A DNA stretch of 64,000 nucleotides from Fuerstiella marisgermanici (GTDB taxonomy: Bacteria; Planctomycetota; Planctomycetia; Planctomycetales; Planctomycetaceae), in assembly GCF_001983935.1 (NCBI RefSeq), contig NZ_CP017641.1, positions 2,790,001 through 2,854,000 of the forward strand. Reading direction: 5' to 3'. Of the stretch, positions 1 to 64,000 are shown one piece after another; within the stretch, counting starts at the first letter, position 1, and each line of letters begins with the position of its first letter. Under the pieces are notes generated by a model that worked only from the letters and a program-made list of their open reading frames with translations, was not told where the DNA came from and ran no database searches. The position numbers were made by a program, and so were the translations under genes.

Positions 1-1392
1 CTGAAGACAGGATGGAGCATTCTAACGGTCGGCGCATTGGCGGCCGGAATGGCAGCGCTGTGGTTCATCGGCATTCAGGTGTTCGTGGTCGAGCACCTGT
101 GCTCTTACTGCCTTGCGGCTCACACGTGCGGACTGCTGCTGGCGGGAATCGTGCTGTGGAAGCACCCGCTGGGAGCAAAGCAGACGGGCTTGTTGTCCTC
201 CATCAGCCTGGCTGGGATCGGCGCGCTGATGACGGCTCAAATTTTGGCCAAGCCCCCTCAAACTTTCACCGTCGAGCGATTCGACGATTCAAGTGATCCG
301 GCTGAAGTTGTTGACGGTGCAGAATTTGACGCACCAATCGATTTCGCACCGCCGGGTGCCGTTGCCTCTGCCGACGACGATGGACTGTTCGCTCCACCAG
401 CGATTGAAGAGACCTCCGTTTTCGAACCGCCTGCAGTTATCGAACCACCAGTTGTCACCGACAATGAATTCGTGCCGCCGACAGGTGCGATCCCCACAAA
501 GTCGCCTAATGCTGTAGCTGGTGAAGGAAATTCGACGGACAGCACCACAGATTCAACTGGCAAGAAAACAGCGACTGACAAACCGGACGTGACCGCCAAC
601 GAGGCGAACGATGATCAGAAGCCGTCAGCAGAGGAAGATCCCGGTGCCACCGCAGCCACAGCCGCGTTGTTGTTCATCAGCCCATCGACTGCCTCAGCGC
701 TGGCTCAGCTGCTACCGTTCGACGACAAGAAGCCAGCCGGCACGGGCGCTGACGAAAACGCCAAACAAACAGAAGCGGAAACCACCAGAGTTCAGAAGCC
801 CGTGATCCCGACCACTCGGTTAGTGTCGGTTTCAGGCAACAAGTTTCGCCTCAACAGCCGACAATGGCCGATTCTTGGCAACCCAGATGCCAAGTACATC
901 TTCGTCGAAATGTTCGACTACACGTGCCCGCATTGCCGCAATACTCATCGAGCAATCGATGGAGCGTTCGAAAAGCTGGGCGACGATCTGGCCGTCATTG
1001 CTTTGCCAGTGCCACTGGATGGAAGCTGCAATAGCACAGTTCGAAATACCGGTCCGGCTCACCGAGAAGCCTGCGAGTTGGCTCGCATTTCAGTCGCTGT
1101 TTGGCGAGTCGATCGGGAGAAGTTCAAGACCTTCCACGATTGGATGTTCGAAGGTCACCGCTCTGCTGCTCAGGCGCGACAAAAGGCGGCGGAACTTGTT
1201 GGGCAAAAGCAGCTTGCAGCCGAACTGGCTCTGCCACACGCCCAAAGTTACGTGGCCAAGCATGTGGAGCTGTACAAGCGAGTCGGCCAGGGAACGGTTC
1301 CTAAACTAATGTTCCCTCAATCGACAATCACGGGTGAGGTTTCGTCACCGACGACGCTGGTCAAAGCGATTCGCCGCGAATTAGGTCAGTAG
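1..1392 (+). CDS. VKOR-DsbA fusion, thiol-disulfide oxidoreductase (5' truncated by window)
   Basis: The reading frame is open from base 1, so the gene starts before the window. The visible N-terminal part is hydrophobic with at least two membrane segments and a CSYC motif (bases 100-111), as in the last helices of vitamin K epoxide reductase (VKOR) domains. A long linker rich in Pro, Asp, Glu and Thr follows (about 270-830). The C-terminus is a DsbA/thioredoxin-like domain with catalytic CPHC at 925-936 and a further Cys pair (GSCNS, REACEL). VKOR-thioredoxin fusions reoxidise their own disulfide-forming domain using quinone, so the likely role is disulfide formation in exported proteins. 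That would suit the Cys-rich YTV wall protein in this window, though this link is inference. Quinone use cannot be judged without the missing N-terminus. Confidence 0.85.
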   Translation: MKTGWSILTVGALAAGMAALWFIGIQVFVVEHLCSYCLAAHTCGLLLAGIVLWKHPLGAKQTGLLSSISLAGIGALMTAQILAKPPQTFTVERFDDSSDPAEVVDGAEFDAPIDFAPPGAVASADDDGLFAPPAIEETSVFEPPAVIEPPVVTDNEFVPPTGAIPTKSPNAVAGEGNSTDSTTDSTGKKTATDKPDVTANEANDDQKPSAEEDPGATAATAALLFISPSTASALAQLLPFDDKKPAGTGADENAKQTEAETTRVQKPVIPTTRLVSVSGNKFRLNSRQWPILGNPDAKYIFVEMFDYTCPHCRNTHRAIDGAFEKLGDDLAVIALPVPLDGSCNSTVRNTGPAHREACELARISVAVWRVDREKFKTFHDWMFEGHRSAAQARQKAAELVGQKQLAAELALPHAQSYVAKHVELYKRVGQGTVPKLMFPQSTITGEVSSPTTLVKAIRRELGQ

Positions 1393-1537
1393 ATACTGGC
1401 GTAGACATTTGTCTGTTCACCGGACATCAGTTTTCTGGATTGCTGACGATTTCGCGCAGCCAGCAAAAAATCCTCGCGTTGAGACCTGTCGCTTCTGGCT
1501 TTGTGACTGTACGATGAAATCAGATGTACAGTAAACC

Positions 1538-2194
1538 ATGGGGCCACACGTGACAAAAACCGGTTTCAACATACCTCCACAAGACGACCCTGATGATGAA
1601 GGTTCGATCACCCGCATCATTCGGCGCATGCAAAGTGGCGACGAAGATGGCGCGGACTTTCTGTGGAAACGGTTTTACGCTCGGCTGAAGTTTCTGGTGA
1701 AAAACCGACTGCGGTCGCAGATGCGAGGTGTGTCTGACGAAGAAGACGTGGCTCTGGAATCAATCAGTGAACTGTTTCGCGGGCTTCTGGACGGCAAATA
1801 CCCTTCGTTACATAACCGAGAAGCGTTCTGGCGATTGCTGGTCACGGTAGCCACACGCAACGTGATTGACGAAATCAACCGCGAAAACCGCCTCAAACGT
1901 GGTGCTGGCAAAGTGTATCACGAATCCGCATTCGATTCGTCAGAAGGCAGCCGGACGGCTCTGTTTGAACGGATCGCGTCATCAACGCAGGCCCCGGACA
2001 TGCAGTTGATGATTACCGAACGCTGTACGGAATTGCTTGAGTCCCTGACAGACACGAATCTTCAGGCGATCGCTGTGATGAAGACGGCGGGATCCACGAA
2101 TCATGAGATTGCGGAGTCGCTGGGCCTGAGTCTGCGTTCCGTAGAACGGCGTCTGGCCGATATCCGCCAATGCTGGGCGGGTGAGGTAAAGTGA
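1538..2194 (+). CDS. ECF-like RNA polymerase sigma factor (sigma-70 family)
   Basis: A 218-residue protein with the two-domain layout of ECF sigma factors. Region 2 lies at about residues 25-115 and includes a DEEDVALESI stretch and an AFWRLLVTVATRNVIDEI helix. Region 4 (about 165-215) ends in an HTH (NHEIAESLGLSLRSVERRL) that would contact the -35 element. This longer subtype is common in planctomycetes. No anti-sigma factor lies next to it: upstream is the VKOR-DsbA gene on the same strand (145-bp gap) and downstream is a convergent nuclease gene. The start is the ATG at 1538. A GTG-type start further in is possible because the first 20 residues are not conserved-looking. Confidence 0.85.
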   Translation: MGPHVTKTGFNIPPQDDPDDEGSITRIIRRMQSGDEDGADFLWKRFYARLKFLVKNRLRSQMRGVSDEEDVALESISELFRGLLDGKYPSLHNREAFWRLLVTVATRNVIDEINRENRLKRGAGKVYHESAFDSSEGSRTALFERIASSTQAPDMQLMITERCTELLESLTDTNLQAIAVMKTAGSTNHEIAESLGLSLRSVERRLADIRQCWAGEVK

Positions 2195-2247
2195 GCTAAC
2201 CGTTTCTTGCAGCTTGGACTGTGGCCCGCTCAATCGGCCACGATGCC

Positions 2248-2868
2248 TTAGCGTAGCCGTCCCTTCTTAACGTCATCCTGCAACTGTTGCAGATAGTTGA
2301 CTTCAAAGACTGTTGGGCCTGGCGAGTCTTCCGTTGCTGCGGCTTGCTGTTCGTGCTGGTCTGCCCACTGCTGTAATGAATCCGTATCGACGGGTGCAGG
2401 CGTGGTGGCTGGCGGAGGCGACTTCGTGGACTTCCGCGTTCGTGAGACCGGCTTCGGTGCGGCTTCCGCTTGCAATGCGGTCAGAAAGTCTTCGCTGTCA
2501 ATGCACTTCGCCTTGCGACGCTTGGCAGCTTTGTGCAGACGGTGATCGCTGGACACAACCAGCACCTGCCGCGGCGAGCTGTGTTGATTCAAGAGCCGTT
2601 CGATTTCCGAATCTGCGTCGGCTCCCTTCGGAGCGAACAAGATCGCCAGTCCGGCGTGCCGGTGTTGCCGATTGCTGTTCGAAGGCGAATCGAACGCATC
2701 GTAGACAACGGTCGCTCGAGCCAGCACACCAACTTCCAGATCGGCGACCAGTAGTTGGTTCAGCTGGCGGCGGCAGTGAGCCAGATCACCTTGCGCATAG
2801 CTACGGCGGGCAAGCCCGGCGGCGTGCATCAGGTTGTAGCCGTCGATGATGAGGTACGGTGTTGCCAT
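2248..2868 (-). CDS. NYN/YacP-type PIN-like RNase
   Basis: A 206-residue protein. The first 130 residues match the NYN (YacP/DUF901) fold: an N-terminal LIIDGYNLM strand with the first acidic residue, then VVYDAFD, an ADADSEIERLL acidic cluster, and VVSSDHRLHKAA with the final acidic residues. These acidic residues bind the metal in PIN-like nucleases. The family includes B. subtilis Rae1, a ribosome-associated mRNA endonuclease. The C-terminal 75 residues are Lys/Arg/Pro-rich and then charged, and probably flexible. The gene is divergent from leuC, with a 244-bp shared upstream region. The exact RNA target cannot be told from the sequence. Confidence 0.8.
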   Translation of the reverse strand: MATPYLIIDGYNLMHAAGLARRSYAQGDLAHCRRQLNQLLVADLEVGVLARATVVYDAFDSPSNSNRQHRHAGLAILFAPKGADADSEIERLLNQHSSPRQVLVVSSDHRLHKAAKRRKAKCIDSEDFLTALQAEAAPKPVSRTRKSTKSPPPATTPAPVDTDSLQQWADQHEQQAAATEDSPGPTVFEVNYLQQLQDDVKKGRLR

Positions 2869-3112
2869 GAAAGATTGTAGTGTATCGCGGTGGCTTCACC
2901 CAGATGTTGCCTTTTTGCTGAGGAAAACGGGCTGGCGGCGCCCGCCAGTTCCCCGGTGTGGACCTGCGTTTCCGCACGCATCTGACGATTTCGATTACAG
3001 ATCCCGGGCAAGACGCTGAAATCAGGCCGACTCCCACGCTATACTTCCGAACTCGCCACCGTTTACTGGTGTCGTGTCACAAAAACACTGGTCCATTGTA
3101 AGAAATCTGTCC

Positions 3113-4531
3113 ATGTCCGATCGTCGAAACCTGTTCAACAAGGTCTGGGATCTTCACGCCGTCCGCACGCTGCCCAATCAGCAGACTCAGCTTTTTATCG
3201 GCCTGCACCTCATTCACGAAGTCACCAGTCCTCAGGCATTCGAAATCCTGCGAGAACGCGGATTGAAGGTTGCATACCCGGACCAAACCGTGGCCACGGT
3301 TGACCACATCGTCCCAACAGCCGACCAGTCGCGTCCGTTTCAGGACGGTCTGGCCGAACAGATGATGTCTGCCATCGAACAAAACTGCGACGAATTCGGC
3401 GTGCGGTTGCTGGACCTGAAAGATGGACGCCAGGGCATCGTTCACGTGGTCGGGCCTGAACAGGGACTGACTCAACCAGGCATGACGATCGTCTGCGGCG
3501 ATAGCCATACCAGCACTCACGGAGCCTTCGGCAGCATCGCGATCGGAATCGGCACCAGCAACGTGGCTCAGGTACTGGCGACTCAGACAATGTTTCTGAA
3601 CCGCCCGAAAGTGCGTCGCATCACAGTCAATGGCGAATTGGCTCCCGGCGTGTATGCCAAGGACGTCATTCTGCACATCATCCAGCAGTTGGGCGTGCAG
3701 GGCGGCGTTGGCTACGCCTACGAATACGCAGGTTCAACCTTCGACGCAATGACGATGGAAGAACGCATGACGGTCTGCAACATGAGCATCGAAGGGGGAG
3801 CTCGCTGCGGTTACATCAACCCCGACGAAAAGACGGTCGAATACCTTCGCGGCAAGCCGTTTTCGCCGAAGGGTGGCGAATTCGAAAAGGCGGCCGATTG
3901 GTGGTTGAGTCTTGCGTCTGGCGACGAAGCAGAATTCGATGACGAAGTCACCTTCAACGCATCAGACATCGAACCAACCGTGACCTGGGGTATCACGCCC
4001 GCTCAATCAGTCGGCGTCAGCCAGCCGCTGCCAAAACTGGCCGACAGCCCGGCGGGCGAACGAGTGTTGCTCGGCGAAGCACTTGACTTTATGGGGCTTG
4101 CAGAAGGCGAACCGATTCGCGGCACGAAGATTGATGTTGCCTTCATCGGTTCCTGCACCAACGGACGCATCAGCGACCTGCGCGAAGCGGCTCGCGTGGC
4201 AGAAGGCCACAAAGTTGCCGACGGAGTCAAAGCGATTGTCGTGCCGGGATCTCAGCTGGTTCGTCAGCAGGCGATGGAAGAAGGTCTGGACAAGATCTTC
4301 GAAGCAGCCGGCTTCGAATGGCGCGGTGCTGGTTGCAGCATGTGTCTGGCGATGAATCCAGACAAGCTGCAGGGCCGTGAAGTCTGTGCGTCGTCCAGCA
4401 ACCGAAACTTCAAAGGTCGCCAGGGCAGCCCAACCGGTCGAACCCTGCTGATGAGCCCCGCAATGGTCGCCGCTGCCGCGATTGAAGGCCAGGTCGTCGA
4501 TATTCGCGAATTCGCCGGAGCCGCCGTCTAA
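3113..4531 (+). CDS. leuC: 3-isopropylmalate dehydratase large subunit
   Basis: LeuC of the aconitase superfamily, 472 residues from the ATG at 3113. The open frame extends to 3074, but the leader before MSDRRNLF is not LeuC-like. Landmarks are the N-terminal KVWDLHAV, the [13 protein letters not shown] active-site loop, the first cluster Cys in GSCTNGR, the C..C pair in [11 protein letters not shown] that completes the [4Fe-4S] site, and [11 protein letters not shown]. With LeuD it interconverts 2- and 3-isopropylmalate in leucine biosynthesis. leuD follows after 55 bp on the same strand, so a leuCD operon is expected. No other leu gene is in the window. Confidence 0.97.
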
Positions 4532-4586
4532 TCACACGGCGTTTGCGACGACCACTAATCTTCTCACAACACACGAAGCAAAAAAC

Positions 4587-5183
4587 ATGTCTACAGAAAT
4601 CAAAACCGTCACCGGAACCGGCATCGCGTTAATGCTGGACGACATCGATACCGACCGCATCATTCCCGCTCGCTACCTACGCTGCGTCACCTTCGACGGC
4701 CTGGGCGAACACGCGTTTGAGGACGATCGTCAGCAGGATCCCAACCATCCTTTCAACAACCCAAAATACGCTGGCGCCAGTGTGCTGGTGGCAGGCCGAA
4801 ACTTCGGTTGTGGTTCGTCACGCGAACACGCGCCGCAGTCGTTGATGCGTTGGGGAATCAACGCGGTCGTCGCGGAATCGTTTGCAGAAATCTTCTTCGG
4901 AAACTGTAGCTCGCTGGGCATCGCCGCCGTCGTGGCAAGTCGCGAAGACCTGAACAAACTGGCGGCCGCGATTGAAGCCGATCCAACGCTGCAGCTGACC
5001 GTCAACCTGGAAGACCTCACCGTAACCGCCGGCGATGTGACGGTCAGTGTCACCATGCCCGACAGTGCTCGCGACGCGCTTGTCACTGGCGAATGGGACT
5101 ACCTCGGCCAGTTGCTGAGTGCTCAGGATCAAGTGACTAAGCATGCGGCGGGCGTGCCATATTTGAATGGGTTTACCGCGTAG
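4587..5183 (+). CDS. leuD: 3-isopropylmalate dehydratase small subunit
   Basis: LeuD, 198 residues from the ATG at 4587. The frame is open back to 4482, overlapping the end of leuC, but that leader is not LeuD-like. Typical motifs are [13 protein letters not shown] near the N-terminus, [15 protein letters not shown] (the swivelling substrate-binding loop) and [13 protein letters not shown]. The length is normal for the bacterial family. It forms the heterodimer with LeuC. The gene runs into a long inverted repeat (5193-5277) that separates it from a convergent dehydrogenase gene. Confidence 0.97.
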
Positions 5184-5192
5184 CGTACTAAA

Positions 5193-5277
5193 TGGGGAAT
5201 TGGGGAATGGAGAATTAGGGAAGGTAAAACGGTCGCTCGCGACCGGACTGCGAATTCCCCAATTCCCCAATTCCCCA
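5193..5277. repeat. Nested inverted repeat between leuD and the SDR gene
   Basis: The outer arms are TGGGGAATTGGGGAAT (5193-5208) and its exact reverse complement (5262-5277). An inner hairpin CGGTCG-CTCG-CGACCG lies at 5230-5245. The left arm is made of imperfect 8-bp tandem units (GGGGAATT-like). The structure lies exactly between two convergent genes, so it could act as a bidirectional transcription barrier, but no T-run typical of an intrinsic terminator follows. Confidence 0.8.
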
Positions 5278-5285
5278 CTTGCTCT

Positions 5286-6044
5286 TCACCCTCGCCCAAC
5301 GAGTGGCATCTTCGTCGCCATCACGGTCATGAATTGCACATTCGCGTCCAGCGGCAGTCCGGCCATATATAGGACGGCGTCCGCGATGTGCTGAACGTCG
5401 ATAGTGGGTTCGGTGGCGGTGGAACCGTCTGCCTGAGGCACCCCGGCACTCATTTTGGACGTCATATCCGTGCTGGCGTTGCCGATGTCGATCTGGCCGC
5501 AGGCGATGTTGTACTTTCGACCGTCCAGTGACGCAGACTTCGTCAGGCCCGTCACCGCATGCTTGGTGGCGGTGTAGGGAGCGGAATTCGGGCGAGGTGC
5601 AGTCGCGGAAATCGAGCCGTTGTTGATGATGCGGCCGCCCATCGGTTCCTGCTGTTTCATGACGCGAAAAGCCGCCTGAGTGCACAGAAACACGCCGGTC
5701 AGATTCACGTCGACAACGCGTTTCCAATCCTCAAACGAGATGTCTTCAAGCATGTCACCCGGAGCGCTGATTCCTGCGTTATTGAAGACGACGTCGACAC
5801 TGCCGAAAGTGTTCTTCGTTTGATCGAAGAGTGTGTTGACCGAATCACGGTCCGTCACGTCCGTCGCGACTGCCAATGCATTGGCGGCATGTTCGCCGGC
5901 GAGAGAAATCGTGTCTTCCAAAGCGTCAGCGCGACGGCCCGCCAGCGCGACTTTGAAGTCGTTGTTCAGCAATGTGAGCGCGACGGCTCGCCCGATGCCG
6001 GAACCCGCTCCGGTAACGATCGCAACTTTCTGTGGATTACTCAT
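5286..6044 (-). CDS. Short-chain dehydrogenase/reductase (SDR)
   Basis: A classical SDR of 252 residues from the ATG at 6044; a GTG four codons upstream is an alternative. It has the NAD(P)-binding TGAGSGIG, an NNAG motif, the catalytic Ser in NGSISA and the YTATK Tyr-Lys pair. The cofactor loop after beta-2 reads AGRRAD, and the Arg pair hints at NADPH preference. The substrate is unknown. Unlike FabG at 62 kb, it has an extended C-terminal region ending in [11 protein letters not shown]. It is convergent with leuD and divergent from the dehydrogenase at 6101, with only 56 bp between starts, so the two share a promoter region. Confidence 0.88.
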
Positions 6045-6100
6045 CTGTCCATTCACCTGATAGAATTGGGTCTTTCAAACAGCAACATAGCAGAACGACC

Positions 6101-7033
6101 ATGAAAGTCACGATCGTCGGCACCGGCCATGTGGGAGCAACGTTGGCGTATGTCACTGTGCTGGAAGGTCTGGCCGACCAGCTGGTTTTGATCAATCGCG
6201 ATCGGCAGAAGGCAGCCGGCCACGCCTTGGATCTGCAACACACAGCCTCATTGGTACGGCAGCCGATCCGAGTCAGCAGCGGCGAAATTTCGGACTCAGC
6301 GAAGTCGGATGTCGTCGTGTTCACCATCTCCGTGCCGATGGACCCGGCTCATCCCGACCGCCGAGCGCTGGCGGCAGGAAACGCAGTACTGGTTCGAGAA
6401 TGGTTGCCCGCTCTGGCAGAAGCCAGTCCCGACGCCGTTTTTCTGATCGTGACCAATCCAGTGGATGTGATGACGTGGGCTGCGTTGCAGGTCACCGATC
6501 TTCCTGTGGATCGAGTCTGCGGTGTGGGCACGTTGGTGGATAGCGCTCGATTTCGAGCCATGATGTCCGAAGAACTGGGAATCCATCCGGACGATATCCG
6601 GGCGTATATTCTGGGCGAACACGGTCAATCGCAGGTCGCGGCCATCAGCCTGGCCTGGGTGGGCGGCGAACCGATCGACCAGTCGTTCGAACGAGCCCGC
6701 GAGTTCGCTCGCAACACCACTGACAGCGGGATCGAGGTGTTTCGGTTAAAGGGGTACACCAACTTTGCTGTGGCCAAAGCGACTGCTCTAGTGATCGAAG
6801 CCATTCAACACGACCAGCGACACACCATGCCTCTGTCAGTGCTGCTAAACGGGTACTGCGGCATCGATGACGTGTGCCTTTCGATCCCCGTCGTGATTGG
6901 CCGAGCAGGAATCACTCGCCGGCTACGCCCGAAGCTGACGCCGGACGAAGTGGCCGCATTTCGAGCTTCAGCCGACCAGGTTCGGCAGAATAATCAGCAG
7001 ATTTCGCCAATTCTTAACGATTCTCTGCGTTAA
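6101..7033 (+). CDS. Lactate/malate dehydrogenase family protein
   Basis: A 310-residue NAD-dependent 2-hydroxyacid dehydrogenase of the LDH/MDH superfamily. The start is the ATG at 6101 (MKVTIVGTGHVGATLAY, dinucleotide-binding glycine loop). Also visible are the TNPVDVMTW segment, the substrate Arg in the VDSARFR helix and the proton-relay His174 in ILGEHGQS. In the substrate loop (SVPMDPAHPDRR) the residue at the classical specificity position (Gln in LDH, Arg in MDH) is Met80. The enzyme is therefore neither a standard lactate nor a standard malate dehydrogenase by that rule. The preferred substrate is unknown. Confidence 0.85.
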   Translation: MKVTIVGTGHVGATLAYVTVLEGLADQLVLINRDRQKAAGHALDLQHTASLVRQPIRVSSGEISDSAKSDVVVFTISVPMDPAHPDRRALAAGNAVLVREWLPALAEASPDAVFLIVTNPVDVMTWAALQVTDLPVDRVCGVGTLVDSARFRAMMSEELGIHPDDIRAYILGEHGQSQVAAISLAWVGGEPIDQSFERAREFARNTTDSGIEVFRLKGYTNFAVAKATALVIEAIQHDQRHTMPLSVLLNGYCGIDDVCLSIPVVIGRAGITRRLRPKLTPDEVAAFRASADQVRQNNQQISPILNDSLR

Positions 7034-7246
7034 AGCTCGATAATGAAGGATATAGTGGGCTTTCCCACCTTAACAACGGGCGGTCGTTTTCGGGCCAGAT
7101 ATTGAAAACCGACCGCGCCGAGAGCTGTCTTTCGCAGCGTGCATGTTCCGCCGAGTTCATGCACCCACAGGCCGCAAAGCCCGCTGCTTAAGAAAAGCGC
7201 CCAACGAACCTGCCTTCACTATTCCCTCCGTCAGGAGGAATGAATC

Positions 7247-7951
7247 ATGTCCAAAAACTATTACACCATCGAAGAACTCACCCTCCAGCTTGGTCGCGAA
7301 AAGCGGTCTGTTGAAAAACAGGTCAGCCGTGGACACATTCCTGGTCGCCGCGTGAGTGGTGAATGGCGGTTTAACAAGACCGAGATCACTGACTGGCTGG
7401 AACGGGAGATGGCTTCGTTTAACGAATCCGACCTTGCCGTGCTGGAACGGTCGCAAAAATCGACGGAAGTCAGCACTCAGTCCGTTATCAGCAGCCTGCT
7501 GCACCCCGACCTGATCGAAGTGCCGCTCGACGCCGGAACCAAGCCGTCTGTTTTGAAAAAGCTGGTCGAAGTGGCCGGACGAACGTGGCAGGTCTTCGAT
7601 TCTTCGGCCGTTTTTCAAGCGGTACGTCAGCGTGAAGACTTCGCCTCCACCGGCTTTAATGGTGGTGTCGCGATTCCTCACCCCCAAAACCGCATGCCGG
7701 AAGCTTTGGGGGAATCACTGATCGCTTTCGGTCGAACAGTGTCCGGAATCCCCTTCGGCGGACCCAACCGGCAGCTCACCGATCTGTTTTTCCTCGTGCT
7801 GGCCCGCGACCCCAACACTCACCTAAAAGCACTCGCCCGACTGGGCCGCCTTTTTCAGGTGGACGGATTCCTTGAAGATCTCCGGCACGCCGAAACAAGT
7901 GCAGACTCCTACGACGTCATCACCGCCGCCGACGCAAACCTCGGCGAATAG
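7247..7951 (+). CDS. HTH-PTS EIIA domain protein (PtsN-like)
   Basis: A 234-residue two-domain protein. Residues 1-60 form an excisionase/MerR-like HTH (YYTIEELTLQLGREKRSVEKQ, then RRVSGEWRF). Residues 85-230 form a fructose/nitrogen-type EIIA domain with the phosphorylatable His in GGVAIPHP. A strong AGGAGG ribosome site lies at 7233-7238, about 9 bases before the ATG. Such fusions are usual in planctomycetes and are thought to be regulatory, since no PTS permease (EIIB/EIIC) is encoded nearby. The DNA target and phosphodonor are not evident. Five bases after the stop begins a copy of the 3'-associated repeat element (7957-8024). Confidence 0.83.
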   Translation: MSKNYYTIEELTLQLGREKRSVEKQVSRGHIPGRRVSGEWRFNKTEITDWLEREMASFNESDLAVLERSQKSTEVSTQSVISSLLHPDLIEVPLDAGTKPSVLKKLVEVAGRTWQVFDSSAVFQAVRQREDFASTGFNGGVAIPHPQNRMPEALGESLIAFGRTVSGIPFGGPNRQLTDLFFLVLARDPNTHLKALARLGRLFQVDGFLEDLRHAETSADSYDVITAADANLGE

Positions 7952-7956
7952 GCCGG

Positions 7957-8024
7957 GCCGGTACGCACCGGCGGGCGATTGGCGTGGCGGGCAGGTGAGC
8001 GGTGTGTGGGCGGAAGCGCCGGCG
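7957..8024 (+). repeat. 3'-associated hairpin repeat (family 1), locus 1
   Basis: The element begins with hairpin GCCGGT-ACGC-ACCGGC (7957-7972), followed by the conserved core GGGCGATTGGCGTGG and the terminal GCGCCGGCG. It starts 5 bases after the stop codon of the HTH-EIIA gene and runs in the same direction. See the findings for the family comparison. Confidence 0.85.
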
Positions 8025-8163
8025 TTGGGGATGCTGTTTGCCGGTGCGAAATAAGAGGTAGCGCCCTGCTTGTTGGTGTGGGCCAGTGCTTTCCACGGCA
8101 AAGCAAAGCTGGCACACAAACCATCAATTCGTGACTGACGCAGCAGCCGTTCTCAGCAGCGTT

Positions 8164-11100
8164 TTACTCTTCTTTTTTAGCATCCTCTTTCGCTGCGTCT
8201 TCCTTTGACTCCGCTTTTTCCTCAGCGGATTCGGGCTCGTCTTGTGATGCTTTTGCATCGTCTGCTGGCGGCTTATTCGCTTCCGGCTTCTTCGTGTCTG
8301 TCGCTTCGACCTTTTCAGAATCATGGGCCGCTTCATCGGTTGCATCGTTGGACTTCACTTCCTTAGCGGCTGCTTCATCTGTATTCGCTTCATCCGGCTT
8401 CGCATCGTCCGTGGTTGATTCCTCATCCGTCGCTTCGGGGAACTCCATATCTTCCCATGGCGAAAAGTCGGCTTCGGCGATCAGGTCGGACGCCGTGTCG
8501 GACAGTTGTTGCAGATACACTTCTGCCAGAGGTCGAAGCGGGTTTGCACCTCCGTCGGTAATCAGGCCTTCCAGAATGAACTTCGCATTGGCGACGCCGC
8601 CCGTTTCGATATTGGTGATCGCTCTCAGAAACGCCGGTTCGAATTCCCCGGAAGCGATTCCAGCCACAGGCACGTTGCAATCCTGAAGATGCAGAACGGG
8701 CCAGACCGGCACTTGCATGCCCAATTGAGCTTCAACATCAGGCACCAAAGGCAGCGACCGCATCAGAGCCTTGCGTAATTCCGGACTTCGTTTAACGTCA
8801 GCAAACAGCTTCAACTGTTCGCCCCACGTTTCGGCCGCGTTGATGTAATCGGCTTCCAACAAAGCGGCAATGGCAACAGGCTTGTGCCATGTGACTCTGG
8901 CAAAGGCCGGATTCTGTGGCTGTTCGCGGATAGCGGCGGCCAATTGGTTAAGTGCGTCAGAACCTGCCTGAAGTTCGCCTGATTCCATCAGTAACTGGCC
9001 GCGAAGGACCTCCGATTCAGGAAACTGAGGCCGTAACAGATCGACGTTGTCCTGCAACACTTTCAGCGCGATGCCGGCATGACCTTGAGCGACCAGCTGC
9101 TGCACCAGCATCATTTTCTGTTGAGCGTGCTGCTGCGGATCCTCGGGCATTGACTGTGCCAGGAACTCATCAACCTGTTCTTGAGCATCAGTGCGGCGAT
9201 CGTTCCACGTTCGCAAAAGCTCATACAAGCGACGCAACTCGGCTTCCATGGCTGCATCAAATGTCGCTCGTTCTTCGATAATCGTCAGGTACTTTTCCAG
9301 GCAATCAGCAGCCAGCCCGGTGCGGCCATGTTGCTGGTACAAACCGGCAAGCGCTTCCCATGTTTCGGGGACAGTCGGGTCGATCGTAACGGCCTGACGA
9401 AACGCGCCTACGGCCTGCAGGTAGCGAATGTTGTCCAGATTCGCTCCACCAAACACACCCGCAATCGCGCTTTCCGCGCTGTTGAGGCGAACGTAGGCTT
9501 GGCCCAACAGTCGGTGAGCTTTCGCATTTTGAGGGTCCAGATTGATGGCCTTGTTCGCGTTGCGGACCGCCATAATCGGTCCGGCGAGTGTGGCGCCCAG
9601 CAACGAAATGTACTGACTATTGTTCTCTTCCGTGCCTGCGGCCGCAGCGATCTGAGAAATCACCTGCGGTGGCGTGCTGCTGTCGAGGGCCAGATAGTGC
9701 TGAGCTTCTCGCAGTGGGGCATTCATGGTTGGCCGGCTGGCGTACAGCCATGTGCGATAGAAGTCTGGTTCGCGAGCGAATTCGACCTGCTTCACGTCGT
9801 CGGCTTCCGCCGTTCGGAAGGCTGTCTTGACGATATCAACCGATGAAGGCGGCTTCGCCGGATTCCGGACCGGCGCGAAAAACATAGCCGAGGGCCCACG
9901 GTTCGTCATCACCCAATCGGGCGATTGAAACAGACGTTGAGCCATCGTGTAGGCTGGTTTGCCTGGGGGAGAGAGACGAATCATCGCATAGCCCACACCC
10001 AGATCGGCCAACGTCTTCTTCCATTCCGGATCGTAAAGCCGTCCGCTGGAATTGGAATCTTCTGCGGCTTCTTCCGTCGCTGCCGATCCGTCCGCGACTG
10101 CAGCCTCTGAATCTGCCGCCGGGTCCCCTGCCCCGGCCGGGGACCCGGCAGCAGCAGCGGGCTGTTCGGGCGCGCCCAGAATACTCCAGCGCAGCACGTC
10201 AAACCGGTGGATGGCTGACTGCGGATTTTCGTACCGTCCGAACGGCCGCACTCGACTGTCCACGAAACTCTGCAAACCATGCCAAATCAGCAAATCACCC
10301 TGACTCATCCGCGTGTGCAACACCTGCACATCGTCCGGCAGTTCCGCCAGTTCAGTTTCCAGCGAATCCATGGTCGTCTTGAGATCCGCTTCGAAGCCCA
10401 TGCCAATGGGTGACCGAGTCGGCAACTGATCGGCGACCGCGTAGAACCCGAGCGCCGCGAACGAAAGAACCGTTACGGCTCGCCCGCCTCGCGAAAACAG
10501 GACTTCAGACGTATCAATCGAGTATTCCTGGCGGAACGAACGCCCATACCACCGCTGCCCGGCGGTGCCGGCTGCGACGGCAGCCACTAGTGCAGCCACA
10601 GGCAATTCGTGCAGCGCCAATACGGCCAGTAACGCCATCCCCAACAGTGTTGTCGCCCACGGAAGATCGCGCCTATCGCGACCAATCAGCAGCACGATCA
10701 CGGCGATCACAATAATTGATACGCCGGACACGTAGCCGAATTCGAAACCACGCCAGACGTCAGCCACCCACATCGAATAATATTCGGTGCGACCGTCAAG
10801 CAGCAGATCAGAACTGCTAAGCGGTCTCATTTGAGCCATGCCGGGATATTCCACGCCGTAAGTCGTCGCGGCCGACAGCACACTGGCCACTGGCGCGGGA
10901 TTGATTAACATAGCGAACAGCGACACCACGGCGGCCTTCCAAACCGAAGATGCGTCGATCGCAGGCCCATCGCTCTGGTTGGCGGATCGTGATCGCTGCA
11001 GCTGGACTCCCAAAGCAAACAGCCCAACGGTGAGCACACCAAGATACGCATGCGGGTCGAAATTCGCCCACACGGCGATTGTCAGAGGCAGCTTCCAGAT

Positions 11101-11946
11101 GAGTCCCGAGGTTTGGCCCTGCGTGTATCGGTGCAGGATCAGCAGCACGATCACCATTCCAACTAGCGTGGCGAGATCCGTCACGGGCAGAAAGTCAATC
11201 GACATCGCGCCGATCGCCAGAACACAACAAATGGAACTCCACCACGTTGGCATTCCCGTGACAGAAATCAGCGACAGCATGTAGGCCACAAGTCCTGCGA
11301 CAAAGGCCTTGAATAGCGTCAAACCGGTTTCGCCGCCGGCCTGGTAAACCGCGCTGACGACGTGGTCGAACAGCCAGCTGATATTTGCGGAAGGTTCATC
11401 GGCGATGGCGTAAGACAGCGTGTCTTTGCCAGACGGCAGAAACCCGTTGGCCCGCATTTCGTCGCCAGATCGTACGTGAATCAGAGTCCGAGTGTCGGAA
11501 ATCTGGCTGAAGCCAAACAGGAGCGCCAGAAAGATCGACGCCCAGCGGAGCATAAAGTCGCCTCGGATGGCTTCTTCTTCCACCAGTTCCGGCGTCAGTT
11601 CTTCTTCCTCCGGCAACTCGTCGCCAACATCTGCAGAATCGGAAGTCGGCTCTGGCGTGTCGGTGGATGCGTCAGGCGTCTTCGTAGCGTCCGCGTCTGT
11701 CTCAGGCGTGTCGTTGCCAGCCTGGTTTTCTGCCTCGGCCGATGCGTCTTTGTTCTCTTCGTCTGGTTCCGGCACTAATCGTACTTTCTGAATGACGTCT
11801 GCAGTTCGTGTGGCTATCTGGGGCTTACGAGTCGCGGGGGCGGGATGTTGGTAAAACGTCGAAAACCCTGGACGAAACGACGCAGGATTTGCCACCCTTA
11901 TTGGCAAAATCGAGACGAATCCGGAAAAGCCTGCGATGACAAGCAT
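8164..11946 (-). CDS. Large multi-spanning membrane protein with TPR domain
   Basis: A 1260-residue protein not recognised as a named family. It has an N-terminal hydrophobic stretch (1-20), an acidic Pro/Asp/Glu/Thr region (about 55-145) and then a membrane region with roughly ten hydrophobic segments (about 150-500) beginning at FMLRWASIFLALLFGF. A periplasmic-type stretch follows, then TPR-like helices (about 790-1000, e.g. AHRLLGQAYVRLN and VPETWEALAGLYQQHGR). The tail of about 90 residues is almost only Asp, Glu, Lys, Ala and Thr. The layout resembles planctomycete membrane proteins with a glycosyltransferase-like channel region plus TPRs, but no catalytic motif was found. The start is uncertain: the first 130 residues are low complexity, and an internal Met near 150 is possible. 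It is divergent from the HlyD-type gene. Confidence 0.7.
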   Translation of the reverse strand: MLVIAGFSGFVSILPIRVANPASFRPGFSTFYQHPAPATRKPQIATRTADVIQKVRLVPEPDEENKDASAEAENQAGNDTPETDADATKTPDASTDTPEPTSDSADVGDELPEEEELTPELVEEEAIRGDFMLRWASIFLALLFGFSQISDTRTLIHVRSGDEMRANGFLPSGKDTLSYAIADEPSANISWLFDHVVSAVYQAGGETGLTLFKAFVAGLVAYMLSLISVTGMPTWWSSICCVLAIGAMSIDFLPVTDLATLVGMVIVLLILHRYTQGQTSGLIWKLPLTIAVWANFDPHAYLGVLTVGLFALGVQLQRSRSANQSDGPAIDASSVWKAAVVSLFAMLINPAPVASVLSAATTYGVEYPGMAQMRPLSSSDLLLDGRTEYYSMWVADVWRGFEFGYVSGVSIIVIAVIVLLIGRDRRDLPWATTLLGMALLAVLALHELPVAALVAAVAAGTAGQRWYGRSFRQEYSIDTSEVLFSRGGRAVTVLSFAALGFYAVADQLPTRSPIGMGFEADLKTTMDSLETELAELPDDVQVLHTRMSQGDLLIWHGLQSFVDSRVRPFGRYENPQSAIHRFDVLRWSILGAPEQPAAAAGSPAGAGDPAADSEAAVADGSAATEEAAEDSNSSGRLYDPEWKKTLADLGVGYAMIRLSPPGKPAYTMAQRLFQSPDWVMTNRGPSAMFFAPVRNPAKPPSSVDIVKTAFRTAEADDVKQVEFAREPDFYRTWLYASRPTMNAPLREAQHYLALDSSTPPQVISQIAAAAGTEENNSQYISLLGATLAGPIMAVRNANKAINLDPQNAKAHRLLGQAYVRLNSAESAIAGVFGGANLDNIRYLQAVGAFRQAVTIDPTVPETWEALAGLYQQHGRTGLAADCLEKYLTIIEERATFDAAMEAELRRLYELLRTWNDRRTDAQEQVDEFLAQSMPEDPQQHAQQKMMLVQQLVAQGHAGIALKVLQDNVDLLRPQFPESEVLRGQLLMESGELQAGSDALNQLAAAIREQPQNPAFARVTWHKPVAIAALLEADYINAAETWGEQLKLFADVKRSPELRKALMRSLPLVPDVEAQLGMQVPVWPVLHLQDCNVPVAGIASGEFEPAFLRAITNIETGGVANAKFILEGLITDGGANPLRPLAEVYLQQLSDTASDLIAEADFSPWEDMEFPEATDEESTTDDAKPDEANTDEAAAKEVKSNDATDEAAHDSEKVEATDTKKPEANKPPADDAKASQDEPESAEEKAESKEDAAKEDAKKEE
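10118..10149. repeat. GC-rich inverted repeat inside the TPR gene
   Basis: CCGGGTCCCC and GGGGACCCGG flank a short GC-rich loop within the coding sequence, where it encodes an Ala/Gly/Pro/Asp linker of low complexity. The frame stays open. It may be a short repeat tolerated in a flexible linker. Confidence 0.55.
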
Positions 11947-12083
11947 TTTACGGAATCAGATTCGTGGAAATCTGTCGAAAAACCGGTAAAGTACTGAAAC
12001 GACGACTTTGAGTCGCCGCCCACCACAAACCTCCCGCCTCAGGAATTCGGCCGCCCATCCTCCCCTGGCCGAAGCATACAGCC

Positions 12084-13631
12084 ATGACACACCTCACGCC
12101 ACAAAAGGCGTCAGCGCGCCTGAAGACCTTCCGTTTTGCTCGACCCGTTCCGTGGATTTTAACGGCGGGGGTATTGAGCGTTGCGTTGGTGACGATGACC
12201 GGAGCGGCCGACACGGCCTCAAGCCCCGTCGAATTAGGGCTGAAGTTGATCGAGCCGTCAACGTTTAAGATGCAGGTGGAAAAGCCAGGCATCATCGAAC
12301 CGCTCGAAGCCGCGGCTGTGCATTCAGAGTGCTACTGGACGACGACCATCCTGAGTATTGTGCCGGAAGGAACGTGGGTTCAAAAAGGCGACGTCGTTTG
12401 TGTATTGGATTCGGCCGACATTGAAGACTACGCTCGAACGCGCGAAATCATTCTGATCAAGTATCGCGGTCGGCTTGATACCGCCGTGCAGGACGAACAA
12501 CTGCAAACGTCCGACAACGAAAGAAAGCTGGACGCCGCAAAGTATCGGTTCGACACTGCTGTCCACAACCTGACGGAGTATCAGGACGGAACTCACCCTC
12601 AGGATATTGAGGAGCTTGAGCGAAATCTTTCATTGCTGGCTGAGCAGACTCAATCACAGCGAGAACAGGTTCAGCATTCCGAACGCATGTGGGCCATGGG
12701 CATGAGTCCCCGCAGCGCGTTAGACAAAGAATCTCTTCAATTGATGAAGTCGCAGCAAAGCTACGATTCACTGGCTTCACGGCTACACCTGCTGACCGGT
12801 TACCAGCATCCTCGCAGCATGTTGCAGTTGGAACATTCTGCGAGCAATGCTGAACGCAACCTCGCACGCACAAAGATTGCAAACGGACTGGCTCTGACCA
12901 ACCGCCGGTTGACTCGACTTTCCTACGAACGCACCGTGCGGATCTACGAAAAATACTATCGGCGAGCCGTCGACAGTATTGAGGCATGTACGATCCGAGC
13001 TCCTCGTGACGGACAGGTTGTTTACGGTAATTCATGGCACCTACGCAGCCGCGGCATCACTCAAATCGAAGAAGGTAAGCGAGTTCGCAAGCTACAGAAA
13101 ATTTTTGAAATCCCCGATCCGTCGCGGCTGAAAGTCAGTGTGCCGCTGGATGAATCTTTGATCTATCAGGTTCACAATGGCATGCCTGTCGCTGTGACGG
13201 TGCCCGGATATGAAGACGAGGTTGTTGCTGGAAGAATCCTGAACATCGCTCGCTACCCGCGACCTCGCAGCCGCTACACGCCTAACGTGAAAGATTACTG
13301 GATTGATGTTGAACTGTTCCCCACCGACGACCAGCGTCACCTGCTGACACCAAAGGCCAACGTAACAGCTCAGTTTACGCTTCAGGAAACTCCCGACACG
13401 ATTCAGATCCCTCGCGATGCCGTGACTGGGGTCGCCGGGCACAACTTTGTGTTTGTGTACGACGGTCGTGAGCTGAAGTCGCGTAAAGTGGAACTGGGAG
13501 ACGCGAATGCGGAATCGGTTCTGGTTGTCGATGGTCTGAAATCCGGCGAGCAACTTGTCACAGCAATGCTGCCCGCTCACGAACAGGCACTGCACGAAGA
13601 ACTCGCCCGCGACCTTGGCGTGACGCAGTAG
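12084..13631 (+). CDS. HlyD/RND-type periplasmic adaptor protein
   Basis: A 515-residue membrane fusion protein. One N-terminal signal/anchor helix (about 20-45) is followed by a biotinyl-lipoyl-like half (PEGTWVQKGDVVCVLDSADIED), a long alpha-helical hairpin (about 110-290, Gln/Glu-rich) and the second lipoyl half (ACTIRAPRDGQVVYG). Beta-barrel and membrane-proximal domains follow, with PRDAVTGVAGHNFVFVYD near the end. Adaptors of this type link an inner-membrane pump to an outer-membrane channel. No ABC, RND or TolC-like partner is adjacent: the upstream gene is divergent and the downstream gene converges with only a 9-bp gap. The transported substrate is unknown. The ATG at 12084 is used; the following Arg/Phe stretch suits a signal anchor. 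Confidence 0.83.
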   Translation: MTHLTPQKASARLKTFRFARPVPWILTAGVLSVALVTMTGAADTASSPVELGLKLIEPSTFKMQVEKPGIIEPLEAAAVHSECYWTTTILSIVPEGTWVQKGDVVCVLDSADIEDYARTREIILIKYRGRLDTAVQDEQLQTSDNERKLDAAKYRFDTAVHNLTEYQDGTHPQDIEELERNLSLLAEQTQSQREQVQHSERMWAMGMSPRSALDKESLQLMKSQQSYDSLASRLHLLTGYQHPRSMLQLEHSASNAERNLARTKIANGLALTNRRLTRLSYERTVRIYEKYYRRAVDSIEACTIRAPRDGQVVYGNSWHLRSRGITQIEEGKRVRKLQKIFEIPDPSRLKVSVPLDESLIYQVHNGMPVAVTVPGYEDEVVAGRILNIARYPRPRSRYTPNVKDYWIDVELFPTDDQRHLLTPKANVTAQFTLQETPDTIQIPRDAVTGVAGHNFVFVYDGRELKSRKVELGDANAESVLVVDGLKSGEQLVTAMLPAHEQALHEELARDLGVTQ

Positions 13632-13640
13632 AACGGTTCA

Positions 13641-14228
13641 CTACTGACGCTGGCCGGGGTTTTGAGCCAGCTGCAGGTGAGCTTCTGTGCTGAGGAAGAA
13701 GAGGGCATTGTCGATGCCCTCCGCTGGTATTTGCAGCTTCAGTATCGTGGATTCGGCGGAACTATAGATTGCCGGCAACTGGCGATGTCCGGCGTCCAGA
13801 TCAGTACCGCTTGAAGACGTCTTCTGGCGTTTCGTCGCGCGGCTTGCATGGCTTGGCCTGGCCGCAGTCATGGCGGCCAATTGCCCGGCATCAATGTCTA
13901 CCAGGCCGTATTCCGCTGGCAGATCAACGGGCAATTCGGCCGAGATCCGTCGCACGACCACACGGTACTCGCCCGGCGGCGCACCGCCAATCACTTTAAA
14001 CTGGCCGATGTCATCAGAACGTCCAAAGTGCGACGTGGAACCTGCTGCGGGATCGATCGGGACAAGAAACACGTCGGCCCCGGCCAGCGGTTCTTCATTA
14101 AAGAACAGCATACCGCTGACAGCGACTGATTGCGATTTTTTCGCCCCCAACATTCCTCGCACCGTGATACCGGCAAGTACCAGAACGGACAACGCAAGGA
14201 CGATGCGTGTGAAGTGATTCTTATTCAT
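13641..14228 (-). CDS. Secreted/anchored small protein with carboxypeptidase-regulatory-like fold
   Basis: A 195-residue protein with an N-terminal membrane helix or signal (IVLALSVLVLAGITVRGML). A beta-rich segment follows of the type VSGMLFFNEEPLAGADVFLVP...GQFKVIGGAPPGEYRVVV, typical of the planctomycete transthyretin/carboxypeptidase-regulatory-like domain. The C-terminal region (about 115-195) is less ordered. It lies downstream of the DUF1559 gene on the same strand, a pairing that is very common in planctomycetes. A 367-bp spacer filled by three repeat copies separates the two. The function is unknown; surface or pseudopilus association is inference. Confidence 0.7.
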   Translation of the reverse strand: MNKNHFTRIVLALSVLVLAGITVRGMLGAKKSQSVAVSGMLFFNEEPLAGADVFLVPIDPAAGSTSHFGRSDDIGQFKVIGGAPPGEYRVVVRRISAELPVDLPAEYGLVDIDAGQLAAMTAARPSHASRATKRQKTSSSGTDLDAGHRQLPAIYSSAESTILKLQIPAEGIDNALFFLSTEAHLQLAQNPGQRQ

Positions 14229-14369
14229 TCGGAATTTCCCCGATTAATTTTGAAGTGCCAATAAAACACATCGCTGCAGAAATCGCTGTGGCCGCGCGAC
14301 GCTGAAATGAACGCCCCCATGCGGAACCGTTCCTCCCTGCGATACCACCGAGTGACCAACAGAATCACC

Positions 14370-14589
14370 GCCGGCGCCTCAGCCAACGCCTCGTCACCCG
14401 CCCGCCACGCCAATCGCCCGTCGGTGCATACCGACCGACCAACGGGAGGAACGCCGGCGCTTCAGCCATCGTCCCGTCACCCGCCAACCACGCCAACCGC
14501 CCGCCGAGGCGTACCGACACACCGCCGGCGCTTCAGCCATCACACCGTCACGCGCCCGCCACGCCAACCGCCCGCCGAGGCGTCTCGGC
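14370..14589 (-). repeat. Three tandem copies of repeat family 1, locus 2
   Basis: Read on the minus strand, copies lie at 14522-14589 (hairpin GCCGAG-ACGC-CTCGGC), about 14452-14517, and 14370-14434 (stem TCGGT/ACCGA). Each carries the GGCGGGCG(A/G)TTGGCGTGG core and ends in GCGCCGGCG or a close variant. The first copy begins 6 bases after the stop codon of the DUF1559 gene. The array fills the 367-bp gap between this gene and the next; no gene was seen in the gap. Confidence 0.85.
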
Positions 14590-14595
14590 CCCGCC

Positions 14596-15651
14596 TTAGA
14601 ATTGGCCGACGGGTTGGCCGTCCTGGATGTAGTTCAGCAGGCAGAACAGCCAGTAATCGGTGGTGTCGCTTAGGAAGCGGACCGATCCGTCGCCGAGCAG
14701 GAAGTGGCTTCCGCCGGGATGACTGCTGTTGAAGACCCAGGCGTAGCTGCGGCCGGATTCGTCCCAGGCCGCGTTGATGCCCCATCGCGAATCCGTGAAG
14801 TGGACAGGATCAACCGACGAATCGCTGTCGCTGACTACGCGACCGTGACAACAGGTATGAGTTCCCGTCAGGCCCCATGGTCCGAAATGAGGACTCACCT
14901 TTAGCCGTTCGCCACCGTGTGCTTCGCCAACGGCGATCGAATTCGACGCACCGTCGCGCAGGTCTCGCATTCGTGCAGACGCGTTGTTGCCGAACATCCC
15001 GCGACGGATATCTGATTGAGTGTCCCACCATGGCAGATCCCAATCGGTGAAACCGCCACTCGCGAACAGGTAGCTTGTGCGTCGAGCGTTCTGCTTGCTG
15101 TAGATATGAGTCGAGCCGGGCAGAAATGTTTCAACAAGGCCCGCGCTCTCGTCGCTGGGGCATTCCAGAAGTGGGATCGCCGTTTTCACAACGTCGGCAT
15201 TGGCGACATCACTGCCGGCAACCGGCATTCCGCCCCAGGCAGACGTGGACGAACACTGGTTGAAGTCATAGTTGTTGTAGACATTGGCCTGATCAACATA
15301 CGGCAGCAGCAGCGTCCAGCCGGTGGTGTTGAGAACTCGGTTACCCCCGCTGTAAAACGGAAAACTGTCAAGGCGACCAGGGTTAATCATCGCGGGCGGC
15401 AGCATGTTGCTGACGTCGTGATAATTGGCCAGAGCCAGGCCGATTTGTTTCAGGTTGTTGCGGCATTGAGTTCGCCGAGCGGCTTCGCGAGCGTTTTGGA
15501 CGGCGGGCAGCATCAAAGCCAACAGGATCGCAATGATGGCGATGACGACCAGAAGCTCAATCAGCGTGAAGCCTGAGCTCCGTTTGTTGATAAGACGCCG
15601 CTGGTTGCGGCTGGCGTTGAAAATCGGGAGACGTTGGAACAGAAGTGGCAT
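14596..15651 (-). CDS. DUF1559 prepilin-like protein
   Basis: A 351-residue protein with a class III prepilin signal at residues 27-45 ([20 protein letters not shown], with Glu at +5) and the DUF1559-type continuation ([27 protein letters not shown]). The C-terminus has the family's H-X9-DG motif ([17 protein letters not shown]). These proteins are expanded to dozens per genome in planctomycetes and are thought to form or decorate pseudopili or surface structures. Cleavage by a prepilin peptidase after the Gly is expected. The start ATG at 15651 gives a basic leader of about 26 residues, somewhat long but usual in this family. Confidence 0.93.
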
Positions 15652-16077
15652 AGTGAGGGCCCGAATGGCAGCAAGTGGGAACGAACCGCGTAAAGCGACT
15701 ACGGGTTACTATGCATGTTGCTGCTTGAAAGGTCGGCCGCACTTCCGCAGAACGACTCGATTCGCGCCCGCGCCCTTGTCAATCGTCCGGCGCACGTTAG
15801 CGCGGCAAACTGTGCGGCGTGGGCCGGTTGAGTGCGGCACTGATACAGCTGCCGATGAAAACGCGGCTGCCGCGAGTGGTTGAAGATCGTGCGGCTTTGA
15901 GTTTCAACAGCGCCATGCGCGTGGCTGTGACTTTGCACCTCCCCCAGCGCAGCGTCGGGGGAGGTCGGACAGAGCGAAGCAACGTCCGGGAGGGGGCCTA
16001 GCACATGTCGGCTCGCTGCTGGCGTGCTGTCAGGGTTGCAAAGACGGCGTTCCCCCGGATGTCTGCAGGGCAGCGTA
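15652..16077. other. Non-coding gap with one copy of repeat family 2
   Basis: A 426-bp gap between two minus-strand genes, with no convincing ORF. The CCTCCC/GGGAGG repeat lies at 15936-15998. The remainder shows nothing recognisable apart from the expected promoter of the DUF1559 gene. Confidence 0.6.
15936..15998 (+). repeat. Repeat family 2, copy 1
   Basis: A unit with two nested hairpins: CACCTCCCCC...GGGGGAGGT, then CGGAC(A/G)..GCGAAGC.ACGTCCG, ending in GGGAGGGGG. The same unit occurs twice, head to head, at 31.8-32.0 kb. Confidence 0.75.
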
Positions 16078-18165
16078 TCAGGCAAGTGTGAATTCATACG
16101 CGGCACTCCATTCGCCCGCGATGTTGCCAGCACTGAAGGCTCGGATCCACGCGCGGTAACTTCCGGTCGTCAGATCTTCAGTTGCGGTGAACTCCAATTC
16201 CGTCAGATCCGTCAGCCAAATCACTCGTGCCACACCGTTGTCGATGTCGTTCACCCATAGCTCGTACCGCACACCAAGGTTGGCCGCGGGCCATGAAAGC
16301 GTGGGGCGCAACGAATCTGTTCCGGTGACATCCGTGATCTGAATTGTGGACGGAGCGGTCGCCACAGTGAATTCGAACGCGGCACTCCAGGGCCCACCGT
16401 CACTGGCGGCCGGACGATGCCGCACCCACGCTCGGTAATTGCCGTTAGCCAGATCCGTCGTTGGGAAGTAAGAATTGCCGGTAACTCCTTCATCGTGAAT
16501 GACGCGAACCGTTCCACCAATCTGGTTGACCCACAATTCGTACGTATCGTCATCGCCACCAGCCCATGTCAGTGTCGGTCGCGCGGTCGTTGCCGGTTGG
16601 TTCGGCCCTGTGAATTGCGGAACTACGGCGGTCGACACTTCAAAGGTTACACCAAGACTCCAATTACTTTCTTCCGCACTGTTTTTTGCCTTCACCCAAA
16701 CTCGATAAACACCATCTTCCAAGTCCGACGATGGCGTAAACGTCGTGCCGCTCAGTGATGTTTCGCGAATGACCTGATTCTGCACGCCAACGTGGTTGAC
16801 CCACAAATCGTATTCCGTTGCTGTGGCCGCCGCTGTCCATTCGATCACTGGGCGCGGAGTGTTGACGAACCCACCGTCGGGACTGGTGATGGTGACTTCC
16901 GACAGGCCCACTCGAAACGAATGCAGGTCACTCCACACCCCGGCGCCGTCGTCGTTGACCGGCCGCACCCATGCGTGATACGTGCCGATGGGAAGGTCTT
17001 CTGAAGGTGTGAATGAATTACCCGTCAGTCCGGTTTGGTGAATGATTCGATTCGTGCCGTCGACCTGATTGACCCACAATTCGTACGTGGTCGCGTTGGA
17101 GTCAACCAGCCATTCGATTGTTGGTTGAGTGACATTGCCGCCTGGACCTGGCTGCACAACCGCCGACGATAGCGGCACAACAACGTCGATGGTCGATGAC
17201 ACGCTGGTGCCGTTTAAGTCGGTCGCAGTGACGGTGATGGTTGCGGTTCCCGAGACGCCAGGCGTGCCAGCGAGCCGCAACTGCCCGTCGACAATCGTGG
17301 CATTCACAATTTCTGCGCCAGTGTTGGCCGTGACTTCGAAGTTCAGTTCCGGAACGATAGACGTTTCGGCGAATACCAGGTTGTCCCGCAATATTTGCCC
17401 GGACGTGTAGTCGATCACTGGCAGAGTCGCAAAGACACCGCCGGCATTTACGATATCTGCATCGACGATGGCGTCGACCGCAGTCATACCGTCATAGAGG
17501 ACTCGGCCAAAAACGGTGAAGCCGCCGTCCACGCCGTCGAGATCGCTGGCATTATCGTCCACGTTCACAAACCATTGCGACGTCGCGCTGTGTTCCTGAC
17601 CACCAACTCGAGCCATCGCTACAGTGCCGCGCACATTCAGCGGTGTGCCAGCTTCCAGTCCGCCAAGGTTCGGATCGAACCAGTTGTCGAATTCGTTGAT
17701 GATGGTGCCATTGTTGACCACACTGGCTAGTTGGCTCGCCGCTTCAGGATACGCAAAGCCACCGCCCTGTAGCACGAACCCGGGCACCGATCGATGGAAG
17801 AACATATCGTCGTAGTTGCCTGCCGCCGTCAGATCGATGAAGTTCTGAGCCGTCGTGGGCGTGATCGTGTCGAAGGTTTCGATCACGAAGTTCCCCAGCG
17901 CTGTTGCCACTTCGACGGTGTGCCCGGTGATGGCCGTATCATCGAAGTGCTCGCCAAGGGGCACGTACTGGTCGCGAAACGGAGAGAGCATCGACACGTC
18001 CGGCAATTCCGAAATCACGGTGGCCGCCAGCAGTAATCGCGGTTCCAGCATCCCGATCTCAGCAGCGACAAGCCCATTGCTGCTGCGTGAATGCCGCCGA
18101 CGGCGATGTTTAGCGCGCCCGTGCTGAAGAGCGTTTGTCCGGAAAAGTCGATTCCAAATAGACAT
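16078..18165 (-). CDS. Secreted cyclophilin-type peptidyl-prolyl isomerase with four repeat domains
   Basis: A 695-residue protein from the ATG at 18165, preceded by GGAG 5 bases upstream; the frame is open 16 codons further. The basic N-terminus leads to MLEPRLLLAA, an LEPR-type export motif found on large planctomycete surface proteins. The cyclophilin domain (about 55-235) keeps FFHRSVPGFVLQGG, SATSQWFVN and GFTVFGRV. A short cadherin/Ig-like stretch (about 250-330) follows, then four repeats of about 90 residues. Each repeat carries a Y(E/D)LWVN core and a (Y/H)RAWV(R/K) strand and ends with W(S/G). The repeats look like FN3/Ig-type binding modules. A role in folding or anchoring surface proteins is likely but inferred. 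Confidence 0.85.
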   Translation of the reverse strand: MSIWNRLFRTNALQHGRAKHRRRRHSRSSNGLVAAEIGMLEPRLLLAATVISELPDVSMLSPFRDQYVPLGEHFDDTAITGHTVEVATALGNFVIETFDTITPTTAQNFIDLTAAGNYDDMFFHRSVPGFVLQGGGFAYPEAASQLASVVNNGTIINEFDNWFDPNLGGLEAGTPLNVRGTVAMARVGGQEHSATSQWFVNVDDNASDLDGVDGGFTVFGRVLYDGMTAVDAIVDADIVNAGGVFATLPVIDYTSGQILRDNLVFAETSIVPELNFEVTANTGAEIVNATIVDGQLRLAGTPGVSGTATITVTATDLNGTSVSSTIDVVVPLSSAVVQPGPGGNVTQPTIEWLVDSNATTYELWVNQVDGTNRIIHQTGLTGNSFTPSEDLPIGTYHAWVRPVNDDGAGVWSDLHSFRVGLSEVTITSPDGGFVNTPRPVIEWTAAATATEYDLWVNHVGVQNQVIRETSLSGTTFTPSSDLEDGVYRVWVKAKNSAEESNWSLGVTFEVSTAVVPQFTGPNQPATTARPTLTWAGGDDDTYELWVNQIGGTVRVIHDEGVTGNSYFPTTDLANGNYRAWVRHRPAASDGGPWSAAFEFTVATAPSTIQITDVTGTDSLRPTLSWPAANLGVRYELWVNDIDNGVARVIWLTDLTELEFTATEDLTTGSYRAWIRAFSAGNIAGEWSAAYEFTLA

Positions 18166-18628
18166 ATCTACTCCGTTGTGTATTTGCCTGCCTGCTGTCT
18201 GTTTCACAACCAACTTGTGGCCCGACTCACCGAGCCGGACTGCGTGCTGAGCCTGCCGCGTTGAGCCGGGTCACGAAAGCGGTCGTGAGATTTTAATCAC
18301 CGTCGCCGCCTCGCGCCAGCCTGAGCCGCACAACCGCTACGTTTTCACCGCAGACAATCCGAAAGTGCGGGCTATTTCGGCAGTCAGCGACGTCGCAACG
18401 CTCCCGTGGCACATTCTGCCGGATTCCGCTTGCCTGAATTGTGCTCGACGTTCGATGAAATCACTCAGACAACAACCGCTGTTCATCAGCGTTCGTGATA
18501 CCTGTCTATTTTTCTCAAACGGATGCGAGAACAAATCTCGCCGCTGAATTTCATCGGCGGCGAGAACCCTTTCTAACTGCGGACGGAGCCGCGCCTCAGG
18601 ATGACAACTTTCCACGGAGAGTACGTTG
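18166..18628. other. Divergent intergenic region between cyclophilin and HtrA genes
   Basis: A 463-bp gap between two divergently transcribed genes, so it should hold both promoters. No clear -35/-10 pair, repeat or small ORF with a credible ribosome site was identified by eye. Confidence 0.5.
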
Positions 18629-19792
<1,164 letters not shown>

Positions 19793-19820
19793 CACGACGG
19801 GTCAAACAGGATCTCCGACG

Positions 19821-19855
19821 AGGCTGGCTTCGATTTCGAAGCCAGCCTTATTTTC
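19821..19855 (+). terminator. Intrinsic terminator of the HtrA gene
   Basis: Perfect 12-bp stem AGGCTGGCTTCG (19821-19832) / CGAAGCCAGCCT (19837-19848) with loop ATTT, followed by TATTTT. It lies 29 bases after the protease stop and just before the convergent receiver gene. Confidence 0.88.
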
Positions 19856-19857
19856 GT

Positions 19858-20238
19858 TTACGCCAGCCCCAAAACGCCGCGGACACGTTCAATGGTGTCC
19901 GGTGACTGCAGTTCGGCCTTGCCAAACCCATACGTTGCTCCAGCGTCGACAGCAATTTGCTGCCAGTCTGAAAAGTTGGACACCAGCATCACCGGTATGT
20001 CGGCAAGTTCTGAATCTTCCTTCAGCGTCTTCAGAATCTCAAGGCCGTCGGAGTAATCCGCGTCCAGCTTTCGGTTGATCAAAACCAGATGCACATCCAT
20101 CGAACGAATCGCGGCAAGCGAGTCTTCCGGAAGATCGGTGGAGACCACTTCGACATCGAAGTTGGACTTCAAAAAATGAGTGATCGCGGCGGTGTCGGGA
20201 CGACACTGGCCGATGCTGACGACGGTTCTGGCAGCCAT
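19858..20238 (-). CDS. Response-regulator receiver-like protein lacking the phospho-acceptor Asp
   Basis: A stand-alone 126-residue CheY-like fold. The beta-3 strand reads VHLVLINRKLD, which places Asn55 where the phosphorylated Asp is expected. The acidic pair after beta-1 is also missing (VVSIGQ). The downstream Ser (VMLVSNFS, Ser87) and the Lys (YGFGKAEL, Lys107) of the active site are kept. It therefore looks like a pseudo-receiver that signals without aspartyl phosphorylation, or a protein-interaction domain. No histidine kinase is adjacent. The convergent neighbour is HtrA. Confidence 0.75.
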   Translation of the reverse strand: MAARTVVSIGQCRPDTAAITHFLKSNFDVEVVSTDLPEDSLAAIRSMDVHLVLINRKLDADYSDGLEILKTLKEDSELADIPVMLVSNFSDWQQIAVDAGATYGFGKAELQSPDTIERVRGVLGLA

Positions 20239-20311
20239 AACTAGTTGAGGTCCGGCAAGGTAAACGAAGATTGCGAATAATGTCTTGTGCCATCGACAGC
20301 TCGCGGTCGCA

Positions 20312-20349
20312 AAACCTTACAGGCAATCTGCAACGCCGTTGTAAGGTTT
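20312..20349. repeat. Perfect 10-bp inverted repeat upstream of the receiver gene
   Basis: AAACCTTACA (20312-20321) and TGTAAGGTTT (20340-20349), 18 bases apart and 74 bases before the receiver start. It could be an operator or an RNA hairpin. Confidence 0.6.
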
Positions 20350-20526
20350 GTCGATCAGCGCGACGAAATCGATCAGCTGGTTTGTGTGCCACGGGCTCAC
20401 ATCAATAAGCAATCGCCAGGGCACAGGACTGAGTCCTGTAACAGGTGGGCGGCAAGACGATCGCCGCCGGTAAAACGAAAAATCCGCGGCTGGTGCCGTA
20501 CGGTTGTTCAGTGTACGCACAATCAG

Positions 20527-20623
20527 AACGCGGGCCTGTGGCAGGTGAGGGGCCCAACAAATGGCTGTCAGAATGCTTGACGTCTTCAAGCATTCCGTCA
20601 CACCTCACACTGCCGCCCGCGTT
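20527..20623. repeat. Long inverted repeat with a perfect 10-bp core hairpin
   Basis: The outer arms AACGCGGGC...GGCAG.TGAGG (20527-20550) and CCTCAC..CTGCC.GCCCGCGTT (20604-20623) are near-complementary. The centre is a perfect hairpin GAATGCTTGA-CGTCT-TCAAGCATTC (20571-20595). It lies 19 bases after the stop of the MFS gene (minus strand), in the 403-bp gap 20239-20641, where no gene was seen. It may be a Rho-type pause, a small structured RNA or a degenerate miniature element. Confidence 0.65.
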
Positions 20624-20641
20624 CGATAACGGTAAACGCGG

Positions 20642-22096
20642 CTACGATTCTGAACCAGTACCGTCTTCTGGCGGCTTGGCTTTGTCCCAGAATGTGATGG
20701 CGAAGATCACAAGAATGATGCCCGCCATGATGGATGGAAACAACCAGAAGTTCTTCCACTGAGCCATCGTTTCGGCCAGCAGTTGTTGGTCAAGGCCTTC
20801 CGGCAGGCTGCGCGAAAACATCTGGGTCAATGATTCCACGAATCCAACGTCAGCCTGCTCACCGCGGGCTTCCGCTAACGCAGCAACGTATTCCGGCGAT
20901 TTCGTGACCTGTTCACCGTACTCACCAATTTTCCACCCAAGGTCGATGCCCAGCCAACTTCCGGCGGCCATGATCTTGTAGCCGAAGAACATGCCGACTC
21001 CCTGAGTCAAAAACACGAGCAGCCCCTGAGCCTGGCCGCGAATCGCTTTCGGTGCCTTTTGGTCGGTATACATGAACCCGGTGACGAAGAAGAAGTCATA
21101 GCAGATGCCGTGCAAAGCAACGGCCAGCAGCAGCATCCACGTCACCTGGTCGGGAGCTCCGTATGCAAACAATGCATAACGGATGACCCAGCAGGCCATG
21201 CCGACCATGATCATGATCTTCAGTCCGAGCTTGCGGAAGAAGAACGGGATCAACAGCATGAAAATGATTTCTGACATCTGCCCGATGGTCATCGTGGCGG
21301 CGGCCTGAGTGAAGCCGGTCTGAGTCAGGTACGAGCCCGTCATGCCATAGTAATAGGCCAACGGCACGCAGATTAAGGTCGAGCACACAGCGAAGATCAG
21401 AAAGTTAAAGTCGCCCAGCAGCTTAAACGCGTCCACCATAAACAGCGATCGAAGGTTCATTGGCTCGCCCTTTAACGGGGGCGGTGTGTTGGGCAACATG
21501 AAGCAGAACACGCCAAGTAACAGCGAGCTTCCGGCCCCCAGCCAAAAGATTTCGAACTTGTCAGACCAACCCAGAATGCCAACCGTCAGCCCCGCGACGA
21601 TCCAGCCGATCGTCCCCCAAACTCGAATCTTCGGAAAGTGTTCCTGACTTGGGATATGAGTGAACGCGATCGTGTTTCCAAGCCCCAAAGTTGGCATGTA
21701 ACACAACAAATGGCCCAGAATCAGCCATACCAACAAGTCGCCGTTCTCTGCACCACCTTCCGCGACACCGGGCACGGCCAGCAAAATCAGGCCTCCGACC
21801 AGCATTAACACACCGAAGACTTTTTCTGACGGAAACAGCCGGTCTGCAATCAAACCCAAAAACAGAGGTGCAACAATCGCGGCAATCGGAGCACTCGCGT
21901 ACGCTCCGCCAATGAAATCGCCTAGCTGTGCCGAAGCCATCGCTGCAGACAGTGTGGCGAACCAGGTGCCCCACGCAAAGAACTGCAGAAACATCATGAT
22001 GGACAGTCGCGTCACAATGCCGCCACCCGAAACGTCCGGCACAGGCGTGGAACTTGCCGCCGGTGCGGCAGTTGGCGAATTCGTTTCGTCAGTCAT
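20642..22096 (-). CDS. MFS permease, nucleoside:H+ symporter (NupG/XapB) type
   Basis: A 484-residue transporter from the ATG at 22096, with GGAG a few bases upstream. The frame is open a further 34 codons but that leader is not protein-like. About 12 membrane segments are visible, starting with RLSIMMFLQFFAWGTWFATL, the N-terminal signature of planctomycete NupG-like permeases. The central loop (PLKGEPMNLRSLFM) separates the two halves. A short periplasmic insertion of about 60 residues before the last helix contains charged residues. Nucleoside uptake is the family assignment; actual substrates in planctomycetes are unproven, and no nucleosidase or kinase gene lies beside it. Confidence 0.82.
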   Translation of the reverse strand: MTDETNSPTAAPAASSTPVPDVSGGGIVTRLSIMMFLQFFAWGTWFATLSAAMASAQLGDFIGGAYASAPIAAIVAPLFLGLIADRLFPSEKVFGVLMLVGGLILLAVPGVAEGGAENGDLLVWLILGHLLCYMPTLGLGNTIAFTHIPSQEHFPKIRVWGTIGWIVAGLTVGILGWSDKFEIFWLGAGSSLLLGVFCFMLPNTPPPLKGEPMNLRSLFMVDAFKLLGDFNFLIFAVCSTLICVPLAYYYGMTGSYLTQTGFTQAAATMTIGQMSEIIFMLLIPFFFRKLGLKIMIMVGMACWVIRYALFAYGAPDQVTWMLLLAVALHGICYDFFFVTGFMYTDQKAPKAIRGQAQGLLVFLTQGVGMFFGYKIMAAGSWLGIDLGWKIGEYGEQVTKSPEYVAALAEARGEQADVGFVESLTQMFSRSLPEGLDQQLLAETMAQWKNFWLFPSIMAGIILVIFAITFWDKAKPPEDGTGSES

Positions 22097-22601
22097 TCTA
22101 AGTTTCTCCGGCAGGACGATCGCTGAGGTGTAAACTGGTGAGTCCGCAGAATCTATCGACTGATCGCGCCCAGTTGAACCGCTCACCCCCGAATGCACCC
22201 CGAATTCGCAAACTTCGGGCCGGTACGCACCGGCGGGCGGTAGGCGTGATGGACGGGTGACGGTGGGATGGCTTGTGCGCCGGCGTTGCTTCCGTGGGGC
22301 GCGGGAGGTCGGTTGGGCGGCCCGACGGAATTTTCGCCATTGGCGAACCGTGCGCTCAGAACGGCTGGCGCGTCGTTAACCGGAGTTCGTTGGTTTGGCA
22401 GTCCTAAACCAGGCGGCAAGGTTAGCGGTCGCCTGCGGCGAAGTGCCATCGGGCCGCTGGCACCCACCATGGCATAGACACGAGGCCCCGCAAAGCAAGC
22501 GATGCGGCGATGCCATCCACTGGCGGTGACAAACCGGCGACCTCACCGTATTCTATCACTCTTCTGCAAAACCTCCGACGAAAACAGGAAGCCCGATCAT
22601 C
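22097..22601. other. Divergent intergenic region, MFS permease / transglutaminase-like gene
   Basis: A 505-bp gap that must contain both promoters. It carries one family 1 repeat (22219-22285). The remaining sequence shows no credible ORF or RNA gene. Confidence 0.5.
22219..22285 (+). repeat. Hairpin repeat (family 1), locus 3
   Basis: Hairpin GCCGGT-ACGC-ACCGGC at 22219-22234, then GGGCGGTAGGCGTG and terminal GCGCCGGCG (22277-22285). It is the only copy that is not just downstream of a gene; it lies between two divergent genes. Confidence 0.82.
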
Positions 22602-24608
22602 ATGCCACGGCACCCTATTTACGCCCTTTTGATCGCGATCGTCGTCAACAGTGCTGCCTTCGGCGGAGGAGGCGATGTAACCATTCGCACTGATCATCCG
22701 GATTACCCAGGCGAAGGCGCGTTACAGACGGTCGAAGACTGCGTGACAGTTGCCACGGCCGGCAAGACCGATCCGCAGGAGAAGGCAATCGCCATGTACC
22801 TGTGGTTGCTAAAACATCAGTGGCATCTGATGTCGCCGATGGAATGGTGCGTGCCTGGCCGAGTTCCCGACACCGCCGCAGCAGGAGATTATGAAACAGT
22901 CGTGTTCGATGCCAATCGAGCTCGTTTTTCGTACGGCTACGGCCTGTGCGGCACCGTTCATGCGTGGAACGAACCCTATTGGAAGGCTTTGGGCATGGAC
23001 GCTCGACGACGTGAATTCCCAAACCATGTGAACAGCGAAATCTTCTACAACGGAGCCTGGCACGCCTTCGACACCGACATGGCAGGGTTGTTGTTTCGCC
23101 CCGATGGAGTTGTCGCGGGCTATGCTGATATCCAGAAGAATCCCGAGCTGGCGGAATCCGTCAAGCCGCCGCTGCCTCACTATCCGTTCGCATGGCCCTC
23201 CGATTACGACACGATGAAAAAGGGTTGGCAGCAGGTTGCAAAACGGGAGAAATGGTACAAGTTGTACAACGGCGGCTACGCGGCTCACCCAGCCATCGTG
23301 CATCTGCGCAGCGGTGAAACGTTTACTCGCTGGTACGATCGCGATCATTACGGCGGTCCAGACAAACGTCGCTTTTGGCAAAACCACAAGGGCGGCCCGT
23401 TTCGCAGGTGGACGTACTTCAACAATGGCGAGCCGTTTCACGATGGCGACAAAGCGAACGCTCGCAGCGAAGCCAGCTACTGCAACGGCGAATTCATCTA
23501 CGAACCAGACTTATCATCGGCGAAGTTTCGTGAAGGCACGGCCGATGTTTCCGACAACATCACGCATCAAAACACATCGCCGAAGTTACGTAGCAGCAAC
23601 GGCAAGAACGCGTCGTTGACGTTTCGCCACTTTTCGCCGTACGTCATCTGCGGCGACCCGGTCGACGATGCCAATCCGATGTCTGCCGAAGCCACCGACG
23701 GATTAGTTGTCGAAGGCATCCGCGTCGGCGACATCAAATGCGAGGTGTCAGCCGATCAGGGACAGACGTGGCGCGTCGTTGACTTCCCCGCTAACGAACC
23801 GTCGTTTCGAATCGACCTGACGGAACAGGTAAAAGGCCGCTATGGCTGGCACGTTCGGTTTTCGTGGAAGGACGACGCCGGATTGGGCGCCTTGAAGTTC
23901 ACCACGACAACACAGGTCTCGCAGGCCATCTACCCGCGACTGACGCCCAACGGTTGCGATGTCGAATACACGGCAAATCAGCGAGGCGTGGTTGCCGTGC
24001 TGCCGAACTTTGGCGTGCCCGAATCGCAGGTGAATGCCTTCGAACGCACCGACCTGCGTTCGACCAACCTAAAGTACAAACCACGTTCGCAGAAATCACG
24101 CTTTGCCTATGAAGCGACCGACAAAAAGCCGGCGCACGTGGTCTTCAAAGTGGCTGCCCCGAACAAGCTGCTCGAAGTGCGAGCCGCCGTGCGGTATCAG
24201 ATCCCCGTGCCGTCGCGTGAGAACATGGATTTTCGGCTTGAGTTCTCAACCGACGAAGGCACAACGTGGGAGCAATTTGCTGCCGCCGACATTCCCACCG
24301 ACAACGAATTCTCCAGCGGCTGGTTGTCCGGCTCGGCCGACGTGTCGCTCGACGAATGCACCGAGGCCCTGGTCCGGTTCCATATGCACATCCCCGGCCG
24401 CCCGGCCACACTCATCGACGCTCAACTTTACGGCATCCACGAAGTCGCTCCACCGGGCGCCGTTGCGGTCGAATTCGGCTGGCTGGAAGGTGGCGAGCTG
24501 CGGACTCACAAAACCGATCTCGCTGCAAAAGTCACTTCAACTACGTTGCAGGTACCCACGTCGGATAAGATCCAGGATCAGTTTGTTCGTATTCGTTCGC
24601 TGGAGTAG
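22602..24608 (+). CDS. Secreted transglutaminase-like protein
   Basis: A 668-residue protein with a cleavable signal peptide (IYALLIAIVVNSAAFGGG). The transglutaminase-like core (about 50-160) has Cys in GYGLCGTVHAW and the His and Asp in NGAWHAFDTDM, giving a papain-like triad. A large beta-rich C-terminal part (about 380-660) contains sandwich-type stretches (KCEVSADQGQTWR, DFRLEFSTDEGTTWEQF) like carbohydrate-binding or sialidase-type repeats. Whether it cross-links or cleaves peptide bonds cannot be told. The next gene starts 6 bp downstream, so the two form an operon. Confidence 0.78.
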   Translation: MPRHPIYALLIAIVVNSAAFGGGGDVTIRTDHPDYPGEGALQTVEDCVTVATAGKTDPQEKAIAMYLWLLKHQWHLMSPMEWCVPGRVPDTAAAGDYETVVFDANRARFSYGYGLCGTVHAWNEPYWKALGMDARRREFPNHVNSEIFYNGAWHAFDTDMAGLLFRPDGVVAGYADIQKNPELAESVKPPLPHYPFAWPSDYDTMKKGWQQVAKREKWYKLYNGGYAAHPAIVHLRSGETFTRWYDRDHYGGPDKRRFWQNHKGGPFRRWTYFNNGEPFHDGDKANARSEASYCNGEFIYEPDLSSAKFREGTADVSDNITHQNTSPKLRSSNGKNASLTFRHFSPYVICGDPVDDANPMSAEATDGLVVEGIRVGDIKCEVSADQGQTWRVVDFPANEPSFRIDLTEQVKGRYGWHVRFSWKDDAGLGALKFTTTTQVSQAIYPRLTPNGCDVEYTANQRGVVAVLPNFGVPESQVNAFERTDLRSTNLKYKPRSQKSRFAYEATDKKPAHVVFKVAAPNKLLEVRAAVRYQIPVPSRENMDFRLEFSTDEGTTWEQFAAADIPTDNEFSSGWLSGSADVSLDECTEALVRFHMHIPGRPATLIDAQLYGIHEVAPPGAVAVEFGWLEGGELRTHKTDLAAKVTSTTLQVPTSDKIQDQFVRIRSLE

Positions 24609-24614
24609 CAGGCT

Positions 24615-26468
24615 ATGAAGTTCGCACTCACTTTAGCGCTGCTGTTGTCGACGCCGTGTGTCGCGCAGCCACCGATCATTCCCGCCGATGTGCATGCAGA
24701 GGAGCGGGAGTCGCCATTTCGCAAGCCGTGGTTTACCCAATTTGTTTTCAGGAAACTTCGGCTACCGCCACCAACGGCAAGTCTTAATGAGTTGGGCTAT
24801 GAAACCTCGCAGATTCAAGGGCAACTGCTTAGCAATAGCGGCGACCCCATGCCCGGCGTTGGCGTGATAATAATGCCGGGGCCTGGCGGCGTTACATACA
24901 GTAGTAGCCCCGAAATCTATGCACTGACCGATGAAGCAGGGAAATTCCACCTGGAAGCAGATCGCTCCCAGACGTGCGTCGTCTTCCACGACGCTGAGGG
25001 CGTCACATAGTCGGCCGCAGCGGAAAAAAATGCGGAGGTACAGCAATTCGAAAAGCCTCAGACCGCAAAGCTGAACTGGATTGCCCCGCCACAAGTCGGC
25101 AAATCAATCGAAACCATAGCGATTCGGCCAAAGCGAGAATTAGCCGCAAGATTAGCACCTGTGACGTACGTTAAGAAAAATTCAGACGGGGCGTTTGTGG
25201 CGGAATTGATGCCAAGCGAGTACATCGTGACATTCACCCATCCCGAACAACTTGAAAAAATTGGGGTAATTGAAAACAGGGGTCCGCTCGCCGTTGAAAT
25301 TGCAACGCTCACTGCCGAACCCGGTAAGGTGGCGGTTCCCAAGTTGCCGGATCCAGTGGCTGTCATAGGAGGGCTATCTGAAATGCCTAGTGAAAAACAG
25401 TACATCACCGTACAACGATCGGTGGCTGCACCTTTCTATCTGGACCTTTCAAGCTCGGTTGTTGTTGATGTCGTCAGGCCAGCCAAGGGAGGTTTTTTTC
25501 TCACGAAGCGACTGCCCGTGGGGCGTTACATTGTGAAGCTTCAAGCCACTGACAGACAGCCAATAGTTCCGATTGCTGCGTGGTGCGTCCAAATTGAATC
25601 CGATTCAAAGTCGATTAATCTCTCAAGACTGCCTGCACCAGATACGCTGCGAGAGAAGATCGAAACCCTTCTGGTAGCACGAGGTACTTACTCAGGAATT
25701 CATCATCAAATTTTTGACCTGCCGCCGAATTTAGAGGCCGTTATCCACACTCTGCGGAGCATGGCCGCTGACCAGAACAGTCCATGGCAGCGTAAGGCAC
25801 TTCAACTGCTGTGCGAGGACTGCGAAGATTCCATCGTACTCGCGGAGCAACTTCTGAAATTGCTTCCCGACGTGCCACTCTCCTATCAAAGCGAAATCGT
25901 AAATCGGCTGGCTGACTTTTCAGTAGAGGTTGCTCCGCTTGTTGAGCTGCTGGCTTCCCTGACTGCGACGAAGAATGTGCTGGTACGAAGCCATGTTTTC
26001 ACGGCGATGACGAGGCTCGCCCTTGGCAACCCCGACCAGGCGGATCGCATTACGAAGATCTTCGAAACTGCGATCAAGAGCTCGGACCGGCAAAGTCGGA
26101 TAGCTGCCGCATTATGCCTCGGGCGTTTGAGGGAAAAGGCATCGTTGCCGGTCCTTAATGAGCTGCGTGAGGAAGACATCGAAGCCGCTTTCTTAGTGTG
26201 GCAGTTGGACGGCGACTCGGCTGCGTTCTTCGAAATCGCAAATCGGTTTCTGGAGCGGAAGGGCTTATTTTGGCAGCGTCGAGCGTGCGTCTTTATCGCG
26301 AAGGTGACGCAACAGGAACCAGTCCCTGCGAGCACGCATCGCTTGCTAAATACACTTTCAGACAGACCGATCGACATCCATCCATCACCCTACTACAACG
26401 TATGCCTGCAAGAAATAGCCCAACAGGCACAGAAAATACTGGCGAAATCGAACCCGTCAGATCCGTAA
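24615..26468 (+). pseudogene. Secreted HEAT-repeat protein interrupted by an in-frame TAG
   Basis: One reading frame of 617 codons runs from the ATG at 24615 to 26468 except for a single TAG at 25008-25010. Upstream of it are a signal peptide (FALTLALLLSTPCVAQ) and a carboxypeptidase-regulatory-like segment (QIQGQLLSNSGDPMPGVGV, ALTDEAGKFHLEAD). Downstream the same domain type continues (SAAEKNAEV... GAFVAELMPSEYIVTF), then HEAT-like helices (about 190-330 of the second part). A TGG-to-TAG change would explain it. It could be a real nonsense mutation, a sequencing error or readthrough. Without readthrough, the first 131 residues and a second product from a start near 25161 would be separate. 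Codons look more AT-rich than in the neighbours, a possible sign of transfer. The gene sits 6 bp after the transglutaminase-like gene. Confidence 0.8.
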
Positions 26469-26594
26469 CTCGGGCTCCACTGTTGCGTGCCCGCTGCTGT
26501 GCAGAGCCCGATCTTTGTTTCGCCTCGCGCTTTGACCGGTTACAATATTCTTCCGTCCTATCCTCCCGCCTTCTGCCAACTTTTGGCCCTTGCC

Positions 26595-29500
26595 ATGAAC
26601 AAAATTCAATTCCGCCTGGTTCTTCTTGCAGTGGCCGTCTGCACGAATGCTTTCGCTGAAGACGCCGGCACCGTCGCGCAGTGGCGTTTCGAAAATTCGG
26701 AAGACCTGCCTGGTGAAATTGTGGGAGGTGCGGAAGTTGTGGATTCGCAACTGCAGCAGCCGAGATATCCGGACTTCGCCAGCGGTAACAAAGTACTGCA
26801 ACTGAAGGCTCCGGCGTGGCTTCGCATTGCGGACGATGCTGAGGAATCACAATTCGATTTCGACAACGGCGACGCTGTCACGTTCGAAGCGTGGGTGCGA
26901 GTGGACTTGATGACGGACAATGTCTACCTCATGGGCAAGGGCCGGACAGGTAAGTCTGGCCAAAAAGCATTGAACCAAAACTGGGCGTTCCGACTTCGCA
27001 AGTACAAAGGTGCGACGTGCGTCAACTTTCTGTTTCGCAGCCGAAAGACAGACGACCATCCCGGCGACTGGCATCGCTGGACGTCAACAGAAGGTTTCTC
27101 GTCAGGCAGTCGTTGGCACCATGTCGCTGTCAGCTACAAGTTCGGTGAACCGGAAAGCATTCGAGGCTTCATCGACGGTAAAGAAGTGAAGGGAGCCTGG
27201 GACATGGGCGGTCCCACTAAACAGCCGCCTGTTGTCGACGACGATGACGTGTGGATTGGTTCATCGATGGGCGGGTCGAAGGGCAATTCACTTCACGGGG
27301 CAATCGACAACCTCATCATTCACCGCCGGGAACTTCCACGCGACGAACTACTGTCACGCTTTCGATGGACCCCGCCGCCGCTGGTAGCGCCGACAATTCC
27401 CAAAGGCAAGGTTGTCGTGCAGTTGTTCGGCCCGCTCGATTCGATTAGCCGCATTCCTCTTGTAGCAGACGAGCCGTTAACCGAATGGCAGCAGGATGAA
27501 ATGGGATTCGTCCGACTGCCTCACAAATACGATTCGTGGGGCGTGCGAGAAGACTGGGGCAATACGCTGTTGGTTCGATCGTGGATGGATATCGAATTGC
27601 CGAAGGGCGAATACCAACTGCTGGCCCGTTCGCGAGGAATGGCGCAACTGAAAATCGACGGCAAACTGGTGCTGACCACACCCGTACAAAAAAGCCGGGC
27701 TGGAGCTCACCATGTGGTCGATGACCTGCCGAAGGTTCCGGTGCAGGGCATGAGACCTCATGCAATGAATGTGCGCGAAGAACTGGCCACGTTCACCAGC
27801 GACGGCAAGCCGCATCGCATCATGTACGACATGATTCTCGGCGGCCCAAGGTATCGCACGGAATTCGGCGAAGCATGTCTGGCGATCGCTCAGGCAGACG
27901 GCATGTTTCACCTGCTGTCGGAAACGTCGCAGTATCCTTTAACGGACGAAGGCTGGCAGGCATTCGCTGCCAACGAATCGGCTCGACTGGACGAAATGGA
28001 TCGCGCAGCGCGGCAGTCTGAAAATCCCACGCTGGCCGAATACTGGTCGAAGCGACATTCAGCGGCCAAGGATTCGTTACAACAGAACGCAGACATCCCC
28101 AAAATCGACGATCTCATTGCCAGCCGCATCGCAGACGTCAATCAAAAGGCGGCCGCTCAGGCAAACACGCCGTCCAGTGCTGACGCCGCCTTCTTCACGG
28201 AACACATTCAGCCCATCTTCGACGCTCATTGCACTCGTTGCCACGGCGCAAAAGAAAAGGGTGGGCTGCTGGTTGTAAATCGCGATCGCCTGCTGGCTGG
28301 TGGCGAATCCGGCCAGGCGGCCGTCGTGCCAGGTAAGCCGCACGAAAGCTATTTGTTCGAACTGGTCAGCGCAGCCACCGACGATTACCGCATGCCGCCG
28401 AAGGGCGACGGACTCTCAGCGAAAGAAGTCAGCGCTGTACAGAAGTGGATCGCCGATGGAGCCGCCATGCCGTCAGATAGTGTGAAGGCGATTTCGCAAC
28501 CCGCCATCGTTGACGACCACACCTTCCTGCGGCGAATTTTTATCGACACAGTTGGTGTGCCGCCGACACTGGAAGAAGCAAACGCCTTTCTTGCTGATAC
28601 GGCAGACAACCGCCGTGAAAAACAAATCGATCGACTGCTGCAGGATGACCGTTGGGCCGACAACTGGGTTGGTTACTGGCAGGACGTGCTGGCTGAGAAT
28701 CCGAATTTGCTAAAACCGACGCTCAACAATACGGGCCCGTTTCGTTTTTGGATTCACGAAGCTTTAACGGACAACAAACCGATCGACCGCTTCGCTACAG
28801 AATTGATCCTGATGCGAGGCAGCACGTGGGGCGGCGGTGCGGCAGGCTTTTCAGTGGCGTCACAAAACGATGTGCCGATGGCCGCCAAGTCGCACGTGAT
28901 TGGAACCGCTTTCTTAGGCGTCAACATGAAGTGTGCCCGCTGTCACGATGCTCCGTATCACGACTGGAAGCAGGCGGATTTGTTCCAGATGGCTGCCATG
29001 CTGGATCGTAAAGATCTGAAGCTGCCAGCGACCAGCACGGTGCCAGCCGCCTTCTTCGAAAAACAGGAACGTCAGTCGTTGATTGAAGTCAGCCTGAAGG
29101 TTGGTTCGGACATCAAAGCTCACTTCCCGTTCGCAGAACTGGCGCCACAGGTTGAAGAAGAACTGCTACTGAACCCGAACGACACGCGAGAACAACTGGC
29201 CGCTCAGGTGACGGCGTCACGGCGTTTTGCCGAAGTGATCGCCAACCGGATCTGGAAACGGTTTATGGGAGCCGGGCTGGTCGAACCGGTCGACGACTGG
29301 GAAGGCAACCCGCCGTCCGACCCGGAGCTCCTTGCCGCGCTGGCAGACACGCTTATCAACGTAAACTACGACCTGAAACAATTCGCGCGATCAATCTTCA
29401 CCAGTGACGTCTACCAACGGATCGCCCTCGACCAGCCCAGCCATCGCGAACGCCACTTCGCCGGTCCGTACCGACGCCGCATGTCGGCGGAACAGATCGT

Positions 29501-30197
29501 GGATTCTGCGTTTCATGCCGTCGGCCAGCAAATGCAGACCGAAGAGCTAACGATGGATATTGAAGCCACGTTACCGCCCAACACCTTTCTGAACTTTGGC
29601 CAGCCGCAGCGATCCTGGGAATTCACAACGCTCGCGAACGAACGTGACCGCCCCAGCTTAGCATTGCCAAGAATCCAGGCGGTGGTCGACGTCTTAAAAG
29701 CCTTCGGTTGGCGTAATTCCAGACCGGAACCAGAAACAGATCGCGAAGAAACGCCGAACCTAATTCAGCCAGGAGTGCTGTCCAACGGAACGCTTGGCAT
29801 CTGGCTGACTCGACTGACCGACGACAGCGGTCTCACGGCGTTAATGCTTCAGGACCAGACGGTTGATCAACTGGTCGATGCTCTGTTTCTTAACGTCTTA
29901 ACACGTCCGCCAACCGACGCCGAAAAGGATCAGTTCGTAAAACTGCTGACGCCCGGATATGAAAATCGAATCATTCCACAAGCACTGCTCACGCCGCCGG
30001 ACGCGCCGCCACGGTTCCGCCATGTGTCGTGGTCGAACCACCTGAACATTGAAGCGAACGTAATCAAGGTCCAGATGCAGGAACTGGTCCGTCAGGGACC
30101 GCCCGCCACTCGGTACCTCGCGTCAGAATGGCGAGAACGAGCGGAAGATGCGGTTTGGTCCTTGTTGAATAGTCCGGAAATGGTGCTGGTACCATGA
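26595..30197 (+). CDS. LamG-cytochrome-DUF1549-DUF1553 secreted protein
   Basis: A 1200-residue protein from the ATG at 26595, which opens a signal peptide (FRLVLLAVAVCTNAFAED). Domains in order: LamG/concanavalin-like (about 25-230, with FEAWVRVDLMTDN and a SRWHHVAVSYKFG strand), a beta-rich middle part, a planctomycete cytochrome c (PSCyt1, CTRCH near residue 555, FDAHCTRCHG), DUF1549 (about 650-870, includes a second CARCH at about 780) and DUF1553 (about 900-1190). The two haem-type CXXCH motifs suggest electron transfer coupled to carbohydrate oxidation or desulfation outside the cytoplasm, but no member has a proven activity. Its TGA overlaps the next gene's ATG (ATGA), so translation is coupled to the DUF1501 protein. 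Confidence 0.92.
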   Translation: MNKIQFRLVLLAVAVCTNAFAEDAGTVAQWRFENSEDLPGEIVGGAEVVDSQLQQPRYPDFASGNKVLQLKAPAWLRIADDAEESQFDFDNGDAVTFEAWVRVDLMTDNVYLMGKGRTGKSGQKALNQNWAFRLRKYKGATCVNFLFRSRKTDDHPGDWHRWTSTEGFSSGSRWHHVAVSYKFGEPESIRGFIDGKEVKGAWDMGGPTKQPPVVDDDDVWIGSSMGGSKGNSLHGAIDNLIIHRRELPRDELLSRFRWTPPPLVAPTIPKGKVVVQLFGPLDSISRIPLVADEPLTEWQQDEMGFVRLPHKYDSWGVREDWGNTLLVRSWMDIELPKGEYQLLARSRGMAQLKIDGKLVLTTPVQKSRAGAHHVVDDLPKVPVQGMRPHAMNVREELATFTSDGKPHRIMYDMILGGPRYRTEFGEACLAIAQADGMFHLLSETSQYPLTDEGWQAFAANESARLDEMDRAARQSENPTLAEYWSKRHSAAKDSLQQNADIPKIDDLIASRIADVNQKAAAQANTPSSADAAFFTEHIQPIFDAHCTRCHGAKEKGGLLVVNRDRLLAGGESGQAAVVPGKPHESYLFELVSAATDDYRMPPKGDGLSAKEVSAVQKWIADGAAMPSDSVKAISQPAIVDDHTFLRRIFIDTVGVPPTLEEANAFLADTADNRREKQIDRLLQDDRWADNWVGYWQDVLAENPNLLKPTLNNTGPFRFWIHEALTDNKPIDRFATELILMRGSTWGGGAAGFSVASQNDVPMAAKSHVIGTAFLGVNMKCARCHDAPYHDWKQADLFQMAAMLDRKDLKLPATSTVPAAFFEKQERQSLIEVSLKVGSDIKAHFPFAELAPQVEEELLLNPNDTREQLAAQVTASRRFAEVIANRIWKRFMGAGLVEPVDDWEGNPPSDPELLAALADTLINVNYDLKQFARSIFTSDVYQRIALDQPSHRERHFAGPYRRRMSAEQIVDSAFHAVGQQMQTEELTMDIEATLPPNTFLNFGQPQRSWEFTTLANERDRPSLALPRIQAVVDVLKAFGWRNSRPEPETDREETPNLIQPGVLSNGTLGIWLTRLTDDSGLTALMLQDQTVDQLVDALFLNVLTRPPTDAEKDQFVKLLTPGYENRIIPQALLTPPDAPPRFRHVSWSNHLNIEANVIKVQMQELVRQGPPATRYLASEWRERAEDAVWSLLNSPEMVLVP

Positions 30198-31678
30198 CGC
30201 GGTCGCAGGCATCCGAGTCACGTTTGGGAAGGCGGCAAATGCTTTCCGACACTGGTCAGGGCTTTGGCGGCCTGGCGGCGGCAATGATGCTGCATTCCGA
30301 CGATGCTTCCGCGAAAGACATAACCGGTCGTCGCGGCGTGGTTGACGTGCTGCATCACCCGGCCAAAGCCAAACGAGTGATCCAGTTGTTTATGGGTGGT
30401 GCGGCCAGCCATATCGATTTGTTCGATCACAAACCGGCTCTCGAAAAGCATCATGGCGAAAAGTCTGACTTCGGCGAACACGTCGAAGCATTCCAGAATG
30501 GACTCGGCCCATGGATGAAATCGCCGTTTCGGTTCTCACACTTCGGTGACTGCGGCAAGCAGCTTAGCGAGGTTGTTGCACCGCTGGGTGACTGTGTCGA
30601 CGACATGGCGTTCGTGCACAACATGGTCGGCAAAACGGGCGTGCACAGTCAGGCGACGTATCTGCAGGCGACCGGTTTTCAACGACCTGGCTTTCCCGGC
30701 ATGGGCGCGTGGGTGAGTTACGGTCTGGGAACGTTAAACGAAAACCTGCCGACGTTTGTCGTACTGCCCGATCATCGCGGTTTCGCCAGCAACGGCCCCA
30801 AAAACTGGGGCTCCGCCTTTTTGCCGGCGAGTACTCAGGGAACGATGATTTTTCCTCAGCGAGCCAATCCGATCGCCGACTTGATGCCCAACGCAGATTA
30901 CATCACCAAAGCGGGCGAACGTGATGGACTGCGGCTGCTGCATCAACTGAATTCTGCCTACAACGAACAGCGAGAAGGCGATTCGCGGCTGGAAGCAAGA
31001 ATCCGCAGCTATGAACTGGCCGCAAAAATGCAGTTGAGTGCTCCCGAAGCGCTGGACATTTCCGGCGAATCGAAACACACGCTGCAGATGTACGGGCTGG
31101 ATAATCCGGGCGCCACCTACCCTGACGTCATCAACATTCCGGAAGAGGCGGAGTACTTTGGCCGCAAGTGTCTGATCGCTCGACGACTGCTGGAACGCGG
31201 CGTGAGGTTCATTCAAATCTGGTCCGGCAACGACAACAGCTTTCCGCGCCGAAACTGGGACAGTCACGAAAACATCGAACGCGATCACAAACCGCTGGCC
31301 ACGGGTATGGCGATCGGTACGGCCGCACTGTTGAAGGACTTAAAGCAACGCGGCTTGCTGGAAGACACCATCGTGTTGTGGACCACCGAATTCGGGCGCA
31401 TGCCTTCGACTCAGGGAAGCAAAGGCCGCGACCATAATCCTTACGTCTTCACCAACTGGCTGTGCGGCGGCGGCATCCGGCCAGGCATCAGTTACGGTCC
31501 CTCAGACGAATGGGGCTACAAGCCCCTGGATCGTGACCACCCGACTGAGGTCTACGACATTCACGCCACGATTCTGCATCAACTGGGCATCGACCACAAA
31601 CGCCTCACGGTGCGACACAACGGCATCGACAGCCGCCTGACGGACGTGCACGGTCGAGTGATTGAAGCTTTGGTGTGA
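30194..31678 (+). CDS. DUF1501 protein, probable Tat-exported sulfatase-fold protein
   Basis: A 494-residue DUF1501 protein. The N-terminus has a twin-arginine-like GRRQML followed by a weak hydrophobic region (GFGGLAAAMML), as usual in this family. The alkaline-phosphatase/sulfatase-like core shows IQLFMGGAASHIDLFDHKP, PNWGSAFL-like loops, TTEFGRMP and the C-terminal DRDHPTEVYDIHATILHQLG. The family is the regular partner of DUF1549/DUF1553 proteins in planctomycetes, and here the start overlaps the partner's stop by 4 bases. The role is presumed to be extracellular polysaccharide handling; no activity is established. Confidence 0.93.
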   Translation: MTRSQASESRLGRRQMLSDTGQGFGGLAAAMMLHSDDASAKDITGRRGVVDVLHHPAKAKRVIQLFMGGAASHIDLFDHKPALEKHHGEKSDFGEHVEAFQNGLGPWMKSPFRFSHFGDCGKQLSEVVAPLGDCVDDMAFVHNMVGKTGVHSQATYLQATGFQRPGFPGMGAWVSYGLGTLNENLPTFVVLPDHRGFASNGPKNWGSAFLPASTQGTMIFPQRANPIADLMPNADYITKAGERDGLRLLHQLNSAYNEQREGDSRLEARIRSYELAAKMQLSAPEALDISGESKHTLQMYGLDNPGATYPDVINIPEEAEYFGRKCLIARRLLERGVRFIQIWSGNDNSFPRRNWDSHENIERDHKPLATGMAIGTAALLKDLKQRGLLEDTIVLWTTEFGRMPSTQGSKGRDHNPYVFTNWLCGGGIRPGISYGPSDEWGYKPLDRDHPTEVYDIHATILHQLGIDHKRLTVRHNGIDSRLTDVHGRVIEALV

Positions 31679-32161
31679 AGGCATGTCGCCGGTTCGGCGG
31701 ATCCTTCCTGTCCCAGCCGAAAAATCGTGCGGCACTGGAAAAGCCCAGTCCGTCGTGCAACATCGAGCGCATCCAATCACATCCAGAACAAAGCGGGTTC
31801 ACCATCGCTTCAACCCCTCCCGCAATTTATCGCGGGAGGGGTCGATCGAGCGAAGCAAGATCGGGGGAGGGCCGGGAGCAGGACGTGATTGGCCGGCGCG
31901 TAGCCCCCTCCCGGACGTTGCTTCGCTTCGTCCGACCTCCCCCAACGGCTTCGCCTGGGAGAGGTACAACGCACAGCCTTTGTTCGGAAGCCGCACTGTC
32001 TCCCTGACGCTGCATCTGGGAAGAGGTGCATGGACGGCGTAACAGCGATGCGAATGCATGACGGTTCTCGTCAACGTAGAATTCGAGTCGATTTTGCTGC
32101 GGCGGTGAATCGCTATACTGCCTCTTCGTTGAGTCCACTCCATTCTTTGCACGGCCTTCCC
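31679..32161. other. Non-coding gap with a head-to-head pair of repeat family 2
   Basis: A 483-bp gap between the DUF1501 gene and an SRPBCC-like gene. Two inverted family 2 units lie at 31811-31873 (plus) and 31904-31967 (minus). No credible ORF was found; reading frames here run through the repeat and have no ribosome site. Confidence 0.6.
31811..31967. repeat. Repeat family 2, inverted pair
   Basis: Unit 2a (31811-31873) reads CCCCTCCCGC...GCGGGAGGGG then GATCGAGCGAAGCAAGATCGGGGGAGGG. Unit 2b (31904-31967) is in the opposite orientation and shares GGGGGAGGTCGGAC, GCGAAGCAACGTCCGGGAGG with the copy at 15936-15998. About 30 bases separate them. Confidence 0.78.
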
Positions 32162-32611
32162 ATGCCCACAGTCACGACTTCCGCGAAACTCAATTGCTCG
32201 GCCGCTGCACTTCGCAGCTACCTGGGGGCGACGGCCAACCTGCCGAAGACAAGCGATCCCGAACTGCAGCTGGAAGTCCTGAACGCACCGGCAGACGTTG
32301 TGCAGGGCGGCGTGATTGAGTTCCGTGTTTCTGCTTTGGGCTTCAAGCAGCGAATGCAGCATCGCTACGTTTCAGTCACCGAAACGGAAATTGTGGCGGA
32401 ACAAACCGACGGGCCAACGCGATCGTGGACGCACAAGCAACTGATTGAAGATCACGGCGACGGAACGTGTACGTTGACCGATGAAATTTCGTTCGAGAAG
32501 CCGGGCGGAATGCTGGGATTCGTCATGACAGACGATCGCATCACGGAATCCATCGAAGAAGGCATGGAGTTCCGCTACGAGGCGCTGCAGGCAGAACTGG
32601 AAGCGGGGTAA
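32162..32611 (+). CDS. SRPBCC/START-like ligand-binding protein
   Basis: A 149-residue protein from the ATG at 32162 (MPTVTTSAKL). An open frame runs further upstream but without protein character. Polar beta strands and the pattern LGFKQRMQHRYVSVTE ... RSWTHKQLIEDHGDGTCTLTDEISFEKPGG ... ESIEEGMEFRYEALQAEL match the helix-grip (SRPBCC) fold seen in planctomycete 'cyclase/dehydrase-like' proteins. No ligand is identifiable. The gene converges on selB. Confidence 0.7.
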   Translation: MPTVTTSAKLNCSAAALRSYLGATANLPKTSDPELQLEVLNAPADVVQGGVIEFRVSALGFKQRMQHRYVSVTETEIVAEQTDGPTRSWTHKQLIEDHGDGTCTLTDEISFEKPGGMLGFVMTDDRITESIEEGMEFRYEALQAELEAG

Positions 32612-32662
32612 GCCGCAGAGCCACGCCGATGTCGATAAGCGGCGTCCACGGCACGGCAGTGT

Positions 32663-34555
32663 TTAGCTTAACGCGTCGCCAGCCGTGCGGATGTTTCCGT
32701 TGCGAAGCGTGATTCGTTGTTGATCGCAGTATTCCAGAAAAGGGATGGCGTGCTTGCGAGTCACCTGCCAGCGGTCGCGGATATCGGCGACCGACAGCTC
32801 CGGCTGTTGTGAGAACAGCTCTTTCAGTTCTAAGCATAGTTCTTGAAACACGGTCGACGCCAGCAGCAAGCCCTGGTCCAGTTCGATTAACAGTTTTGCC
32901 TGAATAGCGAATCGCGACAGCGAGGTCACTGACTCCAGTGGGATCTGCAACTGTTCAGCAATTTCCTTCAACGCTGGTGGGCTGCGGTTGCCTTCGAAGA
33001 CCGCCATAATCTGTCCCATCCTGGCCTGTTGTTTTTTGGACAGGCTGTTTTGATCAGAACCCACCGCGATCCTGTTTCCCAGCCTGACCAGCTGGCCAGT
33101 TTCGATCAGCAATCGAATTACCCAATTGATCAGATCGGCCGAACCGAAGCCCTGCAACTGATGCACGATTGCTTCTTCCACGGCCCAGGCATCCTGATTT
33201 GCTTCGGCCTGTTGTGTCAGCACTGCGATGACTTCCTGCTGAATTCGAGCAATCGCAGATTCCGCAACCAGCCGCGACGATTTCGGTAGTCGTCGGATGA
33301 GTTTTGTCGCAAGAGCCTGTTCGATGATCGCTTCCTGATCAGCCGCAGGCACACCGATCTGAAGAGCGCACCAGGCGGCTGTTGGCGTTAATTCGCCGTG
33401 GAATTCGGTCCACGCGATCAGCCGTTCGGCGTCATCGGCCAACGCGATCTTTTCACCCAGTTCGATCAGTTTGCGAGTCCGCTTGGTTTCGTCGCCCAAC
33501 GAGGCCAGCACAGTGCCGCCGCCCATTGTCCCGACAGGATACGGCAATCGAAATAAACACTTTTGACCGAACGTTGCCACGACCAGCTTTTCTGTTTCGA
33601 CAACAACGACGGCCGACTGGCCCGGGACAAGGCGGCGAGTTCCAGTGATTCTGGCGCTGCAGGCCGTTGCGGCAATGTGCAGTTGAAGCGTTGCCGGACA
33701 TTTGATTTCCTGAACGTCAGGAAACGCTTTCACTTCCAGCAGCAAGTGCCGCGATCTCAAAAACACGTCCGGTTGAATTAGTTCGTCACCGCGTTGAACG
33801 TCCGCTGCTGCGACGCCGGTGACGTTTAACGCTGTTCGATGACCGACCTTCGATTCTTCAAGCGATTCACCATGCGCTTCGATCTCACGCACACGCACCG
33901 GCACGGTGTTGTCTGCCAGCAGAAGATGGTCGCCCACGCGAATCTGTCCGCTCCACACCGTACCGGCAATCACGCAGCCTCGCCCCGGCATCGTGAACAC
34001 TCGGTCCACCGGCATGCGAAAGTAGTCACCGATCGCTCGCGCTGGACAGCTTTCCGCGAACTGCTTTAATAGCTCCTTCAGTTCGTCAAGCCCCTCACCG
34101 GTGACAGAAGACACCGCAAGCTTGGGCACGTCGCGATAGCCGAAGTCTTCCAGAAAGACGTCCAGTTCTTCCTTCAAAGCGGCCAGCACCTCATCGTCGA
34201 CCAGATCAACTCGCGACAACGCTACCACCAGGTTGTTGACGCCCAGCATCTGCAAAATTGCGGCGTGTTCGAGTGTTTGTTCCTGAATGCCCTGATCGCA
34301 GGCCACCACCAGCAGACCGATGTCGATTCCGGAAACGCCGGCCAGCAGGTTGCCGATGTACTTCTGGTGTCCGGGCGCATCGATTAATGCGAACTGGTGT
34401 TCGCCGTCACGATACGACGCAAAGCCCAGATCGATGGTGATGCCGCGTCGCTTTTCTTCCGGGTGAGTGTCGGTGTCTGTTCCGGTCAGGGCACCGACCA
34501 GAGTTGTTTTTCCGTGGTCAATGTGACCGATGACTCCGACGATCGTGTAGGTCAT
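32663..34555 (-). CDS. selB: Selenocysteine-specific translation elongation factor SelB
   Basis: A 630-residue GTPase starting at the ATG at 34555 (MTYTIVGVIGHIDHGKTT; upstream codons are the amylase tail). G1 is GHIDHGKT, the G3 loop has DAPGH and the G4 motif reads SRVD in place of NKxD, an accepted SelB-type change. Beta-barrel domains follow (about 175-350). The C-terminal third (about 390-630) is a string of winged-helix modules that in SelB bind the SECIS hairpin. It delivers Sec-tRNA to UGA codons. selA, selC and selD are not in this window. One base separates its start from the GH13 gene's stop, so translation is coupled. Confidence 0.93.
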   Translation of the reverse strand: MTYTIVGVIGHIDHGKTTLVGALTGTDTDTHPEEKRRGITIDLGFASYRDGEHQFALIDAPGHQKYIGNLLAGVSGIDIGLLVVACDQGIQEQTLEHAAILQMLGVNNLVVALSRVDLVDDEVLAALKEELDVFLEDFGYRDVPKLAVSSVTGEGLDELKELLKQFAESCPARAIGDYFRMPVDRVFTMPGRGCVIAGTVWSGQIRVGDHLLLADNTVPVRVREIEAHGESLEESKVGHRTALNVTGVAAADVQRGDELIQPDVFLRSRHLLLEVKAFPDVQEIKCPATLQLHIAATACSARITGTRRLVPGQSAVVVVETEKLVVATFGQKCLFRLPYPVGTMGGGTVLASLGDETKRTRKLIELGEKIALADDAERLIAWTEFHGELTPTAAWCALQIGVPAADQEAIIEQALATKLIRRLPKSSRLVAESAIARIQQEVIAVLTQQAEANQDAWAVEEAIVHQLQGFGSADLINWVIRLLIETGQLVRLGNRIAVGSDQNSLSKKQQARMGQIMAVFEGNRSPPALKEIAEQLQIPLESVTSLSRFAIQAKLLIELDQGLLLASTVFQELCLELKELFSQQPELSVADIRDRWQVTRKHAIPFLEYCDQQRITLRNGNIRTAGDALS

Positions 34556-34556
34556 T

Positions 34557-36059
34557 TCATGCCCCCGCGACAACAGCACTGCGGCCGGGAAGCAGCAACG
34601 TCACTCCGTTGGATGTCGACTTCAGTTCAAGGCCAGGTCCCGTCGCCAGCAGCACGTTCCAGGGTTGTGCTGTCGGTAGCTGCAGGTCCAATAAAACTTC
34701 TCTGGTACCGGCATTAAAGGCGGACACGATGTTTTGTCCGTCTGCCTTCGACAGAAAAGCGACGGCGGAATCCTTCGCCTGCAGGAGTGTCTTGTTCGTA
34801 CTTCGCGTCGCGGGATGTGCTTTCCGCAACGCAATGCAGTCGGCGTACCAGTCGCGTAGATTGGTGTCCCAGTCGGCTTCGTTCTGAGGAAACCCCTTGC
34901 GGCAATCGGGATCATGTGCTCCGTCCACGCCGACTTCGTCACCGTAGTAAATGCAGGGTGCTCCGGCAGACGTGCAAAGAAACAGCCATGCCATCTTCAG
35001 AGCGTGTTTATCGCCGCCGCAGCAGGTGACAAACCGAGGCATGTCGTGGCTATCCAGAAGATTCAATTGCGACGCCACAATTTCCGGATCGTACATGCCA
35101 GTGACTCTGGCGACTTGATCGGCGAATTCCTGCGCTGAGAACGCTCGGACGTGAGAGAAGCTGGATGGTCGGCGAGCTTCCTCTAAATCGAGCTTGTCGC
35201 CGCCGAAGAAGCCAAGACACGCCGCGGTGATTTGATAATTCATCACGGCGTCCCACATGTCGCCCTGCAGCCATCGAGACGCTTCGCCCCAGACTTCACC
35301 AACGATGTAAGTGTCCGGATTGATCGCTCGCACGCGCTGACGAAACTCGCCCCAAAAGCTGTCGTCATCGATTTCGTTGGGCACGTCCAGTCGCCAACCA
35401 TCGATTCCAAACTGCACCCAGTATTCCGCGACCGACAACAGAAATTCTCGCACAGCCGGGCAGTCGGTATTGAACTTGGGCAGCGCCGGCAGGTTCCACC
35501 ACGCGGCATATCCGACGGCTTCTAAACTGCCATGTCCCGCTCGCAGTTCTGCGGCCGCTTCTTCAGACGGATAAGGTTGAAACGGCTTTCTGTGAGTCAG
35601 TCGTGCCGGGTCAAAGTGAAACCACTCTCGATACGGCGACGCGGCTCCGTTTTCTAAAACGTGCTGGAACTGCCAGAACCCGCGGCTCGCGTGATTGAAC
35701 ACGCCGTCCAGCACGATTTTCATATCGCGTTCATGAGCTCCATCCAGCAATCGGCGCAAGGCGTCGTTGCCGCCCAGCAGCGGATCGACCGTCATGTAGT
35801 CGTAAGTGTGGTAGCGGTGATTCGCGGCGGAAGCGAAGATCGGGCAGAAATAGATCGCTGTTACGCCCAAATCCTGCAGGTAGTCAAGCCGATCGGTCAC
35901 ACCGTCCAGGTCGCCGCCTTTGAACCCGTATGTGGTGGGTGGGCTGTCCCACGGTTCAGGTGGTGCGTCGAAAGGAACGCGACCGCTGCGAGCAAACCGG
36001 TCGGGGAAAATCTGGTAGAAGACGGCGTCGCGAACCCACGCCGGCGTGTGAATGGGCAT
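34557..36059 (-). CDS. GH13 alpha-amylase family glycosidase (neopullulanase/maltodextrin type)
   Basis: A 500-residue cytoplasmic glycoside hydrolase with no signal peptide. It has a short N-terminal part, then a TIM-barrel with VLDGVFNHASR (region I), GWRLDVPNEID (nucleophile Asp, region II), VGEVWGEA (acid/base Glu, region III) and LLDSHDMPRF (transition-state Asp, region IV). The MPN-type residues following the nucleophile resemble neopullulanase/cyclomaltodextrinase. It lacks the N-terminal domain those enzymes usually have, so the oligomer and exact substrate are open. The C-terminal beta domain (about 415-500) ends right before selB. It probably acts on maltodextrins. Confidence 0.9.
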   Translation of the reverse strand: MPIHTPAWVRDAVFYQIFPDRFARSGRVPFDAPPEPWDSPPTTYGFKGGDLDGVTDRLDYLQDLGVTAIYFCPIFASAANHRYHTYDYMTVDPLLGGNDALRRLLDGAHERDMKIVLDGVFNHASRGFWQFQHVLENGAASPYREWFHFDPARLTHRKPFQPYPSEEAAAELRAGHGSLEAVGYAAWWNLPALPKFNTDCPAVREFLLSVAEYWVQFGIDGWRLDVPNEIDDDSFWGEFRQRVRAINPDTYIVGEVWGEASRWLQGDMWDAVMNYQITAACLGFFGGDKLDLEEARRPSSFSHVRAFSAQEFADQVARVTGMYDPEIVASQLNLLDSHDMPRFVTCCGGDKHALKMAWLFLCTSAGAPCIYYGDEVGVDGAHDPDCRKGFPQNEADWDTNLRDWYADCIALRKAHPATRSTNKTLLQAKDSAVAFLSKADGQNIVSAFNAGTREVLLDLQLPTAQPWNVLLATGPGLELKSTSNGVTLLLPGRSAVVAGA

Positions 36060-36450
36060 ACTTTGTAACTCTGCTGTAGTCGTGCGTCAGACCGAATTTG
36101 GTCGGCAACGCATCATAGTCACAACAGAAGTCATCGCCCACCGATCCAGAATCCGTATGTGTCTGATCGTCGCTGAGCCGTTCCGCCGGTTTGACGGATG
36201 GAAGGCCAGGTCTGGCCTGCTGCACAGGTCGGGAGATGGGAAGGTTGGATTGGTGGCGCAAGAACTATTCTGTTGCTCCGGCTTGTCGCGCAGGTCGGCA
36301 ATTCTTGTGCTTAAGCCCGGAGGGCGGCAGCTCGTAGCCGTTGGCGTGAGCCGACGGAAAATGCGTTTCCCACACGAAAGCCCCGACGGGGCGAAAGCAA
36401 ATTCACTGATGGATGCTGCTATCGCCGCAGTGTCGCGCTGTGGACGGGAC
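36060..36450. other. Gap with three adjacent GC-rich hairpins
   Basis: A 391-bp gap between two minus-strand genes. Hairpins: GCCC-GGA-GGGC at 36315-36325, CCGTTGGC-GTGA-GCCGACGG at 36338-36357 (one G-T pair; GNRA loop) and GCCCCG-A-CGGGGC at 36380-36392. Such GTGA-loop hairpins are known as abundant intergenic repeats in planctomycetes. No gene was seen here. Confidence 0.7.
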
Positions 36451-37365
36451 TTACCGGCTGGCCGTCTTCTGCGGAGCGTCCGTTTCATCGACCAGCAGAC
36501 GCTCAACGGTGCGGCTGGTCACTGTCAGAATCGTGCTGGCTCCCATCGCCCCGAGTACCGATTTGTCGACGTTGATTTCCTTCCGCACGACCTGGCCTTT
36601 GGCGATATCGAACAGAATCGTGCCGCTGGGCGTCGCCTGCACGAGCTGCCCTTTGACCGTTGGGGATTTGATCGGTGATTCGGTCGATGTGAAGAACGCG
36701 ATCTTCGCGATCCCGTCTTCAACCGACTTCAATCGGTAAGAACGCAGCAACGTAACCTTCCGCATCACGTTTTCTGCCAGACGGACCTGGACCGGCATGT
36801 ACACTTTCCACGATTCACCGATCGCTACGGGTTCGGTCGGCAGTGGCAACGAAAAACTGGCCTGCCCTTCTTTAGCGACCAGTTCAAGTCCTTCGTCGGA
36901 AACCGGCGTGCCCGTCGGATGCATCGTGTACTGGGCGGCCGCTTTTCTTAGCTGTGAGGCGGCTCCTTTAAACGGGCCCGGAACTTCCTCACGCTTCATC
37001 GTGGAATCGTAGACGATTGGTTCGGAATCGTTACTTTGAGCCTGCATACGGACGTGTTCAAACTGCATCGCGATTTTTGCCGTGCCATCGTCACTGACGT
37101 CGCCCACCGTGAACAGCCGACGCTGCTCGACCTTATTCACGTCTTTCTTAGTGGCATTGGGCATCGTGGCCTGCAGATTGGTCGTCTGAGAACTCTGGTA
37201 CCGCAGAGTCTGGCCTGGCTGAAACTGAAACCGCAGCACAAACTTTTCTGCAGTTGAGTCCTCAGCGGCCACTGGAGCGGCGGCTTCGTCGGCCAGTCCG
37301 ACATTTGACGCAATAAAAACAGAGACAGTGGCGGCCAGCACGCGAAGGCGGGTTTGAGTCATCAT
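36451..37365 (-). CDS. Secreted protein of unknown function (DUF6263-like)
   Basis: A 304-residue protein from the ATG at 37365 (a second ATG follows directly), with GAGG 10 bases upstream. The frame stays open further up, but that leader is not signal-like. The signal peptide (LRVLAATVSVFIASNVGLADEA) is followed by a beta-rich body with repeated Lys/Arg/Gln strands (LRFQFQPGQTLRYQSSQ, AKIAMQFEHVRMQ). The pattern matches the DUF6263 family of secreted proteins. It ends with a short Pro/Thr/Arg tail. There is no catalytic motif. It is divergent from xylA with a 203-bp gap. Confidence 0.7.
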   Translation of the reverse strand: MMTQTRLRVLAATVSVFIASNVGLADEAAAPVAAEDSTAEKFVLRFQFQPGQTLRYQSSQTTNLQATMPNATKKDVNKVEQRRLFTVGDVSDDGTAKIAMQFEHVRMQAQSNDSEPIVYDSTMKREEVPGPFKGAASQLRKAAAQYTMHPTGTPVSDEGLELVAKEGQASFSLPLPTEPVAIGESWKVYMPVQVRLAENVMRKVTLLRSYRLKSVEDGIAKIAFFTSTESPIKSPTVKGQLVQATPSGTILFDIAKGQVVRKEINVDKSVLGAMGASTILTVTSRTVERLLVDETDAPQKTASR

Positions 37366-37568
37366 CCGTGACCTCAATCTGTAAAAAGTCGTACCTCGAA
37401 TTACCCAGCTTTCCTGCCGAGCGACCTCAAACTTACCAAAATTCCGCGATTTGCTGCGAGCCCATTTTATGAATCCCACAGAAGCGGCTCGACTGAGTTT
37501 TCAACATTGAAAATGCCGCTAAACTGAGCCTTGTTAATTTTGTCGCCACACCAGAAAGCATTCAATCG

Positions 37569-38882
37569 ATGACCGAATTCTTCCCCGATGTCCCGCAAAT
37601 CGCTTACGAAGGCCCCTCCTCGAAGAATCCGCTCGCGTTTCGCCACTACAACCCGGATGAGGTTGTTGATGGCCGCAGCATGAAAGAATGGCTGCGTTTT
37701 AGTGTTTGTTACTGGCATACGTTTCGCTGCAACGGCTCCGATCCGTTTGGAGCTCCCACGCTGGATCGCCCGTGGGACGATGGCTCAGACGCTCTGGACA
37801 ACGCTCTAAAGCGAGTCGACGTTGCGTTCGAATTCATCACCAAACTCGGCGCGCCCTACTACTGTTTTCACGACCGCGATGTCGCTCCGGAAGGCTCCAG
37901 CCTGTCCGAAAGTCATGCGAATCTTGACGCCGTCGCCGCAAAGCTGAAGGAAGCTCAGGACGCAACCGGCGTCAAACTACTATGGGGAACGGCCAACCTG
38001 TTTTCGAACCCTCGATTCATGCACGGAGCCGCCACCAGCCCCAACGCAGACGTGTTCGCCTACGCCGCCGCTCAGGTCAAAAAGGCCATTGAGGTGACTC
38101 ATTCGCTAGGCGGCGAAAACTACGTATTCTGGGGCGGACGCGAAGGTTACATGAACCTGTACAACACAGACATGAAGCGGGAGCTGGATCATTTAGCTCG
38201 CTTCATGCATATGGCTCACGACTACGCGAAAGAGATCGGCTTCACGGGCCAGTTTCTGTTCGAACCCAAGCCGAAGGAGCCGACCAAGCACCAGTACGAC
38301 TTCGATGCGGCCGCGTGCCTAAACTTCATCCGACAGTACGGCCTGTTGGACATTGTTAAACTGAATATCGAAACCAACCACGCCACCTTGGCCGGTCATT
38401 CGATGATGCACGAACTGGAGTACGCTCGTATCCAGAATTCCCTCGGCAGCATCGATGCGAATACCGGCGACATGCTGTTGGGTTGGGACACGGACCAGTT
38501 CCCCACAGACATCTACCTCACATCGCAGGTGATGCTGGTCATCATGGCTCAGGGCGGACTGGCTCCTGGCGGCACAAACTTCGACGCCAAAGTACGCCGC
38601 GAAAGCATCGATCCGGTCGACCTCTTTCACGCTCACATCGGCGGCATGGACACGTTCGCTCGTGGCCTGAAAATTGCGGCCCAAATCCGAGCCGACAATG
38701 CACTTTCCGATTTCGTGAAGGAACGCTACAGCAGCTACGACAGCGGCATCGGACGCCGCATCGAACAGGGCCAGGCGTCCTTCTCGGAACTGGAAACCTA
38801 CATGCTCGAAAAAGGCGAAGCCGCTCCCAACCAAAGCGGCCGCCAGGAACTCCTCGAAAACATCATCAACCAATACATCTAA
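37569..38882 (+). CDS. xylA: Xylose isomerase
   Basis: Class II-length enzyme of 437 residues starting at the ATG at 37569. All key elements are visible: [19 protein letters not shown], the catalytic His in [13 protein letters not shown], the metal ligands in [31 protein letters not shown] and the [13 protein letters not shown] segment. It converts D-xylose to D-xylulose (also D-glucose to D-fructose) with two divalent metal ions. No xylulokinase gene is in the window. A family 1 repeat starts at the base after its TAA stop. Confidence 0.97.
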
Positions 38883-39098
38883 GGCGGGATGGCCCGCCGG
38901 CCGATTGGCGTGGTGATCGGGTGACGGTGTGTCAGCTGAAGCGCCGGCGGCCGGGATGCAACGGCGGGCGATTGGCGTGGTGAGCGGTTGAGCAGGGCGG
39001 GGGCGGATTCGCCGGCGTCGCTTCCGTTGGTCGCTGGGGGTTCCGGCGCGCGGATGGAATGGTGTGAGGGTGACGATGTGTCGGCTTAAGCGCCGGCG
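38883..39098 (+). repeat. Hairpin repeat (family 1), locus 4: two full copies and a degenerate third
   Basis: Copy 1 begins directly after the xylA stop with GGCGGG-ATGG-CCCGCC (38883-38898) and ends with GCGCCGGCG at 38949. Copy 2 (38951-39017) has a weakened hairpin. A third unit (about 39043-39098) retains only the ends. The rest of the 38883-39195 gap has the terminator of the facing gene and no ORF. Confidence 0.85.
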
Positions 39099-39137
39099 GT
39101 GTTTTTTCTCCGATGGCCCGCGTGCACGATGCAGACG

Positions 39138-39166
39138 AAAAGCCACGGCTGTTGTCAGCCGTGGCT
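39138..39166 (-). terminator. Intrinsic terminator of the PIG-L gene
   Basis: Perfect 11-bp stem AGCCACGGCTG / CAGCCGTGGCT with loop ACAA (minus strand, 39166 to 39141), followed by TTTT on the minus strand. It lies 30 bases beyond the PIG-L stop. Confidence 0.85.
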
Positions 39167-39195
39167 TGCGTAGCGAACGCCTGCGGCCGCGCTGG

Positions 39196-40116
39196 TTACT
39201 CGGTTTCCGCAGGGAAGAATGGAAACAGCTCGCGGATTTCGGCGGTGCTTGGTTGCCGACCGTATTCACAGATCTCGAATGCTTCTGCGTACTTGACGGC
39301 CTGGCCTTTTTCTTCGCCATACCAGCGGACCAGGGCACTGCGAAACTGTTTGGCTTCGTTCCCCTGACGTTTTACCCAACGTTCTTTCAGCCACGCTTCG
39401 CGAAGTTCCGGCTGCGACGCGGGTGGCGATTTCGCCGCCTGTTCTGCAGAGCTTAATGCACCGCCTTCGAACGTTTGCGATTCCAAAGCCGTCAGTGCCT
39501 TTACCTTTTGGTCGAACACGTCGTCCACAGCGACGGCGATGTCTGGTTCGAATGGATACGGCTTTTGAAACCGATCGCTGGAATACAGAAAGACAGGGTT
39601 CTTCTTCAGCGGTTCAACATCCGGACAGAAAAACGGCACGGTTACCATGAAGGCGGCGTCCTGCACCAGCACACCGGTGTAGCGATGGTCGGGATGGTAG
39701 TCCCATGGCCGGTGAGCAATCACGATGTCGGCGTTCCATTGTCGAATCAGGCGAACGATTGTGCGACGATTTTCCAGCGTTGGCAGAAGTTCGCCGTCGT
39801 GAATGTCCAACACCTGCGACGTCACACCCAACCGTTTGGCGACCTCAGCAGATTCCGCCGTCCGCCGTTTGGCCAGCTCACCACCGGCCATTTGCCAGTG
39901 CCCGATGTCTCCGTTGGTGACTGACACCAGCTTCACATGGTGCCCCTGCTTTGCCCACAGCGCGGCGGTTCCGCCCGACTTATATTCAGCGTCGTCGGGG
40001 TGAGCTCCAAAGCAGATAATGCGTAGCTTGCCGTCGTCTTCAGGAATGGCGTCCTGACCGAAAGCTGGCGCGAAGGCGGCAACGAAAATTAACCCGAATA
40101 CAGTGACATATTTCAT
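39196..40116 (-). CDS. Secreted PIG-L/LmbE family deacetylase
   Basis: A 306-residue protein with a signal peptide (VTVFGLIFVAAFAPAFGQ). The zinc-binding motif is HPDD in FGAHPDDAEYKSGG, and the third ligand is the His in the HRPWDYHPDHR loop. Family members hydrolyse N-acetylglucosamine-type or other N-acyl groups. The signal peptide points to an extracytoplasmic glycan substrate rather than a cytoplasmic thiol pathway. The gene is 224 bp downstream of the BshC-like gene, with a family 1 repeat between them. A second PIG-L domain occurs in the NagB fusion at 49 kb. Confidence 0.88.
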   Translation of the reverse strand: MKYVTVFGLIFVAAFAPAFGQDAIPEDDGKLRIICFGAHPDDAEYKSGGTAALWAKQGHHVKLVSVTNGDIGHWQMAGGELAKRRTAESAEVAKRLGVTSQVLDIHDGELLPTLENRRTIVRLIRQWNADIVIAHRPWDYHPDHRYTGVLVQDAAFMVTVPFFCPDVEPLKKNPVFLYSSDRFQKPYPFEPDIAVAVDDVFDQKVKALTALESQTFEGGALSSAEQAAKSPPASQPELREAWLKERWVKRQGNEAKQFRSALVRWYGEEKGQAVKYAEAFEICEYGRQPSTAEIRELFPFFPAETE

Positions 40117-40283
40117 TTTGGCATTTCCCCTGAAGAGTTATTGCGAACACCACAAACTTAGGGCATTTTCAGCAGCCCTGCAATCAATTCGAAACGTTTC
40201 GATTCGTGAAAGATCGCCCCACGCACCGACACCGCCCACAGATCAACGCCGCTACACACTGCCCCATCTACTAACGCAACCAA

Positions 40284-40349
40284 CGCCGGCGCTTCAGCCC
40301 CAAACCGTCACCCGCCCCCCACGCCAACCGCCCGCCGGGGCTACCCGGC
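40284..40349 (-). repeat. Hairpin repeat (family 1), locus 5, containing a stop codon
   Basis: On the minus strand the hairpin GCCGGG-TAGC-CCCGGC (40349 to 40334) carries the TAG stop of the BshC-like gene in its loop. The core GGGCGGTTGGCGTGG follows, then the GCGCCGGCG end. Confidence 0.87.
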
Positions 40350-41888
40350 AAAGAAAAACGGGTAAGTGCGACAGTTGACGGCGTCGCGATGTTCCGGAGT
40401 GAACGCTGCGAGTTGCTGCAGTTGAGGTTCGAATTCGGCGGTGACGGCTTCCTTGATTTCATTCGTCAGCTGCTGAATCTGCTTGCCGATTTCCCTGGCC
40501 GAGTCGCCTCGGTCATGAACCGACTGCATCTGATCGATGGCCGCTTGCTTCTGCTGAAGCAGCTTCTGCAATTGCGCCTCAAGTGATTCGCTAAACACTC
40601 CCGTACCGAACTGTCGCTGCGGATTGAACTGGAGTTCTCGCAGAGACGCCTTGATACCGTCCAGCCGCTGCAGCACCTTGCGTTGATCGGTAAACAGAAA
40701 TCGCGATGCGCTGGCGATGGTGAACGGCGGTGGTTCGACGTTCCACCAGGAACGGATGAATTCGTCTGTGAACCGGTCATAGCGTCCGCCACCGGTTCCA
40801 TGAACGAACAAATCTGAAAACAAGAGCCGCAGAAACGCCGTAATCAGCGCTCCTCGCGGAACGATCTGAATGTTCTGCAGCAGCATGGGTTCCAGAGCTT
40901 CGGCCGTTATGTTGCCGGTGAACGTGTCGACTGTTCCGCCGTTGGCCAACAGTTTGGTTTCGTTGCCGTTGAGTTCCGCTTCGAGAACGTGACGTTGTTG
41001 CGTGTTATGACTGATTAACCAGAAGGGAAGTTCGCACGTGTCGTCTTCAACCTTCAGGTTCGGGAACGGATTGGCCGTGTTGCGAATATTGTGTTCATCA
41101 CGAAACACGTCCAATGCCGAATTGTAAGCTTTGGCAAATCGGATCGGCTGTTTCAGAATATCGGCCGTCAGCGTCAGCACTTCTGGAAACGACGCGATTG
41201 CTGACAGCGGAAGTTCCAACAGCCGGCTGCCAACTCCGTTTTGCCAGCGAGTGATCAAATTCGCTTCCATCGCGGTCGCTCGCACAGCCGCCAGATTTGC
41301 GTACGCCGTGAAGACCGCGTTGGTTCCGTTCGCCGCCGCGTCCAGAGACTGGCCACGCAACTGATCGTTCAGGTGTTGACCAAGTTGCTTTAGTTCAGAC
41401 ACATCGCGAAGGCGACTGTGACCGTACAACGTTGTCGAAGTTGCCACGGTCTCAATTGCCAAAGCGGTCGCCGACGCGCCATCTTCTGTCGGGCTTAGCT
41501 GCGGATAGCTGAACTGCCCGGCGTCACCCACATCCGTATCGATAACAACCGCAACGCCGATTGCCTTGTTGTCGGCGGCAAACTGTTGAGTCGTTTCGTA
41601 CTTGAACGTCAGCCCCGAATGAAAAATGGCGGGCTGATGCCCCGTCATCACGATGGGCTGATTTTCGGGAACGCCAGTCAACAGACCAGCCGTGTTGGCT
41701 GGGATATCGGCATCGTCGGCGACCCCGTGCAGGCGCAGGACGAACTGTTCGGCAGACTGAACAAGGCGCGTTCTTGCTGAGTTCCGAAGTTCAGTCAGTC
41801 GGCCATTGTCGAACGAACTGAGGTGCAAATAGTCGGCCCAGTCGCTGAACGGCGGCTGAACTCGGAGGTCGGTATATTCTGAATTCAC
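40341..41888 (-). CDS. BshC-like conserved planctomycete protein
   Basis: A 515-residue cytoplasmic protein, starting at a GTG (41888) with no obvious ribosome site, 15 bp after the sulfatase stop. The layout resembles BshC, the cysteine-adding enzyme of bacillithiol synthesis. An N-terminal QPIVMTGHQPAIFHSGLTFKYE segment sits where BshC has GGQQAGLLTGP. A middle VPRGALITAFLRLLFSDLFVHGTGGGRYD segment sits where BshC has its RPL..EF...I.GPGE motif. A C-terminal coiled-coil (about 400-490) is also shared. Identity is low by eye, so the call is weak; a planctomycete-specific enzyme of unknown reaction is equally likely. Its stop codon lies in a repeat hairpin. Confidence 0.45.
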   Translation of the reverse strand: MNSEYTDLRVQPPFSDWADYLHLSSFDNGRLTELRNSARTRLVQSAEQFVLRLHGVADDADIPANTAGLLTGVPENQPIVMTGHQPAIFHSGLTFKYETTQQFAADNKAIGVAVVIDTDVGDAGQFSYPQLSPTEDGASATALAIETVATSTTLYGHSRLRDVSELKQLGQHLNDQLRGQSLDAAANGTNAVFTAYANLAAVRATAMEANLITRWQNGVGSRLLELPLSAIASFPEVLTLTADILKQPIRFAKAYNSALDVFRDEHNIRNTANPFPNLKVEDDTCELPFWLISHNTQQRHVLEAELNGNETKLLANGGTVDTFTGNITAEALEPMLLQNIQIVPRGALITAFLRLLFSDLFVHGTGGGRYDRFTDEFIRSWWNVEPPPFTIASASRFLFTDQRKVLQRLDGIKASLRELQFNPQRQFGTGVFSESLEAQLQKLLQQKQAAIDQMQSVHDRGDSAREIGKQIQQLTNEIKEAVTAEFEPQLQQLAAFTPEHRDAVNCRTYPFFFAG

Positions 41889-41903
41889 AACGATTGATTT
41901 GTG

Positions 41904-43406
<1,503 letters not shown>

Positions 43407-43843
43407 CAGAGGAAACTCCCGTTGCTAGACAGCTCGGTCGTTGAGCGGTGCGTGATTGTTGCCAGTCTGCGGTTTGGTGTCCATCATCAGCCCTGCAGTT
43501 GCCGAACCGAGGATAACCTTCTGCAGACACCACGTACCATGCTCGTTCATCTTCGTCGGCAAACAGCTTCTCGATGCCAGCGCTTCAGCTTTCATTGGGT
43601 GTACTGTCAGCTTCGTCAATCGCTCGCTGGTGTGCACCGGTGCGCGCTGGGTCAATGGGAAAGCAGGAATGACAAATCGTTGCAAGGGAAGGTCGGCACG
43701 TTCCGTACATGCGACAAAAAATTGATGGCTCTTCAAAAGGAACCGGAAACTGACTGTCCACGAGGCGTCAGGTACGTTAAATAATCGCCGCTTCCTCAAA
43801 ATTGCCCACCCCAATGTAGTAAAGAAAACTAAGGAATCAGGAG
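43407..43843. other. Divergent gap, sulfatase / membrane pyrophosphatase
   Basis: A 437-bp gap holding both promoters. Apart from an AAGGA-type ribosome site before the pyrophosphatase start, nothing recognisable was found. Confidence 0.5.
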
Positions 43844-46024
43844 ATGTCCGGCGTCGCGATGTGCGTTCCGTTGATTGGAGCCATTGGTCTTGCGTTTAGC
43901 GTGTATCGATATTGGTGGGTGGCCAGGCAGGACCCTGGCACTCCTCAGATGCAGCAGATTGCGGCCAAGATCCGAAAAGGTGCGATGGCCTTTTTGAAGG
44001 CGGAATACACCGTACTGCTGGTGTTTCTGATCATTGTCGGCGGACTGCTGTACATGTCGGGTGGTCGAGCCGAATCGTCGCCGTTGATTGCATTATCGTT
44101 TGGCGTCGGAGCCGTCTTTTCCGGACTGGCCGGTTTTCTGGGAATGCGAGTGGCCACGCTGGCCAACGTTCGCACCGCCAACGCGGCTCGCAACGGCCTG
44201 GGACCAGCCCTGAAGCTGGCATTCAGCGGCGGCAGTGTGATGGGTTTATCCGTCGTAGGTCTTGGCGTGGTCGGACTGGGAAGCCTGTTCCTGTATTATG
44301 GCAACCACTTCGGGACAACCGGTGACGATCTTGCTCGCACGATTAACGTGCTGACCGGATTCTCTTTCGGTGCGTCTTCGGTGGCATTGTTCGCTCGACT
44401 GGGCGGCGGCATTTATACGAAGGCGGCGGATGTTGGAGCCGACCTTGTGGGCAAAGTGGAAGCCGGAATTCCTGAAGACCATCCGCTGAACCCCGCGACG
44501 ATTGCTGACAACGTCGGCGATAACGTGGGCGATGTTGCCGGCATGGGGGCCGACCTGTTTGAAAGTTATGTCGGTTCGATTATCGGAGCGATGGTGCTGG
44601 GTGCCGCGTTCCTGCTGGCCGAAACTCCTGTCGCAGAATTCGCCGACCGTCTTGGTGGGCTTGCTCCCGTGTTGCTGCCGCTGTTGCTGGCGGCGGCCGG
44701 TGTCCTGGCATCGGTGATTGGCACGTTCTTTGTGAATGGAGACGAAAAGTCGAGTCCTCAGAAGGCACTGAACCGAGGCGAACTCGTTGCCGCAGGAATC
44801 ATGATCGCCGCGAGCCTCGGAATTATCCTGACCGTGCTGCCACCGGCGTGGACGTTTGACGAAGTGGAATACAGCCGCATGGGCGTTTTCTGGGCCACCA
44901 TCATTGGCCTGGGTTGTGGCCTGGCGATTGGAATCATCACAGAATATTACACCGGCTGCGGCAAAAAGCCGGTGCGTGAAATTGCTGAACAGTCAGTGAC
45001 GGGTGCGGCCACGAATATCATATCCGGGTTGGGAGTCGGCATGATGTCGACCGCGATCCCGATCATTCTGATTGCCGCCGCGATCATCGGTGCTCATGAA
45101 GTCGCGGGCCTGTACGGCATCGCCATTGCCGCCGTGGGAATGCTGTCGAACACCGGAATTCAACTGGCCGTCGATGCTTATGGACCAATCGCCGACAACG
45201 CTGGCGGCATTGCAGAAATGACGGGCCTGCCTCCCGAAGTTCGCGAACGCACAGACGAACTCGATGCTGTCGGAAACACGACGGCCGCTATCGGCAAAGG
45301 CTTCGCCATCGGTTCCGCTGCACTCACCGCACTGGCGCTGTTTGCAGCTTACATGGCCACGGCGAAGATCGAGGACATCAACATCGCTCAGCCACTCGTC
45401 ATGGCGGGGCTGTTGTTAGGAGCGATGTTGCCGTTTCTGTTTTCCGCACTCGCCATGCAGGCGGTGGGCCGAGCAGCTCAGAAAATGATTACGGAAGTGC
45501 GTCGCCAGTTTGCTGACATTCCCGAACTAAAAGTCGCTTTGGAAGTCTGCCGCCGCAACGAAGGCACTGAAGCTCACACGTGGTCGGAACAGGATCAGCG
45601 GACGATGGACGATGCGATCGAAAAAGTCGAATGCGACAAATGCGTCGCAATCTCTACACGAGCGTCGCTGCGGGAAATGGTGCTGCCCGGTATGCTCGCA
45701 ATTGTGGCCCCGATCCTGACGGGTTTCACCGGCGGTCCTGAAATGCTGGGCGGATTATTGGCAGGAGTCACCGTCAGTGGCGTACTACTGGCCATCTTCC
45801 AGTCAAACGCCGGTGGTGCGTGGGACAACGCCAAAAAGATGATTGAAAGCGGCGTTGTCGTTGATGGCGTGACCTATGGCAAGGGCAGTGATGCTCATGC
45901 AGCGTCCGTTGTCGGTGACACTGTTGGCGATCCGTTTAAAGACACGTCCGGCCCGGCTCTTAACATTCTGTTAAAGCTCGTTTCCGTGACGGCACTTGTC
46001 ATCGCGCCTTGGTTGGTTGCATAA
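43844..46024 (+). CDS. hppA: Membrane-bound ion-pumping pyrophosphatase, K+-dependent type
   Basis: A 726-residue polytopic protein (about 15-16 helices). The pyrophosphate site motifs are [20 protein letters not shown] (about 192-212) and [20 protein letters not shown], plus DNAGGIAEM and the C-terminal [18 protein letters not shown]. In the segment after VGNTT (about 475-481) the residue is Ala followed by Ala ([10 protein letters not shown]), where K+-independent H+-PPases have Lys and Thr. It therefore belongs to the K+-dependent class, which includes Na+-pumping and H+-pumping members. The pumped ion cannot be fixed by eye. It recycles PPi energy into an ion gradient. Confidence 0.95.
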
Positions 46025-46053
46025 TTGCTGCAAACAATTTGTTGCTAAGACTG

Positions 46054-46086
46054 AAGCCGGACTTTCAATAAGTCCGGCTTTTTTTA
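46054..46086 (+). terminator. Intrinsic terminator of hppA
   Basis: Perfect 11-bp stem AAGCCGGACTT (46054-46064) / AAGTCCGGCTT (46070-46080), loop TCAAT, followed by TTTTT. It lies between hppA and the convergent cardiolipin synthase gene. Confidence 0.95.
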
Positions 46087-46180
46087 TGCCGACGACGGTC
46101 GTGTTTTCCTGCGCAGTTGCGAGTAACTGCGGCTCGCTTCTCATCGCGGTTCATGGTCCGCTGATTGCGTAAAAAGCGGT

Positions 46181-47731
46181 CTATAGAATCGGACCGATCG
46201 TCACCACGACGTTGTTCAAAATGCGGCGCGAGTATGACCAGGAATGAACGTGCTCCATCGTCACCGGATCGGATTGTGAGATGTATTCTCGCTGCCGATC
46301 GATAATCGCTGCAGTAATAGCGTCATCGCGCAGCAGTATGTCGTTTTCGTAGTTCAGATCGAAGCTGCGCAGATCAAGGTTCGTCGATCCGACCAGCGAC
46401 AACGCACCGTCGATGGTGAGCGTCTTGGCATGCAACACGCCGCCGCGGAATTCAAAGATCTTCACGCCGTGGTCCAGCAACTGCCGGTAGTGACTGTGGC
46501 TGGCAGCCGCCACAATCCACGAATCATTCCGTTGAGGAAGGATCAACGTCACGTCGACGCCTCGGATCGCAGCCGCACACAGTGCATCCAACACAGTGGT
46601 GTTTGGCACAAAATACGGCGTGGAAATGATGACTTCGTTGTTCGCCAACGTTAAGAGTGTGGCGAACAACTGCGGCGTCGCGCCACGACGTTCAGTTGGT
46701 CCATCCGCGAAGATCTGCGCCGGAAAACCACCTTCGAATTTGTCGGCCTTCATCTGGAACGAGGCGGGGATTTCGTCGCCGCTGTTCAGCAGCCAGTCTG
46801 AAGCGAACAGAAGTTGGCATTGAGCCACAACGGGGCCTTCAAACCGCAGCATGATGTCGACCCACGGCGCGAACTTTGCTTTCACACGAAATTCCGGATC
46901 CGCGCAGTTCTGGCTGCCGCACCACGTGATGCGGCTGTCGATGACCGTAATCTTACGGTGATTTCGCAGGTCGATACGGCTGAACAGGATCGTGTCCACA
47001 ACCCAGCGCAGCGGCAGAGCGACTCGCAGATTCACGCCCGCGTCGCGCATGTCATGCCACAATGTCGACCGAACAAATCGGTTGGAACCCAGCCCGTCTG
47101 CCATTGCGTGAACGGTCACCCCGCGTTTGGCTGCGCGGATCAGCGCCTTGGCCACGTTCGTTCCCGTGTTGTCATCCAGCCAGATGTAGTACAGCACCTG
47201 AACGCAGTCGGTCGCGTTGTCGATATCTTCGATTAGACGCGACCGAGCCGTCGCTGCATCCGGAAGCAGTTCTGCGCGGTTGCCAATCGTGGTTTCGAAG
47301 CCGTCGACCGAAGCCGCTCGAAACGCAGTATGAAACTCGCGTTCAACATGCTGCGCGAGGTTTCGGTCGCAGCTTCCCATCGCCGCGCCTGCGATCTCGT
47401 GAAGCTTTTCGAAAATCCTGTTGTGCTGCTGATGGACGGTTCGCCCGAGGCTGATTTCGCCAAACAACAGATAGAGGAACACGCCCAGATAGGGAGCAAA
47501 CAACATGACCAGAAACCACGCCAGCCGGGATTCCGCAGACAAGTCGTCTCGCAGCAAGATGCGAGTGGAAAACACGATCACGACAAGGCCGTGAGCGATT
47601 GCGAAACCCTGAATCAACACGTGGGCGTGGTTCCTTGTTCGGGCCGGCGTAACGCCGCCTGGCGTTTCATGAATCAGCTTCAGCGGCGCACAATCGCGAC
47701 GTGGCAGCGACCACCAATCCGGTTCACGCAT
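46181..47731 (-). CDS. cls: Cardiolipin synthase (phospholipase D type)
   Basis: A 516-residue protein. Two N-terminal membrane helices (about 40-65 and 75-100) are followed by two PLD domains with the HKD motifs: NHRKITVIDSRITWCGSQN (first, about 265) and HAKTLTIDGALSLVGSTN (second, about 430). It joins two phosphatidylglycerol molecules into cardiolipin and glycerol. The ATG at 47731 gives about 40 extra residues before the first helix. The DUF488 gene is 59 bp upstream on the same strand, so both may be co-transcribed. Confidence 0.92.
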   Translation of the reverse strand: MREPDWWSLPRRDCAPLKLIHETPGGVTPARTRNHAHVLIQGFAIAHGLVVIVFSTRILLRDDLSAESRLAWFLVMLFAPYLGVFLYLLFGEISLGRTVHQQHNRIFEKLHEIAGAAMGSCDRNLAQHVEREFHTAFRAASVDGFETTIGNRAELLPDAATARSRLIEDIDNATDCVQVLYYIWLDDNTGTNVAKALIRAAKRGVTVHAMADGLGSNRFVRSTLWHDMRDAGVNLRVALPLRWVVDTILFSRIDLRNHRKITVIDSRITWCGSQNCADPEFRVKAKFAPWVDIMLRFEGPVVAQCQLLFASDWLLNSGDEIPASFQMKADKFEGGFPAQIFADGPTERRGATPQLFATLLTLANNEVIISTPYFVPNTTVLDALCAAAIRGVDVTLILPQRNDSWIVAAASHSHYRQLLDHGVKIFEFRGGVLHAKTLTIDGALSLVGSTNLDLRSFDLNYENDILLRDDAITAAIIDRQREYISQSDPVTMEHVHSWSYSRRILNNVVVTIGPIL

Positions 47732-47790
47732 CGAAGTCTAATTGGACCGCACGACTTCAGGAAGCCGCGCGAATGCCAACAGTCGCGCAG

Positions 47791-48174
47791 TCATGCATTT
47801 CGACGACTGGTCGTGTTCTGCTCGATCCATTGCTTCAGAGCGACGGCCTGATTGTGTTGTTCGTCCTTCGCGCCGTACAGCAGCAGTATTACTTTGCCTC
47901 CGGACGCTTCCAGCAGTTCGGCGACTTCGTTTTCGCGCCCGTCCAGTTCTTCGAAGTAGCGTTTGCGGAATTCGTCCCAGCGTTCGGAATCGTGGTTGAA
48001 CCATTTCCGCAGTTCGGTGCTGGGGGCCAGATCCTTCTTCCAGACATCGATTTTAAGCTCTTCCTTCTTCACACCTCGCGGCCAGATACGATCGATCAGA
48101 ACTCGGTATTGCCCGGCAGGTGCGGAAGCGTCATAAGCGCGAGCCAGTTCGATCTTTGTTTTCTGTCTAGACAC
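47791..48174 (-). CDS. DUF488 family protein (YeaO-like)
   Basis: A 127-residue small cytoplasmic protein with the family pattern RVLIDRIWPRGVKKEELKIDVWKKDLAPSTELRKWF near the N-terminus and VILLLYGAKDEQHNQAVALK near the end. The biochemical function is unknown. It lies between the STAS gene (140-bp gap) and cls on the same strand. Confidence 0.85.
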   Translation of the reverse strand: MSRQKTKIELARAYDASAPAGQYRVLIDRIWPRGVKKEELKIDVWKKDLAPSTELRKWFNHDSERWDEFRKRYFEELDGRENEVAELLEASGGKVILLLYGAKDEQHNQAVALKQWIEQNTTSRRNA

Positions 48175-48314
48175 GGTCGCATTCCTTTGGCAGTGAAGGA
48201 CACACGACAGAATTATGCAAACGGCACGCCTGAACGGAAAGCTGAAGCCCGAGTCATGAACGAACAGAAACAGACAGACAGACAGCTTCCTGTCGAAGTA
48301 AATCCAACCATCGG

Positions 48315-48716
48315 TCAGTCGGCCGACTCGGCGCGAGCATGCAACGATTCGATCGCTTCGGCTCGCGTTTTGAAAGGCACCCAGAAGAAGTCGGTGCGAG
48401 CGTTTTCCAGCAGCATCAGACTCTTCATCATCTGACTCATGTTGTCGCTAAGACAGCACAGCACGGCTTCGCCGCCGCCCTGGCGAGCTTTCTTGGCCAG
48501 ACGAATCAGCATGCCTACGAAAGTGGATCCGAAGTATTCCAGCTTGCTGAAATCGATTAACAGATGAGTCACGTCGTCGCCGTTGAGCATGCGATACGTG
48601 TCGTTGTAGGCGTTGCGAATGTCGGCGTCGCGGAATTCCATCAGGCTTCCGGCCGGTTCTACAACCAGAATGTTGTCAACGTGATTGAATTCAAACACCG
48701 GTCGATCTTGGGACAT
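48315..48716 (-). CDS. STAS-domain protein (anti-sigma antagonist-like)
   Basis: A 133-residue protein from the ATG at 48716; a GTG codon directly precedes it. A single STAS domain carries the helix-alpha1 loop DFSKLEYFGSTFVGML, where the Ser in GSTF is in the usual phosphorylation position. Such proteins act in partner-switching with serine kinase and anti-sigma proteins, but no such partner is next to it. It could also serve as a stand-alone scaffold. The gene is divergent from nagB. Confidence 0.83.
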   Translation of the reverse strand: MSQDRPVFEFNHVDNILVVEPAGSLMEFRDADIRNAYNDTYRMLNGDDVTHLLIDFSKLEYFGSTFVGMLIRLAKKARQGGGEAVLCCLSDNMSQMMKSLMLLENARTDFFWVPFKTRAEAIESLHARAESAD

Positions 48717-49270
48717 CACTTCAGGGCTTCAACAAGGTCTGGAATTATGCGTTCTATGGGCCACGCCCGCGAAGGTCGGGTGACCACGTTATTCACCCGG
48801 CAGCGGGATCACAACCATACAACAATCGATGTTTATTGGCGATGGCCGCCAAAGCCAGACTGGACGCAGCAGATTTTTCTTAACCGGCCTGGACGGGTTG
48901 CACGGGCAGACGTGATTTCAACGGGTGAGAGCAGAACAGCAGCATAAATGCAGAAACGTGGTCTCCGCATTTTCGGTGTGCTTTTGTTCAACGGCTTCGA
49001 ATTCACGATGTTTCTGGCCAGCGATGCGAAACCTAACAGCACCACGTCCCCCAGTTACGGAAATCCGGCTCGTCGACAGGGTTAGACGGGGCATTCGATC
49101 GAAACGCCCACGGGATTCGATAGAATCCCGTCCCAACGTCTGTCGCATTGCAACGCTACAAACAGCTCGGCGCGCCCAGTCGGCGGCGACCGACGTTCGC
49201 CCTCTTTTTTCTTCACTAACTTTACTAAACACTGACGGCCACTCACACGCCGATACTACAAGGCTCATCC
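48717..49270. other. Divergent gap, STAS / nagB, with palindromes
   Basis: A 554-bp gap. Within it are the palindrome TTCGATCGAA (49094-49103) and a perfect 9-bp hairpin ACGGGATTC-GATA-GAATCCCGT (49110-49131), both about 140-180 bases before the NagB fusion start. They are candidate operators or RNA elements for that gene. No ORF of interest was seen. Confidence 0.55.
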
Positions 49271-51208
49271 ATGACCGCTCATCCGGAACTCGGCAAGCTC
49301 GAACGCCTGAACTGCAACGTTTTTCCGAATGCTCCCGCCGCTGCTCGCAAAGTGGCTGACGATATCGCAACGCTGATCCGGGACCGAGCGGAAAAAGGCA
49401 AGAGCTGCGTGCTGGGGCTGGCGACGGGGTCAACGCCCGTCGGGATCTACGCGGAACTCGTGCGACTGCACAAAGAAGAAGGTCTGTCGTTCGCCAACGT
49501 CGTCACCTTCAATCTGGACGAATACTACCCAATGCAGCCTAACGAATTGCAAAGTTACGTTCGGTTCATGCACGAGCATCTGTTCGACCACATCGATATT
49601 CCGGCTGAGAACGTCCACATCCCGGACGGAACGGTTCCCGCTGATCAGGTGGCGGAATACTGTCAAAAGTACGAAGAAAAAATTGCGGAAGTCGGCGGCA
49701 TCGATATTCAACTGCTGGGTATCGGCCGCACGGGACACATTGGATTTAACGAACCTGGTTCCGACGAAACCAGCCGCACGCGACTTATCACGCTTGATAC
49801 GGTAACTCGCACCGACGCGGCAAGCGATTTCTTCGGCGCAGAAAACGTGCCTCGTCGAGCCATCACGATGGGCGTCGGCACCATCCTGAATGCGTGGAAA
49901 ATCTACATTCTGGCGTTCGGCGAAAACAAAGCTCAGATTGTGGCTCGCACCGTGGAAGGCGAACAGCATCCCGGTGTTCCGGCCACATACCTGCAGCAGC
50001 ACCGCAATGTCGAAATGCTGTTGGACCCTGCGGCCGCCACCGAACTGACTCGCACCAAATTCCCGTGGCTTGTTGAACACGTCACGTGGACGCCCGACAT
50101 CATTCGCCGAGCCGTCATCTGGCTGGCGGAAAAAATGGGCAAGGCCATTCTGAAGCTGACCGACGCCGACTACAACGAAGAAGGTTTGCAAAACCTGCTG
50201 GCGGTCTACGGATCGGCGTACGAAATCAACCTGGAAGTCTTCCGTCATCTGCAGGGAACAATCATTGGCTGGCCAGGCGGCAAGCCAGACAGCGCAAAAC
50301 AGCCGGGCGACCGACCCGCGAAGTTCGATCACATCTTCCCAAAGCGAATCATCTGCTTTTCGCCTCACCCGGACGACGACGTGATTTCGATGGGCGGCAC
50401 GTTGATTCGCCTGGCCGCTCAAAAGCACGACGTCCACATTGCTTACCAGACGTCGGGCAACATCGCAGTGTTCGACGAAGACGCCATTCGGTTCGCGGAA
50501 TTCGCTGCCGAATTCTGTGCCAACTTCAAGGTCGGCACCGAACAGGTCAAGGAACTGGAAAACCACATCGACGAATTCCTGAAGAACAAGCAGCCCGGTC
50601 AGGTCGACAGCGACGCCGTGCAGCAACTGAAGGGGATTATTCGTCGAGGCGAAGCTCGCGCGGGGGCTCGCTGCGTGGGGATTCCTAATGAGAAACTTCA
50701 CTTTCTGGATATGCCGTTTTACGAAACCGGGCGCGTCAAAAAGATGCCGCTGGGTGACGCCGACATTCAGGTGATTGTGAAGCTGCTGCGTGAGATCAAG
50801 CCGCATCAGATCTACGCGGCGGGAGACCTCTCCGATCCGCATGGAACTCATCGCACATGCCTGAAAGCGATCATCGAAGCCTGCGATGTGTGCCGCGAAG
50901 ATGATTGGTACCAGGACTGTGAAGTCTGGATGTATCGCGGTGCATGGCAGGAGTGGCCGATTTATCAAATCGAAATGGCTGTGCCACTTAGCCCGAAGGA
51001 AGTCGAACGCAAGCGTCAGGCGATCTTCAAACACGAATCGCAAAAGGACCGAGCTCTTTTCCCTGGTGCGGACATGCGAGAATTCTGGCAGCGTGCAGAA
51101 GCTCGCAACGCCGGAACCGCTCGCGCCTATGACTCCCTGGGACTTGCCGAATACGAAGCAATCGAAGGCTTCGTACGGTGGGACGGAGTCTGGGGGCTGG
51201 ACGATTAG
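49271..51208 (+). CDS. nagB: Glucosamine-6-phosphate deaminase fused to PIG-L deacetylase
   Basis: A 645-residue bifunctional protein. Residues 1-260 form NagB with ATGSTPVGIYAEL, FNLDEYYPM, the catalytic His/Glu in GHIGFNEPGS and VPRRAITMGVGTIL. It converts GlcN-6-P to Fru-6-P and ammonia. After a helical linker (about 260-345) comes an LmbE/PIG-L domain (about 350-640) with FSPHPDDDVISMGG and DPHGTHRTC metal ligands. Similar fusions exist in Bacteroidota and related phyla. The second domain could remove an acetyl group, so the protein may couple de-N-acetylation to deamination (an inference). No nagA was seen in the window. The start ATG at 49271 is standard. Confidence 0.92.
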   Translation: MTAHPELGKLERLNCNVFPNAPAAARKVADDIATLIRDRAEKGKSCVLGLATGSTPVGIYAELVRLHKEEGLSFANVVTFNLDEYYPMQPNELQSYVRFMHEHLFDHIDIPAENVHIPDGTVPADQVAEYCQKYEEKIAEVGGIDIQLLGIGRTGHIGFNEPGSDETSRTRLITLDTVTRTDAASDFFGAENVPRRAITMGVGTILNAWKIYILAFGENKAQIVARTVEGEQHPGVPATYLQQHRNVEMLLDPAAATELTRTKFPWLVEHVTWTPDIIRRAVIWLAEKMGKAILKLTDADYNEEGLQNLLAVYGSAYEINLEVFRHLQGTIIGWPGGKPDSAKQPGDRPAKFDHIFPKRIICFSPHPDDDVISMGGTLIRLAAQKHDVHIAYQTSGNIAVFDEDAIRFAEFAAEFCANFKVGTEQVKELENHIDEFLKNKQPGQVDSDAVQQLKGIIRRGEARAGARCVGIPNEKLHFLDMPFYETGRVKKMPLGDADIQVIVKLLREIKPHQIYAAGDLSDPHGTHRTCLKAIIEACDVCREDDWYQDCEVWMYRGAWQEWPIYQIEMAVPLSPKEVERKRQAIFKHESQKDRALFPGADMREFWQRAEARNAGTARAYDSLGLAEYEAIEGFVRWDGVWGLDD

Positions 51209-51514
51209 CTAAGCGGTCCATAAGTGTCGCACTGCTGGGTGCCAGCCGTATCTTCTGTCACAAGTTTTGTTGACCGGAACAGCTTCTTTGTGCCTGCGGC
51301 CAACGGCTTGGGGCACAAAGATCCGGACAGGGCGAGTGAGTCGATCGACGCCGCCACTAGCGCGGCGCATCACGCGGAGCGTGATGGCTACGTGGCCGTC
51401 ATGTTTCCGCAACACGAGGCACGCATGGATTGCTTCGGCCTGGCAGAAGACGCCGTCCGGACTGTTCGCCCGCGATAGAAATCTGTGTGACTTCTGAAAG
51501 CAGCGAAATCCATC
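51209..51514. other. Non-coding gap, nagB / ATP-grasp gene
   Basis: A 306-bp gap in which no gene, repeat or strong terminator was identified. Confidence 0.45.
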
Positions 51515-52819
51515 ATGTTGCAGGATATCACACTCGTCGGAGCCAGTGTTCGGAGCCTTGCCGAATCAGCGGTGCGAGACGGGTTGGTTCCGTTCTGCGT
51601 CGACATGTTCGGCGACGCGGATTTGCTGCGTTTGCTGGATGACGTGTCAGGCGAGCACCGGAACCTGTTTCGGCAGATTGCTTCGTTCGACCAGACACCA
51701 GATGCGCTACGCGACGTGCCACCGAACGTTCCACTGCTGGTCACCGGCGGAATTGAAAACGATCCCGACTTGCTGCGGACGCTTGCCCAAAGCCGGCCGC
51801 TGTTGGGACCGCCACCGGATGTAATTTCCGAACTGCGAAACCCCACGCTGTTGTTCCCCACGCTGGAACACAACGGAGTGGCCGTGCCGACGTGGCAGTG
51901 CGCCGTCGATGGTCACAACTTCGATGAGCATCGCTGGCTGCGAAAGTCGTTTCGATCGGCCGGCGGCCAGGACGTCTCCTGGCTGGCCAGGAATACAACC
52001 GCCAAGTCACAAACGGAGTTACCGCAATGCGGCTCCTACCTGCAGCAGTTTCTCAGCGGTCCCACCATGTCAGCCACGTTCTTTGCGGCCGATGAGTGCG
52101 AGACTCAGTTGATCGGAGTATCACTGCAGATTTCCGGGGCGTCAGAAGTCTTTGCGCCGGAGTTCCATTTTTCCGGCAACCTCGGGCCGCTGACCGTGGC
52201 CGACCACTTGCGACGGCAGATCGAACATTCTGGGCAAGTGATCACGCAACAATGGGCGGTGACCGGCTTGTTCGGCGTCGACTTCGTCGTCCACGGTGAC
52301 CGTGCATTTGTTCTGGAGGTCAATCCTCGGGTTACGGCGTCTCACGAGTTATACGAACAGTCGAATGCAGAACAGCGTGGCCACGTCGCGATGCAGATGA
52401 CTGCGACCGCCCCAAAAGCCGCTCGTGCATCGATTCCGCCACGGACCGGGCGCGGCGTGCCAAATGCCGGGTTACTCAGGATGGTCGTCTACGCGGACGA
52501 AGGAATCACTCTGACCGAACGCGACCATCAAAAAATGCTGCAAAAGTGTTGTCGCACCGATCAGCCGCTGCCGCCCGCGTGGCTGGCCGACGTTCCGCAG
52601 CCTGGGGCACGCGTTCCGGCCCAAACGCCGCTGTGTTCGGTCTATTTGCGGCTGGAAAAGGGACTCACGTCGCAGAATCTTGGCCATCCAGCGGCTCTGT
52701 CGGCGGTCCGGAGTCTTGTCGATGTGCTGCCGCTGCAGACTCCGCTGAAGGTGGAGTCATTATTGCGCCGCTTGCAAGTTCAAATGACACTTCTTGAAAC
52801 TGATCGACATTTACCATAA
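51515..52819 (+). CDS. ATP-grasp ligase-like protein (COG2232 type)
   Basis: A 434-residue protein. The N-terminal Rossmann-like part (ITLVGASVRSLAESAVRDGLVPFCVDMFGDADLL) is typical of the COG2232 group, followed by an ATP-grasp core ending in LFGVDFVVHGDRAFVLEVNPRVTASHEL, where the Glu and Asn bind metal-ATP. COG2232 proteins occur in bacteria and archaea that use tetrahydromethanopterin-linked C1 transfer and are implicated in cofactor synthesis; planctomycetes often have that pathway. That link is from family knowledge, not from any C1 gene seen here. The next gene, in the same direction, starts after 134 bp. Confidence 0.75.
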   Translation: MLQDITLVGASVRSLAESAVRDGLVPFCVDMFGDADLLRLLDDVSGEHRNLFRQIASFDQTPDALRDVPPNVPLLVTGGIENDPDLLRTLAQSRPLLGPPPDVISELRNPTLLFPTLEHNGVAVPTWQCAVDGHNFDEHRWLRKSFRSAGGQDVSWLARNTTAKSQTELPQCGSYLQQFLSGPTMSATFFAADECETQLIGVSLQISGASEVFAPEFHFSGNLGPLTVADHLRRQIEHSGQVITQQWAVTGLFGVDFVVHGDRAFVLEVNPRVTASHELYEQSNAEQRGHVAMQMTATAPKAARASIPPRTGRGVPNAGLLRMVVYADEGITLTERDHQKMLQKCCRTDQPLPPAWLADVPQPGARVPAQTPLCSVYLRLEKGLTSQNLGHPAALSAVRSLVDVLPLQTPLKVESLLRRLQVQMTLLETDRHLP

Positions 52820-52953
52820 GTGAAACCGCTCTGAGACTCGTCAGGGCGGAATATTATGATAAGAATCCCTGTGGTAAGCGGCGTGACTGGTGTTCATTTC
52901 AAATGTGAGACCCTGAGTCTCGAAAGTTTTCAGGAGATGCCAAAGGCAGTTCG

Positions 52954-54420
52954 ATGAGTAAGGGCAAGGCAACCGACGTTCGAATTCTGAATGTCGAGAT
53001 CGGGTTTGAGGCAGTTTCGTTTCGTGCACCGCTTAAGTTTGGCGGGCGAGTGGTTGATCATACGTACCTGATCAACGCCCGCGTGGATGTCGAATCGCGG
53101 TCAGGCAATCAGGCTTCAGGTTACGGCAGCATGCCGGTCGGCAATGTCTGGGCCTGGCCGTCACCGAACGTCGAACCGGCTGACGGCGAAGCGGCGATGA
53201 AAGCCTACGCCGAAAAATTCGCTGAGCTGTTCGCCAGCTACCCTGAATTCGCTCACCCTTTGGAAATCCATTTCAACGTCGGGGCGGAATTTCATCATCA
53301 GGCGAAAAAGATTTCGGATCGCCTGAATCTGGCGGAACCGCTTCCTCAACTGGCTCAACTGGTCTCCACCAGCCCCATTGATGCCGCGTTGCATGATGCG
53401 TACGGGCGAGTCCATAAGAAGAACATCTTTCACCTGCTGTCGGCAGAATACTGCAACGAAGACCTTTCGTATTTTCTGGACGAACAATTCGCCGGCGAGT
53501 ACCTCGACAAATACACGCTGCGAGAACCGGTCGCCAAGCTGCCGCTGTACCATCTGGTCGGCGCGCTGGATCCACTGACCGATGCTGATGTTACGGACCG
53601 TCCCGACGACGATTTGCCGATGACACTGGGCGAATGGATCGCCGCTGACGGACTCACGCACCTGAAGATCAAGCTGTCCGGCGACAATCTCGATTGGGAC
53701 GTCGATCGCGTCTTGGCAGTCGAAAAGATCGCGACGGACGCTCAAGCGAAACGGGGTTGCGCTGAGTGGTTTTATAGCTGCGATTTCAACGAAAAGTGCG
53801 ATTCGGCAGAGTACGTGATCGAGTTTTTGAACCGCGTCAAGAGCAGTGCCGCACAGGCCTACGATCGCATTCAATATATCGAACAGCCTACCAGCCGAGA
53901 TCTGGAAGCGGCGTCGGCGGCGAAGATGCACGACGTGGCTAAGCTAAAGCCCGTCGTGATCGACGAAGCTCTGGTCGACTATGAAGCGTTGCTGAAATGC
54001 CGCGAACTGGGCTACTCAGGCGTGGCGTTGAAAGCCTGCAAGGGACAAACGGAATCTCTGTTCGCGGCGGCGGCGGCTCAAAAGTTTGACATGTTCTTGT
54101 GTGTCCAGGACCTGACCTGTCCGGGATCGTCGTTCCTGCACTCATGCAGCCTGGCGGCGCATATCCCCGGTATCGCGGCGGTCGAAGGAAACGCTCGCCA
54201 ATATTGCCCCGGTCCAAACAAGAAGTGGCGTAAGCGGTATCCAGCCGTCTTCGACATCAAAGATGGAAATATCGTGACGGATCGCCTGAACGAACACGGG
54301 CTGGGCTTCCATCTACCGGAATGGGTGTCGTCAATTCCGGCCGGTGTGAAAGATGACGGAGCGGATCAGGTTGCGACCACAGAACGCATCGTGAAGAAAA
54401 CGGTTCGCGACGAAAGTTAG
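52954..54420 (+). CDS. Enolase-superfamily enzyme (mandelate racemase/muconate-lactonising type)
   Basis: A 488-residue protein. The N-terminal capping part (RILNVEIGFEAVSFRAPLKFGG) leads to a barrel with a KxK-like LKIKLSGD, metal-ligand strands SCDFNEKC, YIEQP and VIDEALVD, and a Lys-bearing ALKACKGQTE. Thus both classical base positions and three acidic ligands are present. The exact substrate cannot be read. The enzyme is longer than usual (typical about 360-400 residues) because of an insertion around 130-190. It probably lies in an operon with the ATP-grasp gene. AGGAG and AAAGG upstream fit the ATG at 52954. Confidence 0.82.
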   Translation: MSKGKATDVRILNVEIGFEAVSFRAPLKFGGRVVDHTYLINARVDVESRSGNQASGYGSMPVGNVWAWPSPNVEPADGEAAMKAYAEKFAELFASYPEFAHPLEIHFNVGAEFHHQAKKISDRLNLAEPLPQLAQLVSTSPIDAALHDAYGRVHKKNIFHLLSAEYCNEDLSYFLDEQFAGEYLDKYTLREPVAKLPLYHLVGALDPLTDADVTDRPDDDLPMTLGEWIAADGLTHLKIKLSGDNLDWDVDRVLAVEKIATDAQAKRGCAEWFYSCDFNEKCDSAEYVIEFLNRVKSSAAQAYDRIQYIEQPTSRDLEAASAAKMHDVAKLKPVVIDEALVDYEALLKCRELGYSGVALKACKGQTESLFAAAAAQKFDMFLCVQDLTCPGSSFLHSCSLAAHIPGIAAVEGNARQYCPGPNKKWRKRYPAVFDIKDGNIVTDRLNEHGLGFHLPEWVSSIPAGVKDDGADQVATTERIVKKTVRDES

Positions 54421-54483
54421 AACCAAGCCCGATCCCTGCGTGGCTCTCGCAGGTTTCGGCAAGAGGCTCAAGGGAGCTCGACC

Positions 54484-54666
54484 ATGCAGGAAGAATCCAG
54501 CTACGTTTGCGAAAGCTGCGGCGAAGACATTGTCATTCCCGTCGACCTGACGGCAGGCCATTCTCAGGAATATGTCGAGGACTGTCCGGTGTGTTGCTGC
54601 CCGAACGTCATCCGTCTTGATGTCGATGACGAAGGCCACGTGAGCGTCAGCGCGACTGCCGAATAG
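54484..54666 (+). CDS. CPXCG cysteine-rich protein
   Basis: A 60-residue protein with two Cys pairs (YVCESCGED and DCPVCCCPN) that would bind one zinc ion, as in the CPXCG family of small proteins found in many proteobacteria and planctomycetes. The function is unknown. AAGGGAG precedes the ATG at a good distance. It lies 63 bp after the enolase-superfamily gene and converges with the XRE gene. Confidence 0.88.
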   Translation: MQEESSYVCESCGEDIVIPVDLTAGHSQEYVEDCPVCCCPNVIRLDVDDEGHVSVSATAE

Positions 54667-54749
54667 GGACGCTGAAGGAAACCTGCCGAACCGCAGAAGA
54701 GGCCCGACTTTCCCTTTGGTAAGCTATTAAAACGCCAGTGCGGCAACGG

Positions 54750-55112
54750 TCATTTCCGGCGGGGGTTCTCTTTTTCGACCTTCAGCGAACAGTCGAGATA
54801 CTGAGCCAGCGCCAGCACGACCTGCACTGAGATCGGGCGACCTTTTTCTTCGAACTTGATCAGCGTAGACGGCGCGACATTCAGTTCCGCAGCGACCTTG
54901 GCAATTGATTCGCCCCGGTCCTCGCGAATCTGTTTCAGTGATGCAGCCAGCTGATACACGACGTCAGTTTCGTGATTGCGTCGCCGACCGATACGCGACC
55001 AGTTCACTCCACCACTGGATACGCCACCTACACGAGGCGGTTTTTGCTTGGGCTCCTGCCGAGGAATCACGCTGTTCCCTGACTTCACCACATTCTTCGA
55101 CTTTTTCTTCAC
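54750..55112 (-). CDS. XRE-family transcriptional regulator
   Basis: A 120-residue protein using the GTG at 55112 (VKKKSKN), which has GAGG seven bases upstream. The open frame continues to 55289 but that extension has no ribosome site. A basic N-terminal arm (about 1-45) is followed by a Cro/C1-type HTH at about 60-115 (QIREDRGESIAKVAAELNVAPSTLIKFEEKG). No phage or toxin gene is adjacent, so the targets are unknown. Confidence 0.8.
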   Translation of the reverse strand: MKKKSKNVVKSGNSVIPRQEPKQKPPRVGGVSSGGVNWSRIGRRRNHETDVVYQLAASLKQIREDRGESIAKVAAELNVAPSTLIKFEEKGRPISVQVVLALAQYLDCSLKVEKENPRRK

Positions 55113-55336
55113 GGAACAACCTCGCGATGCATTTCTCAGTCCGTTGCCGTAGATCGGATGCAGAGAAACCCAGGCACCAAAATCACTGACGTGCAGCAAT
55201 TGCGAAATACGCCGAGACAATTTCCACTGCAAATCCGTCGACCAATGAAACCTAGAGCTTCCGCGCAGTGCAGCACGCTCCAGAACCATGGCTCAGCTAT
55301 CTTTGGCCACCTAAAGGTGTAGTCAGATGTTATCCC

Positions 55337-56116
55337 TTACGCGGCAGCGGCGATGTTGCCAGCTGGAAGCTTAGAATTCAATACTTCATCGCAAAGAGTT
55401 TGCAAGAAAATCGATTCCAGGCCCGCAAGGCATCGCGCAACCAGACTTCCGTCCATCACTCGGTGATCGTATGCCAGGGTCACTCGGGTAATTCCATTTT
55501 CATTCAGTGGGCCATACGTCAAACAGCCCGTATGCACAGACGGCGGGATCTGAATTTCGGCCCCCTGACCAGACAGCGTGGACAGAAAGAAGGTCCCAAG
55601 CCGTTCTGCTCGAGCCGCCTTCACTACGTGGATATTCCAACCCCAAATGAATCGACGCATTAACGTAGGAAGTTGCGCCAGACGGAGCTCACGACGAAAC
55701 CGACGCGACACCGGTTTAGTAACCATTTCGTCGATATGAGCCTGAATTTCGACGAGGCTGAGCTCTTCCGGACGCGGGATCCGGCCCCAGAACAACCACG
55801 GCTCTCCTTTGTGCTCGCGTTGCACGGTCAGCACACCCACACTGGAAGGATGCTGGTACATGTGGGCGAACGGCCAGCGGTACCATGTTTGCCGCAGTTC
55901 CGGAACGTCCTTCGCCAGCAGAGCGTATGCTTTTAAAAACAGTGCGGGCCACGAAATACGCACTGCAGCGGCTGAACGAGCGGCCGACAAGGCTGAGAGA
56001 TCGATGCGGCGATCATGACCGCATTGCGGCACGGCGCGATTGAAGTACAGCAAATCCCATGAAAGCCGACGGGATCGAGGGATTCCGAAGATGCGGCCGT
56101 TTCTGTCCTTCTGCAC
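55337..56116 (-). CDS. Lone acyltransferase domain of 2-oxoacid dehydrogenase E2 type
   Basis: A 259-residue protein starting with a GTG at 56116 (AGGAAGG lies about 9 bases upstream). The E2 catalytic signature DHRVMDG appears near residue 220, with the family's LTYGPLNENGITRVTLAYDHR strand before it. There is no lipoyl domain, linker or E1/E3-binding domain, and no E1 or E3 gene nearby, so a complete pyruvate dehydrogenase E2 role is excluded. Similar stand-alone acyltransferases are known in planctomycetes but uncharacterised. Confidence 0.78.
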   Translation of the reverse strand: MQKDRNGRIFGIPRSRRLSWDLLYFNRAVPQCGHDRRIDLSALSAARSAAAVRISWPALFLKAYALLAKDVPELRQTWYRWPFAHMYQHPSSVGVLTVQREHKGEPWLFWGRIPRPEELSLVEIQAHIDEMVTKPVSRRFRRELRLAQLPTLMRRFIWGWNIHVVKAARAERLGTFFLSTLSGQGAEIQIPPSVHTGCLTYGPLNENGITRVTLAYDHRVMDGSLVARCLAGLESIFLQTLCDEVLNSKLPAGNIAAAA

Positions 56117-56162
56117 GTTCTCGCCCTTCCTTGAAGCAAGCGGCCGGTCAGAAGAAACGCTT

Positions 56163-56195
56163 AGAAGCCCGGCTTTTGTGCAAAGCCGGGCTTCT
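56163..56195. terminator. Strong hairpin, possible terminator of the 56.3-57.2 kb gene
   Basis: Perfect 14-bp stem AGAAGCCCGGCTTT / AAAGCCGGGCTTCT with loop TGTGC. It lies downstream of the minus-strand gene at 56312 and upstream of the acyltransferase gene. No long T-run follows, so termination is probable but not certain. Confidence 0.65.
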
Positions 56196-56311
56196 CATTC
56201 GGTTCGCGTCTGTGGCCGTTCGTCCGAGACTTTATAGAACTCTGATTAGCACAGGGCGGAGTCTACAAAATCTATCAGGCGAGGCGAACACCAGACTATT
56301 GTCTTTGTCGA

Positions 56312-57250
56312 CTACCGCAGCGTATAGATTGCCGGATCGTCGATAATGAACGGCGTTGACCACGTACGACCATCGTTCATATTGACGGAATTGAAGAAGT
56401 GCGTGGCAAAGATCTCAGCACGATAGCTGTAAGGGAAGCTGGACAACAGGTGGTCTGACGGTCGCAGATCTTCGACACCTGGCTTTGCGTAATAGTGAAC
56501 CATTCCGTCCGGTGAAACGGACATACCGAAAGTCCACCAGCCGGGCGTGAGTTTCACGCTTTGAACTTCGTGCCCCGTGGCGTTGCCGCGAATCAACAGC
56601 ACAGCTTCATCCTGTTCAAACCGAGGATCGGTCTCGCTGTGGAACTCGAAGAAGAAGCCCGGCCAGTACGCTTCCTGTTCTTTCACCTTCCGACTAAAAA
56701 TGAAACCTCGCTTCGATTCCGTGACAGTCGTCTTCACATCGATGCGGTAACCGAAATGGGCGCCGGAACGGTTTTCCCAGTTTTCAAATGGTGGCAACCA
56801 GATGCGGCAGGTGGCACTGGGACCGCGACCGACGTCAATGCCGCCAATTCGTGACGCACATTTCATCACGAAGTCGTCCTGCTCCATCTTGCGGCTCGGA
56901 CGATGCGGAATGCCCGTATTCATGGTCTGCAGCTTCAACGCTCCCTGGCTTCCGGGAATGCCGCCGGCCGGTGTTGGCACGCGTTCAATTACATCAGGCT
57001 GGCCTCGCTTGGGACTTTCAAACCAGCGACCGTTGTTGGATGCTCCCAGAGGGCGGCGTTCGTTGTCGTCCTGTTCGCGGCTGGATTTTTCGCCTCGAGG
57101 GAACCATTGCCAGTTGGGATCTTCGAAATCATCACCGACCATCGTCTGACGAACGCCGGTTCCGGGCACAATCTGCCCGTCGGCTCGCGTAAAGAAGACC
57201 GGAATGGCGATCACAAAACACGTGAAGCGTAGAAGTCGAAGCGACATCAT
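56312..57250 (-). CDS. Secreted protein of unknown function
   Basis: A 312-residue protein with a signal peptide (LRLLRFTCFVIAIPVFFTRADG). The body is rich in aromatic residues, with beta-sandwich-like strands (GAHFGYRIDVKTTV, YWPGFFFEFHSE) and PGWWTFGMSVSPDGMVHYYAKPG near the C-terminal third. This suggests a lectin-like or glycan-binding jelly-roll fold. No catalytic residues were recognised. The gene is divergent from holA. Confidence 0.6.
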   Translation of the reverse strand: MMSLRLLRFTCFVIAIPVFFTRADGQIVPGTGVRQTMVGDDFEDPNWQWFPRGEKSSREQDDNERRPLGASNNGRWFESPKRGQPDVIERVPTPAGGIPGSQGALKLQTMNTGIPHRPSRKMEQDDFVMKCASRIGGIDVGRGPSATCRIWLPPFENWENRSGAHFGYRIDVKTTVTESKRGFIFSRKVKEQEAYWPGFFFEFHSETDPRFEQDEAVLLIRGNATGHEVQSVKLTPGWWTFGMSVSPDGMVHYYAKPGVEDLRPSDHLLSSFPYSYRAEIFATHFFNSVNMNDGRTWSTPFIIDDPAIYTLR

Positions 57251-57758
57251 GTCGCGTCCTCTCTGTAAACGAAGTCTGATAGCGAAGCCTGATCCGGTGG
57301 ACTCGTCCTTGCCCGGTCACCAACGCACGCCGCACAACCCGGTTGCGTCCCTGCAACGAAGCTGTGACTTGTGCGAGCCGAAAGAATGACATTGCCTGCT
57401 GAAAGAGTCGCATGATTCGACGAAACCGGCATCCTGCCTGCCTGTCGAGATGGCTTTCCAGCGTGTGCGGCACGCATTCTTTCTGCCAGAGGTATCGGAA
57501 CTTATGTTGCAGGCAGCAAAGGCAAATCATTCCCTGAAACAGTGTCCATCCGTTCCTGTGACGCTCTATCCAAAACCCTTGCGCGGCCTGGCTAACCGGA
57601 ATCTTTTAACATGGTGTCGCGTCGACGAGGTCAGCAGGAAACAGCAACCGACGCAGGCGTTCTGCAGAGTTTGCCGCATTCTTTTCGACCATCGTTGAAC
57701 GGGCGTCAGCAATTCGAGACACTTCCGGATCTGTTGTTCGTTTTCTGGTGAACCCGCG
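57251..57758. other. Divergent gap before holA
   Basis: A 508-bp gap that must carry promoters for both neighbouring genes. No repeat or gene was recognised; short frames here lack ribosome sites. Confidence 0.45.
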
Positions 57759-58757
57759 ATGCACGCCACCGACTTTCTTGCCAAACACAAAACGCTGCCC
57801 GACAAGCCGGTTGTTGTGCTTTACGGCAGCGAACGATTCTTGAAGCTGCAAGTGCTGAACATCGTGCCCGGATGTGGTGACGATGACGACGAAGAAGATG
57901 TCGCGTTAACGCGAGTCGCTGGCAAAGATGCCGATTTACGCAGCGTGTGCGACGAACTGCTGACGGTTTCGATGTTTGGCGATAAGCGAGTCGTACTGAT
58001 CGAAGAAGCCGACGATTTCGTCTCAAAGAACAGGCCGGGCCTGGAAAAGTACGTCGCTAATCCATCGCAGTCGTCGCTGCTGGTTCTGGATGTGAAGTCC
58101 TGGCCCAAAAATACCAAGCTGGCGAAGGCCACGGCAAAGGTCGGCTTGAATCTGGAATGCAGCGAACTGAAGGGAGCAGCGCTGGCGAAATGGCTGGTAA
58201 AAACAGCACTGGACGTCCACGGCAAAAAAATCGACGGGCCCACCGCCGCGTTGGTTGTACAACTTGCCGGAGACAGCCTTGGCCTGCTGCAACAGGAACT
58301 GAACAAGCTTGTTTCTCTGGTCGGCGATGCCGACACGATTACTCAGGAAGACGTGACTCGCGTGGTCGGCGGCTGGCGCGTGGAAACCACATGGCAAATG
58401 CTGGACGCAATTCGCGATGGCGATGTCGGCACTGCGCTCGTCGATTTGAACAAGCTGATCATGGCTGGCGACGCGCCTCAGAAAATTCTGGGCGGCCTGA
58501 CATTCACTTTCCGAAAGCTGGCCGAAGCCACTGAGTTCGCTCGGCAAACTCGCGACCTGTCCGGTGCTCTGCGTTCTGCCGGAGTGTTTCCGCAGGCAAT
58601 AGGCCCGTCAGAAAAGTACCTGAAGCGTATTGGCTTCGACAAAGCCAGCCGCATCTTTCAGTTGCTGATCGAAGCAGACGCCAACATGAAAGGTGGAAGC
58701 CGAGTCGATCCGAAACGGCAGCTGGAAGTCCTGTTCCTGAACCTGGCGAATGCGTGA
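57759..58757 (+). CDS. holA: DNA polymerase III delta subunit
   Basis: A 332-residue HolA. The N-terminal VVLYGSERFLKLQVL matches the degenerate P-loop of domain I. A three-domain layout follows: VVLIEEADDFV, LALSPASCTT-type helices, then a C-terminal helical domain with GGLTFTFRKLAEATEFARQT and the closing LEVLFLNLANA. It opens the beta clamp in the clamp loader. It has the normal length. A bidirectional terminator follows at 58921-58955 after a repeat copy. Confidence 0.93.
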   Translation: MHATDFLAKHKTLPDKPVVVLYGSERFLKLQVLNIVPGCGDDDDEEDVALTRVAGKDADLRSVCDELLTVSMFGDKRVVLIEEADDFVSKNRPGLEKYVANPSQSSLLVLDVKSWPKNTKLAKATAKVGLNLECSELKGAALAKWLVKTALDVHGKKIDGPTAALVVQLAGDSLGLLQQELNKLVSLVGDADTITQEDVTRVVGGWRVETTWQMLDAIRDGDVGTALVDLNKLIMAGDAPQKILGGLTFTFRKLAEATEFARQTRDLSGALRSAGVFPQAIGPSEKYLKRIGFDKASRIFQLLIEADANMKGGSRVDPKRQLEVLFLNLANA

Positions 58758-58849
58758 CGGCGTCGTTCATTTGCAGGTGGCAAGCTTTGCCGTATCTAAG
58801 CTTCCTCCAGCTGCAGCCGCCTACCCGCATCCGCGACCAACGGGAGCAC

Positions 58850-58915
58850 CGCCGGCGCCTAAGCCATCCACCGTCATCGGCTCCCCATGCCAATCGCCTG
58901 CCGGGGCCTCCCGGC
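58850..58915 (-). repeat. Hairpin repeat (family 1), locus 6
   Basis: On the minus strand the hairpin GCCGGG-AGGC-CCCGGC (58915 to 58900) is followed by the (G/C)GCGATTGGCATGG core and ends in GCGCCGGCG. It lies beyond the terminator of the YTV gene, in that gene's orientation. Confidence 0.83.
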
Positions 58916-58920
58916 GCATA

Positions 58921-58955
58921 AAGAAAGCACTCCGAAGGTTGGACCTTCGGAGTGC
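58921..58955 (-). terminator. Intrinsic terminator of the YTV gene
   Basis: Perfect 13-bp stem GCACTCCGAAGGT / ACCTTCGGAGTGC with loop CCA on the minus strand, followed by TTTCTTT. The plus-strand side has TTGATTCTTTT, so it may also stop holA transcripts. Confidence 0.88.
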
Positions 58956-59021
58956 CTTGATTCTTTTCGCTTAGCGATCGATCGCCGCCCGAACTAAGGG
59001 CGAGATCAGTCGGTCAGAGAA

Positions 59022-60623
59022 CTAGTTGCAGCATGCGTTACAGCCGTTGCTGCCGCATCCGCTGCTGACTGCACCGCCACAAGCTGGTCGCCAGACCTGT
59101 GAAGTCACAGTCTGAGGAACCATCTGCTGAACCTGAACCTGTACTTCACGCTGTTCAGGACGAGTTACACATACGGTGTATGTGTAAGGAACCTGTTCAG
59201 TAACCTGACGTGGAACCTGAACTGTGCGAGTTCGCTGTTCCTGACGAGTCTTCGTGACAGTGTAGGTGTAAGGAACCTGCTCCTGAACCTGACGAGCTAC
59301 ACATACTGTGCGAGTTCGCTGTTCCTGACGAGTCTTGCAAACCGTGTAGGTGTAAGGAACCTGTTCCTGAACCTGACGGCAAACATTGATCGTGCGAGTT
59401 CGCTGTTCCTGACGAGTCTTGCAAACCGTGTAGGTGTAAGGAACCTGTTCCTGAACCTGACGGCAAACGTTGATCGTGCGAGTTCGCTGTTCCTGACGAG
59501 TCTTGCAAACCGTGTAGGTGTAAGGAACCTGTTCCTGAACCTGACGGCAAACGTTGATCGTGCGAGTTCGCTGTTCCTGACGAGTCTTCGTAACCGTGTA
59601 GGTGTAAGGAACCTGTTCCTGAACCTGCTGGTAAGTCGTGTAAGGAACTTCAACCTGAACTGGGTTGGAAACCCAAACGCGACGAGTACCGCAAGAGTTG
59701 CCACAGCTGTTAGCAATAGCACCGCAGCATGCAGCAGCACCGCAGCCACCACAAGCAGAGGCACAGCCACCGCAAGAGTTGCCACAACCACCGCAAGCAC
59801 CAGCGTTACAACCGCCACAAGGCTGTTCTTCCCAGTGACCCTGATCCTGGCAAACTGTGCGAGTCTGCTGAACAGGTACTGAGCGACAAACAGTACGAGT
59901 GCCAGTCATCTGCTCCTGGTAAGGAACACAAACCGTGTAGGTCTGTTCCTGAGGCTCAGATACTGTACGGCAAACAGTACGAGTGCCAGTCATCTGCTCC
60001 TGGTAAGGAACGCAAACCGTGTAGGTCTGTTCCTGAGGCTCAGATACTGTACGGCAAACAGTACGAGTGCCAGTCATCTGCTCCTGGTAAGGAACACAAA
60101 CCGTGTAGGTCTGTTCCTGAGGCTCAGATACTGTACGGCAAACAGTACGAGTGCCAGTCATCTGCTCCTGGTAAGGAACGCAGACAGTGTAAGGCTGCTC
60201 AACCTGCTCCGTAACTGTCTTGCAAACAGTACGAGTGCCAGTCATTTGCTCCTGGTAAGGAACGCAGACGGTGTAAGGAACCTCTTTGGTGTCCATAACT
60301 GTACGGCACACGGTTCGAGTTCCCTGACGCTGTTCCTGAACAGGAACATTAACAGTGATGGTACGGGTTTCCGTAACCATCTGTGGGCACATTACTGTTC
60401 GTTCAACAGTTTCCCACGTTCCACAGCTCCCGCCAACAGCACCGCCACCGGCGACACCGCAAGAACTTCCGCAGCTTGAACCACAGCTTCCAGACCCACA
60501 GGGGCTGCAGCTTGAAGCGCAAGGGGCGGAGCAACAAGAGCTGACATTGCTGCCACAGCAGCTACCAGCTTGAGCAGACGCAGACATTAATGCCGCGGCC
60601 GCGAGTGTCAGAACATATCGCAT
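59022..60623 (-). CDS. Planctomycete YTV-repeat, Cys-rich cell-wall protein
   Basis: A 533-residue secreted protein. A signal peptide (YVLTLAAAALMSASAQAG) is followed by a Cys/Ser/Gly-rich segment (about 20-75). Two arrays of 28-residue repeats follow. One (about 95-250) is based on VCVPYQEQMTGTRTVCRTV, and the other (about 320-500) on YTYTVCKTRQEQRTRTINVCRQVQEQVP. A Cys/Gly-rich spacer (GGCNAGACGGCG-like) lies between them. The YTV repeat is a planctomycete-only domain of proteins found in the insoluble proteinaceous wall of Rhodopirellula baltica, so cross-linking by disulfides is likely. GGAGGAG lies 10 bases upstream of the ATG. A terminator at 58921-58955 ends the gene. Confidence 0.9.
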   Translation of the reverse strand: MRYVLTLAAAALMSASAQAGSCCGSNVSSCCSAPCASSCSPCGSGSCGSSCGSSCGVAGGGAVGGSCGTWETVERTVMCPQMVTETRTITVNVPVQEQRQGTRTVCRTVMDTKEVPYTVCVPYQEQMTGTRTVCKTVTEQVEQPYTVCVPYQEQMTGTRTVCRTVSEPQEQTYTVCVPYQEQMTGTRTVCRTVSEPQEQTYTVCVPYQEQMTGTRTVCRTVSEPQEQTYTVCVPYQEQMTGTRTVCRSVPVQQTRTVCQDQGHWEEQPCGGCNAGACGGCGNSCGGCASACGGCGAAACCGAIANSCGNSCGTRRVWVSNPVQVEVPYTTYQQVQEQVPYTYTVTKTRQEQRTRTINVCRQVQEQVPYTYTVCKTRQEQRTRTINVCRQVQEQVPYTYTVCKTRQEQRTRTINVCRQVQEQVPYTYTVCKTRQEQRTRTVCVARQVQEQVPYTYTVTKTRQEQRTRTVQVPRQVTEQVPYTYTVCVTRPEQREVQVQVQQMVPQTVTSQVWRPACGGAVSSGCGSNGCNACCN

Positions 60624-61264
60624 GTTCGTTCAACTCCTCCATTTTTCGAATCGAAATGATTCAGTAACTTGAAACGTCACGAGGAACGCCCCCCGTGCAC
60701 ACAACAACAGATCCCAACGTGGACAGTTAGGTCAAACGCCTGATTTATCCCCGTTACACCCTCGCCCCAGCCAGAAACGATGGGTAGCGGCGGATGATGG
60801 CCCGACAACGATATTCATCGCGAATATAGCATGGGCAGTTTTGGTTAAACAAGTAATTTAGAAAGTTTGTACCCAAACCAATAAAGATTGCCGGTCTCAC
60901 ACAATCTTTCGATTGCAACACCTTGGTCGAATGAGCGGAAGATGCAAGGCGCTGGATCACGAATCGAACGATTCGAGCGTGAGGAGATAGGGGTTTTACG
61001 GGTTCCGCAATTGACACGAGAAATGAAGCGAAATCCCGCAGGGCAATCTGGAAAAACTTTACAGTGAACCACAAAATTCCGTCACAAATGCCAGTGCGAC
61101 TAAGCGGGCGTCGATTGTGACCTGCAGAATTCTCAGCTATAGTTGCGCCAGCCAGCAATTCTGCCTGTTCAGTCGGTGATTGCGAGTCAACGGCCGTGTT
61201 GCCGATCCTCCAGTGACGACCCCCCGTTCACATCAGTACCGCGTATCTTGAAAATTCAGGCGTT
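60624..61264. other. AT-rich divergent gap, YTV / FabZ-like genes
   Basis: A 641-bp gap, noticeably more AT-rich around 60820-60900. It should hold both promoters. An odd 13-bp palindrome TTTCGAATCGAAA (about 60644-60656) lies just upstream of the YTV ribosome site. No gene was seen here. Confidence 0.45.
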
Positions 61265-61759
61265 ATGAAGTTTTGCCTCGTCGACCGCATCGTTGAATTG
61301 ACCCCCGGTCAGTCGATTTCCACCACCAAAAATGTGAGTCTCGCGGAAGAATACCTGCAGGACCATTTTCCGGGGTTTGCGATCCTGCCCGGAGTGCTCA
61401 TGGTTGAGGCTCTGGTGCAAAGTTGTGCGTGGTTGTCTCGCGTGACCGATGATTTTCAGTTCAGTACCATTCTGCTAAAGCAGGCCAGAGCCGTTAAATT
61501 CAACAATTTTCTGAAGCCGGGACAGACATTGCATGTCACGGCAACGATGAAGAAGAATGAAGACGAAACCGTAAGTTTTCAAGCGGCCGGCACAGTTGAA
61601 GATCTGTCCGCCGTCAGTGCCAAACTCGTTCTTTCCAAGCAAAACCTGCGGACAACTCGCCCCGACATGGCCGATGCAGATCAGCGAGTGACGACTGCGA
61701 TGCAGGAGCTTTACAACCAGATCTGTCACGAATCCGTGATTTCAAAAAGTGCCGGGTAA
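61265..61759 (+). CDS. FabZ-like 3-hydroxyacyl-ACP dehydratase
   Basis: A 164-residue hot-dog protein. It has the FabZ-type hallmark HFPGFAILPGVLMVEALVQ, giving the catalytic His and Glu. N-terminal MKFCLVDRIVELTPG resembles the family's planctomycete version. The C-terminal extension (about 125-164) is longer than in standard FabZ. It would dehydrate a 3-hydroxyacyl-ACP to the trans-2-enoyl form. fabG, a long ACP gene and a second dehydratase-like gene follow in the same direction, so this is a fatty-acid-like cluster. Confidence 0.85.
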   Translation: MKFCLVDRIVELTPGQSISTTKNVSLAEEYLQDHFPGFAILPGVLMVEALVQSCAWLSRVTDDFQFSTILLKQARAVKFNNFLKPGQTLHVTATMKKNEDETVSFQAAGTVEDLSAVSAKLVLSKQNLRTTRPDMADADQRVTTAMQELYNQICHESVISKSAG

Positions 61760-62028
61760 ACGCATTCCAATGGCTGTTTTCCGGTCCGCGGCCCCACTGT
61801 TGCCGCAAGCTGGTAATTTATCTCGCAGCAGCTCATCTGTCCAACGATCACGTACATGTTCTGACAAGGCACCCGGGGCGACCTGCAGCAACCCGTTCTG
61901 GCTGGCTCCCCACAGGCCCCGGTGGCATCAATGCTCGCTGCGGAAGGGCTGGTCACTGAGCTGAATGCGTTCATCGATAATACTTCACTAACCACGAAAT
62001 TTTTGAGTAGCCAGGAAAGTCAGGAAAT

Positions 62029-62784
62029 ATGAGTCTTGAAGGTCGAGTCGCTTTGGTCACCGGTGGAAGCCGGGGAATTGGTCGGGGAATTGTTGAGGCA
62101 CTAGCTGGCGACGGAGCCAAAGTCGCATTCGTTTACAATTCGAACTCCGCTGCAGCAGACGAAGTCGTCGCCAGCATGAAAGAAGCGGGCCACGAAGTCA
62201 TGGCCATTCAGGCGGATGTCCGTTCAAAAGACGCGGCGGACAAAGTCATCGCTGACGTGGTCGAAGCGTGGGGTTCCATCGATATTCTCGTGAATAATGC
62301 GGGCATCATCCGCGACGGGCTTCTGGCGATGATGGATGCCGACCAATGGCAGGACGTTATCGATACGAACCTAACCAGCGTTTTCAACTTCTGCCAGGCA
62401 GCCACTCGACAAATGATGTCTCAGCGTTATGGACGCATCATCAACATGTCCAGCGTGGCAGCCGATGTCTCCAATCCCGGCCAGGCGAATTACGCAGCCA
62501 GTAAAGGGGGCGTTGAAGGCTTCACTCGCTGTATCGCGACCGAATTGGCTCGCCGCGGCATCACGGCCAACGCTGTTGCCCCTGGCTTTATCGAAACTGA
62601 CATGACACAAGCCGTGGTCGAAGCGGCGGGCAAGGAAATTAAGAAGAAAATTCCGTGCCGAAGACTCGGCCTGCCATCGGACATCGCCAATGCAGTTCTG
62701 TTTTTCGCACAGGAATCCTCCTCTTACGTGACCGGACAGATCATGAAAGTCGACGGCGGCCTGACGTTGGGTGGGATTAGCTAG
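62029..62784 (+). CDS. fabG: 3-oxoacyl-ACP reductase
   Basis: A 251-residue FabG. It has TGGSRGIGRGI, NNAGIIRDG, the catalytic Ser of MSSVAAD, the YAASKGG Tyr-Lys pair, and the IETDMTQ and SSSYVTGQIMKVDGG ends. It reduces 3-oxoacyl-ACP with NADPH. It lies 269 bp after the FabZ-like gene, and AGGAAA precedes the ATG. The cluster with an ACP and dehydratases supports a dedicated acyl chain synthesis. Confidence 0.92.
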   Translation: MSLEGRVALVTGGSRGIGRGIVEALAGDGAKVAFVYNSNSAAADEVVASMKEAGHEVMAIQADVRSKDAADKVIADVVEAWGSIDILVNNAGIIRDGLLAMMDADQWQDVIDTNLTSVFNFCQAATRQMMSQRYGRIINMSSVAADVSNPGQANYAASKGGVEGFTRCIATELARRGITANAVAPGFIETDMTQAVVEAAGKEIKKKIPCRRLGLPSDIANAVLFFAQESSSYVTGQIMKVDGGLTLGGIS

Positions 62785-63188
62785 GCGTTGGGAGCAAAAC
62801 AGATGCCTGACGCCGCGATGTTCTCGCTGAAAACGCGAAATTTGCGGTCAGGTTGAGTCTGGATTTCGTCCAGCTTCCCCAAATGTCAGAGCGATATGCA
62901 TCGGTTTGGCACGGTGGATAGCAGGTAAAGGCGGGGATTGTGGCCTTGAGTTTCCTCAGCCGTTCAATCGCCCCTTAAATTCGAGTAATTCGTGGTTTGT
63001 GGAGCTGAAGGTCGATTTTTTTAACCGTCAGCCGTAGACTTCCCGATCGCATGAGTGGCTTTGGGGGCCACGTTGCGTTTTATATAACTATCGAACAAGG
63101 CATCGTCGCCTGCCTGGTTCGATTGGCTGGGTTCGGCGATGATTCCTCGTTTGCACACAAAGTGCGACAAAAAGGAGATGATCTGATA
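62785..63188. other. Gap between fabG and the ACP gene
   Basis: A 404-bp gap. It holds an AAGGAG ribosome site just before the ACP start (63171-63176). No further gene was found. Confidence 0.45.
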
Positions 63189-63575
63189 ATGGCATCTGAT
63201 GAAGAAATTTTCGAGAAGGTTCAGGAGACCCTTGTCGATGCGCTGGGTGTAGATGATGACGAAGTCGAAAGTTCAGCGACGCTGATCGGGGATCTGGGGG
63301 CAGAATCCATTGACTTTCTGGACATCGTTTTCCGCCTGGAAAAGAACTTTGATATCAAGATTCCACGCGGCGAACTCTTTCCGGAAAATCTGGCTTCGGC
63401 CGATTCTGGATTCGTTGCCGATGGAAAAGTGACCGAAGGTGGGATCGCTCAACTGCGTGAAAAGATGCCGCATGCCGATGTCGATTCCTTCGCCGCAGAC
63501 CCTCAGGTCAACAAGATCCCGGATCTGTTTACCGTGGACATGATCTGCAAGTTCGTGAAGTCGCGGTTGAATTAG
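63189..63575 (+). CDS. acpP: Acyl carrier protein, long variant
   Basis: A 128-residue ACP starting at the ATG at 63189, with AAGGAG 12 bases upstream; the frame is open to 63051 but that leader is implausible. The phosphopantetheine Ser is in LGAESIDFLDIVFRLE, and the helix I region (FEKVQETLVDALGV) is normal. A segment of roughly 45 residues (PENLASADSGFVADGK... NKIPDL) is inserted before the last helix, while standard ACPs have about 78 residues. Such long ACPs are typical of this planctomycete cluster. The partner enzymes are unproven. Confidence 0.9.
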   Translation: MASDEEIFEKVQETLVDALGVDDDEVESSATLIGDLGAESIDFLDIVFRLEKNFDIKIPRGELFPENLASADSGFVADGKVTEGGIAQLREKMPHADVDSFAADPQVNKIPDLFTVDMICKFVKSRLN

Positions 63576-63961
63576 CAGCTTAACTGGGAACTCCGGCGAT
63601 CGTGATCAGCATGGTCCTTATGCGTATCACGCCGGAGAGCAGCAGCACGTAGCCTCGGGCGCGAGCCCGAGGTTGGCGATGCACCGATCCAGAAAAGCGG
63701 ATAGAAAGGCCCGTGACAGCAGAAATTCAGATGCTGTCATCGCACCGTAACTTGCGGCCGGCTTTCGATCGATGCCCCGCAGAAATTGAGTCTACTTTTT
63801 AACGGCGAATTGCACAGCGATTGACCGTTAGCTCAGGCTGAGGAATGAGTACTTCAACGGGCGTGCATTGCGGTATTCCAAAGCTCTAAACAGCCCGTCG
63901 TCATCAAATCACGCGCTAAAAATCCGCCAACCTTTTTCTTACTTTCGGACACACGTTTAAC
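63576..63961. other. Gap with two hairpins after the ACP gene
   Basis: A 386-bp gap. A hairpin with arms CTCCGGC...GTGAT / ATCAC-GCCGGAG lies at 63591-63637, and a perfect REP-like hairpin CCTCGGGC-GCGA-GCCCGAGG at 63653-63672 (GNRA loop). The first may terminate the ACP transcript, though no T-run is present. Confidence 0.65.
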
Positions 63962-64000
63962 ATGCGTTGGTATTGGGTCGACAGGTTCATCGAATTCAAT
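63962..64000 (+). CDS. Second FabZ-like dehydratase, first 13 codons only
   Basis: An ATG at 63962 opens MRWYWVDRFIEFN, which matches the N-terminal start of planctomycete 3-hydroxyacyl-ACP dehydratases and resembles the MKFCLVDRIVEL start of the gene at 61265. The window ends here, so the call rests on this short stretch and on the position after the ACP gene. Confidence 0.6.
   Translation, partial: MRWYWVDRFIEFN

Follow-up and report, generated by a model that had tools for sequence, protein, structure and literature searches.

The window analysed here is a 64,000-nucleotide stretch of the Fuerstiella marisgermanici NH11 chromosome (positions 2790001-2854000 of 8,920,478 bases), and its last few kilobases hold a compact group of fatty-acid synthesis (FAS) genes that runs on past the window's edge (Table 1). 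A first-pass annotation, made from the sequence of the window, had read three consecutive genes for a FabZ-like protein, FabG and a 128-residue acyl carrier protein (ACP) at this position, and the coordinates, the shared plus strand and the family matches all agree with that reading. It had also taken the final 39 bases of the window for the opening of a second FabZ-like gene, which is exactly where FabZ2 starts, and had expected a ketosynthase (KS) further on. FabF indeed comes directly after FabZ2, and the two genes overlap by 1 base. The first four genes are spaced by about 270-400 bases, gaps across which a single FabZ1-FabG-ACP-FabZ2 transcript is conceivable but nothing firmer. The mechanical open reading frame (ORF) of the ACP begins further upstream and is 174 aa long, and the ATG at 63189, from which 128 aa are encoded, is preceded by AAGGAG. 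No Rfam family reached its gathering score across 5.6 kb of the locus.

Table 1. Genes of the long-ACP cluster and its downstream neighbour in NH11 (window coordinates unless marked as genome positions).
Feature	Position	Strand	Description
FabZ1	61265-61759	+	164-aa hot-dog dehydratase; PF07977 E 6e-15; His34 and Glu48, catalytic-type
FabG (3-oxoacyl-ACP reductase)	62029-62784	+	251 aa; TIGR01830 304.9 bits against a cut-off of 297.75
Long ACP	63189-63575	+	128 aa; PF00550 E 1.7e-9; phosphopantetheine Ser40 in DLGAESIDFLDI
FabZ2 (start)	63962-64000	+	161 aa; ends at genome position 2854447; His34 and Glu48
FabF	genome positions 2854447-2855733		beyond the window, directly after FabZ2
lexA	after FabF	opposite strand	

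A Cys-rich repeat protein with a YTV domain is encoded divergently from FabZ1 (59022-60623, minus strand). YTV proteins are cell-wall proteins, and in 10 of the loci representing the best 80 of 558 relatives a related protein is encoded upstream of FabZ1. On the other side of the cluster, lexA follows FabF in the NH11 locus (L002 6737-7486), and an alpha/beta hydrolase occupies that place in the loci of two Fuerstiella metagenome-assembled genomes (MAGs; L050 and L051); no lexA match was obtained in loci L050-L054. The downstream genes had been singled out as a place to look for a ketosynthase, a thioesterase and an acyltransferase. The ketosynthase is there, but neither of the other two was found among the ORFs of the 13 kb after FabF, which were judged by reading and not by family scans.

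The ACP carries approximately 45 additional residues ahead of its last helix. In an alignment of the window ACP with those from 24 of 29 other loci of the phylum sample, all 25 proteins align over their full length and 24 columns are invariant, all of DLGAESIDFLDI among them. The Pfam PP-binding core was recognised in each of the 25, and the sole other match was a weak Tautomerase hit in one sequence. AlphaFold2 run on this alignment returned a mean pLDDT of 91.3 for the long ACP, with two extra helices (residues 83-92 and 98-102) located after helix II and ahead of the last helices; the lowest-confidence blocks (pLDDT 76-81) fall within residues 61-80. The insertion is conserved and, in the predicted structure, confidently modelled. 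The long ACP does not reach the AcpP model TIGR00517 (50 bits against 70.45, with the match limited to residues 5-60); housekeeping ACPs are about 77 aa long, and the AcpP of NH11 scores 101 bits on the same model. Searching the PDB by sequence returned, among the best 60 of 88 matches, for the most part ordinary ACPs, about 70-100 aa in length, and some longer ones (e.g. mitochondrial), all with alignments that end by about position 78, so that none of these spans the insertion. The best 50 of 392 matches from a fold search were also mostly ordinary ACPs, and the ACPs among them are too short to hold the insertion.

The cluster is not a specialty of this strain: almost every genome sampled from the class has the long ACP at E<=1e-15 (146 of 148, and 135 of the 136 good ones). 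At the same threshold, 41 of the 246 genomes sampled across the phylum have it, one with an E value of 3e-17 and the other 40 with 3e-30 or better, and 205 lack it; distant matches, some of them nearly full length, trail on from 3e-14 down. A scan of named genomes gave 558 confirmed relatives, and the best 80 include 75 from planctomycete groups and five that are uninformative in this respect. One genome rated 100% complete (G034, genus g11) has no long-ACP match and its congeners G002, G095 and G172 do, which is possibly a case of loss.

Gene order was counted in the loci of these best 80 relatives, 55 of which had enough flanking sequence. The arrangement in relatives can be written FabZ1-(FabG)-ACP-FabZ2-[Cys-less KS]-FabF-[alpha/beta hydrolase]. 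Both dehydratases are present in all 55 well-flanked loci and a canonical FabF in 49, the remaining six having none at the cluster; FabG was counted in 37 loci, as was the alpha/beta hydrolase. A full-length KS lacking the catalytic Cys occurs in 24 of the 55, and in 23 of these it separates FabZ2 from FabF (L079 is omitted from the count, its candidate being one piece of a split FabF, and the L080 copy sits further downstream). The arrangement is not due to chance, since other organisms repeat this gene order around their copies of the ACP. Catalytic residues are also well kept: with the NH11 copies included, FabZ1 has its His in 77/77 sequences and its Glu in 71/77 (Gln in six), and FabZ2 has its His in 76/79 and its Glu in 79/79. 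The NH11 cluster FabF has Cys-His-Lys-His, which cluster FabF proteins retain in 60/60. Two candidate additions to the set were rejected. The NH11 homologue of the alpha/beta hydrolase, 52% identical to the copy in the Fuerstiella MAG locus L051, is unlinked (8707809). Enzymes of GH3 type are encoded in the retrieved flanking sequence at 13 of the 55 loci, some several kb off, and were dismissed as obligate partners, occurring in 18 of the 41 phylum genomes that have the long ACP and in 57 of the 205 that lack it (Fisher p 0.06, 246 genomes); NH11 has two such genes, both unlinked to the cluster.

The Cys-less KS adjoins FabF in loci of Isosphaeraceae, Phycisphaerae and others and is absent from that position in most Planctomycetaceae loci. 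It is about 440 aa long, and in the 30 cluster-region copies the catalytic position is occupied by Glu (17), Asp (12) or Ser (1), and by Cys in none. The two kinds of KS were separated at 320 bits to the NH11 FabF, a cut that we set ourselves and with which the trees then agreed. NH11 encodes two unlinked Cys-less KS, at 5141296 (Asp) and 4574894 (Glu), both combining a KS fold with the loss of the catalytic Cys, as KS-beta or chain-length-factor (CLF) proteins do. Both fall within the clade of the cluster-region partners (support 100/99), which stands apart from the clade of cluster FabF proteins (100/98); E. coli FabF and the second FabF of NH11 form a separate group (97/95). The first tree contained all 30 Cys-less sequences, 15 of the 60 cluster FabF proteins and seven NH11 KS, while the second contained 10 of 29 Cys-less sequences (L109 was dropped), 8 of the 60 FabF proteins, E. 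coli FabF and four NH11 KS, leaving out three that are long-branched. The KS at 5141296 is matched in 61/61 genomes of the family at E<=1e-60, which is permissive enough to let in other KS as well, and the residue is Asp or Glu in all 30 of the best family loci, NH11's own included. Forms of this kind were already known from R. baltica, whose FabF paralogues RB3714 and RB4527 have Cys163 replaced by Asp or Glu and were discussed in 2009 in connection with ladderane synthesis (PMC2649909, Rattray et al.). The replacement is the same as in the partners described here, and the available portion of that paper draws no link to a long-ACP cluster. One or both of the unlinked NH11 genes probably pair with the cluster FabF.

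The first-pass annotation had further proposed a dedicated acyl pathway apart from housekeeping FAS, which called for a comparison with the general FAS genes of the same genome. AcpP (6330005, 76 aa), FabZ (576123; 114.2 bits on NF000582 against a cut-off of 113, and 111.9 on TIGR01750, under 155.15), FabH (590034, passing an NCBIfam cut-off) and a second FabF-like KS (4748930, passing NF005589 and grouping with E. coli FabF) are all encoded elsewhere, and the cluster is therefore largely a second FAS-II set in NH11. In R. baltica, fabD (RB314), an 81-aa acpP (RB318) and fabB (RB320) have been reported (PMC2754498). The opposite outcome, unrelated genes downstream in a genome with no other FAS set, is not what the chromosome holds. 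The two cluster dehydratases stay below the same FabZ models (FabZ1 93.5 on NF000582 and 86.5 on TIGR01750; FabZ2 97.1 and 96.0). It is at FabG that the proposed separation may give way. Two FabG-like NH11 genes were scanned and the cluster gene alone passes TIGR01830, although it misses narrower FabG models (e.g. NF004197, 289.5 against 332). The other is 4401890, 41% identical to it, the top one of 28 other SDR hits and the one of the 28 that was put through the family scan; its product clears the cut-off of NF009466, a broad model of the FabG subfamily (252.2 against 222), and stays short of that of TIGR01830 (272.8 against 297.75). Judged by reading, its neighbours include CoA-transferase- and thiolase-like genes. 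Since 4401890 is the weaker FabG candidate, the cluster FabG may serve both sets.

The second FAS-II set of NH11, with a carrier that is nearly class-wide, is thus real. We further propose, with a probability of roughly 55%, that it is a planctomycete type II elongation set for a long acyl chain of the envelope. The growing chain would be carried on the 128-aa ACP, condensed with malonyl units by FabF, reduced by FabG, and dehydrated by FabZ1 and FabZ2, which might act together or divide the chain lengths between them; an enoyl reductase and a malonyl transferase would be drawn from the general pool. By analogy with KS-CLF pairs, the Cys-less partner may shape the FabF pocket. We infer from the gene content and order that the parts of the cluster act together, and the product is probably a long acyl chain bound for the cell envelope.

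Several other readings of the same genes must be weighed against this one. The cluster might be part of the housekeeping FAS, with FabG and FabF doing general elongation and the long ACP serving as an interchangeable second carrier. Among the NH11 genes scanned, TIGR01830 and TIGR03150 are reached by the cluster genes only (on the latter, FabF scores 504 against 493.75, and the next of the seven NH11 KS scanned 477.9), and the other FAS genes examined are scattered across the genome. The E. coli fabHDG-acpP-fabF cluster is homologous (FabF 43%, FabG 46%, ACP core 41.5% over 53 aa), but the NH11 cluster differs from it in its two dehydratases, its enlarged ACP and the lack of an adjacent fabH or fabD, and its relatives differ further in the Cys-less KS partner. 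Paired dehydratases, an ACP insertion and a Cys-less KS are, to our knowledge, foreign to general FAS. Together with the AcpP, FabZ and FabH genes that pass a cut-off elsewhere, the second FabF that groups with the E. coli enzyme and the additional FabG candidate, they make a housekeeping role unlikely.

A KS with a Cys-less partner, a ketoreductase, two dehydratases and a dedicated ACP also resemble the kit of a highly reducing type II polyketide system, as for aryl polyenes or ishigamide, in which the KS pair elongates and the chain keeps conjugated double bonds after FabG and FabZ have acted, so that no enoyl reductase is needed; none was recognised in the cluster. Aryl polyene clusters (ApeO-ApeC, ApeQ and a dehydratase pair) share these components, being described with a KS-CLF pair and a dehydratase designated by two names (PMC8358021). 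They have two ACPs and a partner, ApeC, of about half the size of a KS, however, whereas we find one ACP and a full-length partner of about 440 aa. No aryl-starter gene was recognised near the cluster by reading, and an ACP that is near-universal in its class would be more in keeping with a structural lipid than with a pigment. On balance, a polyene product seems rather improbable. Least probable of all is that planctomycetes have here their own version of the AcpXL very-long-chain system, which would load a C28-type chain on lipid A. The rhizobial cluster likewise comprises a specialised ACP, a FabZ and two KS genes, in the order acpXL-fabZXL-fabF2XL-fabF1XL, which the ACP-FabZ-KS-KS order of the present loci resembles, and a helix II of the DFLDI type in AcpXL also speaks for this reading. 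Both the ACP and the KS nevertheless fall below the corresponding models. On NF005079, which we take to be the AcpXL model, the cut-off is 83 bits; the long ACP scores 41.6, which does not exceed the 42.5 of the NH11 AcpP. Of the KS models presumably tied to the AcpXL system, NF005076 and NF005084, neither was reached (cluster FabF 372.7 against 629; six KS 82.0, 70.8, 59.6, 52.6, 50.3 and 47.3 against 320), and no lpxXL- or adh-like gene was recognised beside the cluster by reading.

Returning to the elongation set for an envelope acyl chain, the best single candidate for its product, offered tentatively, is the C18-C20 3-hydroxy acid of lipid A. The hydroxy acids reported for the lipopolysaccharide of P. 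limnophila are 3-OH C14:0 (74.1%), C20:0 (22.5%) and C18:0 (3.4%) (PMC3035269, quoting Kerger 1988), and almost all of lpxABCDKL are essential in this species (PMC10632474), which, from the class count, is likely to have the cluster. Two length classes of hydroxy acid would fit two carriers. Among the cluster genes themselves, none was recognised as a lipid A gene. The whole-cell fatty acids of NH11 are mainly C16-C18; a summed feature including C14:0 3-OH amounts to 0.55%, and no C20 3-OH acid is listed in the available part of the description (PMC5177795). A broader proposal, and a somewhat more doubtful one, is that FabF and the full-length acidic-residue partner, acting on a private enlarged ACP, form a core lipid pathway of the whole class, the ACP insertion being a docking code that separates it from AcpP. 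If true, a KS-beta arrangement known from polyketides would build a structural envelope lipid. In the literature searched we found no description of the long-ACP cluster and no gene set assigned to the length of planctomycete lipopolysaccharide hydroxy acids. A compact set with its own near-class-universal carrier is a direct target for linking genes to lipid, and it offers a way to test if two-subunit ketosynthases of the polyketide type have a role in primary lipid metabolism.

Two other ACP neighbourhoods in NH11 deserve mention. The KS directly after AcpP (L134 5994-7401) keeps the Cys, carries Asp in place of the first His and Gln in place of the Lys, and sits on a long branch. A third ACP, of about 88 aa (L135 7486-10581), is flanked by a KS and an oxidoreductase read as phytoene-desaturase-like, and a combination of ACP, KS and phytoene-desaturase-like genes has been discussed for ladderanes (PMC2649909).
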